Source of the DNA: Candidatus Latescibacterota bacterium | GTDB taxonomy: Bacteria > JAAXHH01 | Assembly: GCA_012270975.1 (NCBI GenBank) | Contig: JAAXHH010000136.1 | Span: forward strand, 1 to 64,000 | Direction of reading: 5' to 3' | Length of the DNA stretch: 64,000 nt | In this document: piece by piece, positions 1-64,000 of the stretch | Layout of the letters: each line of letters begins with the position of its first letter | Position numbering within the stretch: the first letter of the stretch is position 1 | Notes under the pieces: model-generated | Database searches by the model: none | What the model saw: the letters and a program-made list of their open reading frames with translations, nothing else | What the model was told of the DNA's origin: nothing | Translations under genes and position numbers: made by a program

Positions 1-1
1 C

Positions 2-172
2 GCCAGCCTGGAATGCGAACTGATCGATCGCAGGCGCTTTGCCACCAGGGCCGAGGCCAGACTCGACCTGTTCCAGTACATCGAGGGCTTCTACAACACG
101 CACAGACGCCACTCGTCCCTCGGATACCTCTCACCCGTAAACTACGAAAGGAGGCTCAAGAACACAGCCTGA
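2..172 (+). CDS. IS3-family transposase OrfB, C-terminal fragment (partial)
   Basis: The frame is open from the window edge to a TGA and encodes 56 residues. It carries the characteristic end of the rve integrase core of IS3-family OrfB: a FYNTHRRHSSLGYLSP-type motif followed by a basic tail. The catalytic residues upstream of it (the DDE triad, whose Glu may be the one near the start) are mostly outside the window, so I cannot say whether the element is active. The identification rests on the YNxxRRHSSLGYLSP signature, which is highly specific to this family. Confidence 0.85.
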   Translation, partial: ASLECELIDRRRFATRAEARLDLFQYIEGFYNTHRRHSSLGYLSPVNYERRLKNTA

Positions 173-180
173 ATCCCAAA

Positions 181-213
181 TGGTGAACCGTCCACAAAAA
201 CGGGGTAACTTCA
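181..213 (+). repeat. Putative right terminal inverted repeat of the IS3-type element
   Basis: Read outward-in on the minus strand, the sequence starts TGAAGTTACCCCGTTTTTG, which looks like an IS3-group terminal repeat with the usual TG/CA end. The matching left repeat is outside the window. Confidence 0.55.
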
Positions 214-214
214 T

Positions 215-249
215 AAAACGCGGGACTCACCTCGAGCCCCGCGTTTTTT
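215..249. terminator. Bidirectional rho-independent terminator between the IS end and dnaK
   Basis: A perfect 10-bp stem (AAAACGCGGG with CCCGCGTTTT) encloses a 13-base loop. It is flanked by A and T runs, so it can terminate in both directions. It lies about 60 bases past the dnaK stop (minus strand) and just past the IS end (plus strand), fitting convergent termination. Confidence 0.8.
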
Positions 250-307
250 GTACTTCAACTACTAAAGCCCTGGCCAAGTTGATCCTCGACCTGCGGCAAT
301 CCCTCCC

Positions 308-2278
<1,971 letters not shown>

Positions 2279-2317
2279 GAGTTGTTGCTCCTAATAAAGA
2301 AATGTCACGCTTGAACA

Positions 2318-2426
2318 GGAAAAGGCGGGCCGTGCTCGACCCATGTAAGAGACAAGTCCGGCTGGCCTCGTGAAAAGGCGAGCCGTGCTCGACCCATCAG
2401 AAGGTCAAGGTCAAGTCCGGCCGGCC
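2318..2426. repeat. Two imperfect ~54-base tandem repeats between hsp20 and dnaK
   Basis: Copy one begins near 2318 and copy two near 2372. Both contain AAAAGGCG(G/A)GCCGTGCTCGA followed by CCCAT and, further on, CAAGTCCGGC(T/C)GG. A weaker third copy may follow (GAGGCGAGCTCTGCCCGCTC near 2460). The block fills most of the hsp20-dnaK spacer and is not coding in any convincing frame. Confidence 0.7.
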
Positions 2427-2537
2427 CGTGTAGAAACGGGACAGGCCCGCCCCTGCATTGAGGCGAGCTCTGCCCGCTCCGGTGATGAAGCGGATTCACC
2501 CCGGCAAGGCGGGGCTCGTCCGCTTCCGGCCGCGGCC

Positions 2538-2960
2538 TCAGGCCACGGTGATTGGAATCTGCCTGGGCTGCGCGTCTTTCGACTTCCGCAGCGTGATCGT
2601 CATGACGCCGTCCTTGTAGGTCGCGTCGATCGATTCGGTATCCACCGCGTCGGGCACCGGAAACGCGTGCTCGAACTTGCCGGCGGCCTGCCGCTCCGCG
2701 TCGCCGTTGAGACCGAAGGGACTCTTGCGCTCGCCGCTCACGGTCAGCACGCCCTTCTCCAGGTTGATCGACACGTCTTCCGAAGCCACGCCCGGCAGGT
2801 CCACCGCGACCAGGAAGGCGTCCTCGGTTTCGTGCGTGTCCACCCGGGGCGACCAGCGAGTCGCGAAACCCGGCCGGAACGGGAAATGCTGGAACATGCC
2901 GTCCAGTTCGGTCTGCAGGTTGCGCAGGTTCGGCAGCGGGAAAATGGTTGTCGTTCTCAT
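2538..2960 (-). CDS. Small heat shock protein, Hsp20/alpha-crystallin family
   Basis: ATP-independent holdase of 140 residues, the usual length of bacterial small heat-shock proteins. The alpha-crystallin domain spans about residues 38-130, with the VDLPGVASEDVSI and GVLTVSGER strands. The C-terminal I-x-I anchoring motif is IPI at residues 135-137. The start is the ATG before RTTTIFPLP, preceded by an AGGAGG-type ribosome site. It is the first gene of a likely hsp20-dnaK unit. A sigma-54-type promoter lies about 140 bases upstream, so expression may depend on an enhancer-binding activator (inference). Confidence 0.95.
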   Translation of the reverse strand: MRTTTIFPLPNLRNLQTELDGMFQHFPFRPGFATRWSPRVDTHETEDAFLVAVDLPGVASEDVSINLEKGVLTVSGERKSPFGLNGDAERQAAGKFEHAFPVPDAVDTESIDATYKDGVMTITLRKSKDAQPRQIPITVA

Positions 2961-3101
2961 GATGCTCCTCCTTTGAAAGGTACACGGTAAAACGCTTTGA
3001 AAACTCTTTGTCCTCTTTCGGAACCGAATGGCCTTCGCCGGCGTACATTAGTTAAGCAACACGGGCGATGCGACTGAACCGGCATCCTGAAGCATAAATA
3101 T

Positions 3102-3118
3102 CGCAAAGAGCGTGCCAG
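3102..3118 (-). promoter_or_regulatory. Sigma-54 (-24/-12) promoter candidate for hsp20(-dnaK)
   Basis: On the minus strand the sequence reads TGGCACG-CTCT-TTGC, matching the sigma-54 consensus TGGCACG-N4-TTGCW at every position except the last W (here G), with exact spacing. Transcription would start about 12 bases downstream, near 3091, leaving a leader of about 130 bases before the hsp20 ATG. Confidence 0.65.
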
Positions 3119-3248
3119 TTTGAAGAAATGCATCCGCTGGAATGTAGAAAAAGAAGTGTAACCTGTTGAGTTGAAGACGGTTAGAACAAATTTGAGGGAA
3201 TTCGAGAAAAATCCGGAAAACTCGACTACATGAGTAAGAACACATTTG

Positions 3249-3297
3249 ATATGCCAAATTGGCAGAACATGACAAATTGGCATATTGCGACTGCCAA
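3249..3297. promoter_or_regulatory. Cluster of four TTGGCA/TGCCAA half-sites (candidate activator/operator site)
   Basis: TGCCAA-A-TTGGCA at 3252-3264 is an odd-length perfect palindrome. Further half-sites are TTGGCA at 3277-3282 and TGCCAA at 3292-3297. The outer arms ATATGCCAA (3249-3257) and TTGGCATAT (3277-3285) are also inverted repeats. The cluster lies roughly 160-205 bases upstream of the predicted hsp20 start, a usual distance for sigma-54 enhancer sites, and about 45-90 bases before the sigma factor ATG. Confidence 0.55.
3259..3286 (+). promoter_or_regulatory. Possible sigma-70 promoter of the sigma factor gene
   Basis: TTGGCA (3259-3264), a 16-base spacer and CATATT (3281-3286) would put the start near 3293. 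Two of the TTGGCA half-sites overlap it, so the same protein could regulate both directions. The -10 match is modest. Confidence 0.35.
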
Positions 3298-3339
3298 CAG
3301 GAAACACGAACAAAATGGCTGGCAGGGAGGTGATACCAG

Positions 3340-4206
3340 ATGAAGCTGACCAAGAAGATCCAGGTTCGAGACGATCAGGCCCTGGACATCTACCTGAAGG
3401 AAATCGGGGACACGGAACTGCTTACCCCGGAGGACGAGGAGAATCTGGCCCGGCGCATCCGGGATGGCGACGAGAAGGCCCTGGAGACCATGGTCCACGC
3501 GAACTTGCGATTCGTCGTGGCCGTGGCGAAACAGTATCAGAACCAGGGCCTTGCCCTTTCCGATCTGATCAGCGAGGGGAACATCGGCCTGATGAAGGCT
3601 GCCCGCCGTTTCGACGAGAAGAAGGGATTCAAATTCATCTCCTACGCCGTCTGGTGGATCCGGCAGGCCATTCTCCACGCCCTGGCCGAACAGGCCCGGC
3701 TGATCCGGCTCCCCGTCAACAAGATCGAGGAGTTGCGCCGGATCGAGCGATCCATCAAGAAAAAGGAGATCGAGCGGGCGAACGCCAGGACCGCTTCCGA
3801 CGAAGGATCCGAAGAGGACGAGGAGGCCGGCGCGGATCTCGGCCGCCATCCCGCCATGCCGGAATGGGCGAGCACGCCGCTTTCGCTGGACGCGCCCGTC
3901 GGCGACCAGGACGCCTATACCCTGATGGACCGGCTCAGGGACCAGGACAGCAAGATGCCGGACGAGGAACTGCAGGAAGAGCTGTTGCGGAGCGAGGTAA
4001 GGCGCGCGGTTTCGACCCTGAGCGACCGTGAAAGCGAAGTGTTGAACTTGTACTTCGGCCTGAATTCGGACCGGACCTACACCCTCGAGGAAATCGGGCT
4101 GCGTTTCGGCCTGACGCGGGAACGGATCCGCCAGATCAAGCAGAAGGCCATCAACAAGCTGCGTCACACCCGCAAGGGCACGCGCCTGGCCGCCTACGCG
4201 GACTAA
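3340..4206 (+). CDS. rpoD: RNA polymerase sigma factor, RpoD/SigA type (short primary-like form)
   Basis: Sigma-70 family factor of 288 residues. Region 1.2 (about residues 14-45), region 2 with NLRFVVAVAKQYQNQGL and the FISYAVWWIRQAI -10-reading/melting helices (about 55-115) and region 3 start (IRLPVNKIEEL) are visible. A variable acidic spacer at about 150-165 follows (EGSEEDEEAGAD), then region 4 with the -35-binding helix-turn-helix (TLEEIGLRFGLTRERIRQIK, about 248-267). It lacks region 1.1, like the short primary sigma factors of Bacteroidota and relatives. The near-consensus ribosome site fixes the start. It could be the housekeeping sigma or a close paralogue; the acidic insert is unusual. 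Confidence 0.9.
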   Translation: MKLTKKIQVRDDQALDIYLKEIGDTELLTPEDEENLARRIRDGDEKALETMVHANLRFVVAVAKQYQNQGLALSDLISEGNIGLMKAARRFDEKKGFKFISYAVWWIRQAILHALAEQARLIRLPVNKIEELRRIERSIKKKEIERANARTASDEGSEEDEEAGADLGRHPAMPEWASTPLSLDAPVGDQDAYTLMDRLRDQDSKMPDEELQEELLRSEVRRAVSTLSDRESEVLNLYFGLNSDRTYTLEEIGLRFGLTRERIRQIKQKAINKLRHTRKGTRLAAYAD

Positions 4207-4394
4207 GAAAGAACAGGAGTGATGGTAATACGCGTCCGGTTGGCGAGGGACATGGCCGACTGGTAACGGAAAAAGATATAGCGGCCGTACGCTAAGAAAT
4301 GGCGGCGTCGCGCGAACTCTTGAGCGGAACTGACTTGATCCGTCTGCCGTTGCCCCGGCGGGAGTTCACCGGCGTCGCTTTTTCTTTGGGTTAC

Positions 4395-5003
4395 TTACTT
4401 TTTGTCGCGTTTCTCCCGCTCCATGTACATGTCGAAATCCATCTTCTCGTACCATCCGCCTTCGACGAAACGCAACATGGGCGCAAAGAGATCGGGGCCG
4501 TAGTATCCTCTGACGGGTATGATTGGGCGGCCTTCCGAAGAGAGGAACCATGTGGTGGGATAGCTGTTCACCCGGAACATCAGGGCCACCTGGTATTCCG
4601 TCACGGTCTGGCCCTCGATGATCAGCGGCTGGGAGGACTCCGCGTTCAGCTTCACGGGGATGAAGGATTTGCTCAGCTGCTTCAGGACGGCGGCGTCGCG
4701 ATAAGTCTTCTCGTTCATCCTTTTGCAGTTGGGACACCAGTCGGTATAGAAATTGACTATGATGAGCTTGCCGGAGCCTTTGGCCAGCGACAGGGCCTTG
4801 TCGAGCCGCTGCCAGTCGGGTTCTGCTACCTCTTTCTCGTCGCCATTTCCGGCCGACGCTGGAGGTACACCAACCGTCACACTAACCGCGATTGCCAGGC
4901 AGAAGGCTGCCAGCAGGAAGGCCGTGAACACGGTGCCCAGCCGACGTCCGATGGAACGCTTCGTAGACTGGATTTCGATATCTACAGTTTCGCTGGACGG
5001 CAT
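4395..5003 (-). CDS. Membrane-anchored or exported thioredoxin-like protein
   Basis: This 202-residue protein has an N-terminal hydrophobic segment (about 24-46). A PASA-type signal cleavage site follows near residue 52. The thioredoxin fold carries the redox motif WCPNCK (Cys90, Cys93) and the cis-Pro loop SYPTTWF. This resembles the Thioredoxin_7/DUF255-like and SoxW-type families, which act as periplasmic thiol reductases or disulfide exchangers. No partner such as DsbD or a cytochrome c biogenesis gene is adjacent, so the substrate is unknown. It stands alone between two plus-strand genes. Confidence 0.85.
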   Translation of the reverse strand: MPSSETVDIEIQSTKRSIGRRLGTVFTAFLLAAFCLAIAVSVTVGVPPASAGNGDEKEVAEPDWQRLDKALSLAKGSGKLIIVNFYTDWCPNCKRMNEKTYRDAAVLKQLSKSFIPVKLNAESSQPLIIEGQTVTEYQVALMFRVNSYPTTWFLSSEGRPIIPVRGYYGPDLFAPMLRFVEGGWYEKMDFDMYMEREKRDKK

Positions 5004-5152
5004 GAACCGGGACCTCGGATGGGCAAGTCACTGATCTTCTTGTTATTGGATTAATTTGCCACTAAACCTACCAATTTCATACCGAAAGTCAAGCCGAAAC
5101 CCCTCCCCCGTACCGACGAGATAGGTCTTGTCATCCCCCCGTATCCCCCCAT

Positions 5153-5158
5153 ATTATA
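5153..5158 (-). promoter_or_regulatory. Weak -10 element for the thioredoxin-like gene
   Basis: A perfect TATAAT reads on the minus strand about 150 bases upstream of the gene. No good -35 hexamer is found at 16-18 bases, so this is a suggestion only. Confidence 0.25.
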
Positions 5159-5268
5159 GGGATTCGACGGATTTCGACAGTTGCGGCAAACCAATCGCCG
5201 CAGCATGGTTGCTACACTCCCGGAATTCCAGCAGATCCGGCACACACCAGGTTCTGAGAGGCGTATCC

Positions 5269-6582
5269 ATGACGATGCTCGAATCGACCTACCGGCAGGC
5301 CTTCGGCCAGTCGGCCGCGCTGTATGAGCGGGCGCTCGAGCGGTTCCCCAACGGGGTGACCCACGACGGCCGGTTCATGCGCCCCTTCCCGGTGTATATA
5401 GACCGGGCGCAGGGATCGCGCAAGTGGTCGGTGGAGGGCCGGGAGATCATCGACTACTGGATGGGGCACGGGGCCCTGATCCTGGGACACAGTCATCCGG
5501 TGATCGTAGAGGCGATCGCGGAGCAGGCGGCCCGCGGCACTCACTACGGGGCCTGCCACGAACTCGAGATCGAATGGGCGGACATGATCCGGCAGCTGAT
5601 GCCCTCCGCGGAGACAGTCCGTTTCGTGTCCTCCGGCACGGAAGCCACGCTCATGGCCATCCGGCTGGCGCGTACCTTCACGGGCCGGCGCAAGGTCATC
5701 AAGTTCCGGGGCCACTACCACGGCTGGCACGACCAGGTGCTGGACGGAGTCGGACCGGGGAACAACCAGCCTATGCCCGGCGTGCTGTGGGAGGTGTTCG
5801 ATACGCTGATCAGCCTGCCGGAGGTCAACCTGGACCGCGTGGCGGACGTACTGAAGCGCGACAACGACGTCGCCTGCCTCATCCTGGAACCGACGGGCGC
5901 CATGTTCGGCGGCGTGGAGCTGTCCGACGACATCGTCCCGGGACTGCGGGAACTCACCGAACGGTACGGCGTGATCTTCGTCATGGACGAGGTCGTGACG
6001 GGATTCCGGTGCGCGCCGGGTGGGGCGCAGGAGTACTACGGAGTCAAGCCGGACCTGAGCACGCTGGCCAAGATCGTGGCCGCGGGGTTGAACGGCGGCG
6101 CCCTGGTGGGCCGCGCGGACATCATGGAACTGCTGGAGCTTCGGGACGACGCGGAGTGGCAAACCGACAAGAAGATGCTGCACTACGGGACCTTCAACGC
6201 GAACCCTCTGTCCGCGGCGGCGGGTATCGCCATGCTCAGGCACATCGCCGATGGCCGCGACATCGCCGTGGCCAACGAACGGGCGGCGGAGTTACGCAAG
6301 CGCATGTCGGAGGTGCTGGCAGCCAACCGGCTGGACCGCTGGCGCGTGTATGGTTCTTTCTCAGGGTTCAAGATCCTGTCGGCGGGAACGGCCACCGCGG
6401 ACCGCCGAGGCGACGCGGACCTGCTGCATGCCATACGGCAGGCCCTGCTCCTGAATGGCGTGGATTGCATGGGGGTCGACGGGCTCACTTCATCGGTCCA
6501 TACCACCGAGGATGTGGAGCGCACGGCGGAGGCCTTCGACGGCGCGATTTCGCTGCTGAAGCGGGACGGCATAATCCCTTGA
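5269..6582 (+). CDS. Class III PLP aminotransferase, glutamate-1-semialdehyde aminomutase-like
   Basis: Fold-type I PLP enzyme of 437 residues. It shows the cofactor-binding SSGTEA loop (121-126), the HGWHDQ motif (151-156), MDEVVTGFR with the ring-binding Asp240, and the Schiff-base Lys268 in TLAKIVAAGLNGG. This is the architecture of HemL-like aminotransferases. No other haem-synthesis gene is near, and this subfamily is broad, so a transaminase acting on another amine or keto acid is at least as likely as true HemL. I take the ATG before TMLESTYRQ, which has a GAGAGG ribosome site, rather than a longer frame from 5128. Confidence 0.85.
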   Translation: MTMLESTYRQAFGQSAALYERALERFPNGVTHDGRFMRPFPVYIDRAQGSRKWSVEGREIIDYWMGHGALILGHSHPVIVEAIAEQAARGTHYGACHELEIEWADMIRQLMPSAETVRFVSSGTEATLMAIRLARTFTGRRKVIKFRGHYHGWHDQVLDGVGPGNNQPMPGVLWEVFDTLISLPEVNLDRVADVLKRDNDVACLILEPTGAMFGGVELSDDIVPGLRELTERYGVIFVMDEVVTGFRCAPGGAQEYYGVKPDLSTLAKIVAAGLNGGALVGRADIMELLELRDDAEWQTDKKMLHYGTFNANPLSAAAGIAMLRHIADGRDIAVANERAAELRKRMSEVLAANRLDRWRVYGSFSGFKILSAGTATADRRGDADLLHAIRQALLLNGVDCMGVDGLTSSVHTTEDVERTAEAFDGAISLLKRDGIIP

Positions 6583-6607
6583 CAGCGGTGGTGTCCGCAC
6601 GTAGGTT
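6579..6607 (+). promoter_or_regulatory. Promoter candidate for tpx
   Basis: A perfect TTGACA (6579-6584) overlaps the stop of the previous gene. A 17-base spacer and a poor -10 (TAGGTT, 6602-6607) follow. Confidence 0.35.
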
Positions 6608-6662
6608 GCGCCGGACAAAAAACTGTTTCGATTAACCGATCCGATCAAGGAGAGTAGACATC

Positions 6663-7181
6663 ATGGCGACCGAAAGAGCCGGTGCGGCGACCTTTCAAGG
6701 CAATGGGCTGACCCTGGTAGGTGACGAGGTGAAGGTTGGAGACGCGGCGCCGGACTTTTCCGTGCTGGGCGATGACCTTTCCGCCGTTACCCTGGCGGAT
6801 TACGAAGGAAAGGTGAAAGTCATCTGCCTCGTTCCGTCCCTCGACACACCGGTCTGCGACACCGAAATCCGCCGGTTCAACCAGGAAGCCGCGGGCCTTG
6901 GCGACAACATCGCGGTGCTGGCGGTAAGCACAGACCTGCCCTTCGCCCAGAAGCGCTGGTGCGGCGACGCGGGCGCTGACAACGTGACGGCGCTTTCCGA
7001 TCACCGGGACACCTCCCTGGGCGTGGCCTACGGCGCGGTAATTAAGGAACTGCGCCTGTTGTCGCGTGCCGTTTTCGTCATCGACGCTTCCAATACCGTG
7101 CGTTACGTGGAGTACGTGACGGAAATCACCGAGGAACCCGATTACAATGCCGCGCTCGCGGCAGCCCGGGCAGCCGTCTGA
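6663..7181 (+). CDS. tpx: Thiol peroxidase (peroxiredoxin Tpx)
   Basis: Two-Cys peroxiredoxin of 172 residues that reduces hydrogen peroxide and alkyl hydroperoxides using thioredoxin. The peroxidatic cysteine is Cys65 in SLDTPVCDTE, and the resolving cysteine is Cys100 in RWCG, as in the atypical two-Cys Tpx family. Length and the N-terminal FQGNGLTLVG strand are typical. It is followed after 16 bases by a metal-dependent hydrolase gene, so the two are probably co-transcribed. Confidence 0.96.
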   Translation: MATERAGAATFQGNGLTLVGDEVKVGDAAPDFSVLGDDLSAVTLADYEGKVKVICLVPSLDTPVCDTEIRRFNQEAAGLGDNIAVLAVSTDLPFAQKRWCGDAGADNVTALSDHRDTSLGVAYGAVIKELRLLSRAVFVIDASNTVRYVEYVTEITEEPDYNAALAAARAAV

Positions 7182-7197
7182 GTCGAGGAACTGAATC

Positions 7198-7884
7198 ATG
7201 GCCGAACTTACTTATCACGCCCACGCCAGTTACTCGCTGTCGGACGGCAGCCATGACCTGCTGTTCGATCCCTTCATCACGGGCAATCCCCGGGCGACTA
7301 TATCGGCGGACGAACTGAATCCCGACTACATCCTGCTGACCCACGGACACGGCGACCATATCGCCGACGCGGTGCCCATCGCCAGTCGCAGCGGGGCGAC
7401 GATCATCGCCTCTTACGAACTCGCCAATTATTGCGAGGCCCAGGGCGCCGCCACGCACGACCTGGGGATCGGCGGTTCATACACCTTTCCCTTCGGAAGG
7501 GTCAAGCTCACGCAGGCGACCCACAGTTCGTCGATCACCACGGACGACGGGACCATCGTGTACCTGGGCAATCCAGCGGGTATCATCGTCGACTTCGACG
7601 GGAAGAGGTACTACAACACGGGCGACACGGGTCTCTTCGGCGACATGGCTTTGATCGGGCGGATGGAAAAGCCGGACGTGGTGATCATGCCCATCGGGGA
7701 CAACTACACCATGGGCATCGACGACGCGGTGGAAGCGGTCCGGATGATCGGCGCCGGAACCGTGATCCCGGTCCACTACAATACCTTCCCGGTAATCGAG
7801 CAGGATCCGGCCGAATTTGCGGAGAAGGTGGGCGACCTGGCCCGCTGCGTCGTACTGGAGCCGGGCGAATCGGTCGGGTTGTAG
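7198..7884 (+). CDS. Metal-dependent hydrolase, UPF0173 (metallo-beta-lactamase fold)
   Basis: This 228-residue protein has the beta-lactamase-superfamily metal motif HGHGDH at 49-54 and further His/Asp ligands (TQATHSSS, YNTGDTG, IPVHYNTFP). This order matches the UPF0173/YtkL-like hydrolases, whose substrate is not firmly known. It directly follows tpx with a ribosome site (GAGGAA) inside the short gap, suggesting a shared stress-related transcript (inference). Confidence 0.9.
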   Translation: MAELTYHAHASYSLSDGSHDLLFDPFITGNPRATISADELNPDYILLTHGHGDHIADAVPIASRSGATIIASYELANYCEAQGAATHDLGIGGSYTFPFGRVKLTQATHSSSITTDDGTIVYLGNPAGIIVDFDGKRYYNTGDTGLFGDMALIGRMEKPDVVIMPIGDNYTMGIDDAVEAVRMIGAGTVIPVHYNTFPVIEQDPAEFAEKVGDLARCVVLEPGESVGL

Positions 7885-7989
7885 GCGATTCGGAAAACCT
7901 GGGAACGTCGCGGCGCGTCAATCGAGCGGTCAAGCAAACCTCACCACCGATTTCATCCAACCGCCATGGCCGCAATCCCGCAGCCTTCT

Positions 7990-8814
7990 TCAGTCCAGCC
8001 GCCGCAGCCGCATGGCCATCATGGGCGGTATTTCCTTGAGGTTCGCCCAGGAAAGTTCGCGGTCGGCCTCCACGCTTTCGTCGAAGGTGCCTTCCTCCAG
8101 TCCGTCCAGGACGAACCCCGCTTCGAAGCACCTGGTCAGCAGCACGGACAGGGGCCGGTGGAAGATCAAACTCGGTACGGGCTGGCCCACGATGGCCAGT
8201 CCCTCGAAGGGCTGCGGCGTCAGGTACCGGTCGATCTTCATCCCGGCCTTCTGAACCATTCTCCCGTCCTGGTCTACCTGTTCCGCATAGCGAACCGCGT
8301 AGGGCGCCTGGAAGCACGGGTGCGTGAGACTGCATACGAAAACGCCGCCCGGCTTGAGCAGGCCGTGAACCGCGCCGAACATCGAACCGACCTCGGCCAT
8401 GTCCATGATGGCCATGTTTGAGACGGCGGCGTCGAAGGCACTCGTCCCCAGTGCTGCAAGCGCCTTCGTGTCCGTCACGTCAATCACGCGGTATTCGATG
8501 CGCGAAGCAGTTGCCCCATCCAGCAGCTCTTCGGTTCGCTGACGAGCCCGACCGATCATCCCGGCGCTGCCGTCGATCGCCGTGATCCGGGCGCCCAGCC
8601 CGGCGAGATACCGCGAGAAGTTTCCATTTCCGCATGCTATGTCGAGCACTTCGTCGCCTGGACGTACGGCCAGCAGCCTTTCCATGGCCGGCCGCACCAG
8701 CAGGTTGTGGAAATCGTTGCTGTGCTCCCCCATGTAATCGTCCCAGAACGCCGCGTTCCGGTTCCATCTTTTCTGCACTTCACCGGCCAGTTCCGGCCAG
8801 TCTGATGTGGGCAT
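7990..8814 (-). CDS. Class I SAM-dependent methyltransferase
   Basis: Rossmann-fold methyltransferase of 274 residues. The SAM-binding motif I is VLDIACGNG (about 57-65), motif II an acidic ITAIDGS strand, and the later LLKPGGVFV is the typical post-motif strand. The substrate cannot be deduced. I choose the ATG before PTSDWPELAGE, which has a clear AAAGGAGC ribosome site and starts 10 bases after the stop of the upstream PhyH gene. The two are therefore a translationally linked pair. An 18-residue longer frame exists but would overlap that gene. Confidence 0.85.
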   Translation of the reverse strand: MPTSDWPELAGEVQKRWNRNAAFWDDYMGEHSNDFHNLLVRPAMERLLAVRPGDEVLDIACGNGNFSRYLAGLGARITAIDGSAGMIGRARQRTEELLDGATASRIEYRVIDVTDTKALAALGTSAFDAAVSNMAIMDMAEVGSMFGAVHGLLKPGGVFVCSLTHPCFQAPYAVRYAEQVDQDGRMVQKAGMKIDRYLTPQPFEGLAIVGQPVPSLIFHRPLSVLLTRCFEAGFVLDGLEEGTFDESVEADRELSWANLKEIPPMMAMRLRRLD

Positions 8815-8824
8815 GATCGCTCCT

Positions 8825-9652
8825 TTACTCAAACGCCCGCATGGGCGGATCTTCGACCGCCAGGCCATGTTCCGCGGCCCACGCGCGAAGGGGCACGTCG
8901 TCGCCTTCCCAGGGCTGGCAGAACAGTTGCGCCGCGATGGGATCCATGCTTTCGAGCACCTCTTCAGGGGGTGTCGGATGCTGCTGGGCCCACCAGCGGT
9001 AGGCGTAACTGATGAGCAGGACCTTGGTGGTGTCAGCGGTGAAGTTGACAGCGGGCGTGTGATAAAGGCTCGTACTGAAGATGTAGGCGTCTCCCGCCTC
9101 GAGCGCCGGTTCGATGAACTCCGGCGGGTCGAGCGAACCCTTCTTGAACCGCAGCGCCTCGTTCAGTCTGTGGCTGCCGGGCACGAGCATGGTCACCCCC
9201 GCGTCGGGGGAGGGGAAATCCGTCAGGCAATAGCCCACGCGGATCGCCACTGTCCCGCGGATGGGATGGTCGGGCGTGAAGTTGTTCAGATCCCGGTGCC
9301 AGTTCCGGAAGGACCGGCCGTCGCCGTCGGGATAGAGCGGCGCGTCGGAAGCGGGCTGGGGATATTTGTAGATAAGATGCCCCCGCATGAGGTGGATGTT
9401 GTAGGAGAGCAGTTGAACCACCAGGGAGACCGTGCGGCTGTTCGTGGTGAGTTCGATCAGGGCCTCGTCCAGCGTGAGGTCGATATACCGGTTGGCGTAG
9501 TAGTTGTGGATCGGACCGGCCGTCTCCATGAACCGGTCGCCGACGGCCACCACCCGGTCGCGGAAATCGTCGTCGAGGGCGTTCTTGACGATCAGGTAAC
9601 CGTGCTTTCGGAAGTGTTCCCGCTGCTCAGGAGCAAGAGGGGTAAAATCCAT
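8825..9652 (-). CDS. Phytanoyl-CoA dioxygenase (PhyH) family protein
   Basis: Fe(II)/2-oxoglutarate-dependent oxygenase of 275 residues. The metal facial triad is His119 and Asp121 in NWHRD plus the distal His198 in LYHTPAVN. The VPGSHR segment at 158-162 is typical of the family. The true substrate is unknown; most bacterial members do not act on phytanoyl-CoA. It is first in a two-gene unit with a methyltransferase and has its own strong promoter 45-75 bases upstream. Two further PhyH-like genes lie elsewhere in the window. Confidence 0.9.
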   Translation of the reverse strand: MDFTPLAPEQREHFRKHGYLIVKNALDDDFRDRVVAVGDRFMETAGPIHNYYANRYIDLTLDEALIELTTNSRTVSLVVQLLSYNIHLMRGHLIYKYPQPASDAPLYPDGDGRSFRNWHRDLNNFTPDHPIRGTVAIRVGYCLTDFPSPDAGVTMLVPGSHRLNEALRFKKGSLDPPEFIEPALEAGDAYIFSTSLYHTPAVNFTADTTKVLLISYAYRWWAQQHPTPPEEVLESMDPIAAQLFCQPWEGDDVPLRAWAAEHGLAVEDPPMRAFE

Positions 9653-9697
9653 AATGATAACCCGCAGTACTTCGGTTGTTTACCGTCGGCATGGGCA

Positions 9698-9726
9698 AAT
9701 ATAGAAGCCGGCGCATAGCCCGTCAA
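9698..9726 (-). promoter_or_regulatory. Sigma-70-type promoter of the PhyH-methyltransferase unit
   Basis: On the minus strand TTGACG is followed by a 17-base spacer and TATATT. The start would lie near 9691, about 40 bases before the ATG. Confidence 0.65.
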
Positions 9727-9830
9727 CATTCCCCTTTCCAAACGACTCCGCCAACCTTCCGGGTCGCCTTCGTCCGGCTCCCGAACCGCGCCGCCGCCTT
9801 CCAGCAGGTAGTTGACACCATCGGCTGCCG

Positions 9831-9859
9831 TTGACACCCTGTACCGGCGGGTATATGTT
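9831..9859 (+). promoter_or_regulatory. Promoter of the 583-residue gene, with a repeated TTGACACC
   Basis: TTGACA (9831-9836), a 17-base spacer and TATGTT (9854-9859) give a start near 9866. A second TTGACACC lies exactly 19 bases upstream (9812), so the pair may also be an operator repeat. Confidence 0.5.
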
Positions 9860-9929
9860 CTTTCGGTTTCCCCAAACCCCAGGCGACCGCGCCATACTTT
9901 AAACCGAATTGCCAGACCGGGAGCGATCC

Positions 9930-11681
9930 ATGTCGAGGAACGACGTCCTTTCGATCACCACCCCCATGCCGCCACCGCCGTGGGCCCTGCTCGAGCGCGA
10001 ACTGATCCGGGCCAACAGCGAGCACACACGCGTGTTCTTCGACCGGTACTTCGACGAACGGGGATACCTGCTCTGCGTCGAACGCTGGGGCGCCCTGGAC
10101 GGGCCCGATGACGCCATAGAGAATTTGACCAACGTGCCGGCGCTTTACCTGATCGGGGGGTCGGACGACCTCGTGCCCATCTGCCAGAAAGCCCAGGAAG
10201 GCCACTTCCGGCAGTACACCGAGGCCCGGACCGAGGAAGTGGAATTCGCCCGCGAGGGCATGTACTACCGGGAGTTCCCCGTGATGTTCGACTGGGCCCA
10301 TCACCAGGAGGGCAACGCGGTGACGGGGACCATCGGGCTGTGCGATCCCGGCGACGACCGGCATATCCGGCGGCTCAAGCGGTTCGCGGGGTTTTTCATG
10401 GAAGGCGACGAACTGCCCGGACAAATCGAAGTGCCCAACTGGGACCCGGAGCACAAGCTCATCCGCAGCATGTTCAACGGCAGCCGCGGGTCGCTTCTGC
10501 GCAGGACCACGCCCCTTGACTGGGCCGGCGACCGCATCGAAGACGGCCGGTTCATTCTGGCCCACGGTGAACGGCACTACCAGGACATGCTGGACCACTA
10601 CATCGGCTATGACGACGTGGCCGGGGATCACCCTTTGAACCTGGCCGCCACCTGCATGGCCTTCAACGCCTACGTCCACACGAAGGATACGAAGTACCGG
10701 GACTGGCTGCTCGAGTACGCCAACGCCTGGGTGGAGCGGACGCAGGCGAACGGCGGGATCATCCCGTCGAACATCGGCCTGGACGGGACGATCGGCGGCG
10801 CCGCGGGCGGCCGTTGGTGGGGCGGCGTATACGGCTGGGCCCATACGACGATCACGCCCCACTTCGGCGAGCCCAAGAGCCGCCTCGGGATCGCCCGCTG
10901 CCTGGACGGTTTCGGCAACGCGCTCATTCTGACGGGCGACCGGCGCTATCTCGAACCCTGGCGCACGACCCTGGACGGGGTCAACGCGAACAGCAAGGTG
11001 ATCGACGGCGTGGAGATGTATCCCCGCATGCACAACGACGACGGCTGGTACGAGTGGATGCCCGAGCCCTACAACGACGGCGCCCTGGAGATCTACTACT
11101 GGTCCATGGACCAGGCGGACCGCGGCCGGGTTAAGAGCCCCTGGATCGATTTTCTCGAAGGGAACAATCCCGATTATCCCGTCGAAGCCCTGCAGCGGGA
11201 CATCGGCGCAGTCCGCCAGAAAGTGCAGGACATGTACGACGATCCCACCACGCCCGATACGCGCCTTTCCGACAACCCGAACGCATTCCGGCCGGCCACG
11301 GTCGACGCCCTTGTTGAACTGACGATGGGCGGCGTCATTCCCCGGGTGGGACGGCCGCTCCATACCCGGCTGCGCTACTTCGACCCGCGCCGCGCCCGGC
11401 CGGGCCTGCCGCCCGACGTGGGCGCCCTGGTGGAGGGGCTAACGGCGGACGAAACGAGGGTAAGTCTCGTCAACGTCCACCAGCTCGAGCCACGGACGGT
11501 CGTGGTCCAGGGCGGCGCCTACGGTGAGCACCAGTGGACGACCGTCCGGGTCGACGGCGGCGAATCGCTGCCCGTGGACAACCGGGTCCTGACCGTGGAT
11601 CTGGCACCCGGCGCCGGTGCACGCCTTACGATTGGCACGTCGCGGTACGCCAATGACCCTACGGGCGATTTTCCCTTCTAG
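9930..11681 (+). CDS. Large protein of unknown family, possibly carbohydrate-active
   Basis: This 583-residue protein has no signal peptide and no motif I can assign with certainty. The middle is rich in aromatic and acidic residues with helical stretches (about residues 180-400, for example GGRWWGGVYGWAH and NDDGWYEWMPEPYND). This is reminiscent of the alpha/alpha-toroid folds of some glycosidases and lyases. The last ~110 residues look like a beta-sandwich (TRVSLVNVHQLEPRTVVVQGG), a combination common in carbohydrate-active enzymes. I chose the ATG before SRNDVLS, with GGGAG upstream, over a TTG 21 bases earlier. The gene stands alone with its own promoter. Function is not claimed. Confidence 0.75.
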   Translation: MSRNDVLSITTPMPPPPWALLERELIRANSEHTRVFFDRYFDERGYLLCVERWGALDGPDDAIENLTNVPALYLIGGSDDLVPICQKAQEGHFRQYTEARTEEVEFAREGMYYREFPVMFDWAHHQEGNAVTGTIGLCDPGDDRHIRRLKRFAGFFMEGDELPGQIEVPNWDPEHKLIRSMFNGSRGSLLRRTTPLDWAGDRIEDGRFILAHGERHYQDMLDHYIGYDDVAGDHPLNLAATCMAFNAYVHTKDTKYRDWLLEYANAWVERTQANGGIIPSNIGLDGTIGGAAGGRWWGGVYGWAHTTITPHFGEPKSRLGIARCLDGFGNALILTGDRRYLEPWRTTLDGVNANSKVIDGVEMYPRMHNDDGWYEWMPEPYNDGALEIYYWSMDQADRGRVKSPWIDFLEGNNPDYPVEALQRDIGAVRQKVQDMYDDPTTPDTRLSDNPNAFRPATVDALVELTMGGVIPRVGRPLHTRLRYFDPRRARPGLPPDVGALVEGLTADETRVSLVNVHQLEPRTVVVQGGAYGEHQWTTVRVDGGESLPVDNRVLTVDLAPGAGARLTIGTSRYANDPTGDFPF

Positions 11682-11819
11682 TCCGGCCTGCTTTACAATT
11701 CCATCACATTTTACACGGATTTAACCTCCGGGAAATATCCCTGTAACAGACGGGGACTATATTAAGATTTCATTTTCGAATGATCGTATCATTTCCATCA
11801 CAACAGGGAGGACTTCCGT

Positions 11820-13121
11820 ATGTCCCTTAGCGGCATATTACGTATCGCTGCGTGCCTGGCGCTTGCTATTCCCGGCCTGGCCCTCGCGCAGGAAGAGGCG
11901 GCGGCCCCGGCGGCCGTATTGAACACCGGGGATACCGCCTGGATGCTCGTCAGCTGCGCCCTGGTGCTGCTCATGCTGCCCGGCCTGGCCATGTTCTACG
12001 GCGGGCTCACGCGCACCCGGAACGTGCTGGGCACGATGATGCACAGTTTCGCGGCCATGGGCATCATGGGCGTGCAGTGGGTGATCTTCGGATTTGCCCT
12101 GGCTTTCGGCGCGGGCACGATCATTCCGGGCGTGCTCGGCTGGAGTTCCGACTACTTTCTGTTAAACGGCGTCGGTCCCGGGACCCTCTGGGACGGGACG
12201 AACATCCCCACCTATCTGTTCGCCATGTTCCAGGGCATGTTCGCCATCATCACCCCCGCCCTGATCGCCGGGGCCATCGCCGAGCGCGTGAAGTTCGGCG
12301 CCTACTGCCTGCTGATCCTGCTCTGGGGCTTCGTGGTGTACGAACCCCTGTGCTACATGGTGTGGAACGCGGAAGGCATGCTCTTCAAGGACGGCGCCAT
12401 TGACTTCGCCGGCGGAACGGTGGTGCATATATCGTCGGGCGTGGCGGGTCTGGTGGCCGCGATGGTGCTCGGTCCCCGGCTCGGCTATCCTTCCCGGGCC
12501 ATGAAGCCCAACAACCTGACCATGACGCTCATCGGCGCCGGCCTGCTCTGGATCGGCTGGTTCGGCTTCAACGCCGGTTCGGCCGTGTCCGCGGGTGAAA
12601 CAGCCGTCCAAGCGCTGACGGTGACCCAGATTTCCGCCGCGGCAGGCGCGGTAGGCTGGATCGTTACGGAGCTCATACATCACGGCAAGGCCTCGAGCCT
12701 CGGTATCGTTTCCGGTATCCTGGCCGGATTGGTCGCCATCACGCCGGCAGCGGGCAGCGTGACGCCGGCCTGGGCCCTGGTCTTCGGTTTCGGCGCCGCC
12801 GTGGTCTGCTTCCTGATGGTGCAGCTCAAGGGCAAGCTGGGTTACGACGACACCCTCGACGTCTTCGCCATCCACGGCATCGGCGGGATGTTCGGCGCCC
12901 TGCTGGTCGGTCTGGTCGCTACGGATGTCGGCGGTTGGTCCCAGTTCCTGATCCAGATCAAGGGCGTGGTCATCGCCATCGCGCTTTCCGCGGTCGGAAC
13001 CGGCGTGCTCGTGTGGTTGATCGATCGGACGATCGGGCTCCGCGCCACGGACGAGGACCAACTGGTCGGCCTGGACCACTCCCAGCACGGCGAGGACGGT
13101 TACGGTCTGACTCACCTGTAG
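11820..13121 (+). CDS. amt: Ammonium transporter (Amt/MEP/Rh family)
   Basis: Inner-membrane ammonium channel of 433 residues. An N-terminal signal-like segment is followed by about eleven membrane helices. The twin pore histidines are in VVHISSG (first) and FAIHGIGGMFG (second), and the MFYGGLTRTRN signature is near residue 58. It is followed after 88 bases by glnK, the usual Amt-PII pairing in which PII blocks the channel when nitrogen is ample. A perfect AGGGAGG ribosome site lies upstream. No clear nitrogen-type sigma-54 promoter was found in the 138-base leader. Confidence 0.97.
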   Translation: MSLSGILRIAACLALAIPGLALAQEEAAAPAAVLNTGDTAWMLVSCALVLLMLPGLAMFYGGLTRTRNVLGTMMHSFAAMGIMGVQWVIFGFALAFGAGTIIPGVLGWSSDYFLLNGVGPGTLWDGTNIPTYLFAMFQGMFAIITPALIAGAIAERVKFGAYCLLILLWGFVVYEPLCYMVWNAEGMLFKDGAIDFAGGTVVHISSGVAGLVAAMVLGPRLGYPSRAMKPNNLTMTLIGAGLLWIGWFGFNAGSAVSAGETAVQALTVTQISAAAGAVGWIVTELIHHGKASSLGIVSGILAGLVAITPAAGSVTPAWALVFGFGAAVVCFLMVQLKGKLGYDDTLDVFAIHGIGGMFGALLVGLVATDVGGWSQFLIQIKGVVIAIALSAVGTGVLVWLIDRTIGLRATDEDQLVGLDHSQHGEDGYGLTHL

Positions 13122-13209
13122 TCGGCCACGGAATCAGCGCGGTGCGCGGGCAGTGCGAAAGCTGCCCGATTCTACCTAAAGGACTATTACTTCAGGAGAC
13201 GTCAGACCC

Positions 13210-13554
13210 ATGAAACTGATCATAGCCATCATCAGACCCGAGAAGCTCGACGACGTCCGTAACGCCCTCGTCGAGAAAGGCATCCCCGGCATGACCCTGT
13301 CCAGGGTGTCGGGGCACGGCCGCACCGCCCACCGCAGGGGACTCTACCGGGGACAGGAAATCGACATCCCCCTCGCGGCCAAGATCCGCATGGAAATCGC
13401 GGTCACGAATGACCAGAAGGACGAGATCGTGGACCTGATCTGGCAGGCCGCAAGATCAGGAGGCGACCGAACGGGGGACGGAAAGATATTCGTCGTCCCC
13501 GTGGAAGAGAGCGTCCGCATCAGCAGCGGGGAACGGGGCGAGGACGCGGTTTAG
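13210..13554 (+). CDS. glnK: PII signal-transduction protein (GlnK type) with altered T-loop
   Basis: Trimeric nitrogen/energy sensor of 114 residues that should bind the adjacent Amt. The body fits the family: IIAIIRPEKLDDVR start, Lys58, and a GDGKIFV nucleotide-binding motif with a two-residue insertion before it. The T-loop aligns without gaps to E. coli GlnB to residue 59 but differs at key sites. Tyr51, the uridylylation site, is Ile; Gln39, which contacts Mg-ATP/2-oxoglutarate, is Thr; Lys40 is Ala. Tyr46 and Arg47 remain. Control by uridylylation is therefore unlikely. Co-transcribed with amt. Confidence 0.93.
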   Translation: MKLIIAIIRPEKLDDVRNALVEKGIPGMTLSRVSGHGRTAHRRGLYRGQEIDIPLAAKIRMEIAVTNDQKDEIVDLIWQAARSGGDRTGDGKIFVVPVEESVRISSGERGEDAV

Positions 13555-13601
13555 GGGAGCGGGGCGTTGGGGGAAATGGCGTAGGGGAATATGTTTTGAG
13601 C

Positions 13602-13637
13602 CCGCCGGTCCGGTGGTGTTATCGGGCCGGCGGTTTT
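13602..13637 (+). terminator. Rho-independent terminator after amt-glnK
   Basis: CCGCCGGTCC pairs with GGGCCGGCGG (ten pairs, one G-T) around a 12-base loop and is followed by TTTT. It sits about 50 bases past glnK. Confidence 0.75.
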
Positions 13638-13710
13638 CGCCAACCTACGACGCCTGACAGAAGGTGCGCGATGTATCGAAGCGTGATTGGTTGACAGTTA
13701 GTAATTATAG

Positions 13711-14757
13711 TTAACCGCTTTTGGACGGACGCATATCCCTGCGATGGAACAGCCAGAGCGAAGCGCCGCCAAATACGACGATGTAAGCCAGAATGGGAAG
13801 AGAGGCCGACGTGTAGAACATAAGGTAGTTGTAAATCGCCGAAGGATCATTAAACTCCGGTAAATCCGGGCCTCCCAGCCACATCGAAACATTGACCGAG
13901 ATCAGAATCCGGGCTGCGTCCGGACCCAGGTTCGCGCCGATGACCTGCCTTAGTATCACCTCGATAAGGAAAAACACGACCGAGATCACGATGCCGGATG
14001 ACGCCGAGGTAGTCAGAATTGCGAAGAACATCCCGAGCATGACGTATGGAAGCATCGCGTACATCGTCTGAAGGAAATAGATTCCCACCTTTAACCACTG
14101 AACCGGATCGGTAGAGATTCCCGTATCCGTCATTGCGTACGAAATCACCAGGCTGCTAGTACCCGTCCCAAGCATTACAACCAGGTAACCGGCGGCGACA
14201 ACAGTCATGAGCGAGAGGATTTTGGCGGCTAGAAATGTACCGCGTCCGCATCCCTTTGAAAGCACCTGCCACGCCGTGCCCCAGGTGTATTCCACCCCCA
14301 TCGCCAAGGCTGCCAGGACCATGACGAACACGTTGCCTAAAACCGCCAGCGTTACCCTGCCAAAAGACAGGCTGCCTGGTAGAATGGCGTCGTCGTGAAA
14401 AATCTGAAGGGTCGAATCATAGTTTTTTAGAATGTCCGGACATCGCTCCTTCAGCGATTCAATTTCTTGTAACGCCACCTGCCTGTACTCGCCCTGTACA
14501 CTCGACAGCCTGGATTCGACCACGCCTTCCCGGACGTCCAGGCAGGATATGTCTATTTTGGGATATCCGCCTTCCGCGTCCGGTGATCCCGCCCGGATCT
14601 CTATCCGTCCGACGTCTACGTTTCGATAACTGCCGTACGTATCCCACAGCCACAACTGCGAATTTAACACAATGAAAGCCAGAAACACCCAGGGCATCCA
14701 TCGCCGCCGGAGCTTGATCACATCCCAACGCGCCAGGTTCAGGATTTGCCGCATCAT
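13711..14757 (-). CDS. ABC-2 type transporter permease
   Basis: Inner-membrane protein of 348 residues with about six membrane helices: one near 22-40, a large extracytoplasmic loop (about 45-125), then five helices from about 127 to the C-terminus. This is the layout of ABC-2 permeases of the bacitracin/NosY type. Its start overlaps the stop of the upstream ATPase gene by four bases (ATGA), so the two proteins form one exporter. The substrate is unknown; lipid, peptide or drug export are all possible. Confidence 0.85.
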   Translation of the reverse strand: MMRQILNLARWDVIKLRRRWMPWVFLAFIVLNSQLWLWDTYGSYRNVDVGRIEIRAGSPDAEGGYPKIDISCLDVREGVVESRLSSVQGEYRQVALQEIESLKERCPDILKNYDSTLQIFHDDAILPGSLSFGRVTLAVLGNVFVMVLAALAMGVEYTWGTAWQVLSKGCGRGTFLAAKILSLMTVVAAGYLVVMLGTGTSSLVISYAMTDTGISTDPVQWLKVGIYFLQTMYAMLPYVMLGMFFAILTTSASSGIVISVVFFLIEVILRQVIGANLGPDAARILISVNVSMWLGGPDLPEFNDPSAIYNYLMFYTSASLPILAYIVVFGGASLWLFHRRDMRPSKSG

Positions 14758-15680
14758 GTTCGGTCCTCATACGTACCGCTCGTAATACTGAAGTAGTACT
14801 CTTCCAGCGACATCTGACCGGAGGTCATTTCCGCGATGTACACGGCCGACCTGCCGAGGACCTCGGAAATCTCCGCCGATCTTTCCGCCGGTGCCGAAAT
14901 CAGGATCGATTTATCTTTCGAGGTCACGTCACCCACCCAGTCCAGTTTCGAGATCAATTCGATCGCCTTCGCGTTGTCGGTTGTACGAAGCAGGATCTGT
15001 TCCCCGGCCAGAGAGCGGACCAATTCATCAACTCTACCCTGGACTACGAGCCTGCCATGCGAAAGAATGGCCACGCTGTCGCACACCTGTTCGACTTCAT
15101 GCAGCAGGTGGCTGGAAAGCAGCACGGTGCGTTCGCCGTCCCCGAGGCTGCGTATCAGTTCGCGTACTTCGGCCATGCCGTCTGGATCCATCCCGTTGGT
15201 CGGTTCGTCCAGGATCAGGAGTTCGGGATCGCCCAGGAGGACATAGGCCAGTCCCAGCCGCTGCTTCATGCCGAGAGAGTACGTGTGAAAGCAATCTTTT
15301 CCGCGTTCCGCCAAGCCTACTTTGTCTAGCAACATATCCAGTTCGTCCGCATCGCTCTTGCCGGATACTTCCTGGAAGTAGGCGAGGTTGTCACGACCTG
15401 TCAGGTAAGGATAAAACGAAGGAAATTCGACAATGGCGCCGGTACCGGTGAGTGCTTCCTGATGCGAGGTGTTGCCGCCGAACAGGCTGAAATCCCCTTG
15501 AGTCGGTCTCACGAGTCCAAGTAGCATGCCCATGGTCGTCGTTTTGCCGGAACCGTTTGGCCCCAGAAGCCCGAATACATGACCGCGCGGGACCTCCAGC
15601 GACAGGCCGTCCACAGCTACGATCGTGCCGAAGTGCTTGGTGAGTGATTTGGTTTCTATGACAAGATCACATGAAGCCAT
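14754..15680 (-). CDS. ABC transporter ATP-binding protein (ABC-2 exporter)
   Basis: ATPase of 308 residues. Walker A is GPNGSGKTT (40-48), the signature is YSLGMKQRL, and Walker B is LLILDEPTNGMD, the form typical of drug/lantibiotic-immunity exporters (CcmA/BcrA-like). A C-terminal ~80-residue domain follows (EQILLRTTDNAKAIEL). It lies upstream of and overlaps the permease gene, so they are translationally coupled. Confidence 0.93.
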   Translation of the reverse strand: MASCDLVIETKSLTKHFGTIVAVDGLSLEVPRGHVFGLLGPNGSGKTTTMGMLLGLVRPTQGDFSLFGGNTSHQEALTGTGAIVEFPSFYPYLTGRDNLAYFQEVSGKSDADELDMLLDKVGLAERGKDCFHTYSLGMKQRLGLAYVLLGDPELLILDEPTNGMDPDGMAEVRELIRSLGDGERTVLLSSHLLHEVEQVCDSVAILSHGRLVVQGRVDELVRSLAGEQILLRTTDNAKAIELISKLDWVGDVTSKDKSILISAPAERSAEISEVLGRSAVYIAEMTSGQMSLEEYYFSITSGTYEDRT

Positions 15681-15795
15681 TGTACTCTAAAGACTTTCTA
15701 GCGCTCAAGAATGTTACACAATACACTGAACAAAGGGTCTACGGTGCAGGGACTGTGAGTTGTCTCGCAAGCTTGCCATTCCGTTCAGAAAAGAC

Positions 15796-16584
15796 TTACA
15801 GCGCCTCAGCCCGCGCCCTGAGGTCGCCAACACCCTCCGTCATGGCTTGCAAGCGCGGACGCTCCGACTGCAGGATCCGCTCGTGGGGCTTTAGCGCGTC
15901 AGGACTGTACTGCATGATCGACGTCAGGTGAGCGTCCGTGGTGGGCCGGCATGCGTATTTCAGTGCGATGTAACGCCTGCGTCCGGCCTTCCCGTACACG
16001 GCGTGATAGAGACTCTGGCTGAAGACCACCACGTCGCCCGGGTCCGTCTCCACGGGGTGACAGGGGACCTCGCTGCCGGTAACGCCGAAGAACGCCGGAT
16101 CCTCCAGGCCGTGCCTCTGCTGGAACGGTGACAACTCTTCGTGAAATGGCGAGCGGTGTGAACCTGGAATGACGCGCAGCGCTCCGGCATCCTTCCGCAT
16201 CGGGTCCAGGTACATCATGATCTTGATGCGCAGGTAGCCGAGTTCTCGTGGTCCGGGACGGTCCGCGTGCCAGTGATGATGGGGCCGCCGGGTCATGGTG
16301 CCTCGCACGCCTTCCGATCCCATCCACATCATGTCCTGCCCCAGCAACTGCGTCATGGGCGTATAGAGGCGGTCATCTTCGATCAGCGGCAAGGTGGCGG
16401 AGCGCAACTCGAGGAACGGCGCTGTGGACACCTGCTCTTCCCCTTCAGGCGCGTGGCCCAGTTCCGCCGTCCAGATCTCGTCCGCAAGGCGGCCAAACTC
16501 CTCGATCTCCCCGGTATCGAAGACCTGCCGAAGCACGATAAAACCGAACACGCGGAACTGATGAATCTGATTTTCCGTGAGCAT
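15796..16584 (-). CDS. Phytanoyl-CoA dioxygenase (PhyH) family protein
   Basis: Fe(II)/2-oxoglutarate oxygenase of 262 residues. The facial triad is His106 and Asp108 in HHHWHAD plus the distal His194 in LYHAVYGK, with Arg203/204 placed to bind 2-oxoglutarate. GALRVIPGSHR is the usual family motif. It lies alone behind the ABC-2 pair on the same strand, with 115 bases between. The substrate is unknown. Confidence 0.9.
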   Translation of the reverse strand: MLTENQIHQFRVFGFIVLRQVFDTGEIEEFGRLADEIWTAELGHAPEGEEQVSTAPFLELRSATLPLIEDDRLYTPMTQLLGQDMMWMGSEGVRGTMTRRPHHHWHADRPGPRELGYLRIKIMMYLDPMRKDAGALRVIPGSHRSPFHEELSPFQQRHGLEDPAFFGVTGSEVPCHPVETDPGDVVVFSQSLYHAVYGKAGRRRYIALKYACRPTTDAHLTSIMQYSPDALKPHERILQSERPRLQAMTEGVGDLRARAEAL

Positions 16585-16755
16585 CGCGGTATCCTGCCTG
16601 ATGGTGACTTACGTGGCCTCGTGATGTCGCAAGAAGGTCTTGAACAATAGCCGTATCCTTAATAACATGGGAACATTGCGGACCGCAAGACTAATTCAAT
16701 AAGGCACGTACCTTGCTCGGCGCGACCGACCCATGCGCGGCGCAACGGCCCAAGC

Positions 16756-17235
16756 ATGGCCTACTTCTCACAGGATGAAATGACGATGGCCCTTTCCGAC
16801 GGCAAAACCGTAAAAGGCAAGAAAGACGGCTACTGGGTCACCTATTACGCCAACGGCAACAAGCGATCCGAAGGGAACTACCGGATGGGCGTGAAGGACG
16901 GGAACTGGATCCAGTACTACCGGAACGGCAACAAGACGAGCGAGGGACGCTTCAGGAACGGCCTCAATGAAGGCTGGTTCACTTGCTGGTACGAGAATGG
17001 CCACAAGAAATGGGAAGGCGACTACGGTCCCCACGTGGGCAAGTCCTACGACGGTAAGAAAGAGGGCCGTTGGCTATGCTACTCGGAGAAGGACGGCGAG
17101 ACCGTCTGGCGGACTATCGAATATAAACACGGTTCGCGCACACGACCCGACGAACATCCCCTCGGACCGTGCTCCGCGTGCGGTAGTCCCATTCACGATC
17201 CGGATACGGACCTGTGTCCGGCCTGTTCGGGGTGA
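16756..17235 (+). CDS. MORN/YwqK-repeat protein with a C-terminal zinc ribbon
   Basis: This 159-residue protein carries at least four ~23-residue YwqK/MORN-type repeats (about residues 16-115), each with a WxxYYxNGNKxSEG-like core. After a linker the last 21 residues form a zinc-ribbon-like pair of knuckles: CSAC at 139-142 and CPAC at 154-157. YwqK-family proteins are annotated as antitoxins, but no toxin gene is adjacent. The combination suggests protein or membrane binding plus zinc. The start could be the ATG at 16756 or the internal one at 16780. Confidence 0.8.
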   Translation: MAYFSQDEMTMALSDGKTVKGKKDGYWVTYYANGNKRSEGNYRMGVKDGNWIQYYRNGNKTSEGRFRNGLNEGWFTCWYENGHKKWEGDYGPHVGKSYDGKKEGRWLCYSEKDGETVWRTIEYKHGSRTRPDEHPLGPCSACGSPIHDPDTDLCPACSG

Positions 17236-17360
17236 AGCGAGGTGCGCTTGTATGCAATCGTGCCCGCTGGCCGCATTGGGCGGTTTTCATCTGAAGGAAT
17301 CGCTCGCCCGGTAGCTTGATCACTTGAAACAGGACCCGCTTCCGAAGGGACCTCTTCCCC

Positions 17361-18740
17361 GTGAAAATCCGGATGACGCGCCGCGCATTTCTGCAGTCGT
17401 CGACTGTCGCGGGCCTGGGCCTGGCAGCGGGCTGCAGCCCGGCGCCGTCGCCCGGCGTCATCTTCAAGGGCTGGGTGTACGAACCCGATCTGGTCCGAGA
17501 AAACCTCGACTACTTCGAACAGCAGACCGGCATCAGGGTGGACTACAACGCGGTGTCGGGCAACTATCACGACAAGATGGTGGCGCTGCACGTGGGCGGG
17601 GCGCCCATGGAATGCTGCTACGTCCGCGACGACGATTTCGCGGAATGGGTCGAAGCCGGCTGGCTCCGTCCCTGCGACGACCTCCTGGCCGCCGATCCCG
17701 ATACGGCGGCAGCGACCGCGGACCTCTTCCCCTACAACCTGTCGTCCATGACGTACGGTGGCAAACGATATGGGCTGCCCTACTATACCGACTTCAACAT
17801 CTGGATCTACAACGCCCCCATGCTCGAGGCGGCGGGGTTCGACGCCCCGGCCCGTACCCTGGACGAGTTGACCGAACAGGCCATCAAAGTCCGGGAGGCA
17901 CGCGTCCAAACGCCGGACGGGGACGTCATCGAATATCCTATCATGCTGAACTTCCGGCAGAGCGTGCTGGGATTCCTCGATTGGTGGACGCTGAACTACG
18001 CCAGCGAGGCGTCGCTGTTCGATCAGGACTTCAATCCCATGTTCCCGGACGACGAGGACCGGCGGGCCGAGACGATTCTGCAGTGGCTCACCGACGGGAT
18101 TCACCGTCACCGCATCATCTCCCCCTCGTCGCTCACCGCGGGGCAGATGCGTGACCATGTCGCCAGCGGCCGGCAGGTGTACGGCATCCTCAACAAGTAC
18201 GACCTGGAGTACGTGAACAACCGTCAGAACTCGGTAGCCGCGGACGATGAGCTGAAGCGGCGGGGTTCCGACGCGCAGCACGCGAAGGTGTACCGGATGG
18301 CGCCGGTACCGTCGATCTCGGCGGAACAGAACGGCACCCTGGGCTGGACGCGCATGTACTGCCTGACGTCGAGGTGCCGGGAAGACCGGATGCAGGACGC
18401 CTGGGCGCTGATGAAGTTCCTGGGCGCGAAGGACGCGGAAGGGAAGTACTACACGGCGCGGCGCTGGTTCCGCCTGCGGGGGCTGGGTTTCGCCTACCGG
18501 TCGCTGCTGGACGATCCGGACATCGTCGCCCAGACGGAACAGTGGGGCGAGATCGACAAGGTCCGGGAACAGTCCCGGCACGTCCGGCCGCGGGAGAACA
18601 TCAAGGCGCCGTGGTTCCCCGATTTCAAGATCTACTACCAGCCAGAGATCCAGAAGGTCCTCCTGGGACAGCAGTCCGCCCGTGACGGACTCGGCAAAAT
18701 TGCGCGGCGCTGCCAACAGTTGATCGCGGACTGGAGTTGA
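17361..18740 (+). CDS. ABC sugar-type solute-binding lipoprotein, Tat-exported
   Basis: Extracellular solute-binding protein (MalE/UgpB-like, family 1) of 459 residues. The N-terminus has a twin-arginine motif (TRRAFLQ, 6-12) and a lipobox LAAGC, placing the lipidated cysteine at residue 25. The body has the two-lobe pattern with a YGLPYYTDFNIWIYN segment typical of carbohydrate-binding proteins. It heads a four-gene importer: two permeases follow after 10 and 9 bases and an ATPase after 55. The exact sugar or polyol is not evident. Confidence 0.92.
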   Translation: MKIRMTRRAFLQSSTVAGLGLAAGCSPAPSPGVIFKGWVYEPDLVRENLDYFEQQTGIRVDYNAVSGNYHDKMVALHVGGAPMECCYVRDDDFAEWVEAGWLRPCDDLLAADPDTAAATADLFPYNLSSMTYGGKRYGLPYYTDFNIWIYNAPMLEAAGFDAPARTLDELTEQAIKVREARVQTPDGDVIEYPIMLNFRQSVLGFLDWWTLNYASEASLFDQDFNPMFPDDEDRRAETILQWLTDGIHRHRIISPSSLTAGQMRDHVASGRQVYGILNKYDLEYVNNRQNSVAADDELKRRGSDAQHAKVYRMAPVPSISAEQNGTLGWTRMYCLTSRCREDRMQDAWALMKFLGAKDAEGKYYTARRWFRLRGLGFAYRSLLDDPDIVAQTEQWGEIDKVREQSRHVRPRENIKAPWFPDFKIYYQPEIQKVLLGQQSARDGLGKIARRCQQLIADWS

Positions 18741-18750
18741 AGACACGGCT

Positions 18751-19680
18751 ATGACCGTACTGAGACCCTCCCTTTTCATGACGCGGACACGGGACTTCCT
18801 GCCCCTGCTGCTGAACCTGCCGGCGGTGATCCTGCTCCTAGCCTTCATCGCCTATCCCATCGGCATCTCCTTCTGGATGAGCCTGCACCGGTACAACCTT
18901 CGGCGGCCGGACCAGGTGTACTTCCACGGTCTGGAGAACTACGCGACCATCCTCGCGAGCTCCGAGTTCTGGAACGCTTTGTGGATCTCGCTGTACTTCA
19001 CCTTCATGGCCGTCCTGCTGGTCATCGTGATCGCCATGGCCATCGCCCTTCTGCTGCACGAGTCCTTCCGTGGCCGCGGCGCCGTCCGTGCCCTCCTTCT
19101 CATTCCCTGGGCCATTCCGGGCGTGGTCAACGGCCTAATGTGGGTGGGGTTGCTAGGCGATTACGGCGCCTTCAACGCCATGGTGGAGGACTCGGTCGCC
19201 GTTGTCAACTACCTGTTCGGTCTAAACATTGTATATACAGGCATGGCCTCGCCCTTCGTCGCGCTGAACGCCGCCATCGGCGCCCACGTGTGGCGCAGCG
19301 TTCCCTTTGCCTGCATCATCTTCCTGGCGGCCATCCAGGCCATCCCGACGGAACAGTACCGGGCCGCACGGGTGGACGGCGCCACGTCGTGGAACCGCTT
19401 CCGCTTCATCACGCTGCCCTGGCTCTACCACGCCGTGCTCGTCGTCGCCATCTTCGAGACCATGAACGGCTTCCGGGCCTTCGACCTGATCTACGCGCTC
19501 ACGGGCGGCGGTCCCGGCGACGCGACCCACGTCATCGCCTGGCAGACCTACAAGGAGGCCTTCGCCCGGCTCGATTTCGGCGGCGCCAACGCCTATTCGT
19601 ACCTGATCACGCTGATAACCATGACCCTGGCCATCATCTACATCCGGCTGCTGTACCGCCGCGGACTCGTACAGGGATAG
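18751..19680 (+). CDS. ABC sugar transporter permease (MalF/UgpA type)
   Basis: This 309-residue protein has six predicted membrane helices and the EAA cytoplasmic loop (EQYRAARVDGATSWNRFRF) that contacts the ATPase. The order and sequence match UgpA/MalF-type subunits. It lies 10 bases downstream of the binding-protein gene. Confidence 0.93.
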   Translation: MTVLRPSLFMTRTRDFLPLLLNLPAVILLLAFIAYPIGISFWMSLHRYNLRRPDQVYFHGLENYATILASSEFWNALWISLYFTFMAVLLVIVIAMAIALLLHESFRGRGAVRALLLIPWAIPGVVNGLMWVGLLGDYGAFNAMVEDSVAVVNYLFGLNIVYTGMASPFVALNAAIGAHVWRSVPFACIIFLAAIQAIPTEQYRAARVDGATSWNRFRFITLPWLYHAVLVVAIFETMNGFRAFDLIYALTGGGPGDATHVIAWQTYKEAFARLDFGGANAYSYLITLITMTLAIIYIRLLYRRGLVQG

Positions 19681-19689
19681 GGGATTGCC

Positions 19690-20535
19690 ATGTGGCGACG
19701 CGCCTCGCTCTACATATACGCATTGGCGGCTGTGATCTACCTGACCCTGCCCTTCGCCTGGGTGGCGGCCGTCAGCTTCATGCCCGAACGGGAGGTGACG
19801 CAGCAGCGCTGGTGGCCGGAGGAGCCCACCATCGGGAACTACAGCCTCTATTTCGAGGTGGAAGGCCGGTCGGCGGACGTGGGCGCCGCCATCGCCCGGC
19901 AGTTCCCCCGGGCCATTGTCAACAGCCTGATCATCGGCACGGCGGTGATGCTTCTCAACCTGACCTGCGGCTCCCTGGCGGCCTATGCCCTGGCGCGCCT
20001 GCCGTTCCGGGGCAACCTGCTGCTCCTGCTATTCTATCTCGGTTCGCGGAGCGTGCCCGGCGTGGCCATCATGATCCCCATGTACCTGCTGATGCGGAGC
20101 TACGGACTGCTGGACACGCACCTGTCGGTGATCCTGTCCCACACGACCTTCACTCTGCCGTTCACCATCTGGATCCTGAAGGGCTACTTTCAGACCGTGC
20201 CCCTAGACCTGGAACGGGCCGCGCGGGTCGATGGCTGCACGCCATTGGGCGCGCTGCTAAGGGTATTCTTGCCGGTTACGACACCGGGACTGGTCGCCGT
20301 GGGCATCTTCGCCTTCATCGCGTCTTGGGGGGAATTCCTCTTCGCCCTGCTCTTCACCACCACCATCGCCTCCAGGCCGGTGACGGTGCTGGCGTCGGAT
20401 TTCGCCCAAGAACTGCAGGTGCCCTTCACCATCATCGCCGCGGGCGGCGTGCTGGTCATCCTCCTGCCCCTGGTCCTGTCCTTCATCTTTCAGCGGCTCA
20501 TCATCCAGGGCATCGGCGGTTCGGTGACCGGGTGA
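19690..20535 (+). CDS. ABC sugar transporter permease (MalG/UgpE type)
   Basis: This 281-residue inner-membrane subunit has six helices and the EAA loop (LDLERAARVDGCTPLGALLR). It pairs with the preceding permease to form the channel. Spacing of 9 bases indicates one transcript. Confidence 0.93.
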   Translation: MWRRASLYIYALAAVIYLTLPFAWVAAVSFMPEREVTQQRWWPEEPTIGNYSLYFEVEGRSADVGAAIARQFPRAIVNSLIIGTAVMLLNLTCGSLAAYALARLPFRGNLLLLLFYLGSRSVPGVAIMIPMYLLMRSYGLLDTHLSVILSHTTFTLPFTIWILKGYFQTVPLDLERAARVDGCTPLGALLRVFLPVTTPGLVAVGIFAFIASWGEFLFALLFTTTIASRPVTVLASDFAQELQVPFTIIAAGGVLVILLPLVLSFIFQRLIIQGIGGSVTG

Positions 20536-20590
20536 CAGATGTTCAGATGAATCTGCAGACCGACCATCGTTTAATTGAGGAACGATTTCA

Positions 20591-21709
20591 TTGGCACGAG
20601 TCCGGCTAAAAAACCTTACGAAGCACTTCGGCGACGTGGTGGCGGTGGACGACGTCTCCCTCGATATCGCCGACCGTGAGTTCCTGACGCTCCTAGGACC
20701 GTCGGGCTGCGGCAAGACCACCCTGCTCAATATGATCGCAGGACTGGAATCACCAACGGCGGGCGAGGTGTGGTTCGACGACCGGAATGTTACAGCCATT
20801 CCGCCCGAGCGGCGGGATATCGCCATGGTGTTTCAGACCTACGCTCTCTATCCCCACATGAGCGTCTTCGACAACGTGGCCTTCGGACTGAAGATGCGCG
20901 GTGTACCGACGGAGGAACGGAAGCGGCTCGTGCTGGCGGCGGCGAAGACCATGGAGATCGAGCGCCTGCTGGACCGTAAGCCTCGTGCGCTGAGCGGCGG
21001 ACAGCGGCAACGGGTCGCCCTAGCGCGCGCCATCGTCCGCGATCCGGGCGTGTTCCTCCTCGACGAACCCCTGTCCAACCTAGACGCGCAGCTGCGCGTG
21101 GTGATGCGCACGGAGTTGAAACGCCTCCACGGCGACCTGGAAATGACCTTCGTCTACGTCACCCACGACCAGGCCGAATCGCTGATTCTCTCCGACCGGA
21201 TCGTGGTGATGAAGGACGGGAAGATCCAGCAGATCGGCACCCCCGAGTCAATCTACGACAGCCCCGCCAACACCTTCGTGGCAGGATTCGTGGGGAGTCC
21301 GCCCATCAACCTGCTGCGAGGCACGCTGGAGCAGACGAATGGCGGTGACTGGCGGGTAGTCGGCGAGGGTTACGCGTGCGGCGTGGCTGCGTCGATGATC
21401 GAGCGGATGGAACTGCCGGAAGGGCGGGAGGTATATTTGGGTGTCCGGGCCGAGGATATCGGGGTTGGCGAGGCGTCAGGTTCCGAGTCGGCCAGTTCGC
21501 GGGCCGCGGCACGGGCTTCCGTCGTCGTGCGCGAACCTATGGGCAGCGATCTGTACCTGACGATTGACGTGGGAGGCAGTAATGTAAAGGTCCGCACCCG
21601 GCCGGATATCCGAGCGGACAGGGGAGACAGCTTGGACCTCTCCTTCCAACCGGAGAAGATCCACCTGTTCGATGGCCAGACCGGGGCGGCGCTGGCCCTT
21701 GAAGGATAA
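20591..21709 (+). CDS. ABC transporter ATP-binding protein (MalK/UgpC type)
   Basis: ATPase of 372 residues. It has Walker [10 protein letters not shown] (about 37-45), the [14 protein letters not shown] signature, Walker [13 protein letters not shown], the switch His in VTHDQ, and a C-terminal TOBE/OB regulatory domain (about 235-365) as in MalK/UgpC. The start codon is TTG, with GAGG ten bases upstream; no ATG fits the family's start. It energises the two permeases just upstream. Confidence 0.94.
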
Positions 21710-21778
21710 AACCTAGACGTCCTGGTGCAGATCCGGGGAGAAGTTACTTTACACCGTTTCGAAACTGCGTGGCGGTAA

Positions 21779-22198
21779 ATGACAGCCGTATCACAACGCG
21801 TATTGGTGGTATTGGCATGGACCTGTGTAGGCGGCTGGCTGATCTGTTGCATGGCGCTCAGAAACCAGTTGCCCGCTGACACGGCCATTCAATTCAGCCT
21901 GGATGGTGAACCGAACCTGTGGCTGGGTCGCGATGTGTTTATATTGTCCACCGCCCTGTTGATAGCTGTCGATGCCGGAATCTTCCATCGCATGGTCCAC
22001 CAGGTCGGTGACATTTTGCCCGCTGTAGTTATATACGTTTTCTTTTTGTTCTACGGGGGTGTGATCGGTGTTTTCTGGGAGGTCCTGGCGTTTAATCTGA
22101 GTGATTCACCCATCCAATGGCTGTGGATCGGTACATTCGCCGTCGTATCGGGTCTGATTACCGTGGTGGTCGATATGGTGGGGAGGATGTCAAAATGA
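21779..22198 (+). CDS. Small membrane protein, DUF1648-like
   Basis: This 139-residue protein has four hydrophobic segments (about 8-27, 52-70, 80-100 and 113-132). A short LPADTAIQFSLDGEPNLW motif between the first two resembles the LPxxxPxHF region of DUF1648 proteins. The next gene starts inside its stop codon, so the two are translated together. No function is claimed. Confidence 0.6.
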   Translation: MTAVSQRVLVVLAWTCVGGWLICCMALRNQLPADTAIQFSLDGEPNLWLGRDVFILSTALLIAVDAGIFHRMVHQVGDILPAVVIYVFFLFYGGVIGVFWEVLAFNLSDSPIQWLWIGTFAVVSGLITVVVDMVGRMSK

Positions 22199-22698
22199 GA
22201 TTCGGCGCACCGTGGAGTACGTCTGTAAAAACTATCACAATACTGGTAATTGCAACACTCGGATTCGTAGTGGCTGTTGGGATATTTCTGTTGGTGGGTG
22301 TTGGATCCGGTTCAAGCATCCTGATTGCCCTGGCCACGATCGTAATACCCGTACTGATCCCAATCGCGTCGGCATTCTGGATGATCCGGGGCTACGTCTT
22401 GGAAGGCGAGACGCTGTCGATCCAACGCCTGGGATGGCAATCGATGCTGGACTTGAAGGAATTAGTGTCCGCAGAGGTGGATCCGGAGGCGATGGCTCGT
22501 TCTCACAGGACGTTCGGAATCGGCGGGTTGTTCTGTTTTTACGGCCGGTTCACGAACAAGAAACTAGGCGCCTATCGCGCCTATGCGACCGACCCGAAAC
22601 GGTCAGTCGTTTTGAAGTTTCAGGATCAGACCGTCGTGGTCTCACCGGACAGGCCGGATGACTTTGTCGAGTGTATTAAAGACCGGACCGGACTTTAG
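22195..22698 (+). CDS. Membrane protein with a bacterial PH-like domain
   Basis: This 167-residue protein has two N-terminal membrane helices (about 12-33 and 41-62). The C-terminal domain contains GYVLEGETLSIQRLGWQSMLDL and SVVLKFQDQTVVVSPDRPDDFV, the pattern of bacterial PH-domain proteins (PH_10-like). The start overlaps the stop of the upstream membrane gene by four bases. The pair probably acts at the membrane; the role is unknown. Confidence 0.7.
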   Translation: MRFGAPWSTSVKTITILVIATLGFVVAVGIFLLVGVGSGSSILIALATIVIPVLIPIASAFWMIRGYVLEGETLSIQRLGWQSMLDLKELVSAEVDPEAMARSHRTFGIGGLFCFYGRFTNKKLGAYRAYATDPKRSVVLKFQDQTVVVSPDRPDDFVECIKDRTGL

Positions 22699-22748
22699 GA
22701 AATCAGTGACAGCGCTGCATCCGATCATTGCGTCGCATTAATCGATCT

Positions 22749-23576
22749 TCAATACTTCTGCTCATCCGGCGCGTTCGGCTGGCCCGGATGGGATCCGCCC
22801 GCGTTCTTGGCCGTGTTGCCGCCGTCCAGCGGCATGAGCGCCCCGGTGACCCAGCTTGAGGCGTCGGAGGCGAGGAAGATGGCCAGTCCCTGGATGTCTT
22901 CCGATTTTCCCAGGCGGCCGATGGGGATGCCCCGTAGGTAGGTGTCGCCCAGCTTGGCGTCGGCGTCGATGCGCTTGCGCAGGCCTTCGTTCATGATCTG
23001 GGCGCATACGATGGCGTTGACGCGCACGCCCTTGCTGCTCCATTCGGTACTCATCTCCCGCGTCATCTGGGCTACGCCGCCCATGGCGATGCTGTAGGAC
23101 ATGTGGCCGCGGCCGAGGGCCGACAGCCCGGCGATGGACACGATGTTGATGATGCTGCCTCGTCCGGCCTCAATCATGCGCCGGGCGCCTTCCTGGCAGC
23201 AGACATACCTTCCGACGACCAGGGTGTTCAGGGTCTGGATGAGTCCGGCTTCCGTGATTTCCAGTGGCAATTGGTTTATGCCACCTTCACCGGCGATGTT
23301 CGCCAGGACGTCGATGCGACCGTAGGTTTCGTCCAGCCTCGCGAACATCGCCCGGATCTGCGCGCCGTTGGAGACGTCGCACACCACCGGTTCGGCGCGG
23401 CGGCCCAGGCGCGTGATCTCCTTTACCGTATCCTGCATGCCTTCTTCATTTATATCGGCCAGCATGAGATCCGCACCCGCTTCGGCGAATCCGATGGACG
23501 TCGCCCGGCCCATGCCGGCGGCCGCGCCGGAGACCAGGGCCACGCGTCCGCTCAGGTCAAACAATGGATGAGACAT
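22749..23576 (-). CDS. Short-chain dehydrogenase/reductase family protein with altered catalytic lysine
   Basis: This 275-residue classical SDR fold has the NAD(P)-binding GAAAGMGRA loop (about 18-26), the NIVSIAG strand with candidate catalytic Ser147, and the C-terminal [11 protein letters not shown]-type loop (here [11 protein letters not shown]). The active-site YxxxK is Y161-SIA-M165: the lysine that lowers the tyrosine pKa is Met. Checked codon by codon, the Met is encoded as ATG. The start is the ATG before SHPLFDLSG, after a GGGGGAG ribosome site. A dehydrogenase with altered chemistry, or a non-catalytic member, is possible. Confidence 0.88.
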
Positions 23577-23615
23577 TGCCACTCCCCCTTTGCATTTAAG
23601 GCTGTTTCGACATAT

Positions 23616-23621
23616 ATTATA
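23616..23621 (-). promoter_or_regulatory. -10 element upstream of the SDR gene
   Basis: A perfect TATAAT reads on the minus strand about 40 bases before the ATG. No convincing -35 lies 17 bases upstream. Confidence 0.3.
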
Positions 23622-23681
23622 CGGGTCACGGCACCCTTTTATCCAGTCGAAATTACGGCAGTCTTCTCGACGGACTTTCAA

Positions 23682-25664
23682 ATGCCTCCCTTAACCGTCG
23701 TATCCGATTACGAGCCCCGGGGCGATCAGCCCAGGGCGATCGAGGAACTCGTCCAGGGCGTGCACCGGGGGGACAGGCACCAGTGCCTTCTCGGCATCAC
23801 AGGCAGCGGAAAGACCTATACGATGGCCCAGGTCATCGCCCAATTGCAGAAGCCGACCCTGGTCATTTCGCCCAACAAGACCCTGGCCGCCCAGCTTTAC
23901 GGCGAATTCAAGGGGTTCTTTCCGAAGAACGCCGTCGAGTACTTCATCAGCTACTACGACTACTACCAGCCGGAAGCGTATATGCCGGTGACGGACACCT
24001 ATATCGAGAAGGATTCGTCCGTCAACGAGGATTTGGACAAGCTTCGTCTGCGGGCGACGAGCGCGCTGCTGGAACGGCGGGACGTGGTGATCGTCGCTTC
24101 CGTATCCTCTATCTACAGCCTGGGGTCCCCCGACGAATGGAAAGAGTTCATCCTCCTGGTGGAAAAGGGGGAGGCGTACGAGCGGGACATGATCATGCGG
24201 AAGCTGATCGACATGCACTACAACCGGAACGACTACGATTTCGCGCGGGGCACGTTCCGTGTGCGGGGAGACACCCTCGACATCCTGCCGGCGGACCAGG
24301 AAAAGGGTCTCCGCATAGAGATGTTCGGCGACGAGGTCGACCGCATCACCGAGTTCGATCCCCTGACGGGCGAAGTCCTGGCCGAACGGGACCGCATCGC
24401 CATCTACCCGGCCCGCCACTTCGTCACCACGGCGCCGCGCCTGGAGCAGGCCATGAAGGCCATCGAGGAAGAGCTGGACGAACGGCTTCGGGTGTTGTAC
24501 GACGAAAACAAGCTGCTCGAGGCGCAACGGTTGGAACAGCGCACCCGCTTCGACCTGGAGATGATGCGGGAGATCGGGTTCTGTGCCGGTATCGAGAACT
24601 ACTCCATGCACCTTTCGGGCCGGTCCCCGGGCGAGCGTCCCTTCTGCCTCTTCGACTTCTTCCCAAGCGATTTCCTCCTGGTCATCGACGAGTCCCATGT
24701 CTCCCTGCCCCAGCTCAGGGCCATGTACAACGGCGACCGTTCGCGGAAGACCACCCTGGTCGAGCACGGTTTTCGCCTGCCGTCGGCGCTGGACAATCGT
24801 CCGCTGACCTTCGAGGAATACGAATCCATGGTCAACCAGGTGATCTACGTGTCGGCGACGCCGGCTGATTACGAGTTGAGCCAGTGCCAGGGCGTGGTGG
24901 TCGAGCAGATCATCCGGCCTACCGGGCTGATGGATCCGGAGATCAGCGTGCAGCCCGTGGAAAACCAGATGGACGATCTGCTGGTACGCATCCGCGAGCG
25001 CGCGGAACGGCAGGAGCGGGTGCTGGTGACAACGCTGACCAAGCGGATGGCCGAGGACCTGACCGACTATCTCCGCCAGCTCAACGTCCGGGTGCGCTAT
25101 CTCCATTCCACCATCGATTCCATCGAGCGTGTCGAGATCTTGCGCGACCTGCGCCTCGGCAAATTCGACGTCCTTGTGGGTATCAACCTCCTTCGCGAGG
25201 GACTCGACCTGCCCGAGGTCTCCCTGGTCGCCATACTGGACGCGGACAAGGAGGGGTTCCTGCGGTCGGAACGCTCGCTGATCCAGACGGCGGGACGGGC
25301 GGCGCGGAACGTGCGCGGCGAGGTGATCTTCTACGCCGACAACATCACGGACTCCATGCGGAGGGCCATGGAAGAGACCAACCGCCGCCGGACGCTGCAG
25401 CAGGAGTTCAACGAACTGAACGGGATCGAGCCCGAGACCGTGTACAAGTCCATCGAGGAGATCATCAAGACCACGGCCGTGGCCGACGTGAAATCGGTGG
25501 ATGACGACATGCCGATCCTCAATACCATCGCCAAGATGGACCAGAGCACCGTCGTGGAAGAACTCAAGCACGCCATGTACGAGGCCGCCGCCAACCTGGA
25601 GTTCGAGAAGGCGGCCAGGCTGCGCGACGAAATCAACCGGCTGGAGTCCCAACCCGTGAAATGA
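23682..25664 (+). CDS. uvrB: Excinuclease ABC subunit B
   Basis: Damage-verification helicase of nucleotide excision repair, 660 residues, complete. Visible are Walker A in [10 protein letters not shown] (about 38-47), the beta-hairpin region [12 protein letters not shown], the DEAD-type box VIDESHVS, motif V/VI with [11 protein letters not shown] and QTAGRAARN, and the C-terminal UVR domain that binds UvrC (about 620-655). I start at the ATG before [16 protein letters not shown], the normal UvrB N-terminus, although an open frame extends further upstream. uvrA and uvrC are not in the window. Confidence 0.98.
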
Positions 25665-25730
25665 GACGGGTCATGCCCCGCCCGCCCGGATCACTCCCGT
25701 CCAGGCCGGCCGCGACCCGTCCGCCTGCCC

Positions 25731-26453
25731 ATGCTCCTACCTCTCCAGGCTGAAAGCCCGAGTTTCGCACGGCCCGTCATTACCTACGCCCTGCTCGCAG
25801 TCAACGTGGCCGTCTTCCTCTTCCAGTGGGTACTGGGTCCGGTGGGCGAGCAGATATTCATCTTCAAGACGGCGGCCGTTCCCTACGAACTGACCCGCTT
25901 CGTAGACCGGGACGAGATACCCATCCCGGGCACTTCCCTGCTCTATCCGGATGCCCTCGTGCCCTTCCCCCTGACCCTGTTCACGGCCATGTTCGTCCAC
26001 GGGGGCTTCATGCACCTCGCCGGCAACATGCTGTACCTGTGGATCTTCGGCAACAGCGTGGAAAGCGCCATGGGGGCGGGCCGCTACCTGCTCTTCTACC
26101 TCCTGACCGGCCTGTGCGCCACCCTGGTGCACGTGATATCCGAGCCCGATTCCGCCATCCCGATGATCGGCGCCAGCGGGGCGATCGCGGGCATCCTGGG
26201 CGCCTACTTCATCCTGTATCCCCGGGCCTACATCAAGACCTTCATCCTGCTGTTCATCTTCATCCAGATCATTCACGTCCCCGCGATCATCGTACTCGGG
26301 ATCTGGTTCCTGCGGCAGATCCTGGGCATCGGCAGCGACGGCGTGGCCTGGTACGCCCACATCGGGGGATTCCTCGTCGGAATGGTCCTCGTGCGGCGCT
26401 TCCTGCAGCGACGGCCCCGGACGATCCACATCAATCCGGGGGGCGAATGGTGA
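25731..26453 (+). CDS. Rhomboid-family intramembrane serine protease
   Basis: This 240-residue protein has six to seven membrane helices. The catalytic serine lies in GASGAIAG (about 147-154) and the histidine in WYAHIGGFLVG, with the FVHGGFMHLAGNM helix (HxxxN oxyanion region) between. The L1-loop WR pair is not evident. Bacterial rhomboids cleave single-span membrane proteins; the target is unknown. It overlaps the next gene by seven bases. Confidence 0.92.
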   Translation: MLLPLQAESPSFARPVITYALLAVNVAVFLFQWVLGPVGEQIFIFKTAAVPYELTRFVDRDEIPIPGTSLLYPDALVPFPLTLFTAMFVHGGFMHLAGNMLYLWIFGNSVESAMGAGRYLLFYLLTGLCATLVHVISEPDSAIPMIGASGAIAGILGAYFILYPRAYIKTFILLFIFIQIIHVPAIIVLGIWFLRQILGIGSDGVAWYAHIGGFLVGMVLVRRFLQRRPRTIHINPGGEW

Positions 26454-27229
26454 GCGGACCGGCGGCGGAGACGCCATTTCTCGACACGCTCGGGATCTGC
26501 CGGGGAGACGCCGTGGCCATCGTCGGCAGCGGCGGCAAGGCCACGCTGATGTACCGTCTGGCCGGCGAGGCCGTGGATCGGGGCTACGCCGTCATTACGA
26601 CGTCCACCACGCATCTGCATCCGCCGACGTCGAAGCAGACACGCGCGTTCTACGTGACCGGCGAGACACCGGACTGGCCGGCGATTGTTCCCGGTGAACT
26701 GAAAACGCGCCGTCACGTGACTGTCCTGGGCGCCCGGCCCCGGCCCGACAAGCTCAAGGGACTGGGCGCGGAGGAGTTGGAGAAATTACGGGAGGTCTGC
26801 GCGCCCGACCTTTTGCTCATGAAGGCAGACGGCGCTCGCGCCCGGCTGTTCAAGGCGCCCGGAGACCACGAGCCCGTGGTGCCGGAAAGGACGACACGGG
26901 GCGTGGTCGTCGCCAGCCTGAAGTCCGTCGGCATCCCGCTGGACGAACGGCAGGTGCACCGGCCGGAACGCGTGGGCAGTTTGACTGGTTTGGCAGGGGA
27001 CGAGCCGGTAACGCCCGAGGTCATCGCCGGGGTCGTCAGTCATCCTGATGCGTACAGGCGGGCGTTCCCGGAATCCGTACCCCTTTCCCTGTACCTATCC
27101 TGCGCCGATGACAGGGAAAGCCTGGACGTGGCCCACCGTATTGTCGAGGCCGTACCCGGCTCGGTTTTCGAGGGCATCTATGGCGGGGATATACAGCGGT
27201 CGGAGGCGGTAGTTACCCGGCTCGCCTGA
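26447..27229 (+). CDS. yqeC: YqeC-like protein (putative selenium-dependent molybdenum hydroxylase accessory)
   Basis: This 260-residue protein has a P-loop-like IVGSGGKATLMYRLA segment (about 24-38), a TTSTTHLHPP motif and an LLMKADGARARLFKAPGDHEPVVP block. Together these are diagnostic for the YqeC family. The family is associated with maturation of selenium-dependent molybdenum hydroxylases. No hydroxylase, moco-insertion or selenium gene (yqeB, xdhC, selD) is near. Start at the ATG overlapping the rhomboid stop; a GTG three bases later is possible. Confidence 0.8.
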   Translation: MVSGPAAETPFLDTLGICRGDAVAIVGSGGKATLMYRLAGEAVDRGYAVITTSTTHLHPPTSKQTRAFYVTGETPDWPAIVPGELKTRRHVTVLGARPRPDKLKGLGAEELEKLREVCAPDLLLMKADGARARLFKAPGDHEPVVPERTTRGVVVASLKSVGIPLDERQVHRPERVGSLTGLAGDEPVTPEVIAGVVSHPDAYRRAFPESVPLSLYLSCADDRESLDVAHRIVEAVPGSVFEGIYGGDIQRSEAVVTRLA

Positions 27230-27300
27230 GTCGGCTCACGAGACACAGGGCAGCCTGCCTAATGTGGTCCCTCGCGTCCCGGCACTTCACTAAATCCGCG

Positions 27301-27329
27301 TTGACACTCGACGCGCTCCGTGGTAATAT
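27301..27329 (+). promoter_or_regulatory. Promoter of the iron-type ABC operon
   Basis: A perfect TTGACA (27301-27306), a 17-base spacer and TAATAT (27324-27329) give a start near 27336, about 50 bases before the lipoprotein ATG. No Fur box was recognised. Confidence 0.6.
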
Positions 27330-27388
27330 CTACCCACGCCGCGGATGAAGCGTTTTGAACTCTATTCGCGTTTCAGAAGGATCGTTTT

Positions 27389-28420
27389 ATGGCTCGATTA
27401 CCCCTTTTAGTAGTCGTACTTTGTACGGCCGTCCTCGCATGGGGCTGCGCCGGAGGCGATCCGGACAAGCGCGTCGTGACGGTCTATTCGCCCCACGGCA
27501 AGCCGATCCTACCCGAGTTCGAGAAGCTTTTCGAGGCCGCGCATCCCGATGTTGACGTCCGCTGGCTCGACATGGGCTCGCAGGACGTGCTAGACCGGGT
27601 GCGCTCCGAACGGGCCAACCCCCAGGGAGACGTCTGGTGGGGCGCGCCGGCGACCAACTTCATCCAGGCCGCCGACGAAGGCCTGCTGAGTCCCTACCGG
27701 CCGACCTGGGCGGATGCCCTGCTTCCCGAGTTCAGGGACGAGACGGACCACTGGTACGGCACGGCACAGTTGATTCCGGTCATCGCCTTCAACAATCTCG
27801 AATTGACGAAGGAGACGGCGCCCGGAGACTGGGACGAACTCCTCGATCCCCGGTGGCGGGACCTGATCGTGATCCGGTACCCGCTCGCGTCCGGCACGAT
27901 GCGGACGGTCTACTCGGGGATGATCTGGCGCACGTACCGGGATACCCGGATCCCCGACGCGGGGTACGAGTGGCTCACGCGGCTCGATGCCAACACGAAG
28001 GACTACGCCGCCGATCCGAACATGATGTTCCAGAAGCTCGCCCGCAAGGAAGGACTGGTGTCCATCTGGCTGATGAGCGACATCATGCTGCAGGTGGACC
28101 GGTACGGCTATCCATTCGATTTCGTGGTGCCGAGGAGCGGCGCGCCCGTGTTGACCGACGGCATCGCGCTGATCGCCAACAGCAAGAACCCCGAGGACGC
28201 CCGGCTCTTCTACGAATTCGTCACCAACGTGGACAACACCGTCCTGCAGGCCACGGAGTACTACCGGATCCCGACCCGTGGCGATATTCCGAAGGACCGT
28301 ATGCCCGCGTGGATGGCCGATCTTTCCGTCGCCCCCTTCGACATCGACTGGAAAGTCTTCTCCGAACAGTCCAGAACCTGGATGAAGTACTGGGACGACA
28401 ACATCAAGGACCGGAGTTAG
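27389..28420 (+). CDS. ABC solute-binding lipoprotein, ferric-iron/polyamine type
   Basis: This 343-residue binding protein has a lipoprotein signal; the lipobox LAWGC gives Cys20. The mature start RVVTVYSPHGKPILPEFEKLFE resembles AfuA/FbpA/IdiT-type binding proteins (family 1/PBP2). The ferric-binding YY pair typical of FbpA is not obvious, so the ligand may be another anion or chelate. It heads an operon with an ATPase, a fused permease and probably an MFS gene. Confidence 0.88.
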   Translation: MARLPLLVVVLCTAVLAWGCAGGDPDKRVVTVYSPHGKPILPEFEKLFEAAHPDVDVRWLDMGSQDVLDRVRSERANPQGDVWWGAPATNFIQAADEGLLSPYRPTWADALLPEFRDETDHWYGTAQLIPVIAFNNLELTKETAPGDWDELLDPRWRDLIVIRYPLASGTMRTVYSGMIWRTYRDTRIPDAGYEWLTRLDANTKDYAADPNMMFQKLARKEGLVSIWLMSDIMLQVDRYGYPFDFVVPRSGAPVLTDGIALIANSKNPEDARLFYEFVTNVDNTVLQATEYYRIPTRGDIPKDRMPAWMADLSVAPFDIDWKVFSEQSRTWMKYWDDNIKDRS

Positions 28421-28495
28421 TCCTTACCGCCTTCCGTCGCGGCCCGTGCTGATCTAAGCCTCATTCTGATCCACGCCCCATTCTGAACTCCGCCC

Positions 28496-29671
28496 ATGGC
28501 CCAGGTCACCCTCAATCGCCTCACCAAGCACTTCGATGACACCCCGGTCGTGAAGGGCATCAGCCTGACGGTGGCCGACGGAGAATTCTTCAGTCTCCTC
28601 GGTCCGAGCGGATGCGGCAAGACGACCATCCTCCGCATGATCGCCGGGTTCACCTTCCCCACCTCAGGCACCGTGCTCTTCGACGGCCAGGACGTCACCC
28701 ACGTGCCCGCCAACCGGCGGAACACCGGGATGGTGTTTCAGAACTACGCCTTATTCCCCCACATGACCGTGTATGAGAACGTGGCTTTCGGCCTGCGGAC
28801 GCGGAAGGTGGCCGGACCGGAGATGACGGATCGCGTCGCCCGGGCCCTCGACCTGGTGGGACTGGCCGGACTGGAAGAGCGTCCCGTGCCCCAGTTGTCC
28901 GGCGGACAGCAGCAGCGGGTCGCCCTCGCCCGGGCCGTGATCATCGAACCCGACCTGCTGCTGCTCGATGAACCGCTGTCCAACCTGGACGCCAAGCTGC
29001 GGGAAGAAACCCGGGACCAGATCCGGGAGCTGCAGACCAAGCTGGGCATCACGGCCATCTATGTCACCCACGACCAGGAGGAAGCGCTGGCCGTTTCCGA
29101 CCGAATCGCGGTGATGGAGGAGGGCGAGTGCCGGCAGCTGGACCGGCCCGACGCGATCTACCGCCGGCCGGCCGACCGGTTCGTGGCCGCCTTCATGGGC
29201 AACATGAACCTCTGGGAAGGCGTGCTGGCGACGGACGGGGAGAGTACGGTGTTCCGGCACGCGAGCGGACTGACTGTCGCCTTGCCCTCATCGATCTCTC
29301 CACCCGCGCCGGCTGATGACGCCGTGCTGGTCGATGACGCTGAGCCGGCCGATGACGCTGAGCCGGCCGATGACGCCGAGCCGGCCGACGGCGCCGAACT
29401 GACAGATGACGCCGCGGCGACGGGCGGTTCCGTTTACCTGGCCCTGCATCCCCAGGCCGTGCGGTTGACCGAAGACGACTCGGAAGGCACGGTGGAAGGC
29501 GTCGTGACCACCCGGCGTTTCAAGGGCGCCACGGTCGAGTTCACCGTCGATGCCGGAGGCGTCACCATCCAGGTCGTCGAAAATGCCGAAAGTCCCATGG
29601 CCGCGTGTCAACCCGGCGATACGGTACGCGTCCGCATCCCCGGCGAACAGGCGATCATCCTGAGGGATTGA
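28496..29671 (+). CDS. ABC transporter ATP-binding protein (FbpC/PotA type) with repeat insertion
   Basis: ATPase of 391 residues. It has Walker [10 protein letters not shown], the [14 protein letters not shown] signature, Walker [15 protein letters not shown] and VTHDQEEAL, and then a TOBE domain. Between the first and second parts of the TOBE region (about residues 265-303) lies an acidic stretch with tandem AEPADD copies, absent from ordinary FbpC/PotA proteins. It drives the fused permease encoded 8 bases downstream. Confidence 0.93.
   Translation: MAQVTLNRLTKHFDDTPVVKGISLTVADGEFFSLLGPSGCGKTTILRMIAGFTFPTSGTVLFDGQDVTHVPANRRNTGMVFQNYALFPHMTVYENVAFGLRTRKVAGPEMTDRVARALDLVGLAGLEERPVPQLSGGQQQRVALARAVIIEPDLLLLDEPLSNLDAKLREETRDQIRELQTKLGITAIYVTHDQEEALAVSDRIAVMEEGECRQLDRPDAIYRRPADRFVAAFMGNMNLWEGVLATDGESTVFRHASGLTVALPSSISPPAPADDAVLVDDAEPADDAEPADDAEPADGAELTDDAAATGGSVYLALHPQAVRLTEDDSEGTVEGVVTTRRFKGATVEFTVDAGGVTIQVVENAESPMAACQPGDTVRVRIPGEQAIILRD
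29336..29407 (+). repeat. 18-base tandem repeats encoding AEPADD copies in the ABC ATPase
   Basis: Three near-identical 18-base units (GACGCTGAGCCGGCCGAT and variants) and a degenerate fourth start at 29336, 29354, 29372 and 29390. The period is a multiple of three, so the frame is kept and the protein gains six residues per copy. The array is likely to vary in copy number between strains (inference). Confidence 0.85.
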
Positions 29672-29679
29672 ACCGGACC

Positions 29680-31374
29680 ATGAACCTGTACGCCGCCCTC
29701 CGGCAACCCCGCGTCCTCGTCTTCATCCCCCTGGGCTTCATCATCCTGGGATACATCGTCTATCCCGCCGCGCTGGTCTTGTGGGAAAGCCTGTTCCGGG
29801 ACGGGCAGTTCGGCTTCGGCAACTACGGGGAGTTCTTCGATCCGGACAACCCGTCCTACATGGAAGGCCTCTTCAACAGCGTCATGGTCTCCGTGGGGAG
29901 CGTGCTGCTTTCGGCCCTTATTGGCGTTCCCCTGGCCCTCATCTTCACCCATTACGAGTTTCCCGGCCGGTCCGTGTTTTCCGCGCTGGCCACGCTGCCC
30001 ATTGTCCTCCCGCCCCTGGTCGGCGTGCTCGCTTTCCTGTTTCTCTACAGCGAAAGCGGTATGATCCCGCGTCTCATCCAAGCGGCCCTGGGACTGGAGC
30101 GGCCGCCCTTTTCGCTGAACGGGGTTTGGGCCGTGCTGCTCGTGCATGGCTACACCATGTACGTATTCTTCTACCTCTTCACCTCGGCGGCGCTCAGGGG
30201 CATCGATCCCGCGGTCATGGAGGCGGCCCGCAACCTGGGCGCGTCGTCCTGGTTCAGCTTCCGGACGGTCACCCTGCCCCTTCTGACGCCCGCCATGGTG
30301 GGGGCGACGCTCCTGGTCTTCATGACGTCCATGAACTCCTTCAGCGCGCCCTTCATCTTCGCGGGTGGGTTCCGCTTTCTCAGCCTCAACATCTACACAT
30401 CCAAGCTGAACGGCGACATGGCCATGGCGGTCACGCAGACCGTGGTCCTCTCCGCCTTTTCCATCGCCTTTCTGTTCTGGATGCGCCGTTACGAGGGTCG
30501 GCGGCAGTACGCCATGAGCACCAAGGGCACGGCGAACGTCCGCCGCGAGATCCGGGGACGCTGGGCGCGGCTGCTCGCGGGCGCCGCCGGGATCGCCATG
30601 GTGATCGTGCTGCTGCTGCCCCACCTGACCATCCTCCTGCTGTCCTTCGTGCAGGACGGCACGTGGACGCACCAGATCCTGCCCCAGGTGTATACATCGG
30701 ACAACTACGGCCGTCTCTTCCAGGATCCCACCTTCTGGGAGCCGATCCGGAACAGTCTGAACATGGCGGTGCTCTCCACGGCGGCCGACGTGGCCATCGG
30801 CGTCACCGCGGCCTACCTGGTGGTCAAGGCCACGTTCCGGGGACGCAAGATGCTCGACGCCCTCGTGATGGTGCCCTGGGCGCTGCCCGGCACGGTAGTG
30901 GCCATCAACCTGATCGTCGCCTTTAGCCAGGGCACGCCCTTCAGCTTCGGCCAGGTGCTGGTGGGTTCCTTCTGGCTGCTGCCCATCGCTTATTTCGTCC
31001 GCCATCTGCCCATCGTGTTCCGGGCGTCCTCGGCGGCCTTCAGGCAGCTGGACGACTCCCTCGAGGAGGCGGCCCGCAATCTGGGCGCGGGGTGGTTCTA
31101 TGCCTTCCGCCGTGTCACCCTGCCCCTCATCGGTCCGGGCGTGCTCGCCGGGACGCTGCTGGCCTTCGTCACCGCCCTGGGCGAATTCGTGGCCTCCATC
31201 CTGCTGTACGTATACGACAACCGGCCCATCGCCATGGAGATCCTGTCCCACCTGCGCCAGTTCAACATCGGCAGCGCCGCGGCCTACGCCGTCCTGCTCC
31301 TGCTCCTCGTGTCCGTCGTGCTGCTGGGCTCCAACTACTTCTCCCGCGGTACGGCGCAGCGGAGCCTGTCGTAG
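29680..31374 (+). CDS. Fused ABC permease, ferric-iron type (FbpB-like)
   Basis: This 564-residue protein has about twelve membrane helices and two EAA loops (DPAVMEAARNLGASSWFSF and QLDDSLEEAARNLGAGWFYA). It is an internally duplicated permease as in FbpB/AfuB. I choose the ATG before NLYAALRQP rather than an earlier in-frame codon inside the ATPase gene. With the preceding binding protein and ATPase it forms one importer. Confidence 0.93.
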   Translation: MNLYAALRQPRVLVFIPLGFIILGYIVYPAALVLWESLFRDGQFGFGNYGEFFDPDNPSYMEGLFNSVMVSVGSVLLSALIGVPLALIFTHYEFPGRSVFSALATLPIVLPPLVGVLAFLFLYSESGMIPRLIQAALGLERPPFSLNGVWAVLLVHGYTMYVFFYLFTSAALRGIDPAVMEAARNLGASSWFSFRTVTLPLLTPAMVGATLLVFMTSMNSFSAPFIFAGGFRFLSLNIYTSKLNGDMAMAVTQTVVLSAFSIAFLFWMRRYEGRRQYAMSTKGTANVRREIRGRWARLLAGAAGIAMVIVLLLPHLTILLLSFVQDGTWTHQILPQVYTSDNYGRLFQDPTFWEPIRNSLNMAVLSTAADVAIGVTAAYLVVKATFRGRKMLDALVMVPWALPGTVVAINLIVAFSQGTPFSFGQVLVGSFWLLPIAYFVRHLPIVFRASSAAFRQLDDSLEEAARNLGAGWFYAFRRVTLPLIGPGVLAGTLLAFVTALGEFVASILLYVYDNRPIAMEILSHLRQFNIGSAAAYAVLLLLLVSVVLLGSNYFSRGTAQRSLS

Positions 31375-31429
31375 ACCCCTGATGCGAACGTCTCCCTTAA
31401 CCCAGACCAAGCGGAGCCCCTGGTAACCC

Positions 31430-32572
31430 GTGTTAAAGCGTTCCGACTATTTCCTCTTCATCTCCGCGTTCGTCATGGACTTCTGCACGGGCATGGTATC
31501 CTTTGCCGTGCCCCTGAGGGCCCTCGACATGGGCGCTTCCGTGGTGGAGCTGGGATTTATCGGCACCGCGGGCTCCCTCAGCTTCACCCTGGCCTGCACG
31601 TTCACCGGTAAACTGGCCGACCGCTTCGACCGGCGCCGGATCCTGGCCATTGCCTCCGGACTGACCGCGCTGGTCTTCGGCATGCTCTTTCTGGCGGTGA
31701 ACTACTGGATGCTCCTCGCCGGCACGGCCCTCGGATGGGGCCTGCTGGCCCTCTTCTGGCCGTCGGTGCAGGCGATGCTGGCCGAGGGCCGCAGCCGGAC
31801 ACAACTTGTCAAGACCCTCGGCACGTTCAACATGTTCTGGACCCTGGGGTTCATGCTGGGCCCGTTGGCGGGGGGCTACCTGTACCTCGCGGGTCCCCAG
31901 GTTCCGTTCGCCACGGGCACCGCCGGCATGGTCCTGCTCACGCTGGCGATCCTCCTTCTGCGTTTCAAGCCCGTCACCATGCGGGAAGCGGATCCGGCAG
32001 AAGAGCCGCGGGAGCACGTGCGCGTGGACACGGCGCGTTTCCGCTGGATCGCCTGGACGGCCAATTTCACGGCATTCTTCATGATCGGCATGCTAAACAA
32101 CCAGTTTCCCAAGCTCGCCGTCGAGCTCCTCATCCGTCCCGACACGCTCGGCATTCTGCTGGCCATCCCCCGGCTCCTGCAGATGGCGGTCTTCCTCGTC
32201 GCGCGGTACACGACGTGGTGGCAGTTCCGGCTCAGGCCCCTCATCATTCCCCAGATCGCCGCCGTGATCGGCATGGTCGTCGTCGCGACGCAGGATGCTA
32301 CCGTGGTGCTGGCCTTCGCCTTTGGAACCGTGGGGTTGCTGGTCGGCGCCGCGTTTTCGGCCAGCCAGTTCTATTCCTTTTTTCAGGAAGAAAGAAAAGG
32401 GGAGAAGGGCGCGCGCAACGAGATGATCGTCGGCATGGGCATGGTATCGGGACCCCTCGTCGGCGGCCTGCTGGCGCAACTCATCGGACTGCGCATGCCC
32501 TACGTGCTGTGCTGCGTCGTGTTGATCGCGGGAATGATCGTCGAATACCGGTGGTACCGGAAGCGAGGGTAG
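31430..32572 (+). CDS. MFS transporter
   Basis: Twelve-helix major facilitator protein of 380 residues. The loop 2-3 signature is GKLADRFDRRRIL (about 61-73), and LPXG-type repeats follow. It begins with GTG after a weak GGAG site. It lies 55 bases behind the ABC permease, so the two transport systems may share a transcript. The substrate is unknown. Confidence 0.85.
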   Translation: MLKRSDYFLFISAFVMDFCTGMVSFAVPLRALDMGASVVELGFIGTAGSLSFTLACTFTGKLADRFDRRRILAIASGLTALVFGMLFLAVNYWMLLAGTALGWGLLALFWPSVQAMLAEGRSRTQLVKTLGTFNMFWTLGFMLGPLAGGYLYLAGPQVPFATGTAGMVLLTLAILLLRFKPVTMREADPAEEPREHVRVDTARFRWIAWTANFTAFFMIGMLNNQFPKLAVELLIRPDTLGILLAIPRLLQMAVFLVARYTTWWQFRLRPLIIPQIAAVIGMVVVATQDATVVLAFAFGTVGLLVGAAFSASQFYSFFQEERKGEKGARNEMIVGMGMVSGPLVGGLLAQLIGLRMPYVLCCVVLIAGMIVEYRWYRKRG

Positions 32573-32698
32573 GGACTGGGGATTGCTCGAACTCGGCAAT
32601 CACGATCCCTTGAAAATAGTTGTCGAGATGTCTACGCTCTTATTCGACTAATGCGATAACAATCCGATTTACCGAAACCACCTGGTGCAGGTGACCTT

Positions 32699-33292
32699 GT
32701 GTCCTATTATCCCATTGATACCCACGCCACGGTTCGCGAATTCGAAGCCGCGGGCATTGAGACCAAGCAGGCGGAAGCCATCGTCAAAGCGATGGCGTGG
32801 AGCCGGAACGACCTGGTCACGAAGACAGATCTCGCAGAATTCGCGAAGAAGGAAGACCTGGCCGGGTTCGCAACGAAGGAAGACCTGGAGGAACTTAAAA
32901 CCCGTCTGGATTCGCTAAGTGCGAAAATGGAGCGGTACGCCACGAAGGCTTATCTGGAAAAGTTCGCAACGAAAGAGGACTTTGAACGATTCGCCACGAA
33001 GGAGGACCTGGAGCGTTTCGCCACGAAGGAAGATCTGGAGGAACTTAAGATCCGTGTGGATTCACTAAGTGCGAAGATGGAGCGGTACGCCACGAAGGAA
33101 GACCTGGAACGATACGCCACAAAGGAGGACTTTGAGCGATGCGCCACGAAGGAAGATCTGGTTGTTTTACGGGCCGAAATGGCCGCGATGAAATCGGACC
33201 TTGAAAAGCAGATCAGCAGCGCCGTCAACAAGATGCTGGTATGTATGATCAGCATGTCCGCGCTGATCGTTGGTATGATGAAATACCTTTGA
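32699..33292 (+). CDS. Coiled-coil membrane-anchored protein with ATKEDLE repeats (DUF1640/CCDC90-like)
   Basis: This 197-residue protein starts with a helical domain and then carries many seven-to-eight-residue repeats of the form FATKEDLE / YATKEDLE (about residues 37-160). They are interrupted twice by an LDSLSAKMERYATK block. A coiled coil (about 160-180) leads into a C-terminal membrane anchor (MLVCMISMSALIVGMMKYL). This layout resembles bacterial DUF1640/CCDC90-like proteins, which are poorly characterised. Start GTG. Copy number of the repeats may vary. Confidence 0.75.
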   Translation: MSYYPIDTHATVREFEAAGIETKQAEAIVKAMAWSRNDLVTKTDLAEFAKKEDLAGFATKEDLEELKTRLDSLSAKMERYATKAYLEKFATKEDFERFATKEDLERFATKEDLEELKIRVDSLSAKMERYATKEDLERYATKEDFERCATKEDLVVLRAEMAAMKSDLEKQISSAVNKMLVCMISMSALIVGMMKYL

Positions 33293-33337
33293 AGGCGACG
33301 AACAGCCAGGGGTTCGTTCGAATCGGAAAAGCGCTAT

Positions 33338-33793
33338 TCAACCCTCCGCCATCTTCTTGACGACAACCAGCGCCTTGGGCCAGGTCTCGTTGAAGTACTC
33401 AACAAAATCGTTAAACGTGTCGGTCTCGACCGTAAGGTGTGTGCCGCCGTCCACGTCCTTCAGCGTGTAGTTTTCAAAGGCCGGTGTCCACGATTTCACC
33501 TCGTCGCTTTCCGTATCTTCCACGCCCTGCCTGATGTAGCCAAGGTGGCGGATGGACATGAACTCGTACGGGCGGTTCTTGTCGATCGCGCTGATCATGC
33601 CGTCGTTATCCTCGGTCAGGAACCGTATCTCGCTGTCTTCGCTCCAGTCGCCCACGTAGTGCGAGCCTTCGGCAAAAACACCCGACCACTTCCTGAACGG
33701 TTCGTCGTCGAACAGGGCGTGCCAAACCTGTTCCCTCGAAGCACCTATGGTGATTGTGTAGGTGAGTTTCTCTGTGGCATGTTGTTCAGACAT
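33338..33793 (-). CDS. SRPBCC/AHSA1-domain protein
   Basis: This 151-residue START/Bet v1-like protein begins TEKLTYTITIGASREQVWHAL and has the FRKWSGVF and LTVETDTFNDF strands of the AHSA1 group. These bind hydrophobic ligands; the role here is unknown. The start is the ATG before SEQHATEKL, with AAAGGAAA seven bases upstream. Confidence 0.85.
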   Translation of the reverse strand: MSEQHATEKLTYTITIGASREQVWHALFDDEPFRKWSGVFAEGSHYVGDWSEDSEIRFLTEDNDGMISAIDKNRPYEFMSIRHLGYIRQGVEDTESDEVKSWTPAFENYTLKDVDGGTHLTVETDTFNDFVEYFNETWPKALVVVKKMAEG

Positions 33794-33890
33794 TGGATTT
33801 CCTTTCTGTGGGATCGCCGGGGACACGGGGATCACCGATCACAACAGGCACCAGCTCCGCCCATCCTGCACCCGAATCCGCGGCGAGGGT

Positions 33891-35369
33891 TCACCCTTCG
33901 GCCACTGCCGCTTGATCAACGATAGCCGGGAGGCGATCCTGTGCTTTTCCCAGCCGCTCGACACAGGTCACTCTTCCCAGGACGGCGATCAGGTGGAACA
34001 GGGACGGTCCAGCCATTTCGCCGGTCAGTGCCACCCGGCAGGGATGTATGAATTGGGCGGCTTTAAGTCTGTGGCGCTCAGATAGACCCCGGATTACACC
34101 CTCCGCCGCTTCCGTATCTAATTCGTCCAGGGCTTCGAACTCGGCGCGAAGCCATCCCAAACGCTCGGTCACGGCTTCCGGCTCCTTCGCCCAATGCTTC
34201 CGCACGGCTTTCGGATTATAGGCGAAATCGTCCGTGAAGAAAAAACGGCCCTGCACCGCGAAATCGGCCAGCGTGCGGCACCGTTCGCGAAGGAGGCCGA
34301 CGACCTCCAACGCATAGTCGTGATCCCCGTCCCTGCCGTTGCCGCCGGCGACCAGGCCCGCTCGGCTCAAGTATGGCTGCGCCAGCGTCCAAAGCTCTTC
34401 ATTCGACCTGGCCATGATATGCTGTCCGTTCAGCCACTCGAATTTCCGCAGGTCGAACACGGTGTCCCGCTTGTGGACCTGATCCAACGAGAAGCGCTCC
34501 ATGATTTCGGCACGGGTGAAGTATTCCTGGTCGTCACCGGTCTGCCATCCCAGAAGCGAGAGAAAGTTGACCACGGCATCGGAAAGGTATCCCGCGTCCC
34601 GGTACTCGGTGACGGACACGGCGCCGTGGCGCTTCGACAGCTTCTTCTTGTCTTCCCCCAGGATGCTGGGCAGGTGGGCGAACTCGGGCACTTCCGCGCC
34701 CAGCGCCCGGAACAGTTGAATATGCTTGGGGGTGTTCGTTACGTGGTCGATGCCGCGGATGACATGGGATATGTTCATGTCCGCATCGTCGACCACCACG
34801 GCCAGATGATAGAGGGGCGTGCCGTTGGATCGGACGATGACGAAATCGTCGATGGTCTCGTTTTCCACCGCGATCTCGCCGAGTATGCGGTCCTGGAAAA
34901 CGGTTCTCCCTTCGGGGATCTTGAGCCGTATGACCGGACGGCGGCCCGCGGCTTCCAGGGCTTCGGCCTCGGAGTCCGAAATATCGGCGTATCGACGGTC
35001 GTTACGCCAGGAACGGCCCTCGGCCAGGGCCTCCTTCCGCGTCGCTTCGAGTTCTTCGGGAAGATAGTAGCAGCGGTAGGCCCTGCCCGCTTCGACCAGG
35101 GCGTCGGCCTGGGACTGGTGACGGTCGACCCGGTGGGACTGGTAAACGACTTCTTCATCCCAGTCCATGCCCAGCCACCGCAACCCGTCGAAAATCACCT
35201 CGACCCATTCCTGGCGGGAACGCTCCGTGTCGGTATCTTCGACGCGCAGCAGGAATGACCCGTGCTCTTTTCGTGCGAAAAGCCAGTTGAAAAGCGCCGT
35301 GTGGGCGACACCGATGTGGAGCAGTCCGGTGGGACTGGGGGCAAAGCGAACGCGGACGGGACGGGACAT
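33891..35369 (-). CDS. gltX: Glutamate-tRNA ligase
   Basis: Class I synthetase of 492 residues that charges tRNA-Glu. The ATP-binding HIGH-type motif is PSPTGLLHIGVAHTALFN (about 11-28) and the KMSKS-type loop is KLSKRHGA. The C-terminal anticodon-binding domain is complete. The order matches bacterial GltX. It follows a small membrane protein gene (35376) whose stop is 6 bases upstream, so they share a transcript. Confidence 0.97.
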   Translation of the reverse strand: MSRPVRVRFAPSPTGLLHIGVAHTALFNWLFARKEHGSFLLRVEDTDTERSRQEWVEVIFDGLRWLGMDWDEEVVYQSHRVDRHQSQADALVEAGRAYRCYYLPEELEATRKEALAEGRSWRNDRRYADISDSEAEALEAAGRRPVIRLKIPEGRTVFQDRILGEIAVENETIDDFVIVRSNGTPLYHLAVVVDDADMNISHVIRGIDHVTNTPKHIQLFRALGAEVPEFAHLPSILGEDKKKLSKRHGAVSVTEYRDAGYLSDAVVNFLSLLGWQTGDDQEYFTRAEIMERFSLDQVHKRDTVFDLRKFEWLNGQHIMARSNEELWTLAQPYLSRAGLVAGGNGRDGDHDYALEVVGLLRERCRTLADFAVQGRFFFTDDFAYNPKAVRKHWAKEPEAVTERLGWLRAEFEALDELDTEAAEGVIRGLSERHRLKAAQFIHPCRVALTGEMAGPSLFHLIAVLGRVTCVERLGKAQDRLPAIVDQAAVAEG

Positions 35370-35375
35370 GGATCG

Positions 35376-35816
35376 TCAGGATGCCTGGGAGTCTGGGCCG
35401 GCAGGGTCTGTTGACGGGGTCGAAGTATCGGTGGCGGGAGGCGTGGCGTCCGCTGGTGCATCCGCCGGCGCGGGTATGACGGAAGGTATGGTCTCCAGGG
35501 TCATGGTCACACCGCCCATCGCGCCGGCCAGCAGATTGTACAGCCAGGTGCCCAGCGAGACCACCAGGGCGCCGAGCACGGCGTACAGGATGGTCAGCAC
35601 GATCCAGGCAACGACCGCGATCAGGCCCGTGGCCCCCACGATATAACCCATCTCGTCGGGCATGCCTTCGGACATCCCCATCATACCCATGAAACTCGCC
35701 ATCATCGTGATCGCCACGGCGTAAAGCGCTCCGATAACGAACCCCACGGCGCCGGCGATGAGAAAGGTAATCTTGCACGCGGACCATGGGTCGATACGCT
35801 TCAGCTGGTACCTCAT
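35376..35816 (-). CDS. Small membrane protein with DUF3566-like features
   Basis: This 146-residue protein opens RYQLKRIDPWSACKI and has membrane segments at about 15-42 and 62-108. Its tail is disordered and rich in Ala, Pro, Thr and Asp. The N-terminal RIDPWSACK segment followed by two helices resembles DUF3566 proteins, usually found near gyrA. The start ATG is before RYQLKRI. No function can be assigned. It lies 6 bases upstream of gltX. Confidence 0.6.
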   Translation of the reverse strand: MRYQLKRIDPWSACKITFLIAGAVGFVIGALYAVAITMMASFMGMMGMSEGMPDEMGYIVGATGLIAVVAWIVLTILYAVLGALVVSLGTWLYNLLAGAMGGVTMTLETIPSVIPAPADAPADATPPATDTSTPSTDPAGPDSQAS

Positions 35817-35919
35817 AAATGATGCTCCCGGTGGCATACGTGGAAGGGGCTCCCGGTTCGGCCCGGAACCCGGCGTCGGCCGTCATTCGGCCGATGAAGA
35901 ACAGCGAATTGACTACGAA

Positions 35920-36007
35920 CGGAGAGGGAGGGATTCGAACCCTCGGTAGGTTTTTGACCCACAATCGCTTAGCAGGCGATCCGATTCAGCCACTCTCGCA
36001 CCTCTCC
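35920..36007 (-). tRNA. tRNA-Ser (anticodon GCT)
   Basis: Read on the minus strand, the 7-bp acceptor GGAGAGG/CCTCTCC, a CCTGCTAAG anticodon arm with GCT, a long variable arm and the GGTTCGAATCC T-arm form a class II tRNA of 88 bases. The discriminator base is G, as in serine tRNAs. CCA is not encoded. Confidence 0.95.
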
Positions 36008-36030
36008 CAAGAGATTTCCGCACCGCTGGA

Positions 36031-36117
36031 CGGTGGGGGTGGGATTCGAACCCACGGTACCCGCAAAGGTACAACGGTTTTCAAGACCGTCTCTTTCGGC
36101 CACTCAGACACCCCACC
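36031..36117 (-). tRNA. tRNA-Ser (anticodon TGA)
   Basis: On the minus strand the acceptor is GGTGGGG/CCCCACC and the anticodon loop is CTTGAAA (TGA). The long variable arm and GGTTCGAATCC T-loop mark a class II tRNA of 87 bases, with discriminator G. It lies 23 bases upstream of the other serine tRNA, so the two are probably one transcript. Confidence 0.95.
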
Positions 36118-36403
36118 TGACAGGCGGCAATATAGGCTTATGAAACGACATGTGTCAAACTAAAACGGTGGTCAGCATCGCCTGTCGGCGGACCTGGAAG
36201 TACGACCGCGGCCCCTTGGAGCGCTTGATCTGATTTAAAGGTCTCTTTAGTTTACATTTTTAACCATTAACACAACTGAAAGTCCTTTTCTGCGGCGCAT
36301 CGATTGCGAAACTCCGGGCGGAACCGCACCTGGCCTGGATTCGGAATCGACGCGGGATGTCCACAGTGAACGTGAAAAACGCCTGTGACTGGAGACGAGT
36401 TCC

Positions 36404-37750
36404 ATGAAAAAGCGAATCTGGCGATTCACCTGTTACGTACTGTTTTCCCTGTTCATAGGTACGTACCCGGCTTCCCACTACGCATCGCCAAGTGATTCAA
36501 CGAACAAGGACGACCTTATCCCTGCGGACGGAACGAAATCTGCGGATGCCGCGCCGGGCGATGAAGACTGTTACGCGGAGATCGCGTCCATCGACTTCGG
36601 GGACTCGAGCGGGAAGCTTGAAAACAACCGGTTTCGCCATGTCTTCCAGTACATCGATGCGTATCCCTACTATCGTCGGGTCAGCAACGTGTATGTGGGC
36701 ATCGAGACGGACAGGTACTTTCCGAAGTCGACCAGGCCGAACCGAAACTACTGGAGAATAGTGGACGGCAGAAAGGGCGTCGGCGCCGAGGGACACTACT
36801 CTCTGATCCAGGACTTCCGCGGTGAAGCGAACGTCCTGGGCGTCGCCGTCGGTATCAATGTGTCCGAAGAGTTTGCGTTTTTCTTTTACGACCGGGACAG
36901 CGATACGAACGCCAGTCACTATGCGCAGGGCGCGAGGGAGGGCCTGCTCGACGTGATGACGACCGTTGGGAACGAAGCGGTATTCATTGATGTGGTAAAA
37001 GCGTCGAGCTGGCGCATCGGCTCCAATACGAAGCTCCGAGCGTGGAGTTCGCGCTTCCTGGATTCGGACGGCGACTGGAACGAAGGGATTTACTCGAACA
37101 AGTTGTTCAGGACGGTGTACTTCATCAATAGCCAGGTGACCGTTGCGGGCGTCGAGCGTGAAGTGAACAAGATCTGCAGGCTTGCCTGGTCTCCCGTGGC
37201 CGTGACGAATTCAGACAAACTGGTACCGGCCATCGAGGCGGAACTGGCACGACGGGCGGACCGGATACACGCGTTGCGGATCGTTGAAAACGAAGTGCCG
37301 GCATCGCGTGCGGAATGGAGGTCCGCTTTCAACAGCTTACGACCCGAGACGTTCATTCATGTGCTGACGGTCCCGAGGAGTCATTCCGGTGACTTCGGCG
37401 TGCGCACTGAAGTCGGTGAAATCGCGATCAACTTTACGCGTGATCCTTACAGCGACCAGATCCACTACTACCCTGAAAAGGTGTGGAGGTCGGACGGAGC
37501 ACAGCACAACTCCGGATTGTATCACTTCGACATTCAGGGACGTCTGTCCGTCGACGGACGGAACTTGGGATGGATCATCGACGCCAGGATCGGTACCTAC
37601 TGGCGGTGCTGCGACGAGAACACCTACAATCTGAAGCACCAGAAGTTCGGGATGCAGTGGAGGAATGTCGACAGGGATGACTACCGAATGCGATGCGGGT
37701 CCAAGGAATGCGAGGTGTTCATCAGGAAGGGGATCCTGTGGTTACGCTGA
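36404..37750 (+). CDS. Exported protein of unknown family
   Basis: This 448-residue protein has a basic start and hydrophobic core (residues 1-22), a likely signal peptide or membrane anchor. It is mostly beta-strand, with many aromatic residues and six cysteines (for example GTYWRCCDENTY, MRCGSKECEVF near the end), and it contains no catalytic motif I know. GC content is a little lower than its neighbours and the region upstream is AT-rich, which would fit acquisition. The function is unknown. Confidence 0.65.
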   Translation: MKKRIWRFTCYVLFSLFIGTYPASHYASPSDSTNKDDLIPADGTKSADAAPGDEDCYAEIASIDFGDSSGKLENNRFRHVFQYIDAYPYYRRVSNVYVGIETDRYFPKSTRPNRNYWRIVDGRKGVGAEGHYSLIQDFRGEANVLGVAVGINVSEEFAFFFYDRDSDTNASHYAQGAREGLLDVMTTVGNEAVFIDVVKASSWRIGSNTKLRAWSSRFLDSDGDWNEGIYSNKLFRTVYFINSQVTVAGVEREVNKICRLAWSPVAVTNSDKLVPAIEAELARRADRIHALRIVENEVPASRAEWRSAFNSLRPETFIHVLTVPRSHSGDFGVRTEVGEIAINFTRDPYSDQIHYYPEKVWRSDGAQHNSGLYHFDIQGRLSVDGRNLGWIIDARIGTYWRCCDENTYNLKHQKFGMQWRNVDRDDYRMRCGSKECEVFIRKGILWLR

Positions 37751-37817
37751 GATCTCCATTGTGAATCCTCCTGTCAATCCATTTTGCTGACTTCTGATAG
37801 AAGCTGGTTTCTATACC

Positions 37818-38144
37818 TCAGCCGGATCTCTCAATCAATCGCATCAGATTCGACACATGATCCTTCAGGCGGCGCCTGCCCTCGTCTGTGAGTTGGTACC
37901 AGGTCACGGGCCGCCTGTCCCTGAATGTCTTTTCGATCGTCAGGTACCCGGCGTCCTCGAGCTTGCGCAGGTGCGTACCGATGCTTCCGTCCTTTTCATC
38001 AAGTACCTGCTTCAGCCGGCTGAAGGACATCATTTCGTGTTTAGACAGAAGTACGCAGATAGCGAGACGGACGCGGTGCTCAAGGAGGCCAGCCAGTGCT
38101 TCAAGTTCCTGCATGGAGGAAATGTCGGGATCAGTCGGTGGCAT
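37818..38144 (-). CDS. Winged-helix transcriptional regulator
   Basis: This 108-residue regulator of the HTH_34/ArsR-PadR-like kind starts with a helix, then MSFSRLKQVLDEKDGSIGTHLRKLEDAGYL (recognition helix about 48-65) and the wing FRDRRPVTWYQLT. Its N-terminus overlaps the C-terminus of the upstream membrane gene by 14 bases. Many such proteins regulate their own two-gene operon, and a palindrome over the promoter supports that here. Confidence 0.85.
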   Translation of the reverse strand: MPPTDPDISSMQELEALAGLLEHRVRLAICVLLSKHEMMSFSRLKQVLDEKDGSIGTHLRKLEDAGYLTIEKTFRDRRPVTWYQLTDEGRRRLKDHVSNLMRLIERSG

Positions 38145-38700
38145 CAGATTTATCCCTACCGCGTAAGGCTACCACAAAGAGGGCTCCCGCTATGACGACA
38201 CCCGAGGCGGTTGATCCATAACCCGGAAGGTACAGGATGATGGGGAAACAGATCCCAATTATAATACCGACCGGTATAAGACGTCGATCCAGGTGCAAAC
38301 CAGCATAAAAGTAGGACAAGGCGATTAGAAGCACCGAAAAGGCGCCTATGCCGGAGCCGCTCAACTTTCCACTCGTGACCAACAAACCGCCGAGCACGCC
38401 CGCGACCACATAAGCCAGCCAGTGTTTCACCCAACGCATCCCTCTTTCCATATCCGCCTGGCCGATGCGTGCGCTGGCCCGTGAACCGAGCCACATGGAA
38501 AGGATGAATCCGACTGGAGTCGCGACCAGCCAGTACCACCTATTCCAACTCTTGTCGTCGAAGAAATCGGATATGGGAAAACCGAAGAGTATGATGACTG
38601 CCCAAAGTGCATAAATGGAACTGAAGGGGACGCTTTCCGATCGGTCCGTCGCGGCACGGACGTAAGCCACGTCTTCCCTCAGTTTATCGATGTTTGTCAT
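38131..38700 (-). CDS. Membrane protein co-encoded with a winged-helix regulator
   Basis: This 189-residue protein has a soluble N-terminus (about 1-25) with a helical MTNIDKLREDVAYVRAA segment, then about six membrane helices. The start is the ATG before TNIDKLRED, with an AAGGAGA ribosome site. It is the first gene of the unit. The pairing resembles membrane-protein/regulator modules controlled by their own product. No function is known. Confidence 0.7.
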   Translation of the reverse strand: MTNIDKLREDVAYVRAATDRSESVPFSSIYALWAVIILFGFPISDFFDDKSWNRWYWLVATPVGFILSMWLGSRASARIGQADMERGMRWVKHWLAYVVAGVLGGLLVTSGKLSGSGIGAFSVLLIALSYFYAGLHLDRRLIPVGIIIGICFPIILYLPGYGSTASGVVIAGALFVVALRGRDKSDATD

Positions 38701-38738
38701 GATATTCTCCTTAACAATGAGTACTATTAACAAGAGAT

Positions 38739-38775
38739 TACTCTGAAATATAGAGTATCCAGGCGCTCATGTCAA
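38739..38775 (-). promoter_or_regulatory. Promoter with overlapping operator for the membrane protein/regulator unit
   Basis: On the minus strand a consensus -35 TTGACA (38770-38775) is followed by a 17-base spacer and TATATT (38747-38752). The inverted repeat TACTCT-N7-AGAGTA (38739-38757) covers the -10 and the start site, as expected of an autorepressor site. Confidence 0.7.
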
Positions 38776-38873
38776 TAAAAAAACGAAGTACGCTGAGTTT
38801 TATAGGGAAATGAGAGGTATTCGAAGTCGTCGCTAACCAGCTGCGGTTGGTTGGCTGGTACGCAGTTCTAGCC

Positions 38874-38930
38874 CGGCATCGAACCTGGTGACTGGCTTTG
38901 AACCTAGTTGCCGGCTTCGAGCTGAGCGCC
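38874..38930. repeat. Three imperfect 19-base tandem repeats after the ABC permease gene
   Basis: Units of 19 bases start at 38874, 38893 and 38912, each built on (C/T)GGC(A/T)T(C/T)GA(A/G)C. They lie just past the stop of the permease gene on the minus strand. Confidence 0.5.
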
Positions 38931-38933
38931 TTC

Positions 38934-40433
38934 CTACACCCGTACCGTTAGCCCGTCGTGGAGGGCGGTGCGGTAGGCTTTGAGGGCGGGGACGAAGCCC
39001 ATCAGGAACCCGGCCGTCACCACGGCGCCCATGAAGAGCAGCTCGACGGATCCGGGGGGCCGGATCGGGATGAAGAGCCCTATCTGCGCTTCGACGAGGG
39101 ACTGTCCTACTGAGAGCAAAACATACACCACGGCCAGCCCGGCGATGGCCCCCGCCGCGGCCAGGCACACCGACTCGAGTACCAGCAGGGCGACGATCCG
39201 ATTGGGACCGGCTCCGACGGCGCGAAGGATCGCCATTTCCCGGCGGCGCTCGTTGAGCGACGTGTAAAGCGAAACGAGCATGCCCAGCAGCCCCACCAGC
39301 ACGACGAATATAGTCACCAGCCGCAGGCCCGTCTCGGCGTTACCCAGGCTCCGCCACATCTCGTTCAGGGCGACGCCGGGGATCACGGCCATCATCGGCT
39401 CATCCTCGAAGTCGTTGATCTCGCGCTGCAGCATGAGCACGTCCCGGCGGTCGGTCGTACCCACGAAGAACGAGGTCACCTGGGTAACTTCGACATCCTC
39501 GATCGAGAGTTCCGCCTCCTCGTGGACATGGCCGTCGTCCACCGGGGCCGCCTCGGCCTCCTCCTCCTCGTCGTGGACGTGTCCGTCGTTCTCGTCGGCC
39601 GGGTCTGCCTCCGCTTCTTCCTCGTGGGCATGTCCGTCAACCGCGACAGCCATCCCTTCCGCTTCCTCGTGCGCGTGTCCATCGTCTGTCTGCTCTGTCA
39701 CGTCCTCGTGGACGTGTCCGTCGTCCGCCGGGGCTACCTCCGCCTCTGCCTCGTTCTCGTGGACGTGCCCGTCGTCCGCTGCCGGCGACGCACCTTCCTC
39801 CAGGTGGATAGCCTCCATACCCTCGAGGGTCACGTAGAGGGCGCGGTCAACGGGGGTGAACGTCTTGGCGAGGATGCCCACGACCGTAAAGGGCATGTGG
39901 TCGTGGACCAGGAAGCCCACCTCGCCGATCCCGTGGGTCACCGCGATCTCGTCGCCCAGCCCGTAGTTCAACTCTTCCGCCACGTCTGCGCCCAGGGTCA
40001 CGTCGTACAGGCCTTCGCTCGCCCGGCCTTCAGCCAGTGCGATTTCCTGGCCGCCACGGTAGCGATAGCGGTGATAGAAGTCGTCATTCGTTCCGATGAC
40101 CCGGAATCCTCTGTGGCTGTCCCCCAGGCTGTAGGGGATGGTCCACGCGACGGCCGGATGATCCGCCCACTGCCGGTAGGCCTCCCACGAGACGTTCTCC
40201 GTCGGCGCGCCCATGCCGAAGACCGAATACAGCAGCAACTGGATCGTGCCGCCCTTGGTACCCACGATCAGGTCGGTCTGGCTGATGGTGTTGGAGAAGC
40301 TCTCGCGCATGCCCACGCGCACGTTTTCAACGCCGATCAGAAGGGCGACGCTGAGGGCGATGGAGCCCACCGTGAGCGAGGTGCTGAAGACGCGGTTGCG
40401 AAGCGACTTGAGCGCGAGGTCCAAAACCAGCAT
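38934..40433 (-). CDS. MacB/LolC-type ABC permease with a His-rich periplasmic insert (zrgB-like)
   Basis: This 499-residue permease has a first membrane helix (about 22-38), a large periplasmic domain (about 45-370) and three C-terminal helices (about 383-405, 432-455 and 468-492). Inside the periplasmic domain, residues 210-306 hold six DGH(V/A)H motifs separated by acidic spacers. This is a strong candidate for zinc or other metal binding. A zinc-uptake operon of this kind, ZrgABCDE of Vibrio, has a separate His-rich protein; here it appears fused into the permease (inference). The start ATG overlaps the ATPase stop by one base, so they are coupled. Confidence 0.85.
   Translation of the reverse strand: MLVLDLALKSLRNRVFSTSLTVGSIALSVALLIGVENVRVGMRESFSNTISQTDLIVGTKGGTIQLLLYSVFGMGAPTENVSWEAYRQWADHPAVAWTIPYSLGDSHRGFRVIGTNDDFYHRYRYRGGQEIALAEGRASEGLYDVTLGADVAEELNYGLGDEIAVTHGIGEVGFLVHDHMPFTVVGILAKTFTPVDRALYVTLEGMEAIHLEEGASPAADDGHVHENEAEAEVAPADDGHVHEDVTEQTDDGHAHEEAEGMAVAVDGHAHEEEAEADPADENDGHVHDEEEEAEAAPVDDGHVHEEAELSIEDVEVTQVTSFFVGTTDRRDVLMLQREINDFEDEPMMAVIPGVALNEMWRSLGNAETGLRLVTIFVVLVGLLGMLVSLYTSLNERRREMAILRAVGAGPNRIVALLVLESVCLAAAGAIAGLAVVYVLLSVGQSLVEAQIGLFIPIRPPGSVELLFMGAVVTAGFLMGFVPALKAYRTALHDGLTVRV
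39515..39776 (-). repeat. Histidine/acid repeat region inside the ABC permease gene
   Basis: Six copies of an imperfect unit encode DGH(V/A)H plus an acidic spacer, about 13-17 residues apart (residues 221-304 of the permease). Unit length varies but keeps the reading frame. Confidence 0.85.
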
Positions 40434-41116
40434 TAAAGCACCGCCTTGTTGACGTCGGGGAGCGAGATGGCGCGGGAGAACATGCCCTCCAGGGCGCGGT
40501 CGTGACTTACGAACACCAGCGTTGCGCCGGCGCGCTCGCACTCCTGGAAGAGCAGTTCGAGGAAGTCCTCGCGGCGATCGAAATCCAGGGAGGAGGTCGG
40601 CTCATCGGCGACGATGAGTTCCGGCGCCCCGATGAGTGCGCGGCAGGCCGCCACCCGCTGTTGCTGGCCCACCGAGAGTTCGGTCACCGGCTTGTTCAGC
40701 AGATCGCCGATGTGGAGATGACCGGCTAGCTGTGCGGCCGACTCCTTCACGCCCGCGCCGTCCAGCCGGGCACGGCGCCCCGCGTGCATACGCACAGGCA
40801 GGGTGATGTTGTCGAGCACCGACAGGTAGGGGATGAGGTTGAACATCTGGAAGACATAGCCGATGTGCTCCGCCCGGAAGGCATCCCGCTGTGGGCCCGA
40901 AAGTGAGCCGAGGTCTTCGCCCAGCACCGTAACCTCGCCCTCGTTCGCTTCCAGGACCCCCGCCAGCACGCCGAGCAGCGTCGTCTTGCCGCTGCCGCTG
41001 GGGCCGAACAGGAACGCGCGCGTCCCCCGCTCGAGGGTCAGCTCGGGGATGTCCAGCACCCAGGGGCCTTTGCCGTAGCGGAAGCGCAGGTTCCGGATGT
41101 CGATGGCAAGGCTCAT
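40433..41116 (-). CDS. ABC transporter ATP-binding protein (LolD/MacB-type)
   Basis: ATPase of 227 residues. Walker A is GPSGSGKTT (about 36-44), the signature is LSVGQQQRVAACRA and Walker B is LIVADEPTSSLD. These features are typical of LolD/FtsE/MacB ATPases that pair with FtsX-like permeases. It is directly upstream of and overlaps the His-rich permease. Mechanistically these systems move substrates between periplasm and outer membrane, or use ATP for transenvelope work. Confidence 0.93.
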   Translation of the reverse strand: MSLAIDIRNLRFRYGKGPWVLDIPELTLERGTRAFLFGPSGSGKTTLLGVLAGVLEANEGEVTVLGEDLGSLSGPQRDAFRAEHIGYVFQMFNLIPYLSVLDNITLPVRMHAGRRARLDGAGVKESAAQLAGHLHIGDLLNKPVTELSVGQQQRVAACRALIGAPELIVADEPTSSLDFDRREDFLELLFQECERAGATLVFVSHDRALEGMFSRAISLPDVNKAVL

Positions 41117-41236
41117 TTATAGCCTATCCCTGCGAAACGTCGTTCAAAAAAAACCGCGCGTCCCGGTAAAATCGAGTGCGCGCGCTGAGTGCATGATGGA
41201 GACTGCGTCGTGCCTTGCAGGCATCCGCGTCACGGA

Positions 41237-41755
41237 TCAGTACTCGTACGGATAGACCCGCTTGCCGGTGATGGTGAAGCCGACGTAACCGTACACGCTC
41301 TTGGTCATCTCGATCTTGAGTACGCCCTCAACCCACACCGGGTTCCACCCGTTCAAAAACGCCCATTTGTCCTTTTCCATCTCGATGTAGATGAGCTGGT
41401 TGGGCGGGGGAGGCGGCGTGTGGATGCAGGCGCCGACATAGGGAACGAGGAGGAACTCCGTCACCGAGGACGCCCAGTCTTCAAGTGGTACCGCGAATCC
41501 CGGGACCTTGACGAGTTTGCCGTCGAGCGCCGCCAACTCCTCGCCCGGCTTGCCGGTGCGGTAGTCAAGGCTGGCCAGGAGGTGCCAGCCCACCTTGATG
41601 GGTTCGTTGGCCGGTGCGTCCAGAGGTGTGTCGACCGGTATTGCGTCGACCGGGGGCTCCGGGACGGCCTCCGGGCCGTAGCCCGCGACGCCAAGGGTAA
41701 CCACCAGCAGCATGGCGGCGGTAGTGGAGAGAAGTCTGCGGCCGGCTTCGATCAT
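41237..41755 (-). CDS. DUF3299 protein, exported
   Basis: This 172-residue protein has an N-terminal hydrophobic signal (about 6-25). The DUF3299 core has the motifs GKLVKVPGFAVPLE and FLLVPYVGACIHTPPPPPNQLI. The single Cys followed by His (CIH) is typical. DUF3299 genes often sit beside MacB-type ABC transporters and metal-uptake genes. Here the gene is the first of a three-gene set with the ATPase and His-rich permease, 120 bases upstream of the ATPase. Confidence 0.85.
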   Translation of the reverse strand: MIEAGRRLLSTTAAMLLVVTLGVAGYGPEAVPEPPVDAIPVDTPLDAPANEPIKVGWHLLASLDYRTGKPGEELAALDGKLVKVPGFAVPLEDWASSVTEFLLVPYVGACIHTPPPPPNQLIYIEMEKDKWAFLNGWNPVWVEGVLKIEMTKSVYGYVGFTITGKRVYPYEY

Positions 41756-42057
41756 CGGAAAACTCCGGTTGTGAAGTCCTCGATTCGAAAGATATAGGTA
41801 AAAACGAACGCTTTGGCAATAGAAAAGAATACCCCCGGCTATCTGATACGGCAGTCCCCTAAACGCTTCTGTTGCTAACCAGGCATCTAACCCGCCAGCG
41901 ATCGGCTATACGGTGGCCGAAGCTCCTGGAAATCGCGTTAACTGCTTAAAAAGAAAAGGTTTACACAGACGTCCAGGCACTGTACTTTTCAGGTTGAACC
42001 GTTTACGGAACAGGTTGGAAAAGCAGCTCGATCCGGATTTCAGAGCTCCTCAGGACC
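41756..42057. other. Divergent intergenic region between the DUF3299 operon and a lipoprotein gene
   Basis: These 302 bases hold the promoter described at 41791-41819 for the minus-strand operon. A GAGCTCCTCAGGA stretch precedes the plus-strand ATG. I see no small gene, and no clear Zur- or Fur-type palindrome. Confidence 0.6.
41791..41819 (-). promoter_or_regulatory. Promoter of the DUF3299/ABC operon
   Basis: On the minus strand TTGCCA (41814-41819), a 17-base spacer and TATATC (41791-41796) would start transcription near 41784. Confidence 0.5.
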
Positions 42058-42906
42058 ATGCAAATACGAATCCGTCCATGCCTGCTGATCCTTCTCCTGG
42101 TAACGTCGATGACTGGCTGCGGTAAACCGACGTCCAGCGTGATCAGCGAACTGCAGTTGCGTCTGGCCGCGCAGACACCGATCCGGCAGCACGTCCAGTC
42201 GGTGGTAGTGAATATGTCGGGGACGTCCGTCCGCTCCACTGCGAACAGCGCGTTCGGAACCCCCGGCACATTGCCCCATATCATCGACCTGGTCGAACTG
42301 GGGGGAAGCAACACGCGGATCCTGGAAGTTCTCACCCTGGCCGAGGGCAGATACGACGCCGTGCGCCTGAACATTCACGAAGTCACCGTGACGCTGTTGA
42401 ACGGCGTGCAATACAACGAGGTTTATCCGGACCCGCAGGGCAGGGAGCTGATCGTCGAAGCAAACACCCCGGTGGTCGTCGAGCGCGGCAGGAAGGCGGA
42501 TGCGGTGATCGATTTCGACCTGATGCGTTCGATTGCGTTTGAGGGCGATACCGATCGGGTGCACGACATTACCGGGATAAGGATCTCGCCGGTGGGCCGC
42601 CTGGTCGACCTGGCGAGTTCCGGCCAGGTTTCCGGCAGCGTCAAGCACGACAACGGCACACCGGCGGTCCTCCGGGACGACCAGCCGCTGAGCGGTTACC
42701 CCGTCACCTTCTTTCAGCCGGGAAGGACGGATTCGGTAACCGTCTACTCCGATGACGCCGGCCGGTACTCGGCCCACTTCATGCCCGCCGGATCCTACGC
42801 CATGTTCAGTCCGGCCACGGAGGAAACAGAGGCCTGGTCCGCGGAAAACGTCGTGGTGACCACCGCCAGTACCACGTGCCAGGACGTTACCGCCAGGAAG
42901 CGCTGA
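42058..42906 (+). CDS. DUF4382-like lipoprotein
   Basis: This 282-residue protein has a lipoprotein signal; TSMTGCG gives a lipidated Cys near residue 21. The N-terminal domain (about 35-200) has the RYDAVRLNIHEVTVTL and VVERGRKADAVIDFDLMRSI strands typical of DUF4382. The C-terminus (about 195-275) looks like a carboxypeptidase-regulatory beta-sandwich (SGYPVTFFQPG...DDAGRYSAHFMPAG). Surface role unknown. Confidence 0.7.
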   Translation: MQIRIRPCLLILLLVTSMTGCGKPTSSVISELQLRLAAQTPIRQHVQSVVVNMSGTSVRSTANSAFGTPGTLPHIIDLVELGGSNTRILEVLTLAEGRYDAVRLNIHEVTVTLLNGVQYNEVYPDPQGRELIVEANTPVVVERGRKADAVIDFDLMRSIAFEGDTDRVHDITGIRISPVGRLVDLASSGQVSGSVKHDNGTPAVLRDDQPLSGYPVTFFQPGRTDSVTVYSDDAGRYSAHFMPAGSYAMFSPATEETEAWSAENVVVTTASTTCQDVTARKR

Positions 42907-43045
42907 TCCGGGCAGTTGATACGGGCAAATGAGGCTTGACGGTTAGCCGGGCGGCCTGCACATTGTCTTTCCTGTTTTTCAATCTGACCATGTGATCGAA
43001 TAACACGGCGCGACGGGCTGTGGCCGTGCTGGAAGGGAGCGCTCG

Positions 43046-44062
43046 ATGGCCTCGTACATGTACCTGTCCATCACCGGCGAGGGCAAAATCGCCATATACG
43101 AAATGGACCCGGACACGGGAGGCCTGACCTTCAGAGAGGACGTCGCCGCGGGCGCCGGCGTGATGCCCCTCGTGGTGGACGCGGCCCGGCAGCATCTCTA
43201 CGCCGGACTGCGCGGCGAGCCATCGGTGCAGACCTACAGCCTGGACCGGACGACCGGTAGAATCTCCCTGCTGGGTTCCACGCCCTTCGACTGGGACACG
43301 ACCTACATGGCCCTGGACAACACCGGTCGTTTTCTGCTCTCCGCGTCCTATGGACACGCCGTGGCGGGCGTCCATGCCATCGGCGCGGACGGTCTGGTCC
43401 AGGCACCGCCCGTGGACCGCCGGGAGACGGCCCGATGCGCCCACTACATACAGACGGACGCATCGAACCGGTTCGCCTTCGTGCCCCATGTCGCCGAATC
43501 GAACATGATCTGCCAGTTCAGGTTTGACGAAGGCTCGGGAAAACTGACGCCGAACGATCCGCCCCGCGTGTCCCAGCCGCCGGATACGGGACCGCGTCAC
43601 TATTGTCACCATCCCGCGCTGGATGTGCTCTATGCCGACAACGAACAGGGAAGCAGCATGACGGCCTACCGGTTCGATCCGGGCCGGGGAACGCTGGAGG
43701 CGCTGCAGACGGTATCGACGCTGCCTTCGGATTTCACCGGCGAGAACACCTGTTCGCAGATCCATATCCATCCGTCGGGCCGGTTCGTGTACGCGAGCAA
43801 CCGGGGGCACGACAGCATCGCCGGTTTCGCGACCGATCCGGTTTCGGGTCTGCTCGACCCGATCGGCCAGGCGCCTACGGAGGAGACGCCGCGGGCCTTC
43901 AACCTGGATCCGCACGGCCGGTATCTTTACGCCGCGGGACAGGGATCGGGGAGGCTGGCGGCCTATCGCGTAGACCAGGATACAGGCGCTCTTGCACCCC
44001 TTGACGTATATGACGTCGGACCGTCGCCCGCGTGGGTGATGATCCTGGACATGGACGAATGA
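43046..44062 (+). CDS. Lactonase-family seven-bladed beta-propeller protein
   Basis: This 338-residue protein is a YkgB/Pgl-like lactonase (PF10282). Repeated blades appear as MALDNTGRFLLSASY, DASNRFAFVPHV and IHPSGRFVYASNRGHDSIAGF. Family members hydrolyse 6-phosphogluconolactone or other lactones. The GRFVYASNRGHDSI and GRYLYAAGQGSG segments are highly typical. It is followed by a PurN-like gene 46 bases on. Confidence 0.88.
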   Translation: MASYMYLSITGEGKIAIYEMDPDTGGLTFREDVAAGAGVMPLVVDAARQHLYAGLRGEPSVQTYSLDRTTGRISLLGSTPFDWDTTYMALDNTGRFLLSASYGHAVAGVHAIGADGLVQAPPVDRRETARCAHYIQTDASNRFAFVPHVAESNMICQFRFDEGSGKLTPNDPPRVSQPPDTGPRHYCHHPALDVLYADNEQGSSMTAYRFDPGRGTLEALQTVSTLPSDFTGENTCSQIHIHPSGRFVYASNRGHDSIAGFATDPVSGLLDPIGQAPTEETPRAFNLDPHGRYLYAAGQGSGRLAAYRVDQDTGALAPLDVYDVGPSPAWVMILDMDE

Positions 44063-44108
44063 CGGCGGATCGGATGTATGATCGGGGCCGGGACCGGGCG
44101 CTGAACTG

Positions 44109-44714
44109 ATGCTTCGTCTCGGGTTCCTCGCTTCCCATCGCGGGTCCAACATGCAGGCGGTCGTCGACGCGTGCGGAGCGGGACGAATCCGGGCACTGCC
44201 GGCCGTGGTGATCAGTAACAACCGGTCGGCGCAGGTGCTTCGGCGCGCGGAGTCGGCGGGCATTCCGGGATATTGCCTGAACAGCGATACCCATCCCGAG
44301 CCGAAAGATCTCGACCGGTCGATCCTTGAAACACTTACGCTGCATAAGGTGGCCCTGGTCGTCCTGACCGGGTACCTCAAAAGGGTGGGCCCGGAAACGC
44401 TGGCCGCTTTCAAGGGCCGCATGATCAACATCCACCCATCCCTCCTGCCCAGGCACGGCGGGCGGGGCATGTACGGACTGCGCGTGCACGAAGCCGTCCT
44501 GGCGGCCGGCGACCGGGTCACCGGGGTAACGATTCACTACGTTACAACGGAATACGACCGCGGGACCGTGCTCGCACAACGGACCGTGCCCGTGGAGCCT
44601 GGCGACACGCCCGAAACGCTGGCGGAACGGGTTCTCGTGGTCGAGCACGAACTGCTGGTCGAGACGGTGGGTTCCATAGCGCTGGAGCACGAGCAAGCTG
44701 GAGAACGGGCGTAA
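44109..44714 (+). CDS. purN: Phosphoribosylglycinamide formyltransferase-like protein
   Basis: This 201-residue formyltransferase domain has all three catalytic residues: Asn107 and His109 in MINIHPSLLP, and Asp150 in TEYDRGTV. The HGGRGMYGLRVHEAV folate-binding loop fits PurN. It transfers the formyl group from 10-formyl-THF to GAR in purine synthesis. It may instead be a specialised paralogue, since no other pur gene is near. Confidence 0.88.
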   Translation: MLRLGFLASHRGSNMQAVVDACGAGRIRALPAVVISNNRSAQVLRRAESAGIPGYCLNSDTHPEPKDLDRSILETLTLHKVALVVLTGYLKRVGPETLAAFKGRMINIHPSLLPRHGGRGMYGLRVHEAVLAAGDRVTGVTIHYVTTEYDRGTVLAQRTVPVEPGDTPETLAERVLVVEHELLVETVGSIALEHEQAGERA

Positions 44715-44779
44715 AAGTTTGGGATCCTCCAGTTCACCGTACCTTACCCGCCTCACGGGCGGCTTTTCGGGAGTAATCC

Positions 44780-46156
44780 ATGGCTTCCACCTTTGACCTC
44801 ATCGTTACCGACGGCCAGGTCGTCAACCATGACGGCGCAATGGCCGCCACGATCGCCGTGCGGGACGGGCGAATCGCCGGTATGCTCGAACCCGATGCCC
44901 GACCCGAAAGCGCGCGGCAACTGTCGGCGAAGGGTCTGCATGTCCTGCCGGGCCTGATCGACCCTCACGTCCATCTCCGGTCGCCCGGCCACGAGGAGCG
45001 GGAAGATCCTGTCTCCGGAACGAGCGCGGCGGCGGCCGGCGGCATCACCACGCTGCTGGAGATGCCCATCTCGCCGGTATCCGCCAGTTCGGCGGAAGGG
45101 CTCCGCAAGCGGGGCGAGGCCATCGGGGCACAGGCGCTGATCGACTTCGGTCTCTACGGCGCAGCCGGCCATCAGAACGTGGACCTCATCGCAGAGGTGG
45201 CCGAGGAGGGCGCCGTGGCCTTCAAGACCTTCCTGACCGCGCCGCCCACCCACCGGGAGGGCGAGTTCTTCGGCCTCTGGTGCCTGGACTACTCGCTTCT
45301 TCGGGACGTCATGGCCGCCACGGCGGCCACGGGCCTGCGCCACAGCTTCCACTGCGAAAACTGGCCCATGATCGAGACGCTCATCGAGCGGCTGTCCGCC
45401 CAGGGACGCAACGACGGCCTGGCCCATGCCGAAAGCCGGCCATCCATCGTGGAGGACACGTCGGTCGCCGTCATGATGAGCCTGGCCGCCGAGGCCGGAG
45501 GCCCCGTTGAGGTGGTGCATCTTTCAAGCCCGCGGGCCGCACAACTGGTGAAGGAGGCCAAGGAGCGGGGACTCGACGTCATTGCCGAGACCTGCCCGCA
45601 GTACCTCTTTCTGACCGACCAGGTGCTTTCGGTCCACCGCGGCTTCGCCAAGTGCAATCCCGCCCTGCGGCCCGCCGAAGAAGTCGAGGCGCTCTGGTCC
45701 TACCTGCACGACGGCACGCTGGACTTCGTCGGAAGCGACCATTCTCCCTTCCGGCCCGAGGAAAAAGAAGGCGTAGACATATTCGCCATTCCGCCCGGCC
45801 TGCCCGGACTCGAGTCCATGGTGCCCCTGATGCTGACCGCGGTCAACGACGGCCGGCTGGCGATCACCGACCTCGTCCGGCTGATGTCGACCCGCCAGGC
45901 CGAAGTCTTCCGGCTCCCGGGCAAGGGCCGTATCGCCATCGGATGCGACGCCGATCTTACGTTCGTGGACATGGACGCACGATGGACCTTCGACCGGAAC
46001 ACATGCTTCTCCAAGGCGCGGGAAGTCATGCGCATCGTCCACGGCATGCCCATGAAGGGCCGCATCCAGCGAACCATGGTACGGGGAGAGACGGTGTACG
46101 AGGACGGCAGGATCACGGGCAAACCGGGACACGGCCGCTGGTTGAAGCCCAATTGA
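44780..46156 (+). CDS. Dihydroorotase/allantoinase-like amidohydrolase
   Basis: Binuclear metal hydrolase of 458 residues. It shows the HxH of DPHVHLRSPG (His63, His65), Lys149 in AFKTF for carbamylation, later ligand histidines (HCENWP, VVHLSSP) and the catalytic Asp in GSDHSPF. The order matches the DHOase/allantoinase/hydantoinase group; the specific ring substrate is not certain. The next gene's start overlaps its stop (TGATG). The last 41 bases are tandemly duplicated. Confidence 0.88.
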   Translation: MASTFDLIVTDGQVVNHDGAMAATIAVRDGRIAGMLEPDARPESARQLSAKGLHVLPGLIDPHVHLRSPGHEEREDPVSGTSAAAAGGITTLLEMPISPVSASSAEGLRKRGEAIGAQALIDFGLYGAAGHQNVDLIAEVAEEGAVAFKTFLTAPPTHREGEFFGLWCLDYSLLRDVMAATAATGLRHSFHCENWPMIETLIERLSAQGRNDGLAHAESRPSIVEDTSVAVMMSLAAEAGGPVEVVHLSSPRAAQLVKEAKERGLDVIAETCPQYLFLTDQVLSVHRGFAKCNPALRPAEEVEALWSYLHDGTLDFVGSDHSPFRPEEKEGVDIFAIPPGLPGLESMVPLMLTAVNDGRLAITDLVRLMSTRQAEVFRLPGKGRIAIGCDADLTFVDMDARWTFDRNTCFSKAREVMRIVHGMPMKGRIQRTMVRGETVYEDGRITGKPGHGRWLKPN

Positions 46157-46198
46157 TGGGCAAACCGGGATATGGCCGCTGGCTGAAACCCAGTCAAT
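46117..46198 (+). repeat. 41-base tandem duplication across the stop of the amidohydrolase gene
   Basis: Copy one (46117-46157) encodes the end of the amidohydrolase, and copy two (46158-46198) follows at once with seven differences. In copy two the frame that gives GKPGYGRWLKP is open into the next gene; the changes are mostly synonymous or conservative. Confidence 0.85.
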
Positions 46199-46212
46199 CG
46201 AAAGGAACAAGC

Positions 46213-47106
46213 ATGGCAGTGCAAGAACCCCGGGGCGTCTATACCATCGCGCCGACGCCCTTCGAAGAAGACGGCAGCCTCGACACGGGCAGCCTGTCGA
46301 CCCTGACCAATTTCCTCATCGACCTGGGGATCGACGGAATTACCGTACTCGGCGTCATGGGCGAGACCAGCAAGCTGGTAGAAGCCGAGCGGGACCAGGT
46401 CATCGCCGGCGTGGTCGAGGCGGCGGACGGCCGCGTCCCCATTTGCGCCGGAACCAGCCATACGGGGACGGATGGGTGTGTCGCGCTGAGCAGGCGCGCC
46501 GAAGAACTGGGCGCCTCTTCGCTCATGGTGGCGCCGCCGAAGCTGGCAAAGGGTACGGACGAGGCGCTGCTCGCCCACTACCTCAAGGTGGCCGACGCCG
46601 TATCGATACCCCTCGTTATCCAGGACCACCCCACCAGCAGCGGCGTCCTGATGAGCATCGATTTCATCGCGACGGTGGCCGACCGGTCTCCGCAGTGCCG
46701 GTTTCTCAAGCTGGAAGAAGAGCCGTCGCCGCGGAAGGCCAGCCAGGTGCTCGCGGCGAATCCCGACGTGGAGATCTTCGGCGGCCTGGGCGGGGTCATG
46801 CTCCTGGAGGAACTGCGCCACGGGTGCATGGGCACCATGACCGGCTTCGCCTACCCCGATATCCTGAAGGACATCCACACGAAGTACATGTCCGGCGACA
46901 TCGACGGCGCCACCGAGACCTTTTACCGGTATTGCCCGCTGATCCGCTTCGAGGGCCAGCCCGGCATCGGGCTGTCCATCCGCAAGAACGTCTACCGGCG
47001 GCGCGGCGCCATCAAGACCGCCCGGGCGCGCCAGCCCTTCGTCCCCCTGGACGACGAAACCCTGGCGGATCTGAACGATCTACTGACGAGACTGGGGTTG
47101 GAGTGA
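46213..47106 (+). CDS. DapA-family (dihydrodipicolinate synthase-like) aldolase/lyase
   Basis: TIM-barrel enzyme of 297 residues. The Schiff-base lysine is Lys166 in FLKLEEEP, and the pyruvate-binding GVMGETSKL motif is at 47-55. The catalytic Tyr of the family (in LYNVP) is replaced: the equivalent segment reads VIQDHP (about 135-140). True DHDPS activity is therefore unlikely. It acts probably on a keto acid or a decarboxylation/aldol reaction. The ATG at 46213 has AAAGGAA upstream; an alternative ATG at 46156 overlaps the previous stop and would add 19 residues. Confidence 0.85.
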   Translation: MAVQEPRGVYTIAPTPFEEDGSLDTGSLSTLTNFLIDLGIDGITVLGVMGETSKLVEAERDQVIAGVVEAADGRVPICAGTSHTGTDGCVALSRRAEELGASSLMVAPPKLAKGTDEALLAHYLKVADAVSIPLVIQDHPTSSGVLMSIDFIATVADRSPQCRFLKLEEEPSPRKASQVLAANPDVEIFGGLGGVMLLEELRHGCMGTMTGFAYPDILKDIHTKYMSGDIDGATETFYRYCPLIRFEGQPGIGLSIRKNVYRRRGAIKTARARQPFVPLDDETLADLNDLLTRLGLE

Positions 47107-47188
47107 TCCAGAGGGTACGTGTGGGCGGCGGTTAGGAAAATTCGGTGGGAATCAGCTAGAGCCCGGCAAGTGGAAGGCGAACGAGCGT

Positions 47189-48181
47189 TCAATCCCGCCA
47201 GTCGAGCAGGACCCCCAGCGCATCGCCCGGCTTCTGGTAAAGCAGGGCGAAGGCGTCTGCCGCCTGGTGCCAGGGGAATCGGTGGGAGGTCATTCGTTCG
47301 GTGCGAATCGCACCCGAGGCGAGGAGTTCCATGGCGCGGCGGGACTGGCTGGCGCCCGCTTGCGTCCGGAAGTAACCACCCAGCAATTTGCGCCCCTGAA
47401 TCTTGTCTGAAGGCAGCGAAAGAGGCTGGTCCTCGTACAGCCCGATCAGGTGGATCAGCCCGCCAAGGGCCAACATGTCGAGTCCCTGCCCGAAGGGCGC
47501 CGGCCCCGCCGGACCGCCCACGGCGTAGACCACGACGTCGGCCCCGAGGCCGTTGGTCAGACGCTTCACAGCCTTGACGGGATCCTCCTCGCGGGCGTTG
47601 ATCACCATGTCGGCACCGAATTCCGCCGCCATGGCGCACCGGTTTTCCAGCGCGTCTACGGCCACTATCCTGCCGACTCCATTCACCTTGATGACCTGAA
47701 GGATCAGGCTGCCCACGAGCCCCTGGCCGAGCACGACAACCGTGTCCTGGGACTTGATATTCTCCACTTCCACCCAGGTGACCGCACCCGCGGTCAGCGG
47801 GTAGTACGGAGCGCTGTCGAAGGAAAGGCCTTGCGGCATGGGCATGACGATGGTCTGGTCCCACGGAAATACGAGGCGGGCCGGCCGGACCGTGTACTGG
47901 GCGTGGGGCGCCAGGGCGACGACCCCGTCGCCGATGTCCAGGTGTTCGACCCCTTCCCCCAGCGCATCCACCGTCCCCGCCATGGAATAGCCCATGACGT
48001 CCGGACTTACCGCGTGTTCCCGCGTATACCGGCCACCGAGTTCGGAACCCCGGCTGATCAGGCTGCAAGCCGCCTTGATCCGTACCTCGCCGGGACCCGG
48101 TTCGGGTATGGGTACCTCCTCGATCTCGATCCGGTGGAGGCCTTCGGGCTTGATGACGCGTTTCATGGTTGGCTGAGACAT
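47189..48181 (-). CDS. MDR-family dehydrogenase (alcohol dehydrogenase-like), zinc ligands not evident
   Basis: This 330-residue MDR protein has the GroES-like N-terminus (about 20-120), the cofactor loop VVLGQGLVGSLILQV (about 148-162) and an LLGGYF C-terminal region. The catalytic Cys-Gly-His zinc set of alcohol dehydrogenases is not visible: the equivalent stretch reads ACSLISRGSELGG. It therefore resembles zinc-independent members that use NAD(P)H on sugars or polyols. The start ATG is before SQPTMKRVIKPEG. Confidence 0.85.
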   Translation of the reverse strand: MSQPTMKRVIKPEGLHRIEIEEVPIPEPGPGEVRIKAACSLISRGSELGGRYTREHAVSPDVMGYSMAGTVDALGEGVEHLDIGDGVVALAPHAQYTVRPARLVFPWDQTIVMPMPQGLSFDSAPYYPLTAGAVTWVEVENIKSQDTVVVLGQGLVGSLILQVIKVNGVGRIVAVDALENRCAMAAEFGADMVINAREEDPVKAVKRLTNGLGADVVVYAVGGPAGPAPFGQGLDMLALGGLIHLIGLYEDQPLSLPSDKIQGRKLLGGYFRTQAGASQSRRAMELLASGAIRTERMTSHRFPWHQAADAFALLYQKPGDALGVLLDWRD

Positions 48182-48261
48182 CGGGATCCGTCCCGGGCGG
48201 TCAGGGCAAAGAACCGGCAGACCGCCCCGTTGTATCAACGTCCGTATGACCGGTACCGGTA

Positions 48262-48639
48262 TCAGTCCAGAATGAACCCGGCCAGGATTCGCTGAATGTC
48301 CGTGACGTCTATACCCCGCTTGAATTCCTTTTTGACAGGGAAGTTGCCTCCGGAAATCCAGATCTTCATCTCGGAGTCGAGATCGACTTTCCCCGCGGTC
48401 TCGAACGAGAAATGAGTGATCGATTTGTACGGAATGGAGTGATAGTCGACCTTGCGGCCCGATATCCCCTGCTTGTTCACCACGATCAGCCGTCTGTCCG
48501 TAAAGGCGAACAGGTCTCTCACCAGCTTGAAGACCCGGACCAGTTTTTCGTCTTCGATCAGGATGCTCGAAAACTCCTCTTCTATCGCGGCTACTTCGAC
48601 CTCCGAGGCGTTGCCCATGATGGAGTTCAGAATCGCCAA
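48262..48639 (-). CDS. Bacterial PH-domain protein (bPH_1/PF08000-like)
   Basis: This 125-residue protein matches the family by its order: LIEDEKLVRVFKLVRDLFAFTDRRLIVVNKQ, then VDYHSIPYKSITHFSFETAGKVDLDSEMKIWI and a C-terminal helix. These small soluble domains have no known enzymatic function. It follows a MazF-type gene on the same strand, 52 bases apart, but is probably independent. Confidence 0.85.
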   Translation of the reverse strand: MAILNSIMGNASEVEVAAIEEEFSSILIEDEKLVRVFKLVRDLFAFTDRRLIVVNKQGISGRKVDYHSIPYKSITHFSFETAGKVDLDSEMKIWISGGNFPVKKEFKRGIDVTDIQRILAGFILD

Positions 48640-48691
48640 GATGTCTTCCTCCGTTTCTACCTGAAAAGTTTGCCTGATTAACGCGCAACCG

Positions 48692-49048
48692 TCAAGAGCC
48701 GTCTTCTCTTTCCAGCAGTGCCGCGGCCTTCTGCAGGACAGCTTCTGTTGTTTCCGACGGGAGACGACAGATCAGTTTCAGCGCGCAGGACTGCCGCGCC
48801 ACGCTTTCCAGCTGATCGGCAAGGATGACGCCTGAAACCGGCATTCCCGCGGGAATCGGGACTTCGAAGGGGTATCCCCTTTCCATGTCGGCAACCGGGC
48901 AGAAAATGGCCAGGCCGACCTTACGATTGTAGGGCTCGGGTGAAATCACGATGGCTGGACGCCCGGGAGTCAGGTTTGATCCTTTCCCCGTTCGGACGCG
49001 GATACATACCAACTCCCCCTGTCCGGGGACATAGTTCTCCTTGTGCAT
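48692..49048 (-). CDS. mazF: MazF/PemK-type toxin
   Basis: This 118-residue protein has the MazF fold: GELVCIRVRTGKGSNLTPGRPAIVISPEPYN near the start, then GLAIFCPVAD and FEVPIPAGMPVSGVILADQLESV. MazF enzymes are sequence-specific RNases. Its ATG overlaps the stop of the antitoxin gene by one base, so the two are translated together. The antitoxin-first order is standard. Confidence 0.8.
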   Translation of the reverse strand: MHKENYVPGQGELVCIRVRTGKGSNLTPGRPAIVISPEPYNRKVGLAIFCPVADMERGYPFEVPIPAGMPVSGVILADQLESVARQSCALKLICRLPSETTEAVLQKAAALLEREDGS

Positions 49049-49287
49049 TACGTTTCTCCGCGGTCCGGGGTTCCGACCGTGATCCGGCCGTGCAGGTTGT
49101 GCTTCGCGACATCCGGAAGCAGGTCGGCGAGCCTTTGCCGGGTACGTTCCACCGGGACGATGGTCAATTCCCTGCCGCGCAGCACCAGCACCACCGGTGA
49201 ATCGTCCGTGACGCCCATCTGGACCGTGATCGGCTTCGGGATGCGCAGCGCCAGACTGTTGCCCCACATTTTGGTACGGGATTTCAT
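49048..49287 (-). CDS. mazE: MazE/AbrB-type antitoxin
   Basis: This 79-residue protein begins with an AbrB swapped-hairpin DNA-binding domain (MWGNSLALRIPKPITVQMGV, SPVVLVLRGRELTIVPV). An extended acidic tail (about 50-79) would wrap the toxin. It should repress its own promoter, which has an inverted repeat. It is first in the mazE-mazF unit. Confidence 0.85.
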   Translation of the reverse strand: MKSRTKMWGNSLALRIPKPITVQMGVTDDSPVVLVLRGRELTIVPVERTRQRLADLLPDVAKHNLHGRITVGTPDRGET

Positions 49288-49324
49288 GCACGCCTCCTAT
49301 AGAGACACTGGATATACTTGATGG

Positions 49325-49350
49325 GTATACATACCTGGCGGGATGTATAC
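49325..49350. promoter_or_regulatory. Inverted repeat upstream of mazE (operator candidate)
   Basis: GTATACAT and ATGTATAC (49325-49332 and 49343-49350) form a perfect 8-bp inverted repeat with a 10-base spacer. Each arm has a palindromic GTATAC core. It lies 38 bases before the mazE start. Confidence 0.7.
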
Positions 49351-49413
49351 ACTTGAGCTTGTTGTTCCATTAGTCGAGGTTCAGAGGAAGAATCTCGACT
49401 GGATAATAAATCG

Positions 49414-49449
49414 TTGACGAAGAATTTGATATGTGCATATATTTGCACA
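49414..49449 (+). promoter_or_regulatory. hicAB promoter with an overlapping operator
   Basis: TTGACG (49414-49419), an 18-base spacer and TATATT (49438-49443). The palindrome TGTGCA-N6-TGCACA (49432-49437 and 49444-49449) exactly surrounds the -10, as expected of HicB autoregulation. Transcription would start near 49450, about 15 bases before hicA. Confidence 0.7.
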
Positions 49450-49464
49450 AAATATCTTGGCTTA

Positions 49465-49653
49465 ATGGAATCCAACACGACCAAGCTCAGGCGACGATTG
49501 AAGAAGGAAGGTTGGTACCTGTCCCGGCATGGGGCCAGGCATGACATTTACAGGCACCCGTTTATTCGGGGTGTGATTACACTTCCGAGGCACAGGAAGG
49601 TGTCATTGGCAGTGGCACGGTCAATTGCATCCAAGGCAAAATGGTCGAAATAG
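49465..49653 (+). CDS. hicA: HicA-type mRNA interferase toxin
   Basis: This 62-residue toxin has the dsRBD-like fold of HicA: TKLRRRLKKEGWYLSRHGARHDIYRHP, with the catalytic His in the SRHGARHDIY stretch, then TLPRHRKVSLAVARSI. HicA cleaves mRNA and tmRNA. The start is the ATG before ESNTTKL; a longer frame would run into the promoter. Its stop lies 12 bases before hicB, the usual order. Confidence 0.88.
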   Translation: MESNTTKLRRRLKKEGWYLSRHGARHDIYRHPFIRGVITLPRHRKVSLAVARSIASKAKWSK

Positions 49654-49665
49654 GATACAGGAGTA

Positions 49666-50073
49666 ATGGGTGTGCCCAAATATAACTCAGTCCGATATCC
49701 CGCCTTGATCGATGGCGTGAAAGGTGCCTATGGCGTATCATTCCCCGATCTTCCGGGTATCGTCGCCATGGGAGACACCATTGATGACGCTTTGCTGAAT
49801 GCCGAAGAGGTGTTGAGGGATTATGCTATCGAAACAGAATCTGATGGTGATTCGATCGTTCAGCCAAGCGATCTGGAGCAGGTAAGTCTCGAACCGGGAC
49901 AAGCACTGACGACCGTGCCGTTAATCCGTCAGTCCGGCCGAAGCGTGCGTATTCATATGGCGATTGACGAAGGCGTAGCGGTGTTTATAGACAGCGAGGC
50001 AGACAGGCGAGGAATGACACGAACAGCCTACGTAGAGTGGATGGCGCGGCGTATCGCCATGATGGGTGGGTAG
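49666..50073 (+). CDS. hicB: HicB-type antitoxin
   Basis: This 135-residue antitoxin has an N-terminal RNase H-like domain (about 1-75: YPALIDGVKGAYGVSFPDLPGIVAMGDTIDDAL). Its C-terminal DNA-binding domain (about 95-135) has a ribbon-helix-helix pattern (RIHMAIDEGVAVFIDSEADRRGMTRTAYVEWM). It neutralises HicA and represses the promoter just described. Confidence 0.9.
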   Translation: MGVPKYNSVRYPALIDGVKGAYGVSFPDLPGIVAMGDTIDDALLNAEEVLRDYAIETESDGDSIVQPSDLEQVSLEPGQALTTVPLIRQSGRSVRIHMAIDEGVAVFIDSEADRRGMTRTAYVEWMARRIAMMGG

Positions 50074-50081
50074 ACCCTTAC

Positions 50082-51026
50082 TCACTTTATAGTCTTGCGA
50101 ACCGTGTATCTTCCTGGCGCCGCGACATAGCCCAGTTTCCTGTTGAGCGCCAGCATGGGCCCGTTCGCCGAATCGTTTTCCGTGCTTAGTGACCGCGCAC
50201 CGCGTTTCGTGGCATAGCGAATCGCAGTGAGCTTAAGCGCCATGGCGATGTGGCGCCTTCGATATCCTCGGATAACACCGGTATGCATGTTGAAAGCCTG
50301 TTGCGATTCGGGATACAGGCGTACCGCGCAGATGCCCGCCCAATCATCCCCATCGGCTGCAAGCAACTGGCCATCCGGCCGGTACCAGCCCGATTCATAT
50401 ACCCACTCGTTGAATTCCTCGAAGGAAAGCCCGGGGCTGCTCCAACCCGGCACGTCCCGGTCTGTAATCGCGTTGACTTCATAGAGTTTTTTGCGTGCTT
50501 CAGGCGTATCGCCAAAATCGGCGAGCGAGTATATATGTACTCCAGACTCGGCGACGTTCGATAGAACTCCTTTGAAGGGTGATTCGTCGAAGGTCTCGAG
50601 GTCCAGGCTCGACTGGAACAGATGCCGGTCGTACTCGAATCTTCGATTTCTCGCAAATGCCTGAGAAATCTCACAGTTATCCCGGACTTCGCTGGTTATG
50701 GTCCCCGCCTCGTGGCGCTTCAGAAACCGCATCATATCGGAGTACAGCGCGGCGCCGATGCCGCCACCCCGCTCCGAAGGAATCACGCCCACCCAGGCGT
50801 AGAACTGTCCCGGCGGATCCCAGGTCTCGTGCACCGACACCGCGTAGCCCACCACAATGTCGTCCTCCGTCACAGCTACCTGGCGATAGCTGATCCTGCC
50901 CGGAGCGGTGTGAGTCAACCACTCGTGCACCGTATCTACTGAGACGGGATTCTGCTCGAAGGCATTGACGACGGATGCGATGCCCGCTTCATCGGCGGAG
51001 GGACGGGCGGGGCGGAGGCGGAACAT
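50082..51026 (-). CDS. GNAT N-acetyltransferase family protein
   Basis: This 314-residue protein is built as two acetyltransferase-like halves. The first (about 3-150) has the ERGGGIGAALYSDMMRF acetyl-CoA loop and the second (about 160-310) has a VIRGYRRRHIAMALKLTAI loop. Such double GNATs include mycothiol-synthase-like enzymes. The substrate is unknown. It lies 56 bases after the corrinoid operon on the same strand and may be part of it. Confidence 0.8.
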   Translation of the reverse strand: MFRLRPARPSADEAGIASVVNAFEQNPVSVDTVHEWLTHTAPGRISYRQVAVTEDDIVVGYAVSVHETWDPPGQFYAWVGVIPSERGGGIGAALYSDMMRFLKRHEAGTITSEVRDNCEISQAFARNRRFEYDRHLFQSSLDLETFDESPFKGVLSNVAESGVHIYSLADFGDTPEARKKLYEVNAITDRDVPGWSSPGLSFEEFNEWVYESGWYRPDGQLLAADGDDWAGICAVRLYPESQQAFNMHTGVIRGYRRRHIAMALKLTAIRYATKRGARSLSTENDSANGPMLALNRKLGYVAAPGRYTVRKTIK

Positions 51027-51082
51027 GGGAGACCCGAACGATGTGTGGCGATCTGAAAAGCAGGTGCGTGCTGTGAAACCGG

Positions 51083-53029
51083 CTACACCAGCACCCCCGG
51101 CATGGGCTTGAACTGGCAGGCCTCGACAAAGACCTCGAAGAAGTCGGGCGTGGTCTCAAGTTCGATGTGCTCGATGTCCTTGACCAGCGCCTCCAGCTCC
51201 GCGCGGCGCGAGCGGGACAGGAGGATCTCGCGTGCACCCTGGACGGCTGCATTACCCACCTTGACGATGCGGTCTTCGGGCACGGGGGCCAGGAACCCGA
51301 TGTCGATGGCGTTACGGACGTCCACGTAGTTGGCGAAACCGCCCGCCAGGAAAAGGCGGTCCACGTCGCCGGGCGCGACGCCGAACGTACGCAGGACGAT
51401 GTACTGCCCGCAGTAGTTGGCGGCCTTGGCCTGGGCCAGGTTGCTGGCGTCCTGGCGTGACAGGGTGATGCCGGACTCCGGCACGACAGGCACTTCGAAC
51501 TGTTTACGGTCGGCGTAGACGCCCTTGGGCGACATCATGCCGTGGCGGCGCAATTCGGCGAGGAGGTCGATCAGGCCGGAACCGCAGATGCCCTGGGCCG
51601 TGGTATCGCCGATGGTGCTCCAGGCGAACCGCCCGTCTTCCCACTTCAACGTTTCGATGGCGCCTTCGTAACCGGGCATGCCGTATTGAATGCCGCCGCC
51701 CTCGAAGGCGGGACCGGCGGGACATGAAGCCGTGATCATGCGCCCGTTGCCCGCCACGACCACTTCGGTGTTGGTGCCCACGTCCACAAGCATGGATACG
51801 CCCGGTTGCGCGGCGAGTTCGACGGTGGCCAGGTCGGCCGCCACGTCGCCGCCCACGTGGCTGGCGATGAGGGGCAGGCCGTAGACCCGGGCCTTCGGAT
51901 TGGCGCGGAGTCCGAGGCGGCGGGTGCCGATGGTGAGCGCCGTGGTCTCCCGCTCCCCCGCGAGGTATTCGTTCTCGATCAGGGACTTGTAGGGTTTCTG
52001 GCCGATGCTCTGCACGTCGAGCCGGAAGAAGAGGTCCCGCATGGTGGCGTTGCCCGCCACGACGATCTCATAGATCTCCTGCCGCGCGGTTCCCGTCCGC
52101 TCGCACCAGTCCATGATCTCGTGGTTGACGGCGTTGATGATGGCGTTCCAGAGTTCACCCTCGAACGAACCGTCGTAGGAGATCCGGTGCATCACGTCGC
52201 TGCCGCCGAATCGCTGGGGGTTCTCGAAGGAGCAGACGTGGACGCTCTTTCCGGTCTCCAGGTCCACGAAGTCCATGACCACCGTGGTCGTGCCGAGGTC
52301 GATCGCGAGCCCGTACAGGTGCCCGCGGAACTGGTCCACCTGCTCATCGTCGTAGAAAACCGCATCGCCCCTGCGGGTGACCATGGGGTCCAGCGGCGTT
52401 TCCTTTTCTTCGGTAACGGTCAGGATCTTGGGCGTACGGCGCAGGGGGGAGAAGGCGATGTCCACCTTCGGATCGATCACGCGCGCCTGGCAGGCGAGCC
52501 GGTAGTTCTCCCGCAGGAAGGACTCGGGTTTCGTCCGTGGCACGAGCCCTTCCATCCCCTCCTGTATTTCCACGATGCACTCGTGGCAGATGCCGTTGCG
52601 GAAACACGAGGTGGGCACCTGCACGGCGAGGTCGTCGGCGTAGTCGAAGATGGACTTGCCGATGACCGAGGGTTGGGTCGTCGTGCCGTCGGTCACCGAT
52701 CCGCCGGCTGGGTCTGTGGTATTTCCGGTATTCAGGTTTGGTGCATCCTGGTCGGGCCCTCCCGCTTCAGCCCGTTCGCGGGGCGCCTCATCGGTCTCCC
52801 AGGCGCTGCGGTAATCGAGCTTGTCGTCCCCGCCACACACGAGCAGGCCGCCGGCTTCACGGGGCTTGCGCTGGTTGCGGCACCCGAACCGGGCGGTGCA
52901 TTCGTCGAAGCGGTTCTTGTAGGGGCAGCGGTAGGTGGCCTGCTCGGTCGCATGGGCCATCATATCCTTGAAGATGGCCGTGATGCGGTCCAGCCGCTCC
53001 TGGTACGCCGCCTTGTCGATCTTTTTCAT
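51083..53029 (-). CDS. RACo-like corrinoid activator (2Fe-2S plus ASKHA domain)
   Basis: This 648-residue protein has an N-terminal Cys cluster (Cys35, 44, 50, 65), a plant-type [2Fe-2S] ferredoxin (Cys142, 148, 151 and 180), then a middle domain and a C-terminal ASKHA ATPase domain beginning LAIDLGTTTVVMDF near 250 and GGGFANYVD-type near 565. This order matches reductive activators of corrinoid proteins (RACo, DUF4445), which reduce inactive Co(II) to Co(I) with ATP. The first Cys set is not usual. Its partner is the corrinoid protein encoded directly upstream. Confidence 0.9.
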   Translation of the reverse strand: MKKIDKAAYQERLDRITAIFKDMMAHATEQATYRCPYKNRFDECTARFGCRNQRKPREAGGLLVCGGDDKLDYRSAWETDEAPRERAEAGGPDQDAPNLNTGNTTDPAGGSVTDGTTTQPSVIGKSIFDYADDLAVQVPTSCFRNGICHECIVEIQEGMEGLVPRTKPESFLRENYRLACQARVIDPKVDIAFSPLRRTPKILTVTEEKETPLDPMVTRRGDAVFYDDEQVDQFRGHLYGLAIDLGTTTVVMDFVDLETGKSVHVCSFENPQRFGGSDVMHRISYDGSFEGELWNAIINAVNHEIMDWCERTGTARQEIYEIVVAGNATMRDLFFRLDVQSIGQKPYKSLIENEYLAGERETTALTIGTRRLGLRANPKARVYGLPLIASHVGGDVAADLATVELAAQPGVSMLVDVGTNTEVVVAGNGRMITASCPAGPAFEGGGIQYGMPGYEGAIETLKWEDGRFAWSTIGDTTAQGICGSGLIDLLAELRRHGMMSPKGVYADRKQFEVPVVPESGITLSRQDASNLAQAKAANYCGQYIVLRTFGVAPGDVDRLFLAGGFANYVDVRNAIDIGFLAPVPEDRIVKVGNAAVQGAREILLSRSRRAELEALVKDIEHIELETTPDFFEVFVEACQFKPMPGVLV

Positions 53030-53062
53030 GGGAAAGGTAGGGGAGGCCGCCTGCCGGTTCGG

Positions 53063-53827
53063 TCAGGCTTCCTGTTCCTGCTTGAGTTCTTCGAGGAGAC
53101 GCTGGGCCAGTTCCACGCATCCCACCGCGTCCTCGGCGGTGCCGTCGGCGCCCATGTCATCGGCAAACTCCTGGGTGACCGACGCGCCGCCCACCATGAT
53201 CTTGACGTCCTCCCGCATATCGTTGTCGATGAAGGCGTCGATGGTCTTGCCCATGTTGGGCATGGTCGTGGTCAGCAGCGCCGACATGCCCAGCAGGGGC
53301 GCCTCGTGTTCCTCCACCGCGTCCATGAACTCGTCCTCGGAAGTGTCCACCCCCAGGTCGTGGACCACGAACCCGGCGCCGCGCAGCATCATGATGCACA
53401 GGTTCTTGCCGATGTCGTGGAGATCGCCTTTGACCGTGCCCATGATGACGGTGCCGACGGATTCGATGCCCGAAGCGGAGAGGATGGGCTCGATGTGGGC
53501 CATCCCGGCCTTCATGGCCCGGGCGCAGGCGAGAACTTCCGGAACGAAGATGAAGTTCTCGCGAAACTTGATGCCTACGACGCTCATGCCGGCGATCAAG
53601 CCGTCGTCCATCACTTCCAGTGCTTCAGTGCCGCCGTCCAGCGCCGCCCGGGTCAGCGTGTCGACCGTCCCGTTGTCCCCATCGATGAGGGCCGCGGAAA
53701 TTTCCTGCATGGCGGGCGTCGCCCGGGCGAAAGCGTCGATGATCCGCGTCCGCTCGTTGGGCCTTTCGATGAACTCTTCTATTTCGTCCTTCAGAAAGTC
53801 ATTGGCTATATCGTTTAATTCTGCCAT
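53063..53827 (-). CDS. Corrinoid (cobalamin-binding) methyl-carrier protein
   Basis: This 254-residue protein has the helical cap (about 30-115) and Rossmann B12-binding domain of MtbC/MttC/MetH-type carriers. DLHDIG (135-140) gives the lower-axial ligand His137, and SALLTTTM (182-189) is the second dimethylbenzimidazole-tail motif. It should shuttle a methyl group between methyltransferases. It lies between a MtaA/MtbA-like gene and the RACo-like activator. Confidence 0.95.
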   Translation of the reverse strand: MAELNDIANDFLKDEIEEFIERPNERTRIIDAFARATPAMQEISAALIDGDNGTVDTLTRAALDGGTEALEVMDDGLIAGMSVVGIKFRENFIFVPEVLACARAMKAGMAHIEPILSASGIESVGTVIMGTVKGDLHDIGKNLCIMMLRGAGFVVHDLGVDTSEDEFMDAVEEHEAPLLGMSALLTTTMPNMGKTIDAFIDNDMREDVKIMVGGASVTQEFADDMGADGTAEDAVGCVELAQRLLEELKQEQEA

Positions 53828-53894
53828 GCTCTCCTGTCCGGTCCTCCCGTTTCATGCCGAAATTGACGTCTACTCGCGTGGGCCAGGCGGACCG

Positions 53895-54938
53895 CTATGC
53901 CGCGTGGTGGACGTGCCAGTCCTTCACCGCCTGCGGGATCGCCTTCAGGTTCTCGACGGACGCCTGCAGGGGAACGGCGCACTCCGGTCCCACCATATGA
54001 ATTCCGTGTTCCAGGTTCTGGCAGACTTCCTGCCCCACTTCTTCGGGACCACGTGCGAAAAGCGTCTCGGGATTGTTGATGTTCCCCACGAGGGAGATCT
54101 TGCCGTCGACGGCCTCCATGGACTCCTGGGGCTTGTTTTTCGAATCGAAATGAAAGGCCGCGAAGCCGGTCTCGGCGATGTAGCCCATGCGGTCCACGGT
54201 GCGCCCGCAGATGTGCATGATCAGCGGGATGGGTATCCGTTCGGCCATCTCGATGTGCAGGTCCCGCAGGAAGCGGCGGTAGTATTCGCCGCTCACCAGG
54301 TCGCCCGTGGCGTGGTCCGGCAGGGTCAGGGCGTCCGCCCCGGCCTCGATCTGTGCGATGCCGAACTCCACCGTGGCCTCCTTCATGCGGTCCAGGGCGA
54401 GATGGGTCCTGCCGGGGTCGTCGAGGGACATGAGCAGGAAGGGTTCCACGCCGAAGCAGTGGTATCCCAGGGACCAGGGGCCCATGGTCTTGCCGATGAC
54501 CGCCACTTCGTCGCCGTATTCCTTCTTGAGCTTGCTGATGGCGTCGAGGACGCACTTCGTGTCCCGGTGCGTCAGGAAATCCGAAGGTATCTTGATGTCG
54601 TCCACGTCGGTCCAGATGGGTTCCCGCATCTTGACCGTAGGCCAGTTGTCCTTCTGCTCCCACTGGATCTTGCAACCCAGCGCGGAGGACTCCTGGATGA
54701 TGGTAAAGACCGGCATGATGGTGTCGAATCCGAGTTCCGTGTAGCCCGTGGCCGCGAGACGGGCCATGAGCTCCGGGTCCCGGTTGGCGTCCGGGAAAGG
54801 CGCGTCAACGAGATCCATCAGTTCCACCGTGGCGACGGACGTCGGATTGCACACGGGCGTGCGGTCCACGGGCTCTCCCCTCAGGGCAGCCAGTACCCGG
54901 TCCCGGCCCTTCATCTGCTTGATGACGCTCGTTTCCAT
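53895..54938 (-). CDS. Uroporphyrinogen-decarboxylase-family methyltransferase (MtaA/MtbA type)
   Basis: This 347-residue TIM barrel has the zinc-thiol set of MtaA/MtbA: His242 and Cys244 in MHICG and Cys320 in GPECAVP. True HemE lacks this set, so methyl transfer from or to the corrinoid protein is indicated. The methyl acceptor or donor is unknown. I start at the ATG before ETSVIKQMKG, which has a GGAGG ribosome site; a longer frame exists. Confidence 0.92.
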   Translation of the reverse strand: METSVIKQMKGRDRVLAALRGEPVDRTPVCNPTSVATVELMDLVDAPFPDANRDPELMARLAATGYTELGFDTIMPVFTIIQESSALGCKIQWEQKDNWPTVKMREPIWTDVDDIKIPSDFLTHRDTKCVLDAISKLKKEYGDEVAVIGKTMGPWSLGYHCFGVEPFLLMSLDDPGRTHLALDRMKEATVEFGIAQIEAGADALTLPDHATGDLVSGEYYRRFLRDLHIEMAERIPIPLIMHICGRTVDRMGYIAETGFAAFHFDSKNKPQESMEAVDGKISLVGNINNPETLFARGPEEVGQEVCQNLEHGIHMVGPECAVPLQASVENLKAIPQAVKDWHVHHAA

Positions 54939-55024
54939 TACGGCCTCCTTGTCGATCGCGCATGCGTCAGTCGCGCGTTGCGCATCCAACGATCGATTTT
55001 TTTCTGCCCCGCCAGTGCCGGCCC

Positions 55025-55699
55025 TCATCCATCCTGCTGACTGGGCGCGGCCAGGACGCCCCGGCTGGCGGCCGCCTCCTGTTCGCGCAGGACGGCCCGG
55101 ACGTTGGGCGCACGGACCAGCAATAGCCCGACTAGGGCGTCGTGAACGAATCCGCAGGGGAAAACCACTTGGTCCAGGGTGCCGCTTACCTCGTCGATCT
55201 CGGCCAGCTTCATCAGGCCACCCGCGATGAAGGATATACGGCGGTCGCGGTCCTTGCCCTCGCCGTGGGCCGTGACCCGGTAGACGCCGTCGCCCTCGCT
55301 CAGGACCTGGATCTGCAATCCGGATTTCTTGTCCAGGATCTGCAACGGCCGCGGTTCGACTGGGCCGGCCGGATCCAGTTTGCAGGCTTCGAGGAACACG
55401 CGCTTTACCGCCAGGTTGTGTTCATAGCCGCAGGGAAAACGCAGGCGGCCGGCGGTGGCCGGCTCCATGCCTCCGAGGACTTCCATGGCCTTCATCACGA
55501 AGGCGATCCGGTCCTCGACGCCTTCCCGCCGGCTGTAGGTGAATACCCGGTATACCGGTCCCGCGTCGTCCCGCTGGCGGTACAGGCCGATCGAAATGTC
55601 CCCGAAATGGGGATCCAGCGGAACCAGTTCGATGCGCCGGCCTATGTCGACCGTTTGGCCCAATAGCCTTCTCCGTTCGCGGCTGGTCCTAAACGCCAC
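55025..55699 (-). CDS. Unknown protein with two ~90-residue FPCG(Y/F)xH repeats
   Basis: This 224-residue protein fits no family I know. It is internally duplicated: YRV at 50 with FPCGYEH at 88-94, and YRV at 140 with FPCGFVH at 180-186. Each copy has a strand-helix layout ending in the Cys/His motif, so it may bind a metal or a corrinoid (inference only). There is no signal peptide. It sits between the homocysteine methyltransferase/PF13769 genes and the MtaA/MtbA-type gene, in what looks like one operon. Confidence 0.8.
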   Translation of the reverse strand: MAFRTSRERRRLLGQTVDIGRRIELVPLDPHFGDISIGLYRQRDDAGPVYRVFTYSRREGVEDRIAFVMKAMEVLGGMEPATAGRLRFPCGYEHNLAVKRVFLEACKLDPAGPVEPRPLQILDKKSGLQIQVLSEGDGVYRVTAHGEGKDRDRRISFIAGGLMKLAEIDEVSGTLDQVVFPCGFVHDALVGLLLVRAPNVRAVLREQEAAASRGVLAAPSQQDG

Positions 55700-55766
55700 C
55701 GCCGCGGCCGTCCTTTTCGCCTGATCGCTTGCCGCGGGCCCATCTCCTGACCTTTCGCGGCTGGTC

Positions 55767-56036
55767 CTATCCCTTGTCGTACTCTTCTTCCAGTAGCTTC
55801 AGAACGGCTGCCGCGACCGTTTCCGCGTCGTTTCCTTCCCCGGTCCATTCCCGTTTTTCGGACCAGTGCCACTCGTCCAGGTAGGCGTCGGTGCCGGTCA
55901 GGCCGTCCCGCATGGCCACCCGGTCGATTTCCTGCTGGAACCAGTCGGGCATCTGGCGCGACAGTGGCCGCCGGCCTCCGTAGACGCGCACCTGCGCCGG
56001 GATATCCCGCCAGTACAGTACCTGGTACACTGCCAT
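55767..56036 (-). CDS. Small PF13769-type protein ('virulence factor')
   Basis: This 89-residue protein begins MAVYQVLYWRDIPAQVRVYGG and has the WFQQEIDRVAMRDGL and LDEWHWSEKREWTGEGNDAETVAA blocks. I recognise these as the PF13769 'Virulence_fact' family. Despite the name, this family tends to occur beside C1/B12 methyl-transfer genes, as here. The start is the ATG before AVYQVLYW. Its function is not known. Confidence 0.7.
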   Translation of the reverse strand: MAVYQVLYWRDIPAQVRVYGGRRPLSRQMPDWFQQEIDRVAMRDGLTGTDAYLDEWHWSEKREWTGEGNDAETVAAAVLKLLEEEYDKG

Positions 56037-56142
56037 GCCGACCGATCCCGTGCTCAGGCGACAAGCGCTTCGCCTAAACTGCCGCAGGCTCTCCGGCCCT
56101 CCGCTGCCGCAGGCTGTCCGGCCGCACGCTACTCCCGTATGC

Positions 56143-57144
56143 TCACGCCGCCGCCCGGTCCATCGCCTCGCGGAAGGCCCGGATGTGACTGACACCCGTG
56201 CCGCAACATCCGCCGATGAAGTAGGCGCCGGCTTCCAGGAGGCCCGGCACGAAAGCGGCCATTTCCTCCGGCGTGTTCGCGTAATAGGTCCGGTGCTGCT
56301 CGTCCAGTCGGGCCTTCCCCGCGTTCGGGTAGGCCATCATGCGTTTCGGCGCATCCATTCGGGCGTCCATGGCGCGCTTCAACTGGCCGATGCCGTTGAT
56401 GGCGTAGGGCATTCCCGTATGCTCGTCGCGCCGGGATTCCGCGCCGCAGTTCAGGCCGACGATCTGCACGTGCTCGAGCAAGTCCTGCCCAGCGGCCTGC
56501 GTGCCGCCCGCGAGGATCTCCAGGAGATCCGCCGCCGAATGGCCCCAGTCCGTTTTGTAGATGACCTCGCCCGTTGTCCGGTCCTTCGTGTACTTGTACG
56601 TCTGGTTCACGGCGATGGGTATACCGAACTGTCTCAACTCGTTCACGGCCAGGGCCGCCTCGTTGGCGGAGAACATGGTCTCGACGCAGAAGAAATCCAC
56701 GCCGCCCTCCGCCAGCGCCGTGCCCACGCGCTCGTGGGCGTCCCGGGCGATGCTGTTCGCGATACCGAACTCCGTGTCGCCGCTGTCGGCCTCGATGGCG
56801 CCAGGCAGCGGACCGATGGAACCAGCGAGGTACACCTCCCTGCCGCTGCGCTCAATGGCGGCACGGGCGTGTTCCACGGATCGCCGGATCAGCCCGTCGG
56901 ATTCGGAGGCGTCCTTCCCCGCCATTTCCAGATGGGGATGCGACGCCACGAAGGTATTCGTGCCGATCGCTTCCGAACCTGCTTCAATATAGTCGAAATG
57001 AATGGCCCTGACAATGTCGGGGTGGAGCTCGTTGGCCAGCGCGCTGTTGGCCAGTTCGATGCCGCGGGCGAAGAGTTCCGTGCCGAATCCGCCGTCGTAA
57101 AGGAGGGGCCGGTCTTCGGCGATGCGTTCAAGAAAGGGTTTCAT
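56143..57144 (-). CDS. Homocysteine S-methyltransferase family protein
   Basis: This 333-residue TIM-barrel enzyme has the zinc-thiolate set: Cys233 in LNCGAE and Cys313/Cys314 in GGCCGT. The DGGFGTELFARGIE start and IGTNTFVASHP loop are typical. It makes methionine from homocysteine with a methyl donor such as S-methylmethionine, betaine or a methylated corrinoid. Its place upstream of a corrinoid protein suggests it is the final acceptor step here (inference). Confidence 0.92.
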   Translation of the reverse strand: MKPFLERIAEDRPLLYDGGFGTELFARGIELANSALANELHPDIVRAIHFDYIEAGSEAIGTNTFVASHPHLEMAGKDASESDGLIRRSVEHARAAIERSGREVYLAGSIGPLPGAIEADSGDTEFGIANSIARDAHERVGTALAEGGVDFFCVETMFSANEAALAVNELRQFGIPIAVNQTYKYTKDRTTGEVIYKTDWGHSAADLLEILAGGTQAAGQDLLEHVQIVGLNCGAESRRDEHTGMPYAINGIGQLKRAMDARMDAPKRMMAYPNAGKARLDEQHRTYYANTPEEMAAFVPGLLEAGAYFIGGCCGTGVSHIRAFREAMDRAAA

Positions 57145-57199
57145 TGGGGCTTCTCAGACTTTCGCACCGGCATGCGCCGGAAACGCCCCGGACCGTACC

Positions 57200-58147
57200 T
57201 CAGGGGGCCTCGAAGGACACCTGTCCCCGGGTGCGGAGTTCCATGGGCCGCAGCGCGTGATAGATGAAATCGTTTACCGGCGTGGCCACGCCCGCTTCCT
57301 TTCCCATGCGGACCAGCGCGCCGGTCTGTGCTTCCAGCTCGGAGAATCGTCCTTCCATGATATCCCGCTGCATGGAGGCGGTGCCGCCGTATTCGACGCT
57401 GTCCAGGATGGCCAGGGTCCGGGCGACGATGTCGTCCGGAAGCCCGACCCCCAGCGCAGTGGCCACCTCGTGGATCTCCTCCATGGCACCCTCGAGGAGG
57501 CGGCGCGTACCGGGCTGGCTTCGGACGACGCCGATCGGCGCGCGGGTAACGCCGCCGATCCCGCTCCACGAAGCGATGAGGATGTACTTGCGCCACATGG
57601 CGGCCTGAATGTCGGGCGGTGTATCGACGATGAGCCCCCTGGTGCGTTCAAACGCCTGGCGCAGCCGGTCTACCCGTTCGCTCGAACGGTTGTCCCATTC
57701 GCCGAAATTGACGAAAGGTTCGTAGGCCACGTGTCGGATGAGTCCCGGTTCGGCGATGAAGGAGACGATTCCGCAGACACCGCCAAGCACATGGCGCCAG
57801 CCGAACTCCGCGGCGAGTTGCTCCGGCGTCTCCACACCGTTTTCCATGGGCAGAATACAGGTATTCGGTCCGAGCATGGGACGCAGTCCCTCGACGGCCT
57901 CAGGTACCTGCCAGCACTTTACGCAGAGCATGACCACGTCCACGTCGCCGGCTTTCTCGGGATCACCGGTGACCTGGATCGAGGGCAGCGTAAAATCGCC
58001 CTTCGTACTTTCCACGCGAAGGCCGTTTTCGCGCAACGCTTCCAGATGCGGACCGCGTGCTACGAAGACGACGTCTTCCCCTGCCTCGGCGAGTCGCCCC
58101 CCGTAATATCCACCTACGCCACCAGTACCAAATACCGCTATGCGCAC
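57200..58147 (-). CDS. Ketopantoate reductase (PanE/ApbA)-like dehydrogenase
   Basis: This 315-residue protein has the NADP-binding GTGGVGGYYGG loop (about 6-16), the conserved Lys in CVKCWQ and the C-terminal helical domain (LRQAFERTRGLIVD to the end). The N-terminus reads naturally from a GTG with CGGAGG six bases upstream, so I use that start. The fit is to the PanE/ApbA family. Its role beside C1 genes is unknown; another 2-hydroxy/keto acid is possible. It heads the corrinoid operon, with 55 bases to the next gene. Confidence 0.85.
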   Translation of the reverse strand: MRIAVFGTGGVGGYYGGRLAEAGEDVVFVARGPHLEALRENGLRVESTKGDFTLPSIQVTGDPEKAGDVDVVMLCVKCWQVPEAVEGLRPMLGPNTCILPMENGVETPEQLAAEFGWRHVLGGVCGIVSFIAEPGLIRHVAYEPFVNFGEWDNRSSERVDRLRQAFERTRGLIVDTPPDIQAAMWRKYILIASWSGIGGVTRAPIGVVRSQPGTRRLLEGAMEEIHEVATALGVGLPDDIVARTLAILDSVEYGGTASMQRDIMEGRFSELEAQTGALVRMGKEAGVATPVNDFIYHALRPMELRTRGQVSFEAP

Positions 58148-58320
58148 ATGTGCCTCCGATAGTCCGGGATTCCCGGTCGATGAATCGATTTCTGCCAGAC
58201 CCCACTTCAGGCCAGGAGCCGTCGGGGGCCCACTGCGCGGCGCCGTCAATCAAGCAGGCCAATATAATGGAATGATGATCGGAAGATCAACAGCTTTTCG
58301 AAGATAACGGCCGCGGGTTT

Positions 58321-60171
58321 TTACGGCTCGCCGCGTTCCAGGACGAAGGCTTCCATGGCGTAGTACTGGGGAAATCCCAGCTTGTCCAGGCGCCGTGCCG
58401 TGTGGGTATTGCGGTCCTGCACGCGCTCCCAGAACTCCCGGTCGTCGTACGCCCCCGGGAACATGGCGGTGTCCTTCTGGGACTCGTGTCGGAAGATGGC
58501 CTGGATCTTGCGCTGGAGGTCTTCATAGGAAAGGGGGATGAAAACGTCCGCCTCGTCCACTTCCCACTCCTGCCAGGCGCCCCGGTACAGCCATACTTCC
58601 GGGTTCGTCCCGTCGTAGACGGCGAGGGCCTGGTCGATGACTTCCTTGCACACGCGATGGGTGCCGTGGGGGTCGGACAGGTCTCCGGCGACGAAGACGA
58701 CCTCGGGGCGGATTTCATTCAGCAGGTTCAGCACGATGCCGACGTCGTCCTCGCAGACGGGGTTTTTCTTCACCTGTCCGGTTTTGTAGAAGGGCAGGTC
58801 CAGGAACCGTGTCTTCTCCGGTGGGATGTTCACCGTCGACGCCGCCGCGATGGCCTCGGACCGGCGGATGTTGGTCTTGATGACCTGTACCTCGGGGATG
58901 TCGACCTGTCCGGGTTGTTTCGCCGCGAGGAAGGACCGGACCGTGTCCACGATGCCGTCGAACCGTTCGTGCGGGCAGCCCAGGTCGCGGAAGGTCAACC
59001 CGATGAAGTCGATGAGCCGTTTCACGTCCTCGTCGAATACGGCGATGTTGCCGCTGGTCATGTAGGCGATGGTGATGTCGTTTCCGACGGCGGACAGGCG
59101 GAACAGCGTGCCGCCCATGGAGATGACATCGTCGTCCGGGTGGGGCGAAAAGCAGATGCACCGCTTGCCGGTGAACAGGTCCTGGCGCCCGTATATCTTG
59201 GCGCGGACCGCGTCGAAGGTCTTCCGGTTCAGCTCGTCGACCGACTGGACGGTGTCGACCAGGGAGTAGAGATCGTGGGCGTTGTAATCCCGCCGCTGCA
59301 GGTGCAGCACCGGCTTGTCCGTCCGCTCGCACAGCCAGAGCACGGCCCGCCGCGAAAGCTGGTCGGTCCAGTCCACCGCGTGGTTGTTCAGCCAGGGCAG
59401 CTTGACGCGGGTAAGTTCGCTCGATGCGGCCGGGTCGATGAAAACCGTGGCGTTCGGATGGTTCTGCAGGTAGCTGGCCGCGACGAGGGGACTCACCTCG
59501 CCTTCGACGGCCTCCCGGACGATGGGCGCCTTGTGCTCCCCCGTGGCCATGAGGATGATCCGCTCCGCGTCGAGGATGGTGCCGACGCCCATGGTCACGG
59601 CCTCGATGGGCACGTTCTCTTCGCCATGGAAACTGGAGGCCGCGTCCTTGCGCGTGATCTCGTCCAGCCGGATCAGGCGGGTCCGGGTATCGGGCAGCGA
59701 GCCGGGCTCGTTGAAACCGATATGCCCCGTTCGCCCGACGCCCAGAAGCTGGATGCCGATGCCGCCCACGGCACGGATGCGTTCCTCGTACCAGTCGCAG
59801 TGTTCCTCGATTTCTTCCGGTGCCAGGTCGCCCAGGGGAACGAAGATCTGGTCGTCCGGTATGTCGACGTGGTCGAAGAGGTATTCCCGCATGTACCGGT
59901 GATAGCTCTGCGCCGACTGTCTCGACATGGGGTAGTATTCGTCGAGGTTGAACGTGACGACGTTCTCGAAACTGACGCCGCCGCGATGAAACGCGATGAG
60001 TTCACCGTATACGTCGATGGGCGTGGAGCCCGTGCAGAGGCCGAGTACGGCCAACTGGCCCTGCTCGCCGCGGCCCCTGGCGTAATCGACGATTTCGCGG
60101 GCGACCGTCTTCGACAGCGTCTTGTGGTCCGGACAGACTACGATGGGGATATGTTCGGTGCTGGGATGCAA
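58321..60171 (-). CDS. nagB: Glucosamine-6-phosphate deaminase/PIG-L deacetylase fusion
   Basis: Fused protein of 616 residues. The N-terminal NagB domain (about 1-275) has Asp77 in NLDEYY, His150 and Glu155 in GRTGHIGFNEPG. The residue aligned with E. coli Asp141 is Thr148. The C-terminal LmbE/PIG-L domain (about 335-610) has the metal-binding HPDDD at 344-348 and SDPHGTH later. These enzymes deacetylate N-acetylglucosamine derivatives, so the pair may open and deacetylate amino sugars in one protein. Known from Bacteroidota-type fusions. It stands alone. Confidence 0.9.
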   Translation of the reverse strand: MHPSTEHIPIVVCPDHKTLSKTVAREIVDYARGRGEQGQLAVLGLCTGSTPIDVYGELIAFHRGGVSFENVVTFNLDEYYPMSRQSAQSYHRYMREYLFDHVDIPDDQIFVPLGDLAPEEIEEHCDWYEERIRAVGGIGIQLLGVGRTGHIGFNEPGSLPDTRTRLIRLDEITRKDAASSFHGEENVPIEAVTMGVGTILDAERIILMATGEHKAPIVREAVEGEVSPLVAASYLQNHPNATVFIDPAASSELTRVKLPWLNNHAVDWTDQLSRRAVLWLCERTDKPVLHLQRRDYNAHDLYSLVDTVQSVDELNRKTFDAVRAKIYGRQDLFTGKRCICFSPHPDDDVISMGGTLFRLSAVGNDITIAYMTSGNIAVFDEDVKRLIDFIGLTFRDLGCPHERFDGIVDTVRSFLAAKQPGQVDIPEVQVIKTNIRRSEAIAAASTVNIPPEKTRFLDLPFYKTGQVKKNPVCEDDVGIVLNLLNEIRPEVVFVAGDLSDPHGTHRVCKEVIDQALAVYDGTNPEVWLYRGAWQEWEVDEADVFIPLSYEDLQRKIQAIFRHESQKDTAMFPGAYDDREFWERVQDRNTHTARRLDKLGFPQYYAMEAFVLERGEP

Positions 60172-60205
60172 GGGGCGTCCTGAAAACGATGTTATCGGTA
60201 TCCGA

Positions 60206-60243
60206 ATGTACTGATTCCCAAGTTATGTACTGATTTCCAAGAT
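60206..60243. repeat. Two 19-base direct repeats upstream of the NagB-LmbE gene
   Basis: ATGTACTGATTCCCAAGTT and ATGTACTGATTTCCAAGAT follow each other directly, with two differences at the end and one in the middle. They lie 35 bases upstream of the gene's ATG and may be a regulator site. Confidence 0.6.
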
Positions 60244-60285
60244 TGTACGACTACAGGACCGGTGGCCGCGTATCGTGGCTATGGC

Positions 60286-60915
60286 TCACGGCTGTTTTTC
60301 ACCCGCGGCCACGAATATCCCGATACGGGCGAAATCGTCGCAGCAGGTCGACTGCACTTCGCAGCAGGATCCGGCGTTGTCGACCCCTACGCCAGTCAGT
60401 CCCGCGGCCTCAAACCACTTCTTTATATCTGATCTGCTGAACCCCAGCCAGCGGTCGTGGTGTTCTTCGCGCAGAAACTCGAAGTCGTGCTCGTCCGCGT
60501 CCGTGATCACTAGTTTGCCACCGGGTTTCAGGATTCTGGCCATTTCCCTGATGGCGTCCGGCGGGGATTCAACGTGGTGGAGGCACATGTTGGCAAACGC
60601 ATAGTCGACCGTTTCATCGGGAATGGGCAGATCCTCCGCACTCCCGATGCGATAGTCGATCACGTCGATGTCGGCGAACTTTCGCTTCATTTCGTTCAGG
60701 ATTACTTCGGACTGATCGACCGCGATGACCCGCAGCCCCGCCTGGACCAGGCCCTGTGATATAAAGCCGGTACCCGCGCCGATGTCCGCGGCGACGCAGC
60801 CTCTTTCGACCTCGGCGGCAGCCAGGGCGCCCACCCTGACGTCATCGGAGTAATAGTTTTCGCGCATTTCGTCCCAGTCCGGGGCGACGCGGTCGAAGAA
60901 GTCCTTGCTGCTCAC
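60286..60915 (-). CDS. SAM-dependent methyltransferase with a Cys-rich tail
   Basis: This 209-residue class I methyltransferase has motif I AADIGAGTG (about 41-49), DQSEV and NMCLHHVESP with LKPGGKLVITDADE. The last 26 residues contain four cysteines as two pairs (Cys184-185, Cys191-192), NAGSCCEVQSTCCDD. This suggests a thiol or metal(loid) site, but arsenite methyltransferase motifs are absent. Substrate unknown. Confidence 0.85.
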   Translation of the reverse strand: MSSKDFFDRVAPDWDEMRENYYSDDVRVGALAAAEVERGCVAADIGAGTGFISQGLVQAGLRVIAVDQSEVILNEMKRKFADIDVIDYRIGSAEDLPIPDETVDYAFANMCLHHVESPPDAIREMARILKPGGKLVITDADEHDFEFLREEHHDRWLGFSRSDIKKWFEAAGLTGVGVDNAGSCCEVQSTCCDDFARIGIFVAAGEKQP

Positions 60916-60979
60916 TGGTGTGCTGTCCTTTGTGCCCTTGTCGCAGGATCGCCTTGTAATTACGTTCGTTCGGTATACA

Positions 60980-61009
60980 TATATATGAAATTACATCCAA
61001 AAGTGTCAA
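60980..61009 (-). promoter_or_regulatory. Promoter of the Cys-tail methyltransferase gene
   Basis: On the minus strand a perfect TTGACA (61004-61009), an 18-base spacer and TATATA (60980-60985) would start near 60973, about 57 bases before the ATG. Confidence 0.55.
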
Positions 61010-61084
61010 TTTCTTCACGCAGTGGGTTATTCAAACCCCTAATTTACTCAAATCATTAGACTAATTGAACCACGTGGACAATCA

Positions 61085-61939
61085 ATGCGACTCTGTCTGG
61101 ATAGTTTCGTCCCGCCCCTGGACCGGATAACCACGGGTACGGCCAAATGGGTCCGGGAACTGGGTTTCTCCGTTGTCGGCGTGGACCTGGAACCGGCCGT
61201 GTCCGTCGATGTGGAAGGATGCCGCGCAGTCCGGGCGATTCTGGAGGCGGAAGGCGTATCCATCGGACAGGTGTGGAGCGTCGATACCCCGCTGGTGCGC
61301 CCGGACCCAGGTGAATCCGCGGCCCATCTGCGGCTCCTGCGGGATCGCATTCCCCTGGCCGCGGCCCTCGGCTGCCGCGTGCTCCTTACAGAGGCCGGCG
61401 GCCTGCACCCCGCGAACCCATGGTTTCCTCATCCGGAGAATCACGGCGAAGCGGCGCTGGAGCGCCTCATAGAAGCATTGAAGGAGGTCGCGCCGTACGC
61501 AGCGGACCACGGAGTGACCGTCACGCCGGAGATGTCGCTGATGACGATCCTGTCCACGGTGGCCCGGGCAGAGACGCTGGCGGCACAGATAGGCCACCCC
61601 GGCGTCGGCATCAATTTCGATCCCGCCAACATCCTGAATCCGCTGTCCCTCTACGATTCCGGGACATTGATAGACGACGCCTTCGACCGCCTGGGAAGCC
61701 GGGTCGTGAACGTCCACGCCAAGGACGCGGCGCCTCGAAACGTGCCCCTTATCGTGCACCTCGAGGAGCAACCCGCCGGGCAGGGTGTGCTGGACTACGA
61801 ACGCCTGCTGCGCCGCGCGGCATCCCTTCCGGAATGGACTTGCGTGGTCATAGAGCACCTGACCGACTATGGCCAGGTGGCGGAGGTCAGGCGGTTCCTG
61901 ATGGAATCAGCCGCAAAGGCGGGAGTGCGTTTCGGGTGA
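61085..61939 (+). CDS. Sugar phosphate isomerase/epimerase (xylose isomerase-like TIM barrel)
   Basis: This 284-residue TIM-barrel protein of the AP-endonuclease-2/xylose-isomerase-like family has the strand pattern of the family and the conserved GINFDPANILNPL and VVNVHAKDAAP metal-ligand strands. The metal-binding glutamates are likely Glu at about 150 and 260. It probably converts a sugar or inositol. The start ATG is before RLCLDSFVPP; the region before it is AT-rich. Confidence 0.82.
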   Translation: MRLCLDSFVPPLDRITTGTAKWVRELGFSVVGVDLEPAVSVDVEGCRAVRAILEAEGVSIGQVWSVDTPLVRPDPGESAAHLRLLRDRIPLAAALGCRVLLTEAGGLHPANPWFPHPENHGEAALERLIEALKEVAPYAADHGVTVTPEMSLMTILSTVARAETLAAQIGHPGVGINFDPANILNPLSLYDSGTLIDDAFDRLGSRVVNVHAKDAAPRNVPLIVHLEEQPAGQGVLDYERLLRRAASLPEWTCVVIEHLTDYGQVAEVRRFLMESAAKAGVRFG

Positions 61940-62024
61940 GACGCGGGATCAGGCGCCCATACGGAAGCACCCGCGGCGCGCGTGAAGCGGCACCAATCGA
62001 TTCCTGACGCGCTACCCCTGCGCC

Positions 62025-62996
62025 TTACGCGCAGAGCTCGTGGTCCCTGCTCCACCGGTTGAAGGACGGGTTGGGCAGACCGGCGAGAGCGTCCCTAGCA
62101 TCCACCCACATCTGGTTCCACGCGACGGGATCGGTCAGGATCCGCTCCGGGCTGGCCTTGCTGCGTGCTACGAACCCCGGGAAGGCGCCCCGGCCCGAGG
62201 CCTGGCCGATGGGGTTGTACCGCAGGTCGTAGCTCCACCGGATCTCGTTGCTCTGGTTGGGCAGCGACGAGTGGCAGGTGTGCTTGTGCAGGAACAGGAC
62301 GTCGCCGGGCTGGGTCGGCTGGGGTACGGCGGCGGAACGGTCCTTCACCTTCTCGGGGATTTCGAGACCCCAGATATCGGGGCAGTGGTGGAGCAGGCCG
62401 TCGCGGTGGCTTTCGGGGATGACGGTCAAGCATCCCTGTTCGACCGTGGCCTCCTTCAGGGAGAACCAGACCGTCAGCATGTCGGTGTCGTCGGCTTCCT
62501 TCGTAACCACTCCGTTATCCTGGTGCCACGGGGATATGCCGAGTTGAATGCGGCCCGTGCTGGGGTTGATGGGCGTCAGGTGCTCGGGCAGCTTGATGCG
62601 CACGTGCTGGACCGGATTGGAGTAGATCTCCGGACCAATGAAGGCCTCCACGGCATCGAGGAGCCGCGGGTTGGTCAGGACGTTGAACACCGCGGGACCG
62701 CACCAGAAGGGGGTGTCTTCCTTTATATTTCCCTGGGGCAGGGTGAAATCGAAGTACTGGGCGTGGACCATGCCGCTTTCACCCCAGACTTTCGTGATGC
62801 GTTCGCCGAAAGGCAGGTCTTCGTACTTCGATTCGATTCTGCCGGCCAGGAAGAGCTCTTCCGCCAGTTGATCGAGCACGTTTCCGTACTCCTCGATCAC
62901 GGGGTCCAGCACTTCTTCCTGATCCAGCAGGCCCCGCACCATCAGGTAACCCTGGTCTTCGAAAAAGGCCATCTGTTCGTCGGTAATGGGTGACAT
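62025..62996 (-). CDS. Phytanoyl-CoA dioxygenase (PhyH) family protein
   Basis: This 323-residue Fe(II)/2-oxoglutarate oxygenase has His158 and Asp160 in SPWHQDNG, distal His242 in HTCHSSLPN and Arg253. It is longer than the other two PhyH-like proteins in the window and only distantly like them. I use the ATG before SPITDEQMAF with AGGGAGG five bases upstream, rather than an adjoining GTG. The substrate is unknown. Confidence 0.9.
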   Translation of the reverse strand: MSPITDEQMAFFEDQGYLMVRGLLDQEEVLDPVIEEYGNVLDQLAEELFLAGRIESKYEDLPFGERITKVWGESGMVHAQYFDFTLPQGNIKEDTPFWCGPAVFNVLTNPRLLDAVEAFIGPEIYSNPVQHVRIKLPEHLTPINPSTGRIQLGISPWHQDNGVVTKEADDTDMLTVWFSLKEATVEQGCLTVIPESHRDGLLHHCPDIWGLEIPEKVKDRSAAVPQPTQPGDVLFLHKHTCHSSLPNQSNEIRWSYDLRYNPIGQASGRGAFPGFVARSKASPERILTDPVAWNQMWVDARDALAGLPNPSFNRWSRDHELCA

Positions 62997-63355
62997 CACA
63001 ACCTCCCTATCGCTTCAGGCGGGGTTTTTTGTGCGTCGTCCGCTTTTCGGTTGCGTCAACATATAGACAAGAAATCGGCGCTTCAGCGGTATATTGTGGA
63101 TGGAAACCGGGTTCGGCGAAAGCCCCGGACGAAACGGGAGATTCCGCGGACGGTCCGCGCTCCATCGCGTTCAGTCAGGTTCGGCAGTACGCGAAACATG
63201 GGCTTGAATACCTGGCGTTGTAAGCCAGTTTTATTATAGCGACCGTTCGGACCGCGCGCAAGGGTAAGATAACCCGTGGTTTTCTTGAATGTTACCAGGT
63301 TTTTGTTGGCGGCGCCCGCGTCATGTCCGATCCGCCAAGATGACCCGAAGGTGCC
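62997..63355. other. Gap without a convincing gene before the ECF sigma factor
   Basis: The 359 bases hold the leader of the minus-strand PhyH gene and a weak terminator-like hairpin at 63212-63235. No clear promoter for the sigma factor gene could be recognised. Confidence 0.6.
63212..63235 (+). terminator. Weak terminator-like hairpin
   Basis: CTGGC pairs with GCCAG over a 7-base loop and is followed by TTTTATTATA. There is no plus-strand gene just upstream, so its role is unclear. Confidence 0.3.
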
Positions 63356-63940
63356 GTGAAAATGCCCGATACCCATCGATCCGGTGAGCTCAGGGAGCAT
63401 GCGCCGGAAAACAGGCAGGAGATCTTTCGAAGGCTGTTCGATGCCTGGCACGGGCGCATCTACCAGACCTGCTACCGGCTCATGGGAAATCCACAGGAGG
63501 CGGAGGACATAACCCAGGATGTTTTCGTTCGCGCCATGCAGGCTTACGACCGTTTTCGAGGGGACGCCGACCCGGGCACATGGCTCTACCGGATCGCCGT
63601 CAACCAGTGCCTCAATGTCCGGCGCCGGAAACGCCGGCTGCAGTGGCTGACCCTGGATTTCTGGAACGAGGGCGCCGACGATTCGGCGGTGCTCCGGGAC
63701 CGGAGCGCCAGCGTCGAGGAGGATATCCAGCAGGCGGACCGGGAACGCATCGTCGGGAAGGCTATCGACGCGCTCCCCGAGCGACAGCGCACCGCCCTGA
63801 TCCTCTCCCATTTCGAGCGCATGTCCTACAAGGCCATCGCCGAAGCCATGGACTGTTCGCCTTCCGCGGTGGAGTCCCTGCTGCACCGGGCCAAGACCAA
63901 TCTGGGCAGGCGCCTTCGGCCGCACCTGGACGAACTTTAA
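63356..63940 (+). CDS. ECF-type RNA polymerase sigma factor
   Basis: This 194-residue extracytoplasmic-function sigma factor has region 2 (about 20-95: FDAWHGRIYQTCYRLMGNPQEAEDITQDVF) and region 4 (about 135-190: LPERQRTALILSHFERMSYKAIAEAMDCSPSAVESLLHRAK). No region 3 is present, as expected of the family. The start may be the GTG at 63356 (GAAGG four bases upstream) or the ATG at 63362. The expected anti-sigma factor would be just beyond the window edge. Confidence 0.9.
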   Translation: MKMPDTHRSGELREHAPENRQEIFRRLFDAWHGRIYQTCYRLMGNPQEAEDITQDVFVRAMQAYDRFRGDADPGTWLYRIAVNQCLNVRRRKRRLQWLTLDFWNEGADDSAVLRDRSASVEEDIQQADRERIVGKAIDALPERQRTALILSHFERMSYKAIAEAMDCSPSAVESLLHRAKTNLGRRLRPHLDEL

Positions 63941-64000
63941 TCCAGTGGGAACGACATACCCCGTCACGCAGCATAAAAAACGATAAAATCCGAATGGTTT

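Follow-up and report, generated by a model that had tools for sequence, protein, structure and literature searches.

A gene cluster for putative corrinoid-dependent demethylation in a Latescibacterota bacterium, with a duplicated Cys-x3-His protein as the partner of an MtaA/CmuA-type methyltransferase

Introduction

In the window, i.e., the whole stretch of 64,000 nucleotides that was analysed, from a Candidatus Latescibacterota bacterium, genes for passing a methyl group through a corrinoid protein lie together with no dedicated substrate methyltransferase of the MttB type among them, which raises the question of which protein takes the methyl from its donor and where the methyl then goes. 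A sequence-only reading had proposed a chain leading through the corrinoid to homocysteine, at the start of which stands either the MtaA/MtbA-type enzyme itself or a missing enzyme. The features on which our analysis is based are as follows.

57200..58147, minus strand: KPR, ketopantoate-reductase-like, 315 aa, GTG start; PF02558/PF08546 (ApbA/ApbA_C)
56143..57144, minus strand: HMT, homocysteine S-methyltransferase, 333 aa; PF02574, E=4e-50
55767..56036, minus strand: VF, 89 aa; PF13769, 60 bits versus cutoff 25
55025..55663, minus strand: FPCG, 212 aa, TTG start; internal duplication, without known family
55418..55438, minus strand: first motif of FPCG, FPCGYEH; C78 and H82 invariant (34-row alignment)
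55142..55162, minus strand: second motif of FPCG, FPCGFVH; C170 and H174 invariant (34-row alignment)
53895..54938, minus strand: UROD, MtaA/CmuA-type corrinoid methyltransferase; PF01208, E=1.5e-66
54207..54215, minus strand: UROD zinc ligands His-x-Cys (HIC); conserved in alignment A3, aligned with MtaA 4ay7
53979..53981, minus strand: third zinc ligand of UROD, Cys (GPEC); conserved in alignment A3, aligned with MtaA 4ay7
53063..53827, minus strand: corrinoid protein, methyl carrier, 254 aa; PF02607+PF02310, B12 motif DLHDIG
51083..53029, minus strand: RACo/RamA-type reductive activator, 648 aa; four-Cys domain, 2Fe-2S ferredoxin and ASKHA domain
about 52751..53029, minus strand: N-terminal four-Cys domain of RACo; C35, C44, C50 and C65 invariant (alignment A5)

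Results

The seven genes run head-to-tail on the minus strand from 58147 down to 51083 in the order KPR, HMT, VF, FPCG, UROD, corrinoid protein and RACo, with the corrinoid protein and RACo on the same strand as UROD and within 2 kb of it. All the parts that had been named before are present at their places, and the single strand and the short gaps (33-106 bp) are borne out. Promoter and terminator scans of the cluster gave no clear signal. A survey of other genomes found that the order HMT-VF-FPCG-UROD-corrinoid protein is kept in every genome of the genus examined, within the limits of the contigs, and that the order KPR-HMT-VF-FPCG-UROD also occurs in another family of the same order. A failure of the genes to co-occur in other genomes, which would have spoken against the earlier reading, was therefore not observed. 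A GNAT gene (50082-51026) lies downstream in the genus at a variable distance, and for this reason it is left out of the cluster.

KPR, the sole ApbA_C protein of the window genome, adjoins HMT in the genus and in two further genomes (G001 and L028), and is not next to the cluster in Poribacteria or Acidobacteriota. KPR is an optional cluster part, which belongs to the cluster within this phylum only. HMT resembles the MetH and BHMT structures and is probably the methyl acceptor module. Relatives of VF are found fused to RACo in Terrarubrum and beside MTHFR/MeTr/ASKHA genes in Azoarcus and Sinorhizobium, where MeTr is methyl-H4folate:corrinoid methyltransferase. That one is fused to the activator and others lie beside folate and corrinoid methyltransferases indicates that the PF13769 proteins annotated as 'virulence factor' are corrinoid methyl-transfer accessories, a function that VF would share.

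The corrinoid protein has MtgC-type proteins as its best NCBIfam relatives, at scores below their cutoffs (NF047996, 189.8 versus 370; NF047995, 174 versus 310). RACo is above the cutoffs for PF00111 (Fer2), PF17651 and PF14574, corresponding to ferredoxin, RACo middle and C-terminal ASKHA domains, and below those of the named AcsV and RamA models. Its four-Cys domain, which has no Pfam match and gives a poor structure model (pTM 0.44), is encoded on its own in L024 and in Bryobacterales.

UROD, whose start is corrected here and is most likely ATG 54938 behind AAGGAGG, passes TIGR01463 (mtaA_cmuA; 244.6 versus cutoff 235.4) and PRK06252 (260.4 versus cutoff 244), and is below the equivalog cutoffs of MtaA/MtbA proper (NF040654, 237 versus 400; NF041608, 192 versus 600). 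Its nearest structure is MtaA 4ay7 (E=8e-53). The FPCG-linked URODs form one supported clade, and in the window genome HemE and UROD are the only URO-D proteins. With the His-Cys-Cys zinc site tied to S/Se-methyl chemistry (PMC10418091), the invariant site of this type in UROD points to an S- (possibly Se-) methyl compound as the most likely candidate for the methyl donor.

For FPCG the start is most likely TTG 55663, again a correction, with the relatives beginning MGQT. The duplication that had been noticed is above chance when one half is compared with the other by hhalign (probability 96.5, E=7e-10), and each of its two Cys-x3-His motifs is invariant. No Pfam or NCBIfam family matches FPCG, its sequence profile has no convincing match in the PDB, and for its AlphaFold2 model (pLDDT 88.6) Foldseek against PDB and BFVD gave insignificant matches only (PUR repeats, RNA polymerase subunit L).

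UROD lies beside FPCG in all 50 FPCG loci found, which come from Latescibacterota, Poribacteria, Acidobacteriota and Verrucomicrobia, and of 150 Bryobacterales genomes 11 have UROD, including every one of the nine that have FPCG (Fisher p = 7e-13). FPCG is an obligate partner of UROD; in the literature searched no description of this pairing was found. Next to FPCG-UROD in Poribacteria, membrane-protein and serine-hydrolase-like genes (clusters c2 and c3) look unrelated.

FPCG-UROD-corrinoid protein-RACo is constant while the acceptors are exchanged. The acceptor gene nearby is HMT in the window and L054, MeTr in L129 and L132-L134, and both in L023 and L043; within 20 kb, a folate methyltransferase is present in L023, L043, L129 and L132-L134 and absent among the window's genes. 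Some relatives add MeTr with or without MTHFR, which lies beside MeTr in L043. Since the acceptor module (homocysteine or folate) varies while FPCG-UROD stays, FPCG-UROD would most likely be the donor-side methyltransferase. A TTGTCNGACAA site accompanies the divergent GntR/FCD regulator of the Acidobacteriota relatives, and this regulator together with MTHFR beside MeTr in L043 suggests an inducible catabolic role. This operator is not found in the window (15 two-mismatch matches versus 20 expected).

As to enzymes elsewhere in the genomes, MttB (PF06253) was the one substrate methyltransferase searched for, and it is absent both from the whole window assembly, which is 98% complete, and from nine other genomes; the claim that no MttB-type methyltransferase is present stands in 10 of 10 genomes, with no complete MttB-type system found elsewhere in them. 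The window genome also has a full MetH and an HMT/MTHFR, and a full MetH occurs in complete Poribacteria chromosomes too. Stand-alone MeTr is not in the window genome, where only DHPS and MetH match PF00809.

Discussion

We propose, at about even chances, that the cluster encodes a demethylase that depends on a corrinoid and feeds methionine formation, with FPCG-UROD on the donor side, where we infer the donor, the direction of transfer and the roles of FPCG and VF. Based on this model, UROD and FPCG would act on a small donor that most likely bears an S-methyl (possibly an Se-methyl) group and would load the methyl onto the corrinoid protein in its Co(I) state, from which HMT would move it to homocysteine, giving methionine, and RACo with its Cys-rich domain, probably together with VF, would re-reduce Co(II) using ATP. 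In relatives, MeTr (with or without MTHFR) would replace or join HMT, with the methyl passing to the folate pool, while in the window genome it most likely goes to homocysteine. The chain through the corrinoid to homocysteine that had been proposed fits every part. Of its two possible beginnings, methyl uptake by the MtaA/MtbA-type enzyme itself is the best-supported reading, given the absence of MttB, HemE as the only other URO-D protein and the exchange of acceptors around FPCG-UROD. The sporadic occurrence in Bryobacterales is also counted for the model. Counted against it are that MtaA, the closest characterised relative of UROD, works in the opposite direction, from methyl-corrinoid to a thiol; that Poribacteria carry the corrinoid-RACo(-HMT) genes at a different locus; that with MetH and HMT/MTHFR in the window genome the need for the UROD route is not obvious; and that HMT might act alone, as HMTs of the Bmt type need no cobalamin and can use DMSP or betaine as the direct source of the methyl for homocysteine (PMC12366255).

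The behaviour of MtaA, together with the zinc site of the thiol-activating type, the two invariant cysteines of FPCG and the MeTr in the cluster of several Acidobacteriota with no HMT beside it, would also fit UROD as an acceptor-side thiol methyltransferase, with the methyl supplied by methyl-H4folate through MeTr, or by a different donor, UROD-FPCG methylating a small-molecule thiol or the cysteines of FPCG, and HMT as a second acceptor. We consider this unlikely: without stand-alone MeTr, the window genome would have no methyl donor left for the corrinoid, MTHFR in L043 and the GntR/FCD-type control in relatives look catabolic, and there is no known thiol product. Still less probable is a split methionine synthase that depends on folate. 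In such a system UROD, as a relative of MetE in the URO-D superfamily (PMC10418091), would replace the pterin module and take the methyl from methyl-H4folate. HMT, corrinoid protein and RACo do correspond to the separate homocysteine, corrinoid and RamA-like activator proteins of the Phaeobacter inhibens split MetH (PMC5764234). However, UROD is nearer to MtaA than to any folate enzyme, a true pterin-binding methyltransferase beside UROD in L023, L043 and Bryobacterales would be redundant, and both the window genome and the complete Poribacteria chromosomes encode full MetH. By contrast with the Phaeobacter system, the cluster also has UROD and FPCG added, and a complete split MetH is rejected since the window genome has no separate pterin-binding module.

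That the cluster is an outlier among the mlp gene clusters, serving methyl-selenide or methylthioadenosine salvage, is to us a very improbable reading. The soluble coenzyme M methyltransferases (MtaA/MtbA/MtsA) and the mlp clusters share with our cluster the URO-D fold, the His-Cys-Cys zinc site and the corrinoid protein with a Ram/RACo activator in one cluster (PMC10418091). Here, however, a single Mlp-like UROD is in a clade of its own below the MtaA and MtbA cutoffs, the core of mlp clusters includes neither the obligate FPCG nor VF nor HMT, and several relatives have a folate methyltransferase as acceptor. Moreover, the published type 1 clusters are restricted to obligate anaerobes, whereas many of the carriers in our survey are bins from sponges or soil, which may differ from these in oxygen use. 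A type 1 mlp cluster is rejected, as at least two Mlps are required and the window genome has one UROD besides HemE.

Returning to the demethylase model, the glycine betaine demethylase/methionine synthase MtgBCDE of Ruegeria pomeroyi (PMC12478193) also has a corrinoid carrier, a PF02574 homocysteine module and a RamA activator common to demethylation and methionine synthesis, and is further likened to our cluster by the folate module in relatives and by VF in similar proteobacterial clusters. It differs in that here UROD-FPCG is in the place of the MttB-type MtgB in the genomes tested and the window genome has no folate module (MtgD). MtgBCDE itself is rejected, with PF06253 MtgB absent (10 genomes) and the corrinoid protein below the NF047996/NF047995 cutoffs. 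The chloromethane methyltransferase CmuA is a URO-D methyltransferase of aerobic bacteria that acts with a corrinoid module, whereas here UROD and the corrinoid protein are separate genes. Kinship with CmuA is rejected, in that plasmid pCMU01, which carries cmuA, gave no match to UROD at E<=0.01.

A further suggestion, of which we are doubtful, is that FPCG may be a new corrinoid-methyltransferase subunit in several mostly uncultured bacterial phyla, whose duplicated Cys-x3-His sites would join the chemistry (by a metal or thiol methyl relay, or by donor binding) and make an MtaA-type enzyme a donor-specific demethylase for a compound new as a corrinoid substrate.

Conclusion

The cluster predicts that bacteria from poorly cultured phyla, living with sponges or in soil, harvest methyl groups without MttB, and it would connect compounds that carry methyl-sulfur (or other methyl) groups with methionine and folate. 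FPCG is defined as a protein family with an obligate partner, which can be tested.

Results

As the sequence-only reading had it, the parts of the system lie on one strand with short gaps: all seven genes are minus-strand and run KPR-HMT-VF-FPCG-UROD-corrinoid-RACo, with intergenic gaps of 33 to 106 bp, and the gene names proposed then are each borne out by domain searches.

Genes of the cluster in the window
57200-58147, minus strand, ketopantoate-reductase-like enzyme (KPR; domain search)
56143-57144, minus strand, homocysteine S-methyltransferase (HMT; domain search)
55767-56036, minus strand, PF13769 protein (VF; domain search)
55025-55663, minus strand, duplicated protein with FPCG motifs (FPCG; no match in Pfam or NCBIfam)
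53895-54938, minus strand, MtaA/CmuA-type methyltransferase (UROD; domain search)
53063-53827, minus strand, corrinoid protein (domain search)
51083-53029, minus strand, reductive activator (RACo; domain search)

The window's assembly (4.06 Mb, 98% complete) falls within a small phylum-level group of 16 genomes, and the genomes compared are mostly metagenome bins. The survey of gene order that had been suggested shows that HMT-VF-FPCG-UROD-corrinoid is identical across the genus wherever the contig reaches, and that KPR-HMT-VF-FPCG-UROD is seen again in another family of the same order. The window also holds a glucosamine-6-phosphate isomerase-like domain fused to a PIG-L type deacetylase domain (58321-60171) and two tRNA-Ser genes side by side, with GCT and TGA anticodons (35920-36117).

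When 84,980 species genomes were scanned with FPCG only, 50 loci were found, in Latescibacterota, Poribacteria, Acidobacteriota (mainly Bryobacterales) and one Verrucomicrobia record, and in 50/50 UROD follows in the same orientation, no more than about 1 kb downstream, a few having an extra small gene between. Because UROD was absent from the query, this pairing is not built in. Compared with the window's copies, UROD at loci outside the genus has 77-87% identity and FPCG 47-68%. Among 150 Bryobacterales genomes UROD (E<=1e-60) is present in 11 and FPCG in nine, all nine among the 11 (Fisher p = 7e-13, ignoring genome relatedness); divergence is greatest in the UROD of the two genomes lacking FPCG (63 and 68%). 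RACo is present in 9/9 of the FPCG genomes versus 50/150 overall (p = 3e-5, again ignoring relatedness). In the maximum-likelihood tree the FPCG-linked URODs form one group (98/99), with the nearest FPCG-less copies outside it, followed by MtaA and others.

Since relatives start with MGQT at 55663, the TTG there is the most likely start of FPCG. The duplication claimed earlier is real, since the two halves match each other in profile comparison (probability 96.5, E = 7e-10). In an alignment of 34 sequences C78, H82, C170 and H174 are invariant, and the AlphaFold2 model is confident (mean pLDDT 88.6, pTM 0.83), predicting two repeats, each of strands then helices, with the Cys-x3-His motif just ahead of the second helix; it has no significant structural match in PDB or BFVD. 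FPCG may hold a metal site or carry out thiol chemistry.

VF is fused to RACo in Terrarubrum (plasmid locus L107, 5986-8268), in Azoarcus and Sinorhizobium clusters with genes for MTHFR, methyl-H4folate:corrinoid methyltransferase (MeTr) and ASKHA proteins, and is probably fused to the corrinoid protein in Gemmatirosa (plasmid locus L154, 7974-8939; 22.9 bits against a cutoff of 25, so under it). VF thus likely takes part in corrinoid methyl transfer or activation, and the Pfam name "virulence factor" is misleading and looks like a misannotation. In the corrinoid cluster of L154 a 403-aa protein without a Pfam match (10806-12014) lies between RACo and HMT. At the RACo N-terminus, residues 1-93 (window 52751-53029) make up a domain that has four invariant cysteines and matches no Pfam family; elsewhere it is a free-standing gene, in L024, L060, L132 and L134 (Bryobacterales among them).

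Several Latescibacterota/Poribacteria and Bryobacterales loci have a GntR/FCD regulator gene divergent from FPCG. Seven Acidobacteriota loci (L063, L129-L134) each have a single exact copy of the palindrome TTGTCNGACAA a short way upstream of FPCG; in L129 and L131-L134 this copy adjoins that regulator gene. Apart from shorter stretches covering these seven places, no other compared locus has it, and the window lacks it too. The palindrome is an operator candidate.

Discussion

It is noted that the lack of an MttB-type substrate methyltransferase, stated earlier, holds for the window's assembly and for nine other genomes carrying or neighbouring the system. The window genome has only two URO-D proteins, HemE and the cluster UROD. 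The latter is over the cutoffs of the MtaA/CmuA and methylcobalamin:CoM methyltransferase models and under the MtaA and MtbA equivalog cutoffs, and among solved structures MtaA comes nearest to it (4ay7, E = 8e-53). MtaA runs toward the thiol. The zinc ligands His-x-Cys...Cys are kept throughout the sequences compared, and this ligand set has been argued to mark S- or Se-methyl chemistry in the superfamily (Kountz and Balskus, PMC10418091). In two genomes of the same order, G014 and G015, URO-D paralogues number 33 and 22 versus two in the window's genus (e.g. L093, L146-L150), an MtaA/Mlp-like expansion, which in G015 lies near corrinoid, RACo and HMT genes.

The cluster would work in the manner of the Ruegeria MtgBCDE system (PMC12478193), UROD-FPCG standing where MtgB does. 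It has no MttB and its corrinoid scores are below the MtgC level, so that membership is ruled out. Some of its parts also occur in the Phaeobacter split MetH (PMC5764234), of which the pterin module is lacking here, and a type 1 mlp cluster is ruled out by there being one Mlp only. Searches placed FPCG in no described family.

KPR, the sole ApbA_C protein of the window genome, may simply serve pantothenate synthesis. Two findings run counter to this: in the 99%-complete G013, from the window's own family, its absence goes along with that of the cluster, MtaA-type UROD, FPCG, RACo and ApbA_C proteins all being lacking, and in Terrarubrum a KPR comes after VF-RACo.

Since other parts of the window genome encode full-length MetH and a bifunctional-type HMT/MTHFR, the cluster is unneeded for ordinary methionine synthesis; because no stand-alone MeTr is present in that genome, homocysteine is the only visible acceptor. 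In relatives the content varies. Three Poribacteria genomes (complete or near-complete main contig) have FPCG-UROD at one locus and a single RACo elsewhere, in corrinoid-RACo-HMT (two) or corrinoid-RACo (one). Some Bryobacterales have FPCG-UROD-corrinoid with a small four-Cys gene at one locus and carry RACo-HMT at a second, and others have FPCG-UROD-corrinoid-four-Cys-RACo, then a pterin-binding methyltransferase and/or VF. Two further orders are FPCG-UROD-corrinoid-RACo-MeTr-VF-Ldh-HMT (L023) and FPCG-UROD-corrinoid-RACo-MTHFR-MeTr-HMT (L043). This varying HMT and MeTr content means that the acceptor side is exchangeable between homocysteine and folate, whereas FPCG-UROD, the corrinoid protein and RACo do not change. 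On the simplest reading UROD-FPCG would act on the donor side, as the methyltransferase of an S-methyl (or Se-methyl) compound, although the direction in which MtaA works speaks against this. In the Acidobacteriota relatives with TTGTCNGACAA, regulator and palindrome suggest induction by the substrate.

Follow-up and report, generated by a model that had tools for sequence, protein, structure and literature searches.

What does a small, internally duplicated protein contribute to an operon for corrinoid-dependent methyl transfer? The question is raised by an open frame on the minus strand, at 55025-55699, of a Candidatus Latescibacterota contig (the window, that is, the whole stretch of 64,000 nucleotides analysed here). 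The frame is present as first described, and its product, which we call the FPCG protein, carries two FPCG motifs, each followed by a His. Translation most likely starts at TTG 55663 and not at GTG 55699, because most homologues begin at the codon corresponding to the former (M/L-G-Q-T) and because a GGAG lies 7 nt upstream of it. The gene and its probable start signal would thus be as follows:

55025..55663, minus strand: FPCG gene (duplicated CxxxH protein), 212 aa, with the TTG start shared by orthologues
55667..55674, minus strand: probable ribosome-binding site GGAGAAGG, read from the sequence upstream of TTG 55663

A 19-nt direct repeat (55673-55691 and 55751-55769, 18/19 identical, 78 bp apart) is found where the FPCG gene adjoins the gene for a PF13769 protein. 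In a Verrucomicrobia record the FPCG orthologue is broken by a frame change (L041:10001-10640).

Two related domains, each with an invariant Cys/His pair

The two halves of the protein are related to each other: blastp aligns them at E 2e-6 over 59 columns, and a comparison of their profiles at E 5.5e-11 (probability 97.1) over 60 columns. The first-pass annotation of this DNA had placed the copies at residues 50-110 and 140-200, in good agreement with the matched residues, about 49-105 and 138-195 in its numbering. Structure prediction, which it had proposed as a check, gave a confident AlphaFold2 model from 27 sequences (pLDDT 88.1, pTM 0.84), with a β-β-α-β-α order in each domain. The parts of the protein, in the numbering of the 212-residue product, are:

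55379..55609, minus strand: domain 1, residues 19-95, β-β-α-β-α order, from the duplication and the AlphaFold2 model
55064..55333, minus strand: domain 2, residues 111-200, on the same basis
55418..55438, minus strand: motif 1, F-P-C-G-Y-E-H (C78, H82), Cys and His invariant in 58/58 orthologues and in the distant ones
55142..55162, minus strand: motif 2, F-P-C-G-F-V-H (C170, H174), Cys and His invariant in 58/58 orthologues and in the distant ones
55034..55066, minus strand: C-terminal tail, SRGVLAAPSQQ, nearly invariant and predicted to be disordered, from conservation and model pLDDT

None of C78, H82, C94, C170 and H174 varies among 58 distinct full-length orthologues, and H19 is found in 56 of them. 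When both domains of eleven orthologues are aligned together, four columns are invariant, those of an Arg, a Phe, the Cys and the His; the F, P and G flanking the motif Cys vary among orthologues. Two distant orthologues, with 36% identity, retain C78, H82, C170 and H174, and have lost H19 and C94. Since the CxxxH residues are the sole ones of these to persist at that distance, it is the Cys and the His that form the core of the motif, rather than its F, P or G; moreover, with H19 and C94 lost, each domain is left with a single CxxxH, as would suit a C2H2 site shared by the two. Metal binding by the FPCG protein is plausible. The conservation of Cys and His, and the occurrence of homologues in related contexts, were the two points on which the first-pass annotation had staked its reading, and both hold: the pairs are kept throughout, and all homologues are found in the same context, the distant orthologues in the same operon and with both CxxxH.

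The C-terminal tail (SRGVLAAPSxQ) is nearly invariant in orthologues, and pLDDT falls below 50 at residues 203-212 of the model. A segment that is conserved yet disordered is often a binding segment. In the distant orthologues the tail is largely replaced and RG alone survives, so that the tail is not essential in all members of the family.

The first-pass annotation knew of no described family with such a form, and nothing in our searches contradicts this. It matches no profile in Pfam, NCBIfam or PADLOC, DUF1852 included in the Pfam scans, and the DUF1638 profile (PF07796) gives no match to it at E values up to 1. Members of the alignment, scanned one by one against Pfam and PHROGs, gave isolated weak hits only, and a sequence search of the PDB returned nothing at E <0.1. 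Nor does the model resemble a known fold significantly, either in the PDB (Foldseek, best E 0.14, TM 0.17) or among viral models (best E 0.014, TM 0.20). Of the single- and double-domain relatives that the first-pass annotation had suggested looking for, only the latter were found when a joint profile of both domains was run against 288 genomes. In everything searched, the literature being covered as its open-access subset, both the family and its predicted fold appear to be undescribed.

A corrinoid operon with an MtaA/CmuA-type methyltransferase

Profile annotation of the neighbouring genes agrees with the corrinoid operon that had been recognized from the letters alone. In the window, the order is homocysteine methyltransferase, PF13769 protein, FPCG protein, methyltransferase, corrinoid protein and activase, and the genes around the FPCG gene are:

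56143..57144, minus strand: homocysteine S-methyltransferase family protein (PF02574), from profiles and recurrence across loci
55767..56195, minus strand: PF13769 ("Virulence_fact") protein, a regular operon member, its real start probably nearer 56036
53895..54938, minus strand: MtaA/CmuA-family (UroD-fold) methyltransferase, the obligate partner, with zinc motifs HxC and GPEC, from profiles, adjacency and co-occurrence
53063..53827, minus strand: corrinoid protein with a DLHDIG (DxHxxG) motif, from profiles and motif
51083..53029, minus strand: corrinoid reductive activase of the RACo/RamA type with a 2Fe-2S domain, from profile matches

The methyltransferase belongs to the MtaA/CmuA family, scoring 244.2 bits against TIGR01463 (cut-off 235.4), and alignment with MtaA from Methanosarcina (4ay7) brings its HICG and GPEC motifs onto their counterparts there, so that the HxC...C zinc ligands are in place. 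Against the MtaA equivalog NF040654 (methylcobamide:CoM methyltransferase) it reaches 237 bits, below the 400 required. Enzymes of the MttB family (PF06253) were sought in 12 genomes and found in none, which makes the UroD-type enzyme the likely substrate methyltransferase. The corrinoid protein stays under the cut-offs of the NCBIfam MtgC profiles (189.8 of 370 and 174.1 of 310 bits). In other phyla the operon gains MetF with DUF5981 and a pterin-binding methyltransferase, MeTr. A MetH-like long frame of 1245 aa is present elsewhere in the genome of the window, and the operon is thus probably not the only methionine synthase of the organism. Neither a riboswitch nor another RNA element was found near the operon of the window or at seven other loci.

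Some further features of the region were recorded. The PF13769 protein adjoins MeTr and MetF in other phyla, and the name "Virulence_fact" looks misleading for a member of a corrinoid/C1 operon. In the N-terminal part of the activase is a three-Cys motif, CPYKNx4CTAxFGCxxQ (52871-52927, minus strand), which recurs in about 50 loci, lies outside the Pfam domains and is possibly another metal or Fe-S site. At 58321-60171 on the minus strand, a glucosamine-6-phosphate isomerase-like domain is fused to a PIG-L de-N-acetylase domain.

The FPCG gene travels with one methyltransferase clade

Each of the 49 loci, which come from several phyla, has the FPCG gene followed downstream, in the same orientation, by a UroD-fold methyltransferase gene of a single clade, whose products are 68-95% identical to that of the window; one more locus, from the search of the Lentisphaeria phylum, has the same arrangement. 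At many loci the methyltransferase start follows the FPCG stop by about 15 nt or less, often with a ribosome-binding site that overlaps the stop. Conversely, 15 of 18 genomes lacking the FPCG gene gave no match to the methyltransferase and two have homologues at only 48-50% identity, with no corrinoid genes alongside; the last (G517) has an 81% identical enzyme, the gene for which begins at the end of a contig, so that any gene upstream of it would fall off the contig. The pairing is obligate. In one Poribacteria lineage (L037, L169, L170, L176-L178) a ruvC-like gene, recognized by eye, sits between the two genes, which are still neighbours.

The bond with the other members of the operon is looser. 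In many Poribacteria the operon is divided, with the genes for the corrinoid protein, the activase and the homocysteine methyltransferase at a distance from the FPCG-methyltransferase pair. The corrinoid protein and the activase are absent from the examined stretch at 22 of the 49 loci; in three Poribacteria genomes among these, the corrinoid protein is encoded elsewhere, in a separate CORR-RACo-BHMT cluster. The FPCG gene thus stays with the methyltransferase and apart from the corrinoid protein and RACo where the operon is split, which is the principal argument for a function in methyl transfer rather than in corrinoid activation or cobalamin binding. Of the two roles offered by the first-pass annotation, methyl transfer or activation, it is the former that is supported. 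Its suggestion that the FPCG protein could hold the cobalamin was dropped as the leading idea: the corrinoid protein has a DxHxxG motif of its own and is separable from the FPCG protein. A linked prediction of the FPCG protein and the methyltransferase, read through the stop codon, gave pTM 0.48 and pLDDT 65, the methyltransferase part itself being poorly folded, and was set aside as of too low a quality to bear on docking.

Among the 16 genomes of the phylum to which the window belongs, 14 have the FPCG gene, as have 69 of 85 from the phylum of a Poribacteria MAG and two of five from a further small phylum; the gene is found in 1/392 and 2/388 genomes from the phyla of a Planctomycetaceae and a Lentisphaeria MAG, respectively. 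Public records with relatives are labelled as Latescibacterota, Poribacteria, Gemmatimonadetes, Planctomycetaceae, Actinomycetes, Verrucomicrobia and Lentisphaeria MAGs, some of which names may be misassigned. The protein is mainly one of little-known marine and sponge-associated bacteria, and no relatives were found on the plasmids and viral contigs searched.

A dedicated subunit, or another kind of helper?

We propose, with the chances about evenly divided for and against, that the FPCG protein serves as an accessory subunit dedicated to the downstream MtaA/CmuA-type methyltransferase, and that it would act in methyl transfer through a shared C2H2 metal site and a docking tail. The two duplicated domains would pair about a pseudo-twofold axis, such that the two CxxxH half-sites jointly hold one metal ion, probably zinc, and the flexible, conserved C-terminal tail would dock on a partner protein, in all likelihood the methyltransferase. 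A methyl group may then be moved by the complex from a methylated donor to Co(I) of the corrinoid protein. Its next acceptor would be homocysteine or, in those other phyla whose operon encodes MeTr and MetF, tetrahydrofolate by way of these two; RACo would return the oxidized cofactor to Co(I).

Obligate pairing also fits a maturation factor, which would deliver or insert zinc into one methyltransferase clade, or fold it, and take no part in the working enzyme. That the pairing is with this clade only, and that the Cys/His pairs could carry zinc, are in line with such a role. Adjacency with short spacing, seen at many loci, is however more typical of stoichiometric partners, and homologous enzymes of the MtaA family occur without an FPCG protein; we regard a maturation factor as unlikely.

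MtaA-type enzymes move methyl groups to or from zinc-activated thiols. Given this chemistry, a conserved, metal-bound Cys of the FPCG protein could replace coenzyme M or another thiol, as a protein-borne stand-in in bacteria that is methylated or demethylated by the methyltransferase. The invariance of the Cys residues agrees with such a thiol source or acceptor, and there is a precedent in MesX, which, it has been suggested, might carry methyl groups covalently for MesD (PMC7857596). The His paired with each motif Cys is, however, better suited to a metal ligand, and a protein thiol carrier seems to us quite improbable. Equally poor are the prospects of a helper of corrinoid activation, in which the FPCG protein, like DUF1638, would aid RACo in the reduction of Co(II). 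The two share an operon in many genomes, and other RamA-dependent systems use DUF1638 as an extra protein (PMC5764234), but split operons keep the FPCG gene with the methyltransferase and not with the corrinoid protein or RACo, and genomes without the FPCG gene are, with the qualifications given above for three of the 18, without that methyltransferase clade. Finally, a regulator or sensor of the operon with a zinc-finger-like site, for which the Cys/His motifs and the position of the FPCG gene as the first of the pair might speak, is most improbable, as the profile scans gave no match of the FPCG protein to a DNA-binding family, a GntR/FCD regulator is already encoded upstream at one locus or more, and the tracking of one enzyme clade would be left unexplained.

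Relation to known methyl transfer systems

The machinery around the FPCG protein is otherwise familiar. The MtaA, MtbA and CmuA systems likewise combine a UroD-fold methyltransferase carrying the HxC...C zinc motif, a DxHxxG corrinoid protein and an activase of the RamA/RACo type, whereas the organisms, the donor and the acceptor differ or are not established for the FPCG system. We know of no described system of the MtaA/MtbA/CmuA type with an FPCG-like accessory protein. Type 1 mlp clusters, as portrayed in the relevant parts of PMC10418091, also group MtaA-like proteins with a corrinoid protein and an activase, and methyl-sulfur or methyl-selenium chemistry is proposed for them there; by analogy, methyl-sulfur or methyl-selenium compounds may be candidate donors for the FPCG system. 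Those clusters have at least Mlp2 and Mlp3, and the same parts of that account mention no FPCG-like partner, whereas the operon described here lacks the Mlp2 and Mlp3 pair and has one UroD-type methyltransferase gene, tied to that of an obligate, internally duplicated partner.

The MtgBCDE glycine betaine demethylase/split methionine synthase (PMC12478193) shares with the FPCG system a corrinoid protein, an MtgD-like MeTr, MetF, an MtgE-like homocysteine methyltransferase and a RamA activase. In place of MtgB, of the MttB family and encoded in 0/12 genomes tested, there is the UroD-type enzyme with its partner. The nearest conceptual precedent is MesD/MesX (DUF1852), in which a zinc methyltransferase needs a co-occurring partner of an uncharacterized family; unlike the enzyme of the FPCG system, MesD is MetE-like, cobalamin-independent and aerobic (PMC7857596). 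The FPCG family appears to be undescribed, and the machinery that surrounds it varies on corrinoid methyltransferase systems already known.

UroD-fold corrinoid methyltransferases are widespread in bacteria, with unknown substrates. As the obligate partner of one clade of these enzymes, which abounds in Poribacteria and lineages related to them, the FPCG protein is a genomic marker for that clade and offers direct biochemical access to its function. If it is a true subunit, the FPCG protein would be a new type of component in cobalamin-dependent methyl transfer, one with no recognizable relative of known fold.
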